Shown here: one piece after another, positions 1 to 34,215 of the stretch
Layout of the letters: each line of letters starts with the position of its first letter
How positions within the stretch are numbered: the stretch's first letter is position 1
Assembly: GCA_947452925.1 (NCBI GenBank)
Contig: CANGFK010000007.1
Location: 1 to 34,215, forward strand
Reading direction: 5' to 3'
Source of the DNA: Chitinophagaceae bacterium
GTDB lineage: Bacteria > Bacteroidota > Bacteroidia > Chitinophagales > Chitinophagaceae
DNA length: 34,215 nt
Translations under genes and position numbers: made by a program
Notes under the pieces: model-generated
Told to the model about the DNA's origin: nothing
Databases searched by the model: none
The model's input: the letters and a program-made list of their open reading frames with translations, nothing else

Positions 1-32
1 GATTAATTCTCCTTATTAATTCTTTTTGCTGA

Positions 33-281
33 GTGAGCAAAGAGTCAAAAAAAGGGTATTATAGAGATGATGTTTTCCTCAAGGCTTTGGGGGAGAATAT
101 TCGTCGTATAAGGCTCGAGAATGGACTTACTCAAACTGAACTGGCTTTTAAATGTGACGATAAAGATTATTCTCAAATAAATAGGGTAGAATTGGGTAAA
201 GTAAACTTCTCTGTTTCCCACCTTTATCTAATAGCTCAAGCCCTCCAAGTGAAAGTAAAAGAGATATTACCCGATATGTAA
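33..281 (+). CDS. XRE-family helix-turn-helix transcriptional regulator (GTG start)
   Basis: 82-aa ORF; LGENIRRIRLENGLTQTELAFKCDDKDYSQINRVELGKVNFSVSHLYLIAQALQV is a classic HTH_3/XRE pattern; in-frame TGA immediately upstream of the GTG. Confidence 0.85.
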   Translation: MSKESKKGYYRDDVFLKALGENIRRIRLENGLTQTELAFKCDDKDYSQINRVELGKVNFSVSHLYLIAQALQVKVKEILPDM

Positions 282-420
282 ATCTCTTTAATAATGTTTA
301 AGCTCTCTACCCCCACCTACTAATCCATCCACAACTACCACACAGACAGTAGCTTCTCACTCAACAATAAATCTCTTAGAAACCAACAATCTATTAATTT
401 TATATAACCATCAACGGATT

Positions 421-740
421 ATGGGCTTCAGTAGCTCAATTGGTGGTATCAATTACATTTTGGAGAAGTATAATAAAGGGTTGGCGAGTAGTTATCTAGA
501 ATAAATAACATACAACTATGCCAAGATGGTTCTAATCCAGTGCAAGAACGTATGTAATCCAGCAAGAAAGGGGTGTTTTTATGGTAATGGGGTATGTTGT
601 ATTGCCTTCGGGGTGTATTTCCTTGCCCATATTTAATGTTTTCTTGCGGTGAAGGTATCCCGCCAGTAAATAAAGGTGTACCGCCTTACTCTGGATTAGA
701 ACCATTTTTGGGCGATAGTACCATTGTATGGGGAAAGAAT
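421..740. other. Candidate structured non-coding element (RNA or MITE-like) with long-range inverted repeat
   Basis: No supported ORF; perfect 15-bp inverted repeat ATGGTTCTAATCCAG (526-540)/CTGGATTAGAACCAT (691-705), extended imperfectly to 509-540/691-730; nested 8-bp pair GCAAGAAA (562-569)/TTTCTTGC (640-647). Confidence 0.55.
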
Positions 741-768
741 GAGGCTTAATTAGTTTAAAAAGAAGATT

Positions 769-1443
769 ATGGCAGTAACAAGAGATTGGATTCCGAAGCA
801 GATTGACAAGTTTTACATTTTTGCAAACAACCTCTGCAAAAGGGCTACCACCAATGCTTCAAAGTGGCATCTTGATGCTGATGAACTTGCTGCACTATTG
901 GGGTTGCAAACCACCTTCAACAGGTATTACGAGATTACTTCTGTTAGGTTCACCTTTTCATCGCTGGATACCCAAAATACCAAAGATGCAAGAAAATTTT
1001 ACCAAAAGTCACTCAGAATGATGGGGATTGGACGGATGAAAAGAAATAGTTTTATGACCAATGTAGACCGTAAAGCCTGTGGACTGAACATCAATAGCAA
1101 TGGATATAACCTCTCTCCGGTTGCCAAAAAAGCGCCCTTGATAGACTACAGAAACAAAGGTGGTCTTAATGGAGTGGTCATTTCTATAGACCCCACCACC
1201 CACAAAACCTGTAAACCAATTGGGCAGGATGGCGTGAAAGTAGCTTTTGGGTTTTATAGAAACGGTGAACCGATACCTAAGGAGAGGGAATGTACTTTTA
1301 CGATATTCCTTACCAAAAGCTTTGGCAAAATGGTTTTTCCCGAAGCACAACTAGGAATGTGCTTTGTTGGCTATGCCCGCTATTTTAATACCCGCAATGT
1401 ATTAGGAACTGTTGCTTCTGGGTTTTATGGAATGGTAGGTTAG
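769..1443 (+). CDS. Uncharacterised protein, 224 aa
   Basis: Intact ATG ORF with globular composition (MAVTRDWIPKQIDKFYIFANNL...); resembles Bacteroidetes hypothetical proteins with a helical N-terminus; no named family recognised. Confidence 0.7.
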   Translation: MAVTRDWIPKQIDKFYIFANNLCKRATTNASKWHLDADELAALLGLQTTFNRYYEITSVRFTFSSLDTQNTKDARKFYQKSLRMMGIGRMKRNSFMTNVDRKACGLNINSNGYNLSPVAKKAPLIDYRNKGGLNGVVISIDPTTHKTCKPIGQDGVKVAFGFYRNGEPIPKERECTFTIFLTKSFGKMVFPEAQLGMCFVGYARYFNTRNVLGTVASGFYGMVG

Positions 1444-1454
1444 TATTTAGAATA

Positions 1455-1611
1455 ATCGCCACAAAGGCAAGAAGGCAGAAAGGAGCACAAAGAGGAGGTA
1501 GAGTTAAAAACTTTGTTTCCTCTTTCTTTTTTGTGGCTCTTTGCGCCTTTGTGTCTCTGTGGCGATAAAAATTTTGCCACCAAGGCGCAAAGACAGAAAG
1601 AAGCACGAAAA
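1455..1611. repeat. Degenerate inverted-repeat element (CGCCACAAAGGC... family)
   Basis: Left arm ATCGCCACAAAGGCAAGAAGGCAGAAAGGAGCACAAAGAGGA (about 1455-1496) is imperfectly complementary to TCCTCTTTCTTTTTTGTGGCTCTTTGCGCCTTTGTGTCTCTGTGGCGAT (about 1518-1566); a third partial copy GCCACCAAGGCGCAAAGACAGAAAGAAGCACGAAAAG at 1576-1611. Confidence 0.75.
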
Positions 1612-1627
1612 GAATTAAAGTATGGTT

Positions 1628-1655
1628 ATCAATTGTAAATTATCAATTATCAATT
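1628..1655. repeat. Heptanucleotide tandem repeat (ATCAATT GTAAATT ATCAATT ATCAATT)
   Basis: Four consecutive 7-nt units read directly. Confidence 0.8.
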
Positions 1656-1667
1656 CCCCCTCCCCTC

Positions 1668-1675
1668 TATATTTG
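1668..1675 (+). promoter_or_regulatory. Bacteroidetes-type -7 promoter element TATATTTG upstream of trmB
   Basis: Matches TAnnTTTG; 20 nt before the trmB ATG; no clear -33 box. Confidence 0.45.
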
Positions 1676-1694
1676 CCGCCTGTTAAAATGGATT

Positions 1695-2399
1695 ATGGGA
1701 CACAAGAAATTAGTGAGGTTTGAGGCAATAAAAAGTTTTTCCAACGTATTGGAATATCCCGAAAACATGCAGGGGCAATGGCACCAACAGTTTGGGAATA
1801 ATAACCCCATTACATTGGAATTGGCTTGTGGAAAAGGCGAATATGCCGTTGGTTTGGGAAGAATGCATGCCGACCGGAACTTTATTGGTGTAGACATAAA
1901 AGGCAATCGTATCTGGCGTGGCGCTATCACCGCTTTGGATGAAGGATTGACGAATGTGGCGTTTTTGCGTACCGAAATTGATAAACTTTCCAACTACTTT
2001 GCCCCCGGCGAAGTGAGCGAAATATGGATTACGTTCCCCGATCCTCAGTTACGCTTATCTAAAGCCAAAAAAAGATTGACGCATCCTAAGTTTCTACGAT
2101 TGTATCAGCAATTTTTAAAACCCGATGCTGTCGTAAATCTAAAAACAGATAGTCCCGACTTGTACACGTTTACAAAAACAGTCATCAACTTATTTGATTT
2201 GCCGTTGTTAAAAGATTTTGATGATGCATATCATCAGGCTGGCATCAGCGAAGAGTTGCAGATAAAAACGTATTATGAGAGTTTGGATATAGCCAACAGC
2301 AAACGGATACATTATCTGCAGTTTCAGTTGAATAAAGAATTGCCAGTTGAAAAAGACGAAGCATTAAAACAACTGATACATGGATTCGGAACTGATTGA
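1695..2399 (+). CDS. trmB: tRNA (guanine-N7-)-methyltransferase
   Basis: LELACGKGEYAVGLGRMHADRNFIGVDIKGNRIW...ITFPDPQLRLSKAKKRLTHPKFL motifs of TrmB. Confidence 0.92.
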   Translation: MGHKKLVRFEAIKSFSNVLEYPENMQGQWHQQFGNNNPITLELACGKGEYAVGLGRMHADRNFIGVDIKGNRIWRGAITALDEGLTNVAFLRTEIDKLSNYFAPGEVSEIWITFPDPQLRLSKAKKRLTHPKFLRLYQQFLKPDAVVNLKTDSPDLYTFTKTVINLFDLPLLKDFDDAYHQAGISEELQIKTYYESLDIANSKRIHYLQFQLNKELPVEKDEALKQLIHGFGTD

Positions 2400-2571
2400 G
2401 AACGTAGACTTCTACTATGATAAAGACGGGTTTGTAGTACTTACACAAAACTACCACGAAACACGTGGCTACTGTTGTGGCTATGGATGCCGGCATTGTC
2501 CTTATAATTATGAGTCGGTTCCCGAGCCTAAAAGAAGTAACATGCTAGCGCAACAACAACAGCAGCAATAA
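2380..2571 (+). CDS. Small Cys-rich DUF5522-like protein
   Basis: FYYDKDGFVVLTQNYHETRGYCCGYGCRHCPYNY; overlaps the trmB 3' end by 20 nt; C-terminal poly-Gln. Confidence 0.75.
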   Translation: MDSELIENVDFYYDKDGFVVLTQNYHETRGYCCGYGCRHCPYNYESVPEPKRSNMLAQQQQQQ

Positions 2572-2576
2572 TTAAA

Positions 2577-2969
2577 TTGGCTAAAACAAAACATACTACA
2601 ACTAAACTCCCATCAATACTACCCAGCGGTAGTAGAGAATCTTCTTTTTTTGAGCAGGTCTATGAAGTTGCAAGGCAAGTTCCCAAAGGAAGAGTAACTA
2701 CTTATGGGGCTATTGCTGCTTTTTTGGGAGCTAAGAAAAGTGCAAGGATGGTTGGCTGGGCCATGAATGGAGCACACAGCCAGACAACACCCGTACCTGC
2801 ACAAAGAGTGGTGAACAGAAATGGGATGTTGAGCGGAAAAGCACACTTTGCAACGCCTACTTTGATGGAAGAACTGTTGGCAGGAGAGGGGGTGATGGTA
2901 GAAAAAGATACCATCGTGGATTTCCAACAAAAGTTTTGGGATCCTGTTATTGAGTTATTAATAGATTAA
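2577..2969 (+). CDS. MGMT-family alkyltransferase-like (Atl) DNA-binding protein (TTG start proposed)
   Basis: VYEVARQVPKGRVTTYGAIAAFLGAKKSARMVGWAMN...VPAQRVVNRNGMLSG; the Cys of the PCHR motif is replaced by Ala. Confidence 0.82.
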   Translation: MAKTKHTTTKLPSILPSGSRESSFFEQVYEVARQVPKGRVTTYGAIAAFLGAKKSARMVGWAMNGAHSQTTPVPAQRVVNRNGMLSGKAHFATPTLMEELLAGEGVMVEKDTIVDFQQKFWDPVIELLID

Positions 2970-3213
2970 TGAATAAACAATCTTAATTGCTTACAGAACT
3001 AATTTATCGAGTATAAATAAATCTAATAAGTTCGAAAGAGATTGGGCATAAGTTATAAATAAAACAATAGGTGTAAGAAAAGAGACAATTTTGGCAATAG
3101 ATGCGCAACAAATGAAAAAAAATTTTGGATTATTGATTGTTTGTCACGCTACTGTCATATTTTCGCACCCCGAAAGGATATTTTTCTACATAAAGAAACA
3201 ACAGACTGTGTAT

Positions 3214-4479
3214 ATGGCATTTCCTAAAAGTCTCTCGATACCGTCACTGATATTGTCAATTTTATTATTGACAACTACAATCTCAAACAAGGTTTCGGCT
3301 CAAGATGGTAAATCTCTCTTCTCTCAAAATTGTGCTTCTTGTCATGCTGTCAACAAAAAGTTGACAGGTCCTGCTTTGGCTGGTGTTGAAGACCGGTGGG
3401 GGGGTGACAAAAAGAAATTGCACGCTTGGATTCACAATAGTGCAGCTTTCCTGAAAACAGGGGATACTTACGCAAATAATTTGTACAATGAGTACAACAA
3501 AACTGCGATGAACCTTTTCCCTCAATTGACAGATGCAGAAATTGATGCAATCCTAGGCTATGTAAGCACTGCTGCAAAAGCTGCTTCTGCTGCACCTGCT
3601 GCAGGTGGTGGTGATGTAAATGCTGCAAAGGGTGAAGAAAGCGATAACTCATTATTGTTTGGTATACTCACTTTAGTATTAGCAGTTGTTGCGCTTGTAT
3701 TGTTGCAAGTAAACAGCAACTTGAAAAAACTAGCTGACGAAAAGGATGGTATCCGCTCTGCAGAACCAGTTCCATTCTGGAGAAACAAAGCATACATTGC
3801 TGTAGTAGTGGTACTATTATTTATCTCGGGTGGTTACATGACCACAAGAGGAGCCATCAGCTATGGTCGTACAAAAAATTATCAACCAGTTCAACCAATT
3901 TACTATTCTCACAAGGTTCATGCTGGCGTAAATCAAATCAATTGTCAGTATTGCCACATTGGTGTATATCAAGGCAAGCAAGCAACTATTCCTTCTGTAA
4001 ATATTTGTATGAACTGTCACATGGCAATCAACGAATACAAGGGTGCTAAGATTTACAATGAAGAAGGTGAGGAAGTGAATGGTACTGCCGAAATTAAGAA
4101 ACTATACAAATACGCTGGTTTTGAAGAAGGCAAACCTTGGGATGCTACCAAAGCACAACCAATTGAGTGGGTTCGTATACACAACCTGCCAGATCACGTT
4201 TATTTCAACCACGCACAACACGTAAAAGTTGGTCAGGTTGCTTGTCAGACTTGTCACGGAGAAATCCAGAAGATGGGAGAAGTAAAGCAATTTGCTGAGT
4301 TAAGCATGGGCTGGTGCGTTAACTGTCACAGAGAAACGAAAGTTCAATTTAAAGATAACGGGTTCTACAGCATCTACGAGAAATACCACGCTGATCTAAA
4401 GAGTGGCAAGATAGATAGCACTAAGGGTGTGACTGTTGAGATGATTGGTGGAACTGAGTGTCAAAAGTGTCATTATTAA
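3214..4479 (+). CDS. actA: Alternative complex III subunit ActA: mono-heme cytochrome c domain fused to pentaheme c-type cytochrome
   Basis: Signal peptide from ATG 3214 (MAFPKSLSIPSLILSILLLTTTISNKVSAQ); six CXXCH motifs (CASCH, CQYCH, CMNCH, CQTCH, CVNCH, CQKCH). Confidence 0.9.
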   Translation: MAFPKSLSIPSLILSILLLTTTISNKVSAQDGKSLFSQNCASCHAVNKKLTGPALAGVEDRWGGDKKKLHAWIHNSAAFLKTGDTYANNLYNEYNKTAMNLFPQLTDAEIDAILGYVSTAAKAASAAPAAGGGDVNAAKGEESDNSLLFGILTLVLAVVALVLLQVNSNLKKLADEKDGIRSAEPVPFWRNKAYIAVVVVLLFISGGYMTTRGAISYGRTKNYQPVQPIYYSHKVHAGVNQINCQYCHIGVYQGKQATIPSVNICMNCHMAINEYKGAKIYNEEGEEVNGTAEIKKLYKYAGFEEGKPWDATKAQPIEWVRIHNLPDHVYFNHAQHVKVGQVACQTCHGEIQKMGEVKQFAELSMGWCVNCHRETKVQFKDNGFYSIYEKYHADLKSGKIDSTKGVTVEMIGGTECQKCHY

Positions 4480-4569
4480 TATTGGTTAATTTAGTAAATC
4501 TGTTAATGTGGTGAGCTAATACAGATTATAGAGTAAAAGCAACCTACACATTATCGAATTATCATACTT

Positions 4570-7500
4570 ATGAGTAAACAGCATTGGCAAAGTTTTGGGG
4601 AATTGAATAATTCTGATGCTTACAAGCAATCGGTAAATGATGAGTTTCAAGAACAATTACCGTTTGAAGCTGACGATAAAGGCTTTTTAGAAGCTAAGCA
4701 TCCACGTAGGGATTTCTTAAAATTCTTGGGTTTCAGTACAGCTGCTGCTACAATTGCCGCAAGTTGTGAGATACCATTCACTAAAGCAATTCCTTTTGCA
4801 AACAAACCAGAAGATATTGTTCCTGGAAACTACATGTACTATGCTACAACTTACGTTCAAGACGGAGATGCAGTAAGTGTACTTGCAAAAGTGAGAGATG
4901 GTCGTCCTATCAAAATAGAAGGTAATGACCTAAGTCCAATCACCAAGGGTGGTACATCTGCAAGGGTTCAAGCATCTGTTTTGGACTTGTATGATACTGC
5001 ACGTTTGCGTTTCCCAACTATTGATAATAACGAAGCTACTTTTGAAGATGTAGACAAGGCAGTTGCTGCTGGCATTGCTGGCTTAGGTTCTGCACCAATT
5101 GTTATCTTAACAAGTACGATAGTTTCTCCTTCAACTAAAGAAGTAATTGCACAATTTATTGCTAAGCATCCTGGTGCAAAGCATGTGGTTTACGATGCAG
5201 TTTCTTACAGCGGTATTTTATTGGCTAATGAAGCAACTTATGGTAAGAAGGCTATCCCTACTTATCGTTTTGATAATGCTAAAGTAATTGTAAGCCTTGC
5301 TGCCGATTTCTTAGGTACTTGGTTGAGTCCAATAGAATTTGCAAAGCAATATGCTGTTGGTAAAAAAATAAATGAGAAGAATCCTGAAATGAGCAAGCAC
5401 ATTCATTTTGAGAGTGTTGCAAGTTTAACAGGTAGTAACGCCGATGAGCGTTTCTTGCACCGTCCATCTGAAACAGGAGCTATTGCAGTTGCTTTACTGG
5501 CAGCAGTAAATGGTCAAGCTGTAACAGGAATTGATGATGCTAAACTAAAAGCAGGCATTGTTAAGGCGGCTAAGGAATTAGTTGCTAAGAAGGGGGAAGC
5601 TTTAGTTGTTTCTGGAAGCAATGACAAAAATGTTCAAATTGTTGTAAATGCCATCAACGAAGCATTGCAAGCTGGTGGTAAAACCATTGATTGGTCTGCC
5701 ACTTATAATACAAAAGCGGGTATCGATGCTGACTTTGCTAAGTTGGTGGATGATATGAATGCAGGTGGTGTAGGAGGTTTGTTGATATTCGGAGCAAATC
5801 CTGCTTACACTTGGTTTGATAGCAAGAAGTTTGTTGACGGATTGAAGAAAGTTAAATTAACTGTTTCTTTCAACGGTAAAGCAGATGAGACAACTAAGTT
5901 GTGCAAATTTGTTATACCAAGCAATCACTACCTTGAAAGTTGGGGTGATGCCGAGATTAAGAGTGGTTATATTTCTTTACAACAACCAACAATATACCCA
6001 TTATTCAAAACACGCCAATTGCAAGACAGCTTGTTGAGTTGGTCTGGTTCCACTGTAAGTTACTTAGATTACTTAAAACAATACTGGTCCGCTAAACTTG
6101 GTGGAGCTGCTGGTTGGGATAAAGCATTGCAAGAAGGTGTTGTTAATCCATCAAATGCTGCTTTGGCTTCTGCTTCTTTTAGTAGTGCAAGCGTTTCTGC
6201 TGCAACTTCTGCAATTGCTTCATATAAAAAAGCAAATCCAGCTTCGACGGAATTATATTTATATCAAAAGGTTGCAATTGGTGCTGGAGAAGGAACGGCT
6301 AATCCTTGGTTACAAGAAATGCCAGATCCAGTAACAAAAGCTACTTGGGATAACTACTTGATTGTTTCTCCAGCAAAGGCGAAGACTTTATTAAATATTG
6401 ATTTGACTAATAATGGTCAGGCTGATGCTTATGAAGTAAAACCTCCTAAGCATGTAGTTTCAATTACCGCAAATGGAGTAACTGTAAAACTTCCTGCTCT
6501 TATTATTCCTGGAACGCATACAGAAACTGTTGGTATAGCTCTTGGTTACGGACGTAACAAAGAATTAGGAAAGTCTGTTTTTGATGAAGAAGCAGGTATC
6601 GCAGTTGGAGCAAATGCATTTCCATTTGCTTCATTAGCAGATGGTACAGTTAGTTTTGCTATTGGTAGTGTAGATCTTAAAGACACAAAAGAATTATATC
6701 CGGTAGCACTCACTCAGACACACAATATCTACAATACTGCTCAAGGTAATCGTACCGAAGTAATGAAAGAACTTACTTTGGCAGAATTTAAAGCAAAGCC
6801 GACTGAAATTTTAGAAGACAGAGAGGCTGAAGTAAAACCTTATGGCGGATTAGAAAATTACAGAGCTCAGGGTACTATCTATCCTGATTCTATGAATGAT
6901 CGCCCAGGTATTAAGTGGGGTATGAGTGTAGACTTAAACACTTGTAATGGTTGTGGCGCTTGTGTGGTTGCATGTACAGCAGAAAATAACGTTGCTATTG
7001 TTGGTAAGCCAGAAGTATTACGTGGTCACGAAATGCAATGGTTACGTATTGACAGATATTACAGTGGTTCTGATTTAGACAATCCAAAGGTTGTTTTCCA
7101 ACCATTGATGTGTCAGCACTGTGATAATGCTCCTTGTGAGAATGTTTGTCCTGTTGCTGCTACAAACCACAGTAGCGAAGGTTTGAATCAAATGACTTAT
7201 AACCGTTGTATCGGTACAAGATATTGTGCCAACAACTGTCCATACAAAGTAAGACGTTTTAACTGGGCTGATTACACTGGTGCAGATAGCTTCCCTGATA
7301 ACCAAAAAGGTGTTGTTAATGATGTTGTTCTGAATATGAGTGACGATTTAACTAGAATGGTATTGAATCCGGATGTAACGGTACGTTCAAGAGGTGTTAT
7401 TGAAAAATGTTCTTTCTGCGTACAAAGACTTCAATCTGCTAAATTATCTGCAAAGAAAGAAAGCAGACCATTGGAAGATTCAGACATTAAGGTTGCTTGT

Positions 7501-7689
7501 CAACAAGCTTGCCCTACCAATGCAATCGTATTTGGTAATGCAAATGACAAGAAGAGTAATGTAACTGTGACGAGAATGGATAATCCTAACCGTTTATTCT
7601 TGTCTTTGGAACAATTACACGTTCTTCCAAATGTAACTTATCTAGCTAAGGTTAGAAATATTGAAGAAGAAGAAAAGAAAGAAGCTTAG
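4570..7689 (+). CDS. actB: Alternative complex III subunit ActB: molybdopterin-oxidoreductase-like plus Fe-S domain
   Basis: Tat-like RRDFLKFLGFSTAAATIAASC; C-terminal ferredoxin motifs CNGCGACVVAC, CQHCDNAPCENVCP, CIGTRYCANNCPY, CSFCVQRL, CQQACP. Confidence 0.93.
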   Translation: MSKQHWQSFGELNNSDAYKQSVNDEFQEQLPFEADDKGFLEAKHPRRDFLKFLGFSTAAATIAASCEIPFTKAIPFANKPEDIVPGNYMYYATTYVQDGDAVSVLAKVRDGRPIKIEGNDLSPITKGGTSARVQASVLDLYDTARLRFPTIDNNEATFEDVDKAVAAGIAGLGSAPIVILTSTIVSPSTKEVIAQFIAKHPGAKHVVYDAVSYSGILLANEATYGKKAIPTYRFDNAKVIVSLAADFLGTWLSPIEFAKQYAVGKKINEKNPEMSKHIHFESVASLTGSNADERFLHRPSETGAIAVALLAAVNGQAVTGIDDAKLKAGIVKAAKELVAKKGEALVVSGSNDKNVQIVVNAINEALQAGGKTIDWSATYNTKAGIDADFAKLVDDMNAGGVGGLLIFGANPAYTWFDSKKFVDGLKKVKLTVSFNGKADETTKLCKFVIPSNHYLESWGDAEIKSGYISLQQPTIYPLFKTRQLQDSLLSWSGSTVSYLDYLKQYWSAKLGGAAGWDKALQEGVVNPSNAALASASFSSASVSAATSAIASYKKANPASTELYLYQKVAIGAGEGTANPWLQEMPDPVTKATWDNYLIVSPAKAKTLLNIDLTNNGQADAYEVKPPKHVVSITANGVTVKLPALIIPGTHTETVGIALGYGRNKELGKSVFDEEAGIAVGANAFPFASLADGTVSFAIGSVDLKDTKELYPVALTQTHNIYNTAQGNRTEVMKELTLAEFKAKPTEILEDREAEVKPYGGLENYRAQGTIYPDSMNDRPGIKWGMSVDLNTCNGCGACVVACTAENNVAIVGKPEVLRGHEMQWLRIDRYYSGSDLDNPKVVFQPLMCQHCDNAPCENVCPVAATNHSSEGLNQMTYNRCIGTRYCANNCPYKVRRFNWADYTGADSFPDNQKGVVNDVVLNMSDDLTRMVLNPDVTVRSRGVIEKCSFCVQRLQSAKLSAKKESRPLEDSDIKVACQQACPTNAIVFGNANDKKSNVTVTRMDNPNRLFLSLEQLHVLPNVTYLAKVRNIEEEEKKEA

Positions 7690-7755
7690 TAGTTCTTGGT
7701 TTATAAAACAATAAGAAAGGAATTTTATTCCTAAACTGAAAAATAATAGATACAA

Positions 7756-9225
7756 ATGCATCTAAAGTACGAATCACAGCTTAGAGAGCCTCTTGTTAGT
7801 GGAAACAAGAATTACCATCAGGTAACAGAGGATATTATACGCCCGATTGAGGCGAAGCCTTCCAAGTTATGGTATGTTGGCTTCTTTACTGCAGTAGCCC
7901 TTTTAATGTTTGGGGTATATAGTGTATACCGAGAAGTTACTTATGGTATTGGTCAGTGGAATTTGAATAAAACCATTGGATGGGGTTGGGATATTACCAA
8001 TTTCGTATGGTGGGTAGGTATTGGTCACGCTGGTACCTTGATTTCTGCTGTATTGTTACTATTCAGACAAGGTTGGAGAACAGGTGTGAACAGAGCTGCG
8101 GAAGCGATGACCATCTTTGCGGTAATGTGTGCTGGTCAGTTCCCTATCTTCCACATGGGGCGTGTTTGGATGGCTTTCTTTGTAATGCCTTATCCTAATA
8201 GCCGTGGTCCATTGTGGGTAAACTTCAATTCACCATTGCTTTGGGACGTATTTGCGATTTCTACTTACTTTACTGTTTCTTTATTATTCTGGTATAGTGG
8301 TTTATTGCCCGACTTTGCAACAGTAAGGGATCGTGCTACAACCAAATTACGTAAAAAATTATATGGTACAGCAGCTTTTGGTTGGTCTGGTAGTGCAAAA
8401 CACTGGCAAAGACACGAGAGTTTGTCATTGGTACTAGCTGGTTTATCAACTCCATTGGTACTTTCTGTGCACACAATTGTATCTTTTGACTTTGCTACTT
8501 CAGTTATTCCTGGTTGGCATACCACCATCTTCCCTCCTTACTTCGTAGCAGGAGCTATCTTCTCAGGTTTTGCAATGGTTCAATCCTTGCTTCTGATAGT
8601 TCGAAAAGTATTTGCTTTGGAAGACTACATTACTTTGGGTCACATCGAAGCAATGAATAAGGTAATCGTTCTTACAGGTTCTGTTGTTGGTATTGCTTAC
8701 TTGACAGAGTTGTTCATGGGATGGTACAGTCAAAACAAGTATGAAGGTTATACTTTCTGGTATAGTCGTGCTTATTTATTCAGTCCCTATGGTTGGAGCT
8801 ACTGGGGTATGATGGCTTGTAACGTAATCAGTCCTCAGATCTTCTGGTTCAGAAAAATGAGAAGAAACATCTATGTTACTTTCTTCATGAGTATCATCGT
8901 AAATATCGGTATGTGGTTCGAGCGTTTTGTAATCATTGTTACCTCTCTTTACCGTGACTACCTACCTTCTTCTTGGAGTGTTTACTACAGTCCAACTATA
9001 TATGAAATTGGATTTTACTTAGGTACTTTTGGTTTGTTCTTTACTTGTTTCTTCCTTTTTGCTAAATACTTCCCAGTAATAGCAGTTGCTGAAATTAAAT
9101 TTGTTTTGAAAACAACTGGTGAAAATTACAAGGAGAAAATGGGACACCTGGAACATGTGCCAGCAGAAGTTTTCGCACACAGTGGACATGGTCACACAGT
9201 AGTTGAGAACCACGGATCAAATTAG
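7756..9225 (+). CDS. actC: Alternative complex III subunit ActC (NrfD-like quinol-binding membrane subunit)
   Basis: Polytopic NrfD/PsrC-type protein (WNLNKTIGWGWDITNFVWWVGIGHAGTLISAVLLLFRQGWR) in the act gene order. Confidence 0.93.
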   Translation: MHLKYESQLREPLVSGNKNYHQVTEDIIRPIEAKPSKLWYVGFFTAVALLMFGVYSVYREVTYGIGQWNLNKTIGWGWDITNFVWWVGIGHAGTLISAVLLLFRQGWRTGVNRAAEAMTIFAVMCAGQFPIFHMGRVWMAFFVMPYPNSRGPLWVNFNSPLLWDVFAISTYFTVSLLFWYSGLLPDFATVRDRATTKLRKKLYGTAAFGWSGSAKHWQRHESLSLVLAGLSTPLVLSVHTIVSFDFATSVIPGWHTTIFPPYFVAGAIFSGFAMVQSLLLIVRKVFALEDYITLGHIEAMNKVIVLTGSVVGIAYLTELFMGWYSQNKYEGYTFWYSRAYLFSPYGWSYWGMMACNVISPQIFWFRKMRRNIYVTFFMSIIVNIGMWFERFVIIVTSLYRDYLPSSWSVYYSPTIYEIGFYLGTFGLFFTCFFLFAKYFPVIAVAEIKFVLKTTGENYKEKMGHLEHVPAEVFAHSGHGHTVVENHGSN

Positions 9226-9278
9226 ATTTTAAGTAATAGAGAGAGTCGAATTTCTATAATTTGAGTTAATAAAAATAT

Positions 9279-9869
9279 ATGGCAAAAAAGAAATTTGTAG
9301 TTGGATGTTTTGATGATGAAGACTTATTATTCCCTGCTGTAAAGAAGGTGAGGACTGTAGGTTACAAAATTCATGACATATACACTCCCTTCCCGGTTCA
9401 TGGGTTAGACCATGCAATGGGTTTAAGGGAAACTAGCTTGCATACTGCAGGATTTATATACGGAATTACTGGAACTACTACAGCACTAAGTTGTATCAGC
9501 TGGATTCTTACAAAAGACTGGCCTTTGAATATTGGTGGTAAGCCACACTTTGCTTTGCCAGCTTGGATTCCAATTACTTTTGAGTTAACTGTATTGTTTG
9601 CAGCTGTAGGTATGGTGCTTACATTCTGTTATTTGTGTCAGTTGGCTCCTTTCGTAAAAAAACATCGTTTTCATCTTCGTGCTACCGATGACTTGTTTGT
9701 GATGGTAATTGAATGTACCGATAAAACAAATACGGATGATTTGAAGTCTTTTTTATCAAATGCAGGTGCAGTAGAAACAGAATTGCAGATAGCAGAAGCT
9801 GATTGGTGGGTGGGTAGTTATGATAAGGACGAAGTTCCTTTTGAAAATACTAATGAAATTGCTGCTTAA
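9279..9869 (+). CDS. actD: Alternative complex III subunit ActD (DUF3341)
   Basis: MAKKKFVVGCFDDEDLLFPAVKKVR...DIYTPFPVHGLDHAMGLRET; two TM segments; position after actC. Confidence 0.92.
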   Translation: MAKKKFVVGCFDDEDLLFPAVKKVRTVGYKIHDIYTPFPVHGLDHAMGLRETSLHTAGFIYGITGTTTALSCISWILTKDWPLNIGGKPHFALPAWIPITFELTVLFAAVGMVLTFCYLCQLAPFVKKHRFHLRATDDLFVMVIECTDKTNTDDLKSFLSNAGAVETELQIAEADWWVGSYDKDEVPFENTNEIAA

Positions 9870-9879
9870 TATTAATAAA

Positions 9880-10506
9880 ATGAAGAAATATATATTCATA
9901 GTTGGGTTTATTAGTCTTTCGCTGTTAATAATCAGTTGTAGTGATGTTAAGCGTAAGCCAGGTGATATCTATATGCCAGATATGGCTTACAGTAGAGCTT
10001 ATGAAACTTATGCAGACCATAGTTTCTTGAAGAATGAAGGCATTAATTACACGAACCAACCAGTGAAAGGTTCAATTGCCCGTGGTGAAGAGTTGCCTTT
10101 CTACATTGCAAAAGATAAGCAGGGTGATACAACCAGTTATAATCTTTCAAAACAAGTAAAGAGTCCAATAGATAGTTTATCTGCTAAAGATTTGAAAGAA
10201 GCGGAGAGATTATATCTTGTCAACTGTGGCATATGTCATGGAACAAAATTGGATGGAAATGGTCCTTTGTACAAAGGGGGGGATGGTCCTTATCCTGCAA
10301 AACCAGCTACATTGGTTGGTGATGTTAAATATGAAAGTATGCCAGAAGGCCAGATGTTCTATTCTGTTACTTATGGAAAAAATCTTATGGGTAGTTATGC
10401 TTCGCAGTTGAGCAGAAAACAAAGATGGTTGGTAATTAAATATATTAAAACTAAACAGGCAAAAACAACTTCTTCTGCTGTTACTACAGCGGTTGCTAGT
10501 AAATAA
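9880..10506 (+). CDS. actE: Alternative complex III subunit ActE (mono-heme cytochrome c lipoprotein)
   Basis: MKKYIFIVGFISLSLLIISC lipobox from ATG 9880; heme motif CGICH; tracked ORF start at 9820 overlaps actD and is less likely. Confidence 0.9.
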   Translation: MKKYIFIVGFISLSLLIISCSDVKRKPGDIYMPDMAYSRAYETYADHSFLKNEGINYTNQPVKGSIARGEELPFYIAKDKQGDTTSYNLSKQVKSPIDSLSAKDLKEAERLYLVNCGICHGTKLDGNGPLYKGGDGPYPAKPATLVGDVKYESMPEGQMFYSVTYGKNLMGSYASQLSRKQRWLVIKYIKTKQAKTTSSAVTTAVASK

Positions 10507-10559
10507 TTTAATTTATAATTTAATATTGGTTCTACCAATACCAGATTAAACAGAATACG

Positions 10560-11789
10560 ATGGCATCAATAAAAGAACAATTTGAAATTCCTGGTAAATT
10601 AAAGACATGGTCTTATGCCTTGATAGCTGTAGGCGCAGTTGCTTTATTAGCTGGTTTATTCAAAAGCGGAATGAGTAAAGACGAGCATGAGCAGGCTATA
10701 TTTATTGGTACTGTTATGTATAATACTATTTTTTGGACATTAGTGTGCAACGCCTCTATGTTTTTCATTTGTATTACTACGTTAGCAATGGGTGGATGGC
10801 AACAGTCATTCAGGAGAGTTCCAGAAGCTATCTCAACAATGGTTCCAATCTTTGGTTCAATAACATTAGTCGTACTTCTTTACGTTGGCTTTGCTGGTAA
10901 GCACCATATATATCATTGGTTGGATACAGAAGCTGTGAACAACGATCCAATTTTGAAAGGAAAGTCAGGCTTCCTTAATTTGAAATTCTTTGTTGTATGG
11001 ACAACTCTTGCTATTGGTTTATGGACTTTGCTTGGCTATAGAATGCGTAAGTTAAGTAGCGAGGCTGATAGTGGAGCTTTTGATAACGTGACTGGAGCTA
11101 AGTTTATATTTAAAAATACAGTGGGTGCTTCTATGTTCATTGCTTGGTTTGGTTTGACCGTTGGTTCTACTATTCCTTGGTTATGGATGATGAGCATTAC
11201 GCCGCACTGGTATAGCACCATGTATAGCTGGTACACCTTCATGAGTTCTTTTGTAAGTGGTATGAGTCTTATAGCGCTTTGGGTTGTGTATTTAAAAAAC
11301 AAAGGTTATCTTGAGTATACTAACCAAGAACATTTGCATGATTTAGGTAAATTTATGTTCGCATTCTCTATTTTCTGGACATATCTGTGGTTCTCTCAGT
11401 ACATGTTGATATGGTATGCAAATATTCCTGAAGAAACTGTTTATTTTAAAACTAGAGTTCAAGGAGCGTATAAGGGTATTTTCTTTTTCAATTTAATAAT
11501 CAATTTCCTTTGTCCTTTGTTAATCTTGATGAAAAGGGACGCAAAAAGGAATTATACGCTAATAACATTCATGGGTATACTTATTTTGTTCGGTCATTGG
11601 ATAGACTTCTATCAAATGGTAATGGGTAGTATAAGTAAAGATCACGTGACACTTGGATGGTTAGATTTTGGAATTCTAAGTCTGTTTGTAGGCTTAATGA
11701 TATTATTTGTGGCTAAAGCCCTTTCTAGTAAGCCATTAATTGCAAAGTATCACCCATTCTTGAAGGAAAGTATTATTCACCATACTTAA
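10560..11789 (+). CDS. actF: Alternative complex III subunit ActF (NrfD-like membrane subunit)
   Basis: Polytopic protein following actE; LGYRMRKLSSEADS, HHIYHWLDTEAV, quinol:cytochrome c oxidoreductase-type sequence. Confidence 0.9.
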   Translation: MASIKEQFEIPGKLKTWSYALIAVGAVALLAGLFKSGMSKDEHEQAIFIGTVMYNTIFWTLVCNASMFFICITTLAMGGWQQSFRRVPEAISTMVPIFGSITLVVLLYVGFAGKHHIYHWLDTEAVNNDPILKGKSGFLNLKFFVVWTTLAIGLWTLLGYRMRKLSSEADSGAFDNVTGAKFIFKNTVGASMFIAWFGLTVGSTIPWLWMMSITPHWYSTMYSWYTFMSSFVSGMSLIALWVVYLKNKGYLEYTNQEHLHDLGKFMFAFSIFWTYLWFSQYMLIWYANIPEETVYFKTRVQGAYKGIFFFNLIINFLCPLLILMKRDAKRNYTLITFMGILILFGHWIDFYQMVMGSISKDHVTLGWLDFGILSLFVGLMILFVAKALSSKPLIAKYHPFLKESIIHHT

Positions 11790-11835
11790 TTCTAGGTTTT
11801 AATATTTAAGAAAAAGTCGTAAATAAATTATTTGT

Positions 11836-12915
11836 ATGACAATGTATTTAGTAATAGCTGTAGTAATCTTATTTTTCGTAGTAATTTTTCAAATTGCCAA
11901 AGCAAGTGAATATGTTGCTGTATTAAAAGGAGAGAAAAATAGCAAACTTCAGAGTAACAAGATAAATGGTTTTTTGATGATTGTTTTTCTTGTTATTGGA
12001 TTGGTTGGTGTTTGGTATTGTAACGAATTATATTATGGAAAAACTCTTTTCAAGTATGGTTCAGCTAGTGTTCAGGGTGAGAAAGTTGATTCTATGCTTT
12101 GGGTTACGATTGCCGTTACTGGGAGTGTTTTTATAGCAACCCAAATTCTTTTGTTTTGGTTTGCTTATAAATATCAAGAAAAGCCAGAAAGAAAAGTGTT
12201 CTATTTCCCACACAATACAAACCTAGAACTACTTTGGACAGTTGTTCCTGCTATCGTTTTAACAGTATTGGTTGTGATTGGACTACGTAACTGGTTCTCA
12301 TTTACAGGGGAAGCACCTAAAGATGCATTAGTTATAGAAGTTACTGGTAAACAATTCGGCTGGATATTCAGATATCCGGGAAGCGATAATCAATTGGGCA
12401 AGAAGTATTACAAGAACATTGATAACGCATCTAACAGTTTAGGGTTAGTATGGGAAGATAAAACAACACATGATGATATTGTAACTGAGCAAACTGTATA
12501 TGTTGTAAAAGAAAAACCTTGTAAATTTATTATTGGTAGTAGAGACGTAATACATGATGTAGGACTTTCTCAATTTAGAATGAAGATGGATGCGGTTCCT
12601 GGAATTCCTACGACAATGTGGTTTACTCCCAAGTATACCACAAAGGAAATGCAAGAAAGAACTGGTAATCCTAACTTTGCATACGAAATCAGTTGCGATC
12701 AGATGTGTGGAAATGGACATTATTCTATGAAAGGAATTATACAAGTTGTAACACAAGCAGAGTATGATGAGTGGGTTGCAAAACAGAAACCATACTATTT
12801 TTCAGCGTTTCCTGATAAAGAGCCTGCTACTACAAAGCCTGCTACAGATTCAACTAAGAAAGTTGTTGTAAGTGCGGTAATAGCAAATACTCTAAAGAGT
12901 AATTCGAAAATATAA
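11836..12915 (+). CDS. coxB: Cytochrome c oxidase subunit II
   Basis: CuA motif ISCDQMCGNGHYSMKG; VTGKQFGWIFRYPG; N-terminal TM segments; no CXXCH. Confidence 0.94.
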   Translation: MTMYLVIAVVILFFVVIFQIAKASEYVAVLKGEKNSKLQSNKINGFLMIVFLVIGLVGVWYCNELYYGKTLFKYGSASVQGEKVDSMLWVTIAVTGSVFIATQILLFWFAYKYQEKPERKVFYFPHNTNLELLWTVVPAIVLTVLVVIGLRNWFSFTGEAPKDALVIEVTGKQFGWIFRYPGSDNQLGKKYYKNIDNASNSLGLVWEDKTTHDDIVTEQTVYVVKEKPCKFIIGSRDVIHDVGLSQFRMKMDAVPGIPTTMWFTPKYTTKEMQERTGNPNFAYEISCDQMCGNGHYSMKGIIQVVTQAEYDEWVAKQKPYYFSAFPDKEPATTKPATDSTKKVVVSAVIANTLKSNSKI

Positions 12916-12968
12916 TTTTTTTTAAACCACTTTGATAATTGGTTGTAATAATTGGTAAATAGTAATTT

Positions 12969-14789
12969 ATGAGTAGTGAAGTAGCTTTAGACATTCATAG
13001 TGGCGTATCTAGCTTGCACGTTGAGAATCAGTCTCATGATAGTCATGTACACCATCATGAAACTTTTATTTATAAGTATGTGTTTAGTATGGATCATAAA
13101 ATGATTGCTAAACAATTCTTGATTACAGGTATGTTCTGGGCTGTATTGGGCGGATTGATGAGTGTACTATTTCGTCTCCAGTTAGGTTATCCGGATTCTA
13201 CTTTTCCTTGGTTAGAAGATATTCTAGGAAAATGGGCTAAAGGTGGGCACATAACTCCAGAAGCTTATTACGCTCTTGTAACAACACATGGAACTGTGTT
13301 AGTTTTCTTTGTTTTGACTGCTGGATTAAGTGGAACATTTGCTAACTTTCTAATTCCATTACAGGTAGGAGCTAGAGATATGGCTTCTCCATTCATGAAT
13401 ATGTTGAGTTTCTGGTTTTTCTTTATAGCAGGAATTGTAATGTTGTCTTCAATCTTTGTCGAAACTGGACCATTTAGTGGTGGATGGACAGCTTATCCTC
13501 CTCTCAGTGCATTAGGTGATGCTTCCCCAGGTTCTAAGACTGGTATGGATTTGTGGATTGTGAGTATGGCACTATTTGTAGTTTCTTCCTTACTTGGTGG
13601 TCTTAACTACATTGCAACTGTGCTAAACATGCGTACTAAAGGTATGAGTATGACTAGACTACCACTTACAATTTGGGCCTTATTCTTTACTGCTGTTTTA
13701 GGTGTCCTTTCTTTCCCTGTTTTATTCTCAGGGTTCATCCTTTTGATTTTTGATAGAAACTTTGGAACAAGCTTTTATTTGTCAGATATATTCGTTAATG
13801 GTGCTGGTGCTCTTCCTAATGAAGGCGGTAGTGCGATTCTTTATCAACACTTATTTTGGTTCTTGGGTCATCCAGAAGTGTATATTATCTTATTGCCTGC
13901 AATGGGTATGGTATCTGAGATATTGAGTACAAACTCTAGAAAGCCAATTTTTGGGTACATGGCAATGATTGGTTCTATGTTCGCTATTGCTATCTTGGCT
14001 TTCCTTGTTTGGGCACACCACATGTTTGTTACTGGTCTTAATCCATTTCTAGGTTCAATATTTGTGCTGCTAACGCTACTTATTGCTGTCCCATCTGCTA
14101 TTAAAGTATTCAACTGGTTAACTACTTTGTGGAGAGGTAATATTAGATTTACTCCTGCAATGATGTTTGCTATAGGATTTGTTAGTTTGTTTATCTCTGG
14201 AGGATTAACTGGTATCTGGCTTGGAAATTCAGCCTTGGATATTCATTTGCATGACACTTACTTCGTAATTGCTCACTTTCATATTGTGATGGGTGTAGCT
14301 AGTATGTTTGGAATGTTTGCAGGAATCTATCACTGGTTCCCTAAGATGTATGGTCGTTATTTGAATAATACGCTTGGATATGTACATTTTTGGATAACTA
14401 TTGTTGGTGCATACCTTATTTTCTGGCCTATGCACTATGAAGGGTTAGCTGGCATGCCTCGTCGTTATTATGATTATAGTATTTGGGAAAGTTTTAAACA
14501 GTTTGGAGATTTAAACAGATTTATCAGTACTGTCGCAATGATAGTTTTTGCTACTCAAATATTATTCTTAGCTAATTTCTTTTATTCAATTTTCAAAGGT
14601 CGTAAGTTGCGTTCTACAAATCCTTGGGGTTCAAATACTCTAGAGTGGACTACACCAATTAAGCCTGGGCATGGAAACTGGCCTGGTGAAATTCCTGAAG
14701 TTTATCGGTGGGCCTATGACTATGGTAAAGATGGACATGACTTTATAAGTCAGACTACGCCAATCGGGGCCGATGAGAGTGTACATTAA
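12969..14789 (+). CDS. coxA: Cytochrome c oxidase subunit I
   Basis: HHETFIYKYVFSMDHKMIAKQFL; WFLGHPEVYIILLPAMGMVSEI; HDTYFVIAHFHIVMG heme-copper oxidase signatures. Confidence 0.97.
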   Translation: MSSEVALDIHSGVSSLHVENQSHDSHVHHHETFIYKYVFSMDHKMIAKQFLITGMFWAVLGGLMSVLFRLQLGYPDSTFPWLEDILGKWAKGGHITPEAYYALVTTHGTVLVFFVLTAGLSGTFANFLIPLQVGARDMASPFMNMLSFWFFFIAGIVMLSSIFVETGPFSGGWTAYPPLSALGDASPGSKTGMDLWIVSMALFVVSSLLGGLNYIATVLNMRTKGMSMTRLPLTIWALFFTAVLGVLSFPVLFSGFILLIFDRNFGTSFYLSDIFVNGAGALPNEGGSAILYQHLFWFLGHPEVYIILLPAMGMVSEILSTNSRKPIFGYMAMIGSMFAIAILAFLVWAHHMFVTGLNPFLGSIFVLLTLLIAVPSAIKVFNWLTTLWRGNIRFTPAMMFAIGFVSLFISGGLTGIWLGNSALDIHLHDTYFVIAHFHIVMGVASMFGMFAGIYHWFPKMYGRYLNNTLGYVHFWITIVGAYLIFWPMHYEGLAGMPRRYYDYSIWESFKQFGDLNRFISTVAMIVFATQILFLANFFYSIFKGRKLRSTNPWGSNTLEWTTPIKPGHGNWPGEIPEVYRWAYDYGKDGHDFISQTTPIGADESVH

Positions 14790-14805
14790 TAATTTTATGA
14801 GAGTG

Positions 14806-14827
14806 ATGCCCTGAATATTCAGGGCAT
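14806..14827. repeat. Perfect 22-bp palindrome ATGCCCTGAATATTCAGGGCAT between coxA and ctaB
   Basis: Exact self-complementarity read directly; no downstream U-tract. Confidence 0.85.
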
Positions 14828-14866
14828 TACTGTTAATGGAGAAACAAATTAGTTTCATATTCAGGA

Positions 14867-15769
14867 ATGACTGCAACAAATACATCTACATCATTTTCCT
14901 TTTCTTTGGCCTCCAAAGTGAAAGACTACTTTCAGTTGATGAAGTTCACCTTAAGTTTTACGGTGGTCTTTTCTTGTGTTATTTGCTATTTGCTTTCACC
15001 ACACATTGTAGTCTACAATTGGTTTTTAATTATTTGTTTATTCATAGCCGGAATGCTAATCACTGGTAGTGCAAACACGATTAATCAAGTAGTAGAGAAG
15101 AATACCGATGCGTTAATGGCGCGAACAAGTAAAAGGCCTGTAGCAAGTGGTAGAATGGGTGAAAAGGAGGCTTATGCTTTTGCGATATTATCTGGTTTGA
15201 TTGGGGTAATAATGATGGCCTTTTTTTTCAACATCTCATCTGCTTTATTATCTGCTTTCAGTTTGTTTTTATATGCCTTCGTTTATACCCCCCTCAAGAA
15301 AGTAAATTCAATTGCCGTTTTGGTAGGAGCTTTTCCTGGTGCTTTTCCATGTTTGATTGGATGGGTTGCTGGCAATGATGATTTTAGCATGGGTGGATGG
15401 ATTCTTTTTGGAATTCAATTTCTGTGGCAGTTTCCACATTTTTGGGCAATTGCTTGGGTAGCACACAAAGACTATAGTAATGTTGGGTTTAAATTATTAC
15501 CAGCAGATAAAGGGCCTACTAAATTCACTGCAATTCAAGGAATAATGTACAGTGTGCTAATGATACCAGTGGGCATACTTCCTCATTATTATAATATGGC
15601 TGGTAATGTTAGTATGATTATTTTATTGGCTTGCAACTTGTTTATGGTGGTTCAAGGTATTAGGTTGTACAACGAAATGAATGTAAAGGCAGCGCGAAGG
15701 GTAATGTTTAGTAGCTATATCTATTTGCCGATTGTTTTACTTAGTTTGTTGGCCGATAAAACGCATTAA
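14867..15769 (+). CDS. ctaB: Protoheme IX farnesyltransferase (heme O synthase)
   Basis: SANTINQVVEKNTDALMARTSKRPVASGRM UbiA-family motif; FLWQFPHFWAIAWVAHKDY. Confidence 0.94.
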   Translation: MTATNTSTSFSFSLASKVKDYFQLMKFTLSFTVVFSCVICYLLSPHIVVYNWFLIICLFIAGMLITGSANTINQVVEKNTDALMARTSKRPVASGRMGEKEAYAFAILSGLIGVIMMAFFFNISSALLSAFSLFLYAFVYTPLKKVNSIAVLVGAFPGAFPCLIGWVAGNDDFSMGGWILFGIQFLWQFPHFWAIAWVAHKDYSNVGFKLLPADKGPTKFTAIQGIMYSVLMIPVGILPHYYNMAGNVSMIILLACNLFMVVQGIRLYNEMNVKAARRVMFSSYIYLPIVLLSLLADKTH

Positions 15770-15816
15770 ACGATTTAAGTTGTTGGTTCGGTTGTAACGC
15801 TTTAAAATAGTTATGT

Positions 15817-16395
15817 ATGATGACAGTTAAGGAAAAGGAGGGAGACGGAAGAATACATCCACAAAAATTTGTTTTGTGGGTTGCAATGGGCAGTATCGTA
15901 ATGATGTTTGCGGGATTAACAAGTGCTTATATTGTGAAAAAAAGCCAAGCTAACTGGTTGGAGTATTCTTTGCCAGGGGTATTTTGGTATAGTACCCTAT
16001 CTATTATTGCAAGCAGTATTACTATTAATATGGCCTTGAAGGCATTCAAGGCAAGAGAAATGAAGCAGTATAGGACGCTCATTACAATTACTGCATTTCT
16101 GGGATTATTATTTATGGCACTTCAGATTGTTGGATTTGCAAACTTGGAGGCACGTAATATCCCATTATTCGGAGCTAGAAGTAACTCTGCAACTTCATTT
16201 CTGGGGGTAATAACTATCCTACACATGCTTCATGTGCTTGGAGGGGTAATTGCATTAATGGTAATTTTCATTAGAGCCTATCTAAGTAAAGTAAAGAATT
16301 ATAGTAGTCTGCCAATTGAAATAATTAGTACTTACTGGCATTTTGTAGATTTTCTTTGGATTTATTTGTTTATTTTTTTCAATTGGTTAAGATAA
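15817..16395 (+). CDS. Cytochrome c oxidase subunit III-like protein (192 aa)
   Basis: HPQKFVLWVAMGSIVMMFAGLTSAYIVKK...HMLHVLGGVIALMVIFIRAY...YWHFVDFLWIYLFIFFNWL. Confidence 0.9.
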   Translation: MMTVKEKEGDGRIHPQKFVLWVAMGSIVMMFAGLTSAYIVKKSQANWLEYSLPGVFWYSTLSIIASSITINMALKAFKAREMKQYRTLITITAFLGLLFMALQIVGFANLEARNIPLFGARSNSATSFLGVITILHMLHVLGGVIALMVIFIRAYLSKVKNYSSLPIEIISTYWHFVDFLWIYLFIFFNWLR

Positions 16396-16441
16396 TACAT
16401 AAAAAAATATATTTTATTTACATTTATTCAACACTAGCCAA

Positions 16442-16449
16442 TATTTTTG
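16442..16449 (+). promoter_or_regulatory. Bacteroidetes-type -7 element TATTTTTG upstream of second coxC
   Basis: TAnnTTTG match 23 nt before ATG 16472; -33 box not evident. Confidence 0.4.
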
Positions 16450-16471
16450 CGGCATAATTTAGAATTAACTT

Positions 16472-17155
16472 ATGAGTACAGTAACAGCTACGGCAGCACC
16501 AACAAAGTTGTGGGGTGGAGGAAAAAGCCCATTCAACGTTGAGTATGGTAAATTGATGATGTGGTATTTCCTAATGAGCGATGCCTTCACATTCGGTGCT
16601 TTCTTAATCTCCTACGGAACAATACGTTTCTCTTCAAACGGTTGGCCCAATCCAAATGAAATATTCAAAAGTTTTCCATTTGCTCCTGAGGGTGTTCACG
16701 CACCACTTGTTTTTGTGAGTGTCATGACTTTTATACTGATTATAAGCTCTGTTACAATGGTTCTTGCTGTTCATGCAGGAAAGCAAATGGATAAAAATGC
16801 AGTTGTAAAGAATTTGATTTTGACTATCATCGGTGGTATTGCTTTCTTAAGCTGTCAAGCTTGGGAGTGGAATCATTTGCATAGCGAAGGTGCTTGGTGG
16901 GGTGCAAATCCTTTTTTGAATGCTGATGGTACACAATCTTCTACTAATTTCACTAATTACTTTTTTACTATTACTGGTTTTCATGGTTTTCACGTTTTTA
17001 GTGGGGTTGTAATCAATATTATTATGTTAATTATGACTTTGTTGGACAAGTTTGAAAAACGTGGTCATTATCTTATGATTGAAAAGGCTGGCTTGTATTG
17101 GCACTTTGTAGATCTTGTTTGGGTTTTTGTATTCACTTGTTTTTATCTTATCTAA
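16472..17155 (+). CDS. coxC: Cytochrome c oxidase subunit III (227 aa)
   Basis: GKLMMWYFLMSDAFTFGAFLISYGTIRF...CQAWEWNHLHSEG...GFHGFHVFSGVVINIIML...AGLYWHFVDLVWVFVFTCFYLI. Confidence 0.93.
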   Translation: MSTVTATAAPTKLWGGGKSPFNVEYGKLMMWYFLMSDAFTFGAFLISYGTIRFSSNGWPNPNEIFKSFPFAPEGVHAPLVFVSVMTFILIISSVTMVLAVHAGKQMDKNAVVKNLILTIIGGIAFLSCQAWEWNHLHSEGAWWGANPFLNADGTQSSTNFTNYFFTITGFHGFHVFSGVVINIIMLIMTLLDKFEKRGHYLMIEKAGLYWHFVDLVWVFVFTCFYLI

Positions 17156-17189
17156 TCTTTTTTTTAAAACACTTTAATTAGTAAACATA

Positions 17190-17588
17190 ATGTCACATAC
17201 AGCAGAAGCATCACACCACGACGACGGATCAGCAGTGAAAGAGATATGGAAAGTTACCCTAATCCTTAGTGTATTAACTATAATTGAGTTAATACTAGGT
17301 TTTTGGATGATGGGGATAAACAGTGAAGCTTTAAGATTAGCTATAAAAGGATCTATCGTTATCTTAATGATAGCAAAGGCATTCTACATTGTAGGATATT
17401 TTATGCACTTAAAGCATGAGTTAAAGAATTTGATAATGACAATTGTTGTGCCTCTTGCTTTGTTTATATGGTTTATTACTGCGTTTTTGTATGAAGGAAA
17501 TTCTTATAAAAACTTAAGAAACAGATACGATCCTTATAAGAAGGCTCAAACAGAAATTAAGGTTCATAAAAGTGAAGAAGTAAAGTAA
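17190..17588 (+). CDS. coxD: Cytochrome c oxidase subunit IV (prokaryotic, COX4_pro-like)
   Basis: Short 3-TM protein after coxC; VTLILSVLTIIELILGFWM...IAKAFYIVGYFMHLKHE. Confidence 0.85.
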   Translation: MSHTAEASHHDDGSAVKEIWKVTLILSVLTIIELILGFWMMGINSEALRLAIKGSIVILMIAKAFYIVGYFMHLKHELKNLIMTIVVPLALFIWFITAFLYEGNSYKNLRNRYDPYKKAQTEIKVHKSEEVK

Positions 17589-17642
17589 AGCAAGCCTAGT
17601 GCTGAATAAGACTTTTCCGCTATATTAATTCTGATATATGTG

Positions 17643-17669
17643 AACCATCGCACTAAGCGGTGGTTTTTT
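17643..17669 (+). terminator. Rho-independent terminator-like hairpin after coxD
   Basis: AACCATCGC-ACTAA-GCGGTGGTT followed by TTTT; one G-U pair. Confidence 0.6.
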
Positions 17670-17703
17670 GTTAATCTACATTTCCATCTTATTTTAATAT
17701 AAA

Positions 17704-18516
17704 ATGAATAAAAAAGCTTTGTTGTCCCTTTGTATAGCGGTTTTAATTCCTGTATTCTGCTATATGTGGCTTAAACAGGCAAGTGAAAGGGCTGTTGTAA
17801 TGCCTCGCCACTTTTTGATGGATACCGTTATTGAAAGCATCAAAGACGGCAAACAGATGAGTGATACAGTCTGGCATAAGACAGCTAATATTACCCTCAC
17901 TAATCAGTTGGGAGATACAGTAAGCCTCTACGAGAAACCCGGTAAAATTATCGTAATCGACTATATTTTCACACATTGTCGTAGCATCTGCCCTGTACTT
18001 ACAAGGAATATGGCAAAACTTCAGCACTCATTTATTGTTGGAGGAGAGACTAGGAATAAAATTGATACTTCTGTTGTACAGTTTGTTTCATTTACAATTG
18101 ATGCAAAAAGAGATACTGTAAAAGCTTTAAAGGATTATGCTGATCGATTTGGTGTAAACCATGATAACTGGTGGATGCTGACAGGAGATGACAAGAAAAT
18201 TGCAAAGTTTGCTTTTGATGAGCTCAAAGTAGATAAATTTAATGATACACCAGTGGACTCCGACTTTGTGCATACCAACCTTTTTGTAGTCTTGGATAAG
18301 GGTTACGCGGTAAGAGGTTATTATAATGGTCTTGATACAGTAGAGGTTTCGAAACTGGCTAGAGATATAGGTTTGTTGATGCTAGAGAAGGATAAGAAAA
18401 AGAAGAGTGAGGTTTTTATTGAGATTTTAAGCCTCAAATGGCTTTGGCTGGTAATTATAGTCTTGGTAGTATTTTTCGTTACCTACATGTTCAAGAGGCA
18501 GAAAATAAATGGTTAA
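17704..18516 (+). CDS. SCO1/SenC family copper chaperone
   Basis: DYIFTHCRSICPVLTRNMAKLQ (CxxxCP), FVHTNLFVVLDKG; N-terminal and C-terminal TM segments. Confidence 0.92.
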   Translation: MNKKALLSLCIAVLIPVFCYMWLKQASERAVVMPRHFLMDTVIESIKDGKQMSDTVWHKTANITLTNQLGDTVSLYEKPGKIIVIDYIFTHCRSICPVLTRNMAKLQHSFIVGGETRNKIDTSVVQFVSFTIDAKRDTVKALKDYADRFGVNHDNWWMLTGDDKKIAKFAFDELKVDKFNDTPVDSDFVHTNLFVVLDKGYAVRGYYNGLDTVEVSKLARDIGLLMLEKDKKKKSEVFIEILSLKWLWLVIIVLVVFFVTYMFKRQKING

Positions 18517-18565
18517 ACATACAACCAACTATAATTGGTTTTGTTAGAACGATAAAAATAATTTT

Positions 18566-19159
18566 ATGAGAATGATTGAAGCAGCGATAAATAAAAATGA
18601 CGGTCTTGCTAAATGGTTGATTGGTATTTTTTCGTTAGTTGTATTTACAGTGGTGGTATTATTGGGTAAGTATAAACTAGCGGTAGACCTAGGGTTTAAT
18701 GTTCATATTTTTGCTACTATAAATGCATTTCTTAACGCATGTACTGCTTGTTTGCTAGTAGGGGCTCTTGTTTCTGTAAAGGTTAGTAAAAACTATTTCT
18801 TGCATAAGCGTTTGATGATTACCTGTCTCATTCTCTCAATACTTTTCTTGGTGTCATATATAGCCCATCATTTACTGGCTTCCGAAACTAAGTTTGGAGA
18901 TACCAATCATGATGGAATTATTTCCGAAGATGAAAAAATTCAAACTGGAAGCCTTCGTTATATATATTACACAATACTCTCCACTCATATTTTTCTGGCT
19001 TCAATTATCTTACCTTTTATTCTTTTTACAGCATACAGAGGATTAACTGGAGAATACCCAAAGCACAAAAAGCTTGCGAGGATTACTTGGCCTCTGTGGT
19101 TTTATGTTGCCGTAACAGGTCCAGTTGTTTATCTTATGATTAGTCCATATTATCATTAG
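18566..19159 (+). CDS. DUF420 family membrane protein with EF-hand-like loop
   Basis: 4-5 TM protein after SCO1; FLHKRLMITCLILSILFLVSYIAHHLLASETKFGDTNHDGIISEDEK...STHIFLASIILPFILFTAYRGL. Confidence 0.85.
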   Translation: MRMIEAAINKNDGLAKWLIGIFSLVVFTVVVLLGKYKLAVDLGFNVHIFATINAFLNACTACLLVGALVSVKVSKNYFLHKRLMITCLILSILFLVSYIAHHLLASETKFGDTNHDGIISEDEKIQTGSLRYIYYTILSTHIFLASIILPFILFTAYRGLTGEYPKHKKLARITWPLWFYVAVTGPVVYLMISPYYH

Positions 19160-19178
19160 AATTTTCTTAAAGTGAATC

Positions 19179-19925
19179 TTAAGAAATAGATTGAGTGGTT
19201 ACTTTTAGTGTTCTTTTGGCGAGTAGAAGTGCACTTTTGGTTAATAGAAATAAATAGGCGCCATCACCTAAGCCTACCAAAGCGTCAATCCACGAACGTG
19301 ATTGATGAAAGTGTAGTATATCAACTCCGTACAAAAGATTAGTAAATATGATTATCAATATGCCAGAGAGCAAATTGAAATAACTGTTCTTTCCCACCTT
19401 TTTGACTACACTTGTTGCAAAAAAGAGTGTCAATAGTAGTGTAATACAATGCAACGCAATCAAAACGGAAAGGATTTGTTTATGCAATTCTGGAGCATAA
19501 ATCCATATAGAATTGATGATTAATAGCAATAGAATGGTCGTTATGAAGATGATGTTACCTAAATTACTTTCTTTTTTCAGCAGTAGAAGCCAGCATCCCA
19601 GACATAGATAGCCTAATGTATAGAAGCTATGCCCGATACAAGCCATAGTGTAGTTGCCAAAAGCCGTAAAAGCATCTGCAAGAAAGGAAAGCCCTAGAAA
19701 AATATAAAAGTACAATCCTATATTACGAAATGCTGGTGACCTCAAAGAGCGCAATAGTAATACTGGCACAACAAACATTCTGGCTATACCATATAAAAGG
19801 TATTCCCTTTTGTACAAAGCAATACCCTCTACCAAAACCGATGCCCAGAACACAATAAATAGTAAGGCCTGCTCATTCGAGCCATCTTTTTTTCTCCTCA
19901 CTCTTTGTTTTATTTCTGATGGCAT
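19179..19925 (-). CDS. Polytopic membrane protein, YhhN/lysoplasmalogenase-like
   Basis: About 7 TM segments; KREYLLYGIARMFVVPVLLLRSL...LGLSFLADAF...SFYTLGYLCLGCWLLLL resembles the YhhN topology. Confidence 0.55.
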   Translation of the reverse strand: MPSEIKQRVRRKKDGSNEQALLFIVFWASVLVEGIALYKREYLLYGIARMFVVPVLLLRSLRSPAFRNIGLYFYIFLGLSFLADAFTAFGNYTMACIGHSFYTLGYLCLGCWLLLLKKESNLGNIIFITTILLLLIINSIWIYAPELHKQILSVLIALHCITLLLTLFFATSVVKKVGKNSYFNLLSGILIIIFTNLLYGVDILHFHQSRSWIDALVGLGDGAYLFLLTKSALLLAKRTLKVTTQSIS

Positions 19926-20033
19926 CGTTGAAAAATAGTTTTAATTGTTATCTAATCTGCTTCTTCGAACAAATGAAATAAACAGACGTGTCTTTTCAAG
20001 CATATCTGTTTATTTGGCGAAAGGAAATAATCC

Positions 20034-20072
20034 CCTAAAAAAAGCCCCAAGAAAACAAATTCTTGGGGCTTT
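20034..20072 (-). terminator. Rho-independent terminator downstream of mdh
   Basis: AAAGCCCCAAGAA-AACAAA-TTCTTGGGGCTTT; T-run on the minus strand past GGGGC. Confidence 0.8.
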
Positions 20073-20097
20073 CACTTTAAACCAACTATCTCAAATA

Positions 20098-21027
20098 CTA
20101 TAAAGTCTTCAAAACGTCGTTCATACTTCTTACAGCAGCAGCACTCTTATCAAAAGCAGCTTGTTCTGTTGCATTCAACTTATAATCAATAATCTTCTCA
20201 ACACCATTTTTGCCAATAATAACCGGAACACCCAAGCAAATATCGCTTTGTCCATATTCACCATCAAGGGCAACGCAGCAAGAGAACAATTTCTTCTCAT
20301 CACGTACAATCGCTTCTACCAACGCAGCACCTGCCGCACCTGGAGCATACCACGCAGACGTACCAATCAATTTTGTTAAGGTAGCACCACCAACCATTGT
20401 ATCAGCTACTACTTTTTGTTGTTGTTCTTCAGTCAAAAAATCAGTAACAGGAGCACTGTTCCAGGTCGCATAACGAATCAAAGGAATCATAGTTGTATCT
20501 CCATGACCACCCACAACAATTGCATTCAAGTCAGAAGCATTTGAACCCAAAGCCTCACTTAAATAGCATTTAAAACGAGCGCTATCCAATATTCCACCCA
20601 TACCAATAATCTTATTCTTAGGCAAACCAGTGCTTTTCAAAGCAAGGTAAGTCATGGTATCCATTGGGTTAGAAATAACCACAATGATAGCTTCTGGAGA
20701 ATACTTCAATATGTTTTCAGCAACGCTCTTCACGATGCCTGCATTTACACCAATCAACTCTTCACGAGTCATACCTGGTTTACGAGGTAAGCCCGAAGTA
20801 ATTACTACTACATCACTGCCAGCAGTCTTTGAATAATCATTTGTAGAACCTGTAATCTTGGTGTCAAAACCTAATAGGGCAGCTGTTTGGGTCATATCCA
20901 AAGCCTTGCCTTCTGCAAAACCTTCACGGATATCAAGTAATACTAATTCTGTCGCTAACTCTTTGCGGGCAATATTATCGGCGCATGTTGCACCCACTGC
21001 ACCCGCGCCTACTACTGTAACTTTCAT
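20098..21027 (-). CDS. mdh: Malate dehydrogenase
   Basis: MKVTVVGAGAVGATCADNIARKEL Rossmann motif; SGLPRKPGMTREELIGVNAGI; VVGGHGDTTMIPL. Start at 21027 preferred over 21081 because the -7-like element lies within the extension. Confidence 0.93.
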   Translation of the reverse strand: MKVTVVGAGAVGATCADNIARKELATELVLLDIREGFAEGKALDMTQTAALLGFDTKITGSTNDYSKTAGSDVVVITSGLPRKPGMTREELIGVNAGIVKSVAENILKYSPEAIIVVISNPMDTMTYLALKSTGLPKNKIIGMGGILDSARFKCYLSEALGSNASDLNAIVVGGHGDTTMIPLIRYATWNSAPVTDFLTEEQQQKVVADTMVGGATLTKLIGTSAWYAPGAAGAALVEAIVRDEKKLFSCCVALDGEYGQSDICLGVPVIIGKNGVEKIIDYKLNATEQAAFDKSAAAVRSMNDVLKTL

Positions 21028-21067
21028 AACGCAAATTTTATTTAATGATAATTTATTTTTTTCGCCG

Positions 21068-21075
21068 CAAATGTA
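21068..21075 (-). promoter_or_regulatory. Bacteroidetes-type -7 element TACATTTG for mdh
   Basis: CAAATGTA on + strand = TACATTTG on - strand, about 40 nt before ATG 21027. Confidence 0.4.
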
Positions 21076-21083
21076 CTCCACAT

Positions 21084-21695
21084 TTACTTGGCAGTATGCT
21101 TTTTCTTTCTTTTTTTGTCGATTACGTTTTCGGTAGAGAACTTTGCTATCAATTGATTCAGCTCGTGCATATTGGCTCCTTGATCATAGGACTTTACGTA
21201 CTGTTTTTTTGAATCATAAATTGCCATAAAAGGCGTAAATTTTATATCAAAAAATACGGGAATGTAATAGGTAGCTTCTTTTCCAAATACCATATTAGGA
21301 TAATTGCTGGTGTTGTATTTTTTTTCAAATCCTTTAATAGAATCTACAGGAAAACGACTTACAAAAACAAAGAAAGCATTCTTAAGACTATCTATATTCT
21401 TCTCTATCTCCTTCATTTCATGTTGACAGTGGCCACATTCCGGACTAAAATAGATGATTACAATGGGTCTGTTTACAGGTAAATTGGCGTTGGTAAACAA
21501 CGTAGTGTCTTGTTTGCCATCTTTTTTTGTGATATCTGTGTATAATTTTATAACAGGCAAATCTTTCGTTCTTAAGTAAGCTGGTAACTTGCTACTGTCT
21601 GTTTTTGTAGTGTTGTTATCAGCAGGCTTTTTGTTTTGACAAAAGGTTAAGAAGTTGAAACTTAGAAGAAGTGATGCTAAAAGTATTTTTTTCAT
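21084..21695 (-). CDS. Thioredoxin-fold (TlpA-like) periplasmic protein, CGHC active site
   Basis: Signal peptide MKKILLASLLLSFNFLTFCQN; PIVIIYFSPECGHCQHEMKEIEKN. Confidence 0.8.
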   Translation of the reverse strand: MKKILLASLLLSFNFLTFCQNKKPADNNTTKTDSSKLPAYLRTKDLPVIKLYTDITKKDGKQDTTLFTNANLPVNRPIVIIYFSPECGHCQHEMKEIEKNIDSLKNAFFVFVSRFPVDSIKGFEKKYNTSNYPNMVFGKEATYYIPVFFDIKFTPFMAIYDSKKQYVKSYDQGANMHELNQLIAKFSTENVIDKKRKKKHTAK

Positions 21696-21978
21696 GCGTT
21701 AAAATTAAAAGAAATGCTTGTTAAAATGGCTCAAAAGTTTTATTAGACGGTAAGTGGTAGGAATTTTACTTAGATATAAAACCTTAGAATTTATCATAAA
21801 ATAAATTACTAGCTATTGTTCCTGTTTTTTGCCTAAACCTTCTTGTAATCTTCTTCTGATAGTCAAGTCTTTGATTAGATGATTAGATGCAACCTTCTTG
21901 ATGAAATTGGTTTTTATCCCTTAAAACAGAGTTTTATAATCAATAAAAAAGATTTTATTTTCATAAAAAAACTTACAT

Positions 21979-22103
21979 AATGAAAATAAATAGTTTTTCA
22001 TTCATTATTTAATGTTTAATAATCATTATAAATAAATTAATAATGGAAATAAAACTTTTAAAATGAAAATAAAACAATTAATAATGAAAATAAAATTGGA
22101 AAA
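21979..22103. repeat. AT-rich degenerate array with about 21-nt pitch upstream of the galactose genes
   Basis: AATGAAAATAAA at 21979, AATGGAAATAAAAC at 22042, AATGAAAATAAAAC at 22062, AATGAAAATAAAAT at 22083; offsets 63, 20, 21; inverted copy TTTTATTTTCAT at 21953-21964. Confidence 0.65.
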
Positions 22104-22438
22104 AACAAGTGGTTGTCGTTTAAATAGCAAAATATAGTATCCAATTCTTAGTTAGATTCTAGAAATAAACTTATTAGTGGAACAAAAGTGAGTTCTTTAT
22201 TATTAGTAGATAGAATTTAATTAATTCTTTCTCCAGTAAACTATCAAAGATTTTTAGTTTTACATAAAATAATTAATACGTATAGATTCTGCGTCACAAG
22301 TATGGCTTAGCTAGGAACAAAGGTTTTTCTGCTTTTATATTTGCTTACCTATAAGTTTAGATATAAGAATATATATTTGACTCTTGGTAAATAAGCCTAC
22401 TTTAATGACTTTATTCATCCATTTATAATTATAACTCT

Positions 22439-23383
22439 ATGGCATTCAGCACAAAAATTGATAACGATCAACTTTTTCCTGTTATTACCCTTTTAGATTC
22501 TTCTAACGACACCCAAGCGGAAATATATTCTTTTGGTGCCTTGCTAAATCAGTTTTGCATTAACACGTCTGATGTAAAATTGAATTTAATTGATGGTTTT
22601 GCCTCTCCTAAGGCTGCTATTCAAGAAATAACTCAGGGTTTCAAAAGTGCATTTCTTAGCCCGTTCACTTGCAGGATGAATGAGGGAAAATATGTGTTTA
22701 ATGAAAAAGCATATCAGGTAGAGAAGTTTTTTTATCCGCCTCATGCAATTCATGGTTTGGTGTATGATGCAGCCTACAAAATAGAAAGTACAGAAATAAC
22801 AGAAACGTATGCATCCGTAAAACTAACCTATACCTATGATAAAGAGGATATTGGCTATCCATTCAGTTTCTCCATTTCTCAAATCTGGAAGTTGGAAGCA
22901 GAAAGCAGATTGTCTGTTTCTACAAGCATCGTTCATCAAAATAGCCATGCAATTCCTTATGCACAAGGGTGGCATCCCTACTTTACGCTTGGCACAAGTG
23001 TAGATGATTGTACATTGCAGTTTACTACCGACACAAAAGTAGAATTTGATGATACCCTTTTGCCAACAGGAAAGACATTTGACGATATTCGTTTTGTTGA
23101 AGGTGCATCTTTAAAGAATGTTTTTTTAGACAATTGTTTTCATTTAGCCAGCAAAGGACCGCATTCTTGCATTTTGAGTAATAATCTTGTGAAGTTGACA
23201 ATTAGACCTGACCAATCGTATCCTTATTTACAAATTTATACACCACCACACAGAAAGAGTATTGCAATAGAAAACCTTAGTGGGGCACCAGATTGTTTTA
23301 ATAATGGGCTAGGGTTATTGTTGCTAGAACCGGGAGTTGCTATTACATTTGCAACTCATTATTCAGCAGAAAAATCGACGTAA
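22439..23383 (+). CDS. Aldose 1-epimerase (galactose mutarotase-like)
   Basis: FYPPHAIHGLVYDAAYKI; YAQGWHPYFTLG; LQIYTPPHRKSIAIENLSGAPD. Confidence 0.88.
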   Translation: MAFSTKIDNDQLFPVITLLDSSNDTQAEIYSFGALLNQFCINTSDVKLNLIDGFASPKAAIQEITQGFKSAFLSPFTCRMNEGKYVFNEKAYQVEKFFYPPHAIHGLVYDAAYKIESTEITETYASVKLTYTYDKEDIGYPFSFSISQIWKLEAESRLSVSTSIVHQNSHAIPYAQGWHPYFTLGTSVDDCTLQFTTDTKVEFDDTLLPTGKTFDDIRFVEGASLKNVFLDNCFHLASKGPHSCILSNNLVKLTIRPDQSYPYLQIYTPPHRKSIAIENLSGAPDCFNNGLGLLLLEPGVAITFATHYSAEKST

Positions 23384-23386
23384 AAC

Positions 23387-24538
23387 ATGCACAATTCACA
23401 GCAAGCACTAGAACAATATCAGCAACAATTTGGCGAAGGGGCAAGATTGTTTTTTTCTCCTGGAAGAATAAATCTTTTGGGAGAGCACGTGGACTATAAT
23501 GGTGGTTTTGTGTTGCCTGCAGCCATCAACAAGGGAATCTGGTTTGCCATAGCTGTCAATAATACCAATACAGCCCATTTTGTAGCTGCAGACGTCAATG
23601 AGTCTTTTTCTGTGGAGTTGGATGATATAAAAAAACAATCTGGATGGCAAAATTATGTACTAGGCATACTACATATTCTCCAGAAAAAGAAACTGGTAAT
23701 TGGTGGATTTAATTGTTTGTTTGGCGGCAATGTTCCGCAAGGGGCAGGGTTGTCTTCTTCGGCAGCGTTGGAAGCAGGATTGGTTTATGCCTTAGATAAA
23801 TTATTTGATTTAGCTCTTACAACACAACAGATGGCACTGATTGCGCAAGAGGCAGAACATAGTTTTCCAGGGACAAAGTGTGGCATCATGGATATGTTTG
23901 CCAGCTTGCATGGAAAAGAGGGTCATTGTATGTTGCTGGATTGCAATAGCCTGCATTATGAATACTTTCCGATAGTAGAAACTGAGTACGAATTGGTATT
24001 GATCAACTCCAATGTGCACCATTCTCTAAATGACGGGCAATACAACAAGAGAAGGCAAGAAGCAATGGAAGGACTTAGTTTCTTTCAGATGATTAATAAA
24101 AACATCACTTCTTTTAGGTCGGTTAGTCCCGAAGTAGTAACCCAGTTTAAAGATAATTTGGAAGAAAAGGTATTTGATAGGTGCCTGTATATAACCCAAG
24201 AAATAGACCGTACAAAAAAAGCTGCTGAGTACCTGAAAGCAAATGATTTGTTGGAATTTGGTAAGTTGATGTATAAAACGCATAAAGGGTTAAGTGAACT
24301 ATATGAGGTAAGTTGCGGTGAACTAGATTATCTGGTGATGGAAGCTAAAATGCAATATGATGTGATTGGTTCTAGAATGATGGGAGGCGGCTTTGGTGGA
24401 TGCACCATCAATCTTATTGCGAAGAACAATAGAGAAAGTGTGGTTAGTTCAATTGTTACATCTTATCAGCGTATGTATAATATTGAGCCAGAGGTTTATT
24501 TGGTAGAGACTTCTAATGGTACGCACGAAATGGTGTAA
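23387..24538 (+). CDS. galK: Galactokinase
   Basis: GRINLLGEHVDYNGGFVLPAAI; GNVPQGAGLSSSAALEAGLVYAL; RMMGGGFGGCTINLI GHMP kinase motifs. Confidence 0.96.
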   Translation: MHNSQQALEQYQQQFGEGARLFFSPGRINLLGEHVDYNGGFVLPAAINKGIWFAIAVNNTNTAHFVAADVNESFSVELDDIKKQSGWQNYVLGILHILQKKKLVIGGFNCLFGGNVPQGAGLSSSAALEAGLVYALDKLFDLALTTQQMALIAQEAEHSFPGTKCGIMDMFASLHGKEGHCMLLDCNSLHYEYFPIVETEYELVLINSNVHHSLNDGQYNKRRQEAMEGLSFFQMINKNITSFRSVSPEVVTQFKDNLEEKVFDRCLYITQEIDRTKKAAEYLKANDLLEFGKLMYKTHKGLSELYEVSCGELDYLVMEAKMQYDVIGSRMMGGGFGGCTINLIAKNNRESVVSSIVTSYQRMYNIEPEVYLVETSNGTHEMV

Positions 24539-24562
24539 AAAGTAGTGATAAGTTAGAGTTTA

Positions 24563-24949
24563 CTACTTGCTGATAATTGCAATTAAGCTAATTTCAACAT
24601 TTACATTTTTTGGAAGTGCTTTCACTGCTAATGTTTCTCTTGCAGGATAATCTCCTGTAAAATAAGAGCCGTAAATCTCATTTACTTTTGAAAAAAATGC
24701 CATATCACTCAAAAATATGGTCGTCTTCACAACGTTGGAGAAAGAGATATTTGCTACGGTAAGTATCGCTTTCAAGTTTTCCATTACCTGTATAGTCTCT
24801 TCTTCTATTGTATTTAGATTTAATTCTCCAGAAGAAGGGTTAATGGCAATCTGCCCACTCACAAAAAGCCACCCACCTGCTAGGACAGCTTGATTGTAAG
24901 GACCTATTGGTGAAGGTGCCTTTACAGTATTTACGACAGTTTTTTTCAC
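24563..24949 (-). CDS. ridA: RidA/YjgF family enamine/imine deaminase (GTG start proposed)
   Basis: VKKTVVNTVKAPSPIGPYNQAVLAGGWLFVSGQIAI...YPARETLAVKALPKNVNVEISLIAI; GTG 24949 removes the overlap with the neighbouring gene. Confidence 0.88.
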   Translation of the reverse strand: MKKTVVNTVKAPSPIGPYNQAVLAGGWLFVSGQIAINPSSGELNLNTIEEETIQVMENLKAILTVANISFSNVVKTTIFLSDMAFFSKVNEIYGSYFTGDYPARETLAVKALPKNVNVEISLIAIISK

Positions 24950-24978
24950 AAGCAAGTTTGCTATTAATAATGAATCGT

Positions 24979-25998
24979 TTAAAAAAACACCTTGGGGCAA
25001 TTCAACTGACCTCTACCAGTAGGATTACTAGGAGAGAACATTTTATTATTTCCTAGAGAAGCTTTGTCCGATTTGGAGAAAAGAGTGAAGCTAAGACGTA
25101 CCTGACTAGAGAAATACGCATCATTTGCAGTAGGGTTTCCTCTAGGTGGGCCTTGAACTAATGGTTTGGGGTTTCCTTTGCTGTCTAGCAGGCGGAATGA
25201 AAGGATTTCACCTTCTTTCAAAAGCTTGGCTCTGCTTGGATTATTTGCAGCTATTGCTGATGCAATTTCTTTGTCCCATGAGTCTTTTGAGATGTAATTT
25301 CTACTACTTACATCATCTAGGTAATCTGTAAATAGTTTTCTAAAACTAAATTCATATCCAACGGAAATTCCCTCAGAAATTTTGTAACGCACACCTGCAC
25401 CCAATTGTATGTTTAATTGAGTAAGGTTATAATTTTTTCCACCCGATGATTCAAGACCTTTTATTAGCTGCCCTTCTGTACCGATATCATGCAAATAAAC
25501 TTTTTGACCTACTTTGACAGTCCCAGCGGGAAGGTTTAGTTGATTTGTTGCGTGAATAACATCACTTTGTTTTACGGTAGTGTAAGGATTGAAGTGGTAA
25601 AGAGACGGTCCTGCAAATAGATAAGGGACTAAAGTATAGTCTTCACTTTTAAGTAAATCTATTTCTCCTAAAAGAGACAATTCAATGATATCTGTTTTAA
25701 ACTCTAAATTCCTATTCTTAATTGCTGCCTTTGGTGATTTTGAATCATCGGCGCCCACTTGTAGAAATGAAAGGTTGGCTCTAAGTCTAAAATTATCGTA
25801 CAGGTCATAAGTAAGGCCTACACTTCCTGCAGGTCCAATACCTGATATGTACCCATTAGATAAATCTCCTTGGTAGTTACTTCCACCGAGTGAGGTAGTA
25901 ATTTTAAAATCTTGCGCAATACTAAGATTGCAAGCCATCATAAAAAGGATAGAGAGACCACTTGGGATGATAATGGAAAGGTCAAATTTTATTCTCAT
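24979..25998 (-). CDS. DUF6089-like outer membrane beta-barrel protein
   Basis: Signal peptide; DFKITTSLGGSNYQGDLSNG...YTLVPYLFAGPSLYHFNPY...LNIQLGAGVRYKISEGISVGYEFSFRKLFTDYLDDVS. Confidence 0.8.
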   Translation of the reverse strand: MRIKFDLSIIIPSGLSILFMMACNLSIAQDFKITTSLGGSNYQGDLSNGYISGIGPAGSVGLTYDLYDNFRLRANLSFLQVGADDSKSPKAAIKNRNLEFKTDIIELSLLGEIDLLKSEDYTLVPYLFAGPSLYHFNPYTTVKQSDVIHATNQLNLPAGTVKVGQKVYLHDIGTEGQLIKGLESSGGKNYNLTQLNIQLGAGVRYKISEGISVGYEFSFRKLFTDYLDDVSSRNYISKDSWDKEIASAIAANNPSRAKLLKEGEILSFRLLDSKGNPKPLVQGPPRGNPTANDAYFSSQVRLSFTLFSKSDKASLGNNKMFSPSNPTGRGQLNCPKVFF

Positions 25999-26302
25999 AA
26001 ATTAAAATATACGGGGTTATGTAAGCTTTCAAGTAAGAAAAGAATTTCTAATTCTCACTATAAAGCACTCAAATGTATAAAAAAATAGGACTTCTTGCTA
26101 CAATTTGATATTTTTTAATTTTAAAACTTAAAAAAGTATTAAAAATTGATGATTTTGTATTATTCTATCTCTTTCGCCTACAAGCGTGAGTAAAATATAA
26201 AAAACTGCTGTCATGAATAGTTTTGGGATAAATAAATTGTCTCCTTCAGACTGAAAAGAACCTGCTGTTAAAAACATTTCTTCAAAAGCTTAACTGAAAG
26301 CT

Positions 26303-26310
26303 TATTTTTG
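26303..26310 (+). promoter_or_regulatory. Bacteroidetes-type -7 element TATTTTTG upstream of lpxC/fabZ
   Basis: TAnnTTTG match 22 nt before ATG 26332. Confidence 0.45.
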
Positions 26311-26331
26311 TCGCTTTGTAAATATAACGGA

Positions 26332-27738
26332 ATGGATATAAACTTCAACCCCGACAAGCAACATACCTTAGGTAATTTAATAAATATATCGGGTACTGGG
26401 TTGCATACGGGAATACTAGTAGATATGACTTTGAAGCCAGCGAATCCTGGTTTTGGCTTTCAATTTCAACGAATAGATCTACCTAATAAACCACTCATTA
26501 AGGCTGATTGTGATTTAGTTACTGATACTAGTCGTGGAACTACCCTTCAATTGGGTGATGTTAAGATAAGCACAGTAGAACATGTTTTGGCTGCTTTGGT
26601 AGGTATGGGTGTGGATAATGTCCTTATAGAGCTAAATGGCCCTGAAATACCAATAATGGATGGAAGTTCTCAGCCATTTGTTGAATTGATAGAAAAAGCT
26701 GGAGTTATTGAACAAGAAGCAGCCAAAGCGTGGTACAGTATTGATGAAAATATCTTTCTTTATGATGAGGCTAAACGTGTTGAAATGGTCGCCTTACCAT
26801 CGCTTGAATATCAATTGACAACATTGATTGATTTCAATAGTCCGGTTCTTGGTACACAGCATGCTGGTTTGAGGAGAATGTCTGATTTTAAAGAAGAAAT
26901 TGCTCCTTGTAGAACATTTTGCTTTTTGCATGAACTAGAAGCGCTTCTCGACCATGACTTAATTAAAGGAGGAGATATCAACAACGCCATTGTAGTTGTT
27001 GATAAGCAAATTTCTGATGCAGAAATGACCCGTTTAGCAAAAGTCTTCAATAGAGAAAAAATTGAGGTTAAGACCGAAGGCTATCTCAATAACCTGGAAC
27101 TTCGTTTTCCGAATGAACCAGCTAGGCACAAGCTCCTTGATGTGGTAGGTGATTTGGCATTGATTGGTTATCCGATAAAGGGTAGAATAATTGCAAATAG
27201 ACCGGGTCATAGCACCAATGTCGAATTCGCAAAGAAAATAAAGCAGTACATAAAGAAGAATAAACATGTGAAGGATGTTCCTATTTATGATCCTACTTTA
27301 CCACCTATTTTCAATCACGAAAAAATTGAAAAAACCCTGCCTCACAGATTTCCCTTTCTTTTGGTGGATAAAGTAACAGAACTTTCGGACAGACATATTA
27401 TTGGCATCAAGAATGTCACTTTCAATGAATGGTTTTTTCAAGGGCACTTTCCAAATAATCCTGTAATGCCCGGCGTTTTGCAGATTGAGGCTTTGGCACA
27501 AACGGGTGGTATTCTATGTATTAATTTAATGCCTGAAGGCCAGTTTGATACCTACTTTTTGAAAATAGACAACTGTAAGTTTAAGCAAAAAGTAATTCCT
27601 GGTGATACCATGATATTGAAAATGGAATTATTGGAGCCTATAAGAAGGGGTATTTGTAGTATGCATGGAACCGTTTATGTGAATGGAAAAGTTACTACAG
27701 AAGCCGATTTGGTAGCTCAAATCGTTAAGCGGGTTTAA
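26332..27738 (+). CDS. lpxC/fabZ: Bifunctional UDP-3-O-acyl-N-acetylglucosamine deacetylase / 3-hydroxyacyl-ACP dehydratase
   Basis: LpxC half: ISGTGLHTG, STVEHVLAALVGMGVDNVLIELNGPEIPIMDGSSQPF; FabZ half: LPHRFPFLLVDKVTEL...GHFPNNPVMPGVLQIEALAQ. Confidence 0.96.
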   Translation: MDINFNPDKQHTLGNLINISGTGLHTGILVDMTLKPANPGFGFQFQRIDLPNKPLIKADCDLVTDTSRGTTLQLGDVKISTVEHVLAALVGMGVDNVLIELNGPEIPIMDGSSQPFVELIEKAGVIEQEAAKAWYSIDENIFLYDEAKRVEMVALPSLEYQLTTLIDFNSPVLGTQHAGLRRMSDFKEEIAPCRTFCFLHELEALLDHDLIKGGDINNAIVVVDKQISDAEMTRLAKVFNREKIEVKTEGYLNNLELRFPNEPARHKLLDVVGDLALIGYPIKGRIIANRPGHSTNVEFAKKIKQYIKKNKHVKDVPIYDPTLPPIFNHEKIEKTLPHRFPFLLVDKVTELSDRHIIGIKNVTFNEWFFQGHFPNNPVMPGVLQIEALAQTGGILCINLMPEGQFDTYFLKIDNCKFKQKVIPGDTMILKMELLEPIRRGICSMHGTVYVNGKVTTEADLVAQIVKRV

Positions 27739-27855
27739 CTTAAATAGAAAATTAATTTTATTTAAATAAACAGCATTACTAAAATTTGGCATCTTTTTTA
27801 TTAATGTGGTCTTCATATGCAAAGATTGTTGGCCACAAAACCCATAAATAGTCGG

Positions 27856-28653
27856 ATGACACATCCATACACTTACATAGACCCCAATGCTAAAGTAGCA
27901 TCAAACGTTAAAATAGATCCTTTTACCGTAATACACGGTGATGTAACTATCGGTGAAGGTACTTGGATTGGTAGTAATGTTACCATCATGGAAGGCACAA
28001 GGATTGGTAAAAATTGCCGCATCTTCCCTGGTGCTGTTCTTGGCGCGATGCCCCAGGACTTAAAGTTCAATGGCGAGAATACTACAGTTGAAATTGGCGA
28101 TAACACTACTATCCGCGAATTTGTTACCATCAATAGGGGTACTATTGATAGGGGTAAAACGAAAGTTGGAAAAAATTGCTTGATAATGGCTTATTGCCAC
28201 GTTGCACACGATTGTGTAATTGGAAATAATTGCATTTTGAGCAATAGTGTACAATTGGCTGGACATGTTGTGATTGGTGATTGGGCGGTAATTGCTGGTG
28301 TGAGTGCTGTACATCAGTTTGTACACATTGGTCAACATGCTTTCATTGCTGGAGGTAGTTTGGTGAGTAAAGATGTTCCTCCTTACATAAAAGCTGTGAG
28401 GAATCCTTTGAGTTATGGAGGTGTAAACAGTGTAGGACTTAAAAGAAGAGGGTTTACATTAAATCAGATAAATCAGATATTGGATATTTATCGTGTCATT
28501 TATAGCCGTGGCTTAAATACATCACAAGCCATTGACTTTATAGAAGAAGAATTGACAGCTACTGATGAAAGAGATGAAATAATAGCTTTCATAAGAGATA
28601 GTGGAAGGGGTATCATTAAAAAATTTAGTAAAAACGGTGCTGGAGACGAATAA
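27856..28653 (+). CDS. lpxA: Acyl-ACP--UDP-N-acetylglucosamine O-acyltransferase
   Basis: Hexapeptide left-handed beta helix; HPYTYIDPNAKVASNVKIDPFTVIHGDVTIGEGTWIGSNVTIMEGTRIG...VAHDCVIGNNCILSNSVQLAGHV. Confidence 0.95.
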   Translation: MTHPYTYIDPNAKVASNVKIDPFTVIHGDVTIGEGTWIGSNVTIMEGTRIGKNCRIFPGAVLGAMPQDLKFNGENTTVEIGDNTTIREFVTINRGTIDRGKTKVGKNCLIMAYCHVAHDCVIGNNCILSNSVQLAGHVVIGDWAVIAGVSAVHQFVHIGQHAFIAGGSLVSKDVPPYIKAVRNPLSYGGVNSVGLKRRGFTLNQINQILDIYRVIYSRGLNTSQAIDFIEEELTATDERDEIIAFIRDSGRGIIKKFSKNGAGDE

Positions 28654-28670
28654 ATAATCGCAAGTACCTA

Positions 28671-28712
28671 AAATAAAAGAGCGTCGTAGTTTTCTACGAC
28701 GCTCTTTTATTT
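28671..28712. terminator. Bidirectional Rho-independent terminator between lpxA(+) and fabG(-)
   Basis: Perfect 19-bp inverted repeat AAATAAAAGAGCGTCGTAG-TTTT-CTACGACGCTCTTTTATTT. Confidence 0.92.
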
Positions 28713-28732
28713 ATATGTTTTTTGTATATTTC

Positions 28733-29488
28733 TTAAATATTCAAACCACCACAAGCACTTATCACCTGTCCGGTAATATAGCTACTCAAATCGCTGGCTA
28801 AGAATAAAGTGGTGTTTGCAATTTCTTCACTCTTACCAAAACGTCCCAAAGGAATCTTCTTCAAGAATTCAGCAGCACCCGGTCCGTCTTGCAAATAATG
28901 TGTCATATCTGTCTCTACAAATCCTGGAGCAATCGCATTGCAACGAACATTACGGCTTCCAAGTTCGGCAGCAATAGATTTTGTAAATCCAATGATACCT
29001 GCTTTACTCGCGGCATAACTACTCTGTCCTGCATTTCCCCTGATGCCAATAATAGAACTCATGTTGATGATACTTCCGGACTTTGCCTTCATCATTGGTT
29101 TGATTACTTGTTTAGTGATGTTAAATACACTCTTCAGGTTAATATCTATCACTTCATCCCATTGTTGTTCGGTCATGCGAAGCAGCAAATTATCTTTACT
29201 GATACCAGCATTGTTCACACAAATATCAATAGTACCAAACTCCTTCAACACCTCATTTATAAAGGTTTCTGCTTGTGTAAAATCAGCTGCATTACTCTTG
29301 TATGCCTTTGCTTTTACACCTAGTCCTTGCAATTTTGCTTCCAGAGCAGCTGCTTTTTCTGCACTACTATCACTCACATAAGTAAATGCCACAGAAGCAC
29401 CTTGTTCTGCCAATTTCAATGCTATTGCTTCTCCTATTCCACGTGCTGCGCCAGTAACGATGGCAACTTTGTTTTCTAATAATTTCAT
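28733..29488 (-). CDS. fabG: 3-oxoacyl-ACP reductase FabG
   Basis: SDR motifs VTGAARGIGEAIA, NNAGISKDNLLLRM, SSYAASKAGIIGFTKSIAAEL, RCNAIAPGFVETDMT. Confidence 0.94.
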   Translation of the reverse strand: MKLLENKVAIVTGAARGIGEAIALKLAEQGASVAFTYVSDSSAEKAAALEAKLQGLGVKAKAYKSNAADFTQAETFINEVLKEFGTIDICVNNAGISKDNLLLRMTEQQWDEVIDINLKSVFNITKQVIKPMMKAKSGSIINMSSIIGIRGNAGQSSYAASKAGIIGFTKSIAAELGSRNVRCNAIAPGFVETDMTHYLQDGPGAAEFLKKIPLGRFGKSEEIANTTLFLASDLSSYITGQVISACGGLNI

Positions 29489-29511
29489 AAAAAGTACTAA
29501 TTAAGACGGGT

Positions 29512-29519
29512 CAAATATA
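29512..29519 (-). promoter_or_regulatory. Bacteroidetes-type -7 element TATATTTG for fabG
   Basis: CAAATATA on + strand, 24 nt upstream of the fabG start. Confidence 0.45.
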
Positions 29520-29619
29520 CTATTCTACCATGTTCCGTGCGTATGTCGTGAATTTATCCGCATTATTTTGAAATTATCTTCACTTAAATTTCGATTAATA
29601 AAATAAAATTGCCGCTTCC

Positions 29620-29808
29620 GGACTTGCCCGATTTCTTTGCGGGCAAGAAGAATTTCCTTCTGGGCAAACCAAATAGTTCTGCGGGCAAGCAAATAATTGT
29701 TTAGGGCATGCCCTATTAGTTTGGGGGTAGGCAATTAGTTCTTCTGGGTGTACCCTCCAAGACTGCGGGTATGCCTTTAATCATTTTGGGATAGTTAATT
29801 ACTCATCG
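29620..29808. repeat. Degenerate tandem array, 9 units x 21 nt, consensus-like GGGCAAG(N14)
   Basis: Units start at 29620, 29641, 29662, 29683, 29704, 29725, 29746, 29767, 29788 with no indels; GGG(C/T)A/T-type start in 8 of 9. Confidence 0.88.
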
Positions 29809-29844
29809 TTTCAAACACAAATCCCATTCATTTCACTAATCCTT

Positions 29845-29852
29845 TACTTTTG
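29845..29852 (+). promoter_or_regulatory. Bacteroidetes-type -7 element TACTTTTG upstream of the LptF/G-like gene
   Basis: TAnnTTTG match 41 nt before GTG 29893. Confidence 0.35.
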
Positions 29853-29892
29853 GAGCATTCATTTTTGTAAATAGCAGTTGTAATAGCATCAG

Positions 29893-31338
29893 GTGGTAAA
29901 AAAATTAGACATATTAATCATAAAATCTTTCATAGGGCCATTCATTGCCACCTTTCTCATTGCCATGTTTATATTGGTGATGCAGTTTTTTTGGCTGTAT
30001 ATAGATGATCTGGTAGGAAAGGGGCTAGATATTTTAACCATCTTGCAATTGATTGTTTATGTGGCTGCCAACGTAATTCCATTGGCATTGCCCATTGCAT
30101 TATTGCTTTCCTCCATCATGACGTTTGGTAATTTGGGAGAAACTTTCGAAATAGTCGCCATCAAATCTGCGGGCATTTCATTGTTGCGTTTTATGCGACC
30201 ATTACTGATTGTCACGCTTTTTATCAGTGGGATAGCCTTTTTGTTTTCAAATAACATCATCCCGGTTGCACAGTTAAAATTGGCCACCATCAAGTATAAT
30301 ATCATCGTTTCCAAACCTTCTTTCGACATTAAAGAAGGGGTGTTTTATGATAAGATTGAAGGCTATGTGATTAAATTGGGCAAGAAAGACAAAGACGATA
30401 GCACCATTCATGATATTGTGATTTATGAACGGAATTATAACCTTCAAGACAACTTGCTCATTGCAAAAGATGGGGTGATGCGGGTAACACCGGACAAGCA
30501 ATTTTTGGAATTCGTCATGAATGATGGCGTACGATATACCGAAAAAGGGATGCGGATGAGTGCAAATACCGAGTTTGTTCGGAATGGATTTAAGCAATAT
30601 AAAAAAGTATTTGACCTGAAGAGTTTTGGATTGAATAATACCCAGGACAGTGCTTTTAAGTACGACCCCAAAATGCTCAGTATCCGGCAATTGAATATGA
30701 TGATAGATTCATTGCACAAGAACGACAGCTTTTTTGTGAGGAGGGTTGGGTTAGAAATGAACCCCTCGCTTCAGTTTACTAAATATTCAGATACAGGCTG
30801 GGTAAACACTAAACCAGTACCAACAAAGGCAAAATCTTTTGCGGCTGAAATACCAGATTCCATAAGACAGATTGTTTACGACAGAAGCCTCAATCAGGTA
30901 ACAAGCGCGAAGGCCTCCATTTCGATGATAATGGAAGACTACAAAAGGCAACAAAAAACATTGAGTTCTCATAAGATTGAGTGGCATAGGAAATTTACTT
31001 TGTCGGTAGCTTGTTTTGTGTTGTTTTTGATTGGAGCTCCGTTGGGTGCCATCATCCGGAAAGGAGGTTTGGGTGCGCCATTGGTATTTGCCATTGCCTT
31101 TTTTGTGGTCTTTCACCTGCTGAATACTTTTGGCGAACGTCTTGCCCACGAAGCAGTACTCACTGTTTTTGAAGGGATGTGGCTATCGACAATGGTGCTG
31201 ATTCCGGTGGGTGTTTTTTTGACGTATAAGGCCATGCACGATTCGCAATTATTTAATTCGGAGGCTTATTACCGAATTTTTAGTACGATAAAAAGATTTG
31301 TAGGTAACTTTCGCTTTTCTAAATCATCTTTAAAATAA
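29893..31338 (+). CDS. LptF/LptG family LPS export permease (GTG start)
   Basis: MVKKLDILIIKSFIGPFIATFLIAMFILVMQFFWLYIDDLVGKGL...VIPLALPIALLLSSIMTFGNLGETFEIVAIKSAGIS; C-terminal TM block GAPLGAIIRKGGLGAPLVFAI. Confidence 0.92.
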   Translation: MVKKLDILIIKSFIGPFIATFLIAMFILVMQFFWLYIDDLVGKGLDILTILQLIVYVAANVIPLALPIALLLSSIMTFGNLGETFEIVAIKSAGISLLRFMRPLLIVTLFISGIAFLFSNNIIPVAQLKLATIKYNIIVSKPSFDIKEGVFYDKIEGYVIKLGKKDKDDSTIHDIVIYERNYNLQDNLLIAKDGVMRVTPDKQFLEFVMNDGVRYTEKGMRMSANTEFVRNGFKQYKKVFDLKSFGLNNTQDSAFKYDPKMLSIRQLNMMIDSLHKNDSFFVRRVGLEMNPSLQFTKYSDTGWVNTKPVPTKAKSFAAEIPDSIRQIVYDRSLNQVTSAKASISMIMEDYKRQQKTLSSHKIEWHRKFTLSVACFVLFLIGAPLGAIIRKGGLGAPLVFAIAFFVVFHLLNTFGERLAHEAVLTVFEGMWLSTMVLIPVGVFLTYKAMHDSQLFNSEAYYRIFSTIKRFVGNFRFSKSSLK

Positions 31339-31343
31339 ATAAA

Positions 31344-32093
31344 ATGTCAACTAAGAACACAAGTCGCAGAACTTTTATTGCCGACGCTGCAAAAACAACC
31401 GCAGCTGTTGCTTTATCTGCCACAGTTATACCTGCATTGGCAAAGATTACCAATGAGAAAAGTAGTTATTTGGTAAAGAACATTCCTTATGCTCAGCAAC
31501 CATTACCCTACGGATATAAAGATCTGGAAGCTGCCATTGATGCCATGACGATGGAAATTCATTACACCAAACACGCTGCTGCTTATGCAAAGAATTTGAA
31601 TGAAGCTGTTGTAGCAGAAAAGGTGGACATTAAAACTGTTTCTTTGGAGGAGTTGTTGGGTAAGGTATCTAAGTATTCGACCAAGTTGCGCAACAATGGT
31701 GGCGGACATTTTAACCATGAATTCTTTTGGCAAAGCCTAACGCCCAAATCTTCTTTGAAGCCAGAAGGAAAGTTGTTGGCACAGATAGAAAAAGACTTTG
31801 GCTCTTTCGATGCATTTAAAACGAAGTTTGCTGATGCGGGAAAAACACGTTTTGGAAGTGGGTGGGCTTGGTTATTAATCAACAGTGACAAAAAGCTAGT
31901 GGTAAGTTCTACTCCAAATCAGGACAATCCATTGATGGACATCGCTGAAGTAAAAGGCACGCCATTGTTGGGATTGGATGTTTGGGAACATGCTTATTAC
32001 CTCAGGTATCAAAATAAACGTCCTGATTATATTACTGCTTTCTGGAGCGTTGTAAATTGGGATGTGATTGCAAAACGTTTTGAGGGAGTGTAG
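31344..32093 (+). CDS. Fe/Mn superoxide dismutase with Tat-type leader
   Basis: SRRTFIADAAKTTAAVALSATVIPALA leader; NNGGGHFNHEFFWQSL; FGSGWAWLLIN; LLGLDVWEHAYYLRYQNKRPDYI. Confidence 0.94.
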   Translation: MSTKNTSRRTFIADAAKTTAAVALSATVIPALAKITNEKSSYLVKNIPYAQQPLPYGYKDLEAAIDAMTMEIHYTKHAAAYAKNLNEAVVAEKVDIKTVSLEELLGKVSKYSTKLRNNGGGHFNHEFFWQSLTPKSSLKPEGKLLAQIEKDFGSFDAFKTKFADAGKTRFGSGWAWLLINSDKKLVVSSTPNQDNPLMDIAEVKGTPLLGLDVWEHAYYLRYQNKRPDYITAFWSVVNWDVIAKRFEGV

Positions 32094-32232
32094 TTAGTGA
32101 TGAGTTATAAGTTACTAGTGGTAAGCAATTGTGCATAAAAATAGCTTGCATTTATAGCATTAGCCTCAAACACTACCTAATATTGCATTGGGAATAGCAT
32201 CTATTCCCCAATAGTAACTCTACATATATAGG

Positions 32233-32265
32233 AACAGCCTCCCACGTGGAGGCTGTTTCGCTTTT
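32233..32265 (+). terminator. Rho-independent terminator after the superoxide dismutase gene
   Basis: AACAGCCTCC-CACGT-GGAGGCTGTT followed by TCGCTTTT. Confidence 0.75.
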
Positions 32266-32270
32266 AAGAT

Positions 32271-32365
32271 ACAGGGTTCTGGTTGCAGTTTACCAGTAAC
32301 TTGTATCTTGTAACCTGCAACTAGAACCCTGTAACTAGTAATTTGTAACCTGTATCTTGCAACTA
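32271..32365. repeat. Degenerate heptanucleotide array (GTAACYT-like), partly inverted, abutting the downstream start codon
   Basis: ...GTAACTT GTATCTT GTAACCT GCAACTA GAACCCT GTAACTA GTAATTT GTAACCT GTATCTT GCAACTA; inverted arm ACAGGGTTCTGGTTGCAG (32271-32288) versus CTGCAACTAGAACCCTGT (32315-32332). Confidence 0.8.
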
Positions 32366-32947
32366 ATGGACTACTTCGTCATCTACAAACCCTACTTGGT
32401 TCTGTCGCAGTTTTCTGCGGTGGAGGGCAAACAGACACTTGCCGATTACTTTGATGTTCCAAAGGATGTTTATCCTGTGGGGCGATTGGATTATGACAGT
32501 GAGGGTCTGTTGATTCTGACCAATGATAAACAACTAAATAATCGCTTGTTGAATCCTTTGTTTGCGCATGAACGGGAATATTGGGTGCAAGTAGATGGAG
32601 CTGTTACCCAAGAAGCAGTGGAGCAATTGCGGAAAGGAGTATCCATCAATATTGATGGAAAACAATATCGTACGAAGCCATGCAAAGCCAGTCTTTTTGA
32701 AGAGCCGCCCTTTGTTCCGGAAAGAAATCCTCCTATCCGATTTAGAAAAGAAATACCTGCTCCTTGGCTTCGCCTGCAGTTAAAGGAAGGTAAGAACAGA
32801 CAAGTGAGACGCATGACTGCCGCCGTTGGGTTTCCTACTTTACGATTGATACGGCATCGGATTGAAAAGCTAACCATCGAACATTTGCAACCCGGCGAAA
32901 TGATGGAAATGGAGCAAAAGGAGTTGTATAAGTTGTTGTTTGGGTAA
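32366..32947 (+). CDS. RsuA/RluE-family rRNA pseudouridine synthase
   Basis: VYPVGRLDYDSEGLLILTNDKQLNNRLL; KEGKNRQVRRMTAAVGFPTLRLIRHRI. Confidence 0.93.
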   Translation: MDYFVIYKPYLVLSQFSAVEGKQTLADYFDVPKDVYPVGRLDYDSEGLLILTNDKQLNNRLLNPLFAHEREYWVQVDGAVTQEAVEQLRKGVSINIDGKQYRTKPCKASLFEEPPFVPERNPPIRFRKEIPAPWLRLQLKEGKNRQVRRMTAAVGFPTLRLIRHRIEKLTIEHLQPGEMMEMEQKELYKLLFG

Positions 32948-33018
32948 GAATTTTATAGACATGGCTATATGCAATGGTTCTAAGAATTGCTTTTGAGTGC
33001 ATCCTCTATTCATACGCC

Positions 33019-33140
33019 ACCTTGATTTTATGAAAACATACCTTTTCATGTTTTTGACAAACCATTATGAATTATTGACAAACCATTGTGTTTTTCACTA
33101 TCCATTATGGGTTATCGACAAACCATTGAGAAAAGGGGGG
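33019..33140. repeat. Degenerate tandem array with 21-nt pitch, unit about ACCATTATGAATTATTGACAA
   Basis: Unit starts ACCTTG 33019, ACCTTT 33040, ACCATT 33061, ACCATT 33082, TCCATT 33101, ACCATT 33122 (offsets 21, 21, 21, 19, 21). Confidence 0.75.
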
Positions 33141-33297
33141 CGTTATTCATTAGTAACAAAGCACAAGTCATAAGTATTAAGCAGATGAAATGGGTAATTT
33201 ACACGTTGAATTGAAAACAAGAATTACTTACAGTTTTAAATAGTAGAAATACTAACGCCCAAAAAAACTATTTTCGCCACCGCTAAAAAAGATAATA

Positions 33298-34215
33298 ATG
33301 AATAAAGGACCGGTTTCTCAATTTATAGAACACCACTATCGCCACTTTAATGCAGCGGCATTGGTGGATGCAGCCAAAGGCTACGAAACACACCTTACCG
33401 AAGGAGGTAAAATGATGGTTACCCTTGCTGGTGCCATGAGTACTGCAGAGTTGGGTATTTCTTTTGCCGAAATGATTCGTCAGGGAAAAGTGGATATCAT
33501 CAGTTGTACAGGTGCTAATCTGGAAGAAGACGTGATGAACTTAGTAGCACATAGCCACTACAAACGTGTGCCTAACTATCGTGACCTTACGCCACAGGAT
33601 GAGTGGGATTTGCTGGAGAATCATTACAACCGTGTGACAGATACTTGCATTCCCGAAGAAGAGGCTTTTCGCCGTTTGCAAAAGCACCTGGTGAAACAAT
33701 GGAAAGACGCAGAAGAGAAGGGGGAAAGGTATTTTCCGCATGAGTTTTTGTACAAAACGGTGTTGAGTGGCGAGTTGGAGCAGTACTATGAAATTGATCC
33801 AAAAAACAGCTGGATATTGGCTGCAGCAGAAAAGAATATTCCGATTATCGTTCCGGGTTGGGAAGATAGCACCACAGGAAACATCTTTGCGAGCTATGTG
33901 ATAAAGGGCGAAATGAAAGCTAGCACCGTGAAGAACGGTATAGAATACATGGTGTTTCTGACTGAATGGTACAGAGCAAACAGTGGTGGCAAGGGCGTAG
34001 GATTCTTCCAGATTGGTGGTGGTATTGCTGGCGATTTCCCTATTTGTGTGGTGCCGATGATGTATCAGGATCTGGAATGGCATGATGTGCCGTTCTGGAG
34101 TTATTTCTGTCAGATAAGCGATAGTACTACCTCTTATGGTAGTTATAGTGGTGCTGTACCAAACGAAAAAATAACCTGGGGTAAACTGGATATTCATACC
34201 CCTAAGTTTATTGTA
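33298..34215 (+). CDS. Deoxyhypusine synthase-like protein, 3' truncated by window end
   Basis: ATG 33298, 306 codons open to the window edge; MNKGPVSQFIEHHYRHFNAAALVDAAKGYETHLTEGGKMMVTLAGAMSTAELGISFAEMI...GGGIAGDFPICVVPMM...SGAVPNEKITWGKL (conserved WGK lysine motif). Confidence 0.88.
   Translation, partial: MNKGPVSQFIEHHYRHFNAAALVDAAKGYETHLTEGGKMMVTLAGAMSTAELGISFAEMIRQGKVDIISCTGANLEEDVMNLVAHSHYKRVPNYRDLTPQDEWDLLENHYNRVTDTCIPEEEAFRRLQKHLVKQWKDAEEKGERYFPHEFLYKTVLSGELEQYYEIDPKNSWILAAAEKNIPIIVPGWEDSTTGNIFASYVIKGEMKASTVKNGIEYMVFLTEWYRANSGGKGVGFFQIGGGIAGDFPICVVPMMYQDLEWHDVPFWSYFCQISDSTTSYGSYSGAVPNEKITWGKLDIHTPKFIV

Follow-up and report, generated by a model that had tools for sequence, protein, structure and literature searches.

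The gap between a fabG-like gene and an LptF/LptG-like gene of a Chitinophagaceae bacterium contains tandem units that follow one another at an unbroken 21-nt pitch while most of their letters vary. The question raised by this locus is what such a repeat is kept for, if it is the spacing rather than the sequence that persists. The locus lies in a stretch of 34,215 nucleotides (hereafter the window), which is contig 7 of an assembly whose nearest relatives are Chitinophagaceae MAGs. A preliminary description had held that the spacing is constant while the sequence is free, and this view is borne out by the comparisons reported here.

Periodicity of the fabG-lptF Array

The array occupies positions 29620–29808 and consists of nine 21-nt units without a single indel, the unit starts keeping a constant 21-nt register (29620, 29641 ... 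29788). Autocorrelation of base identity gives 0.45, 0.54, 0.43 and 0.55 at lags of 21, 42, 63 and 84 nt, against ~0.24 elsewhere. The top periodicity score of the gap (z = 11.7) exceeds all 150 scores obtained from dinucleotide-shuffled versions of that gap (mean 3.2, maximum 5.65), confirming the nine indel-free units of the preliminary description. The array went undetected by Tandem Repeats Finder even with the threshold set to its minimum. Because the 42-nt signal is stronger than that at 21 nt, the units partly alternate in an A-B manner. Eight of the nine units are GGG-led, as described earlier; the first (GGACTTGCCCGATTTCTTTGC) is led by GGA, and the earlier account, which took all units to begin with GGG, had spelled out eight only. 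It had also limited conservation to the first seven bases, which is contradicted by column 8 (high) and column 19 (invariant); columns 1 and 2 are likewise invariant and columns 3 and 7 highly conserved.

The unit can be written as a degenerate dyad, GGGYAWGCCC, followed by an A/T-rich stretch that carries the invariant T at position 19. The dyad core of unit 5 (GGGCATGCCC, positions 29704–29713) is a perfect palindrome and that of unit 7 (GGGTGTACCC, positions 29746–29755) an imperfect one. The left neighbor is a fabG-like 3-oxoacyl-ACP reductase gene on the minus strand (28733–29488; an ORF with sister orthologs 92–98% identical), and the right neighbor is a plus-strand gene for an LPS export permease of the LptF/LptG family (29893–31338; PF03739, E = 7.6e-73). 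The consensus of the Bacteroidota -7 box is TAnnTTTG, and putative boxes of this type were found on either side of the array, one for fabG (TATATTTG, 29512–29519, minus strand) and one for lptF (TACTTTTG, 29845–29852, plus strand). The array thus lies between two predicted divergent promoters, as had been proposed, with 36 bases separating its end from the lptF box, on the upstream side of that box.

A minus-strand heptapeptide reading had been put forward as well, and on this basis the array might be a degraded gene that once encoded a heptapeptide repeat: 21 is divisible by three, and one minus-strand frame repeats over a short stretch. Each of the six frames over the array, however, contains two to four stops, arrays of the same class with 41- or 43-nt units (see below) cannot code, and nearly all arrays are intergenic. 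We attach a negligible probability to a coding origin.

Two other repeats of similar period were seen in the window. At 33048–33127 there is a second array of ~21 nt, with four copies of a TTGACAAACCATTATGAATTA-like unit at irregular pitch; it is shorter than is typical and scores under the threshold of the genome scan. A/T-rich repeats of 20–21 nt (TTAATAATGAAAATAAAACAA) lie at 22016–22095 and 21922–21970 in a long intergenic gap, where low complexity hampers judgement.

A Genome-wide Class of Arrays with a Constant Pitch

The genome-wide scan for 21-nt autocorrelation that had been suggested covered 1.21 Mb (36%) of one fragmented MAG (3.37 Mb assembled in 416 contigs), with simple ORFs as gene calls and hand-chosen thresholds. 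Scan windows with z > 8 were most frequent at a lag of 21 nt (n = 59), followed by 42 (n = 21), 41 (n = 10) and 43 (n = 2), with few at other lags, and block-shuffled DNA gave zero such windows with 21-nt-type periodicity. Merging them yielded 85 arrays, which corresponds by simple proportion to an estimated ~240 in the whole genome. The fabG-lptF array is therefore no local peculiarity but one of this estimated number, in a class specific to the genus. Array length peaks at 8–10 units (median 8.8, quartiles 8.1 and 10.1); arrays of fewer than 7 units are very rare, and shorter scan windows added just a handful of short ones. The regularity of the arrays ranges widely, from about ten copies of CTCGTTCTATCTTACGAGGTG at one extreme to worn arrays like that of fabG-lptF at the other. 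Phase slips were found in 7 of the 85 arrays (669 unit junctions, mean unit identity of ~65%), a count that is a lower bound and partly built in, since the search needs an unbroken pitch. A minority of arrays are built of 41- or 43-nt super-units and so depart from 21.0.

The unit sequences of 72 arrays with periods of 21, 22 or 42 nt fall into 15 families and 35 singletons. Pairwise similarity of the array profiles has a median of 0.277 compared with 0.278 after shuffling, most pairs being at the shuffled level, and no motif is common to most of these 72 arrays. With ~50 unrelated unit sequences in 72 arrays, the constant feature is the pitch. The fabG-lptF array belongs to the largest local family (n = 6), together with L021:2706, L118:1659, L133:7289, L139:9260 and L144:2255, and the family consensus is approximately GGG(G)-N3/4-CCC(C) followed by ~11 A/T-rich bases. 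The genes beside this GGGG-CCCC family encode LptF/FabG, LpxB, PyrF, a CNNM/CorC protein and others without a Pfam match. Given that these adjoining genes are unrelated, we rejected a single regulon for the family; the two or three lipid A/LPS-related genes among them are suggestive, no more.

Some further repeated elements were noted. A 41-nt family (TCCTAAAGCGTTATCTAGTCA...) occurs at L116:10540, L149:2155 and L145:12610 and in one sister genome, with some units occupying several loci. At L119:2649, L006:6286 and L126:2351 the orientation of the units flips in mid-array, as if half of the array had been inverted. Dispersed short REP-like repeats at L105:16549–16650, L105:4900–4970 and L105:19705–19775 have many matches, on both strands and in both sister genomes, and are distinct from the 21-nt arrays. 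The window also encodes a 224-aa protein (MAVTRDWIPKQIDKF..., 769–1443), which appears to have paralogs elsewhere in the sampled genome, making up a family of three; one copy lies at L112:10297–10971.

Position of the Arrays Relative to Genes and Promoters

Seventy-two of the 75 arrays that could be placed are intergenic, lying in tandem (44), divergent (25) or convergent (3) gaps, and convergent gaps are depleted of arrays (Fisher p = 0.002). Of 93 intervals that separate an array from a gene start, 36 contain a TAnnTTTG box, compared with 7 when the wrong strand is read; the box is found in none of 37 intervals that run from an upstream stop codon to an array, and within the arrays themselves in 1 of 72 cases. 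These counts place the arrays upstream of promoters, the fabG-lptF array included, and where the neighbors are divergent, their predicted transcripts do not include the array. Array and -7 box are separated by 26 to 800 bp (median 171), and this distance shows no helical phasing. Array-promoter spacing is thus arbitrary, and a direct activator working at a fixed or phased distance is unlikely.

The arrays could still be classical operators, with every unit family recognized by a separate dimeric transcription factor, sequence-specific and in control of the gene downstream. Their position upstream of promoters would suit this, as would palindromic cores of 14–20 bp, some of which are common to several loci. 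Such operators are difficult to reconcile, however, with ~50 unit types in 72 arrays and no matching regulator family among 973 ORF products, with unrelated genes behind one family (LptF, LpxB, PyrF and the CNNM/CorC protein), with a promoter distance that is neither fixed nor phased, or with orthologous promoters at which the units have been replaced (see below). We consider this explanation improbable.

Dyad Symmetry, Folding and Curvature

The unit consensus is more dyad-symmetric than column-permuted controls at p ≤ 0.05 in 47 of the 85 arrays (Wilcoxon ~2e-13), and another measure agrees. The arms do not covary within units, their complementarity being 0.658 as compared with 0.664 ± 0.006 after unit shuffling (z = -1.0), in a test to which low-variation arrays contribute little power. 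No mirror fold-back signal was found at the level of the array. Dyads without covariation or fold-back fit half-sites that are read independently by a dimer, and not a selected hairpin.

The same data bear on a possible role of the arrays as folded RNA or as hairpins extruded from the DNA, for instance as a terminator, an sRNA sponge or a supercoil buffer. Enrichment of dyads is compatible with such a role; the fabG-lptF array folds better as single-stranded DNA than its shuffles (z -2.4), and transcription is known for the 52-nt repeats that Bacillus coagulans has of the related class (PMC8625621). In addition to the absence of intra-unit covariation and of fold-back, however, the arrays have no credible match in Rfam, fall outside the predicted transcripts of divergent neighbors and are depleted at convergent gaps, where 3' ends meet. 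A hairpin or RNA element is accordingly very improbable.

Phased curved DNA would have A/T tracts in phase at 10.5 bp. Such phasing is weakly above chance here (half-period power of 0.73 compared with 0.52 when permuted, p = 0.035), and base identity has no 10.5-nt sub-period, lags 10 and 11 being under expectation. Two helical turns as the reason for a value of 21 are plausible but unproven.

Orthologous Sites in Sister Species and Taxonomic Range

Comparison of the orthologous fabG-lptF gaps, which had been named at the outset as the test able to overturn the claim of constant spacing, revealed no broken pitch. An array with 21-nt pitch is retained there in both sister genomes, G006 (genome of L022) and G010 (genome of L023). 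The units are GGGTAGACAATTAGTCTTTCC-like in G006, where the final three still match the window, and CGGCAAGCCGTAATCTTCTCC-like in G010, where the sequence is different from that of the window. Across all sites compared, the array is present at six and absent at five in G010, and at four of these six (the window, L003:19243, L106:9970 and L106:15967) the unit has been replaced with pitch and size retained. The sites compared in G006 include five with a clear array, one with a weak array and three with none. For sites L011 and L114 the assessment relies solely on how far apart the BLAST pieces lie. Nine G010 sites are not plainly conserved, and re-lettered arrays occupy four of them; by our own arithmetic, this would have a probability of roughly 0.01–0.03 on the assumption that arrays are present in ~10–15% of gaps. 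Between species, arrays carry 9 indels per 188 substitutions and flanking noncoding DNA 18 per 193, a two-fold difference only.

The array trait is confined to one genus. In pieces sampled regardless of arrays, 15 arrays occur in 313 kb from the same genus and 0 in 345 kb from eight genomes of other genera; G012 has zero arrays in the 40 kb sampled. Among 80 lptF neighborhoods, most of the arrays are found at the eight loci with the highest identity, the remaining 72 showing only scattered periodicities that are weaker or different.

Arrays are gained and lost among the sister species, with the flanks almost touching each other, as would also be expected of neutral or selfish satellites, generated by a replication, repair or amplification process ruled by 21 nt and surviving upstream of promoters, where they do least harm, with no host function. 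Same-unit families at separate loci point the same way, a flank being shared once (L119:13313 and L136:2678), as do the arbitrary promoter distance and the lack of a partner protein among the 973 ORF products, and the avoidance of the interval from promoter to gene could reflect simple purifying selection. Simple slippage, however, should leave many arrays of 3–6 units, of which very few were seen, and the RAYT transposase family PF01797 is unenriched in the genus. Satellites also leave unexplained the dyad symmetry, the depletion at convergent gaps and the in-place replacement of units at orthologous sites with pitch and size constant. We rank this explanation close behind the scaffold proposed below and regard it as nearly as likely.

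A Proposed Scaffold for a Symmetric DNA-binding Protein

Our preferred reading, to which we would give a probability of about 40%, is that an array works as an architectural element of the DNA, a scaffold that offers two-turn sites to a symmetric DNA-binding protein of low specificity. About nine weakly symmetric sites, 21 bp or two helical turns apart, would lie on one face of the helix, and a symmetric (dimeric) protein of low specificity would occupy them and polymerize on, or wrap, the DNA upstream of the promoter. Selection would then maintain pitch and symmetry and set a lower limit to the number of sites, and the letters could turn over through unit duplication and conversion inside each array. 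The comparisons above show the pitch, the narrow size range, the promoter-upstream position, the excess of dyads, the re-lettering in place and the restriction to one genus, and the few phase slips also favor this reading; protein binding, polymerization and an effect on neighboring genes are what we infer.

Several of our results weaken the scaffold reading. No expanded family of DNA-binding proteins was found among the 973 ORF products, the distance to the promoter is arbitrary, and the array is dispensable at some sites, because some sister sites are without it. With ~50 unit types, a scaffold would call for many different proteins, or else for a single protein almost devoid of specificity. 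The 41- and 43-nt super-units, the weak phasing of A/T tracts and a deficit of indels that is no more than two-fold also count against it. More doubtful is a genus-wide chromatin-like code, in which promoters would carry sequence-free arrays of about nine two-helical-turn units that are recognized via periodicity and symmetry alone and whose letters could be swapped wholesale.

Sequence-free bacterial repeats of constant length have already been described and are still unexplained. This lineage offers test material, with arrays mapped relative to promoters, close species that have the array, lack it or have it re-lettered, and a sharp genus boundary. Our data suggest that it is the regular spacing, and not the letters, that is read by the cell. 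If spacing is the signal, this would be a mode of DNA recognition seldom considered for bacteria, and if it is not, the arrays point to some new mutational process that measures out 21 nt.

Comparison with Known Repeat Systems

Plasmid iterons and partition-site arrays are direct repeats of roughly 20–22 bp in helical register. Unlike these, the present arrays are chromosomal, number an estimated ~240 per genome and have units that vary by locus, and no initiator or partition gene lies beside the fabG-lptF array. The arrays resemble REP and BIME elements in being short intergenic palindromes that are multi-copy and sometimes clustered. They differ from them in that the unit sequence is unshared across most loci, the tandem arrangement is strictly 21 nt and RAYT genes are unenriched in the genus. 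Mobilization of the RAYT/REP type was rejected, as PF01797 counts in the genus are no higher than outside it and the units are unrelated between most loci.

Tandem arrays of the heptamer TAACTGA are known from Beggiatoaceae, Cyanobacteria and some Bacteroidetes (PMC4679880). Heptamer arrays and the cyanobacterial STRR share with our arrays an intergenic location and a short period, but heptamer arrays have a period of 7 and repeat one invariable heptamer close to start codons, whereas the arrays described here have a period of 21 and a free sequence. Arrays of 7 nt are present in this genome too, as at 32296–32364 of the window (ten copies, GTAACTT / GTAACCT), and a 14-nt (2 × 7) signal was seen in arrays at L016:7961, L153:9721, L117:18441 and L138:11491. 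The heptamer arrays are a separate intergenic class within this genome, comparable to the TAACTGA arrays.

An earlier survey of constant-size repeats by Subirana and Messeguer reportedly appeared in J. Bacteriol. in 2020. These authors have described bacterial tandem repeats of constant size (20–23 or 52 nt) and variable sequence, for which they suggested a polymerizing protein and left the function open (PMC8161180, doi 10.3390/ijms22105373). The class is reported from Bacillus and several other groups. Shared with its 20–23-nt members are noncoding arrays of ~21 nt, a constant unit length, many families per genome, a species- and locus-specific sequence and a scattered taxonomic occurrence. 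In our material the constant unit length is seen in the lags at z > 8, there are several families, the arrays are noncoding, and the sequence is species-specific in that four orthologous sites are re-lettered, others being kept. For one Bacillus, PMC8161180 reports a short sequence common to most repeats of the species, without naming it as a criterion of the class; our arrays have no such motif, which we treat as a difference and not as a bar to membership. The literature searched describes no such arrays in Chitinophagaceae or Bacteroidetes, and PMC8161180 is silent on promoters and upstream position as well as on palindromes and orthologous sites. Placement upstream of promoters, dyads without covariation and replacement with the pitch retained appear to be additions to the class, and a minimum of ~7 units and highly degenerate arrays are further differences. 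We file the arrays with the class of Subirana and Messeguer, as a variant that has these further properties.
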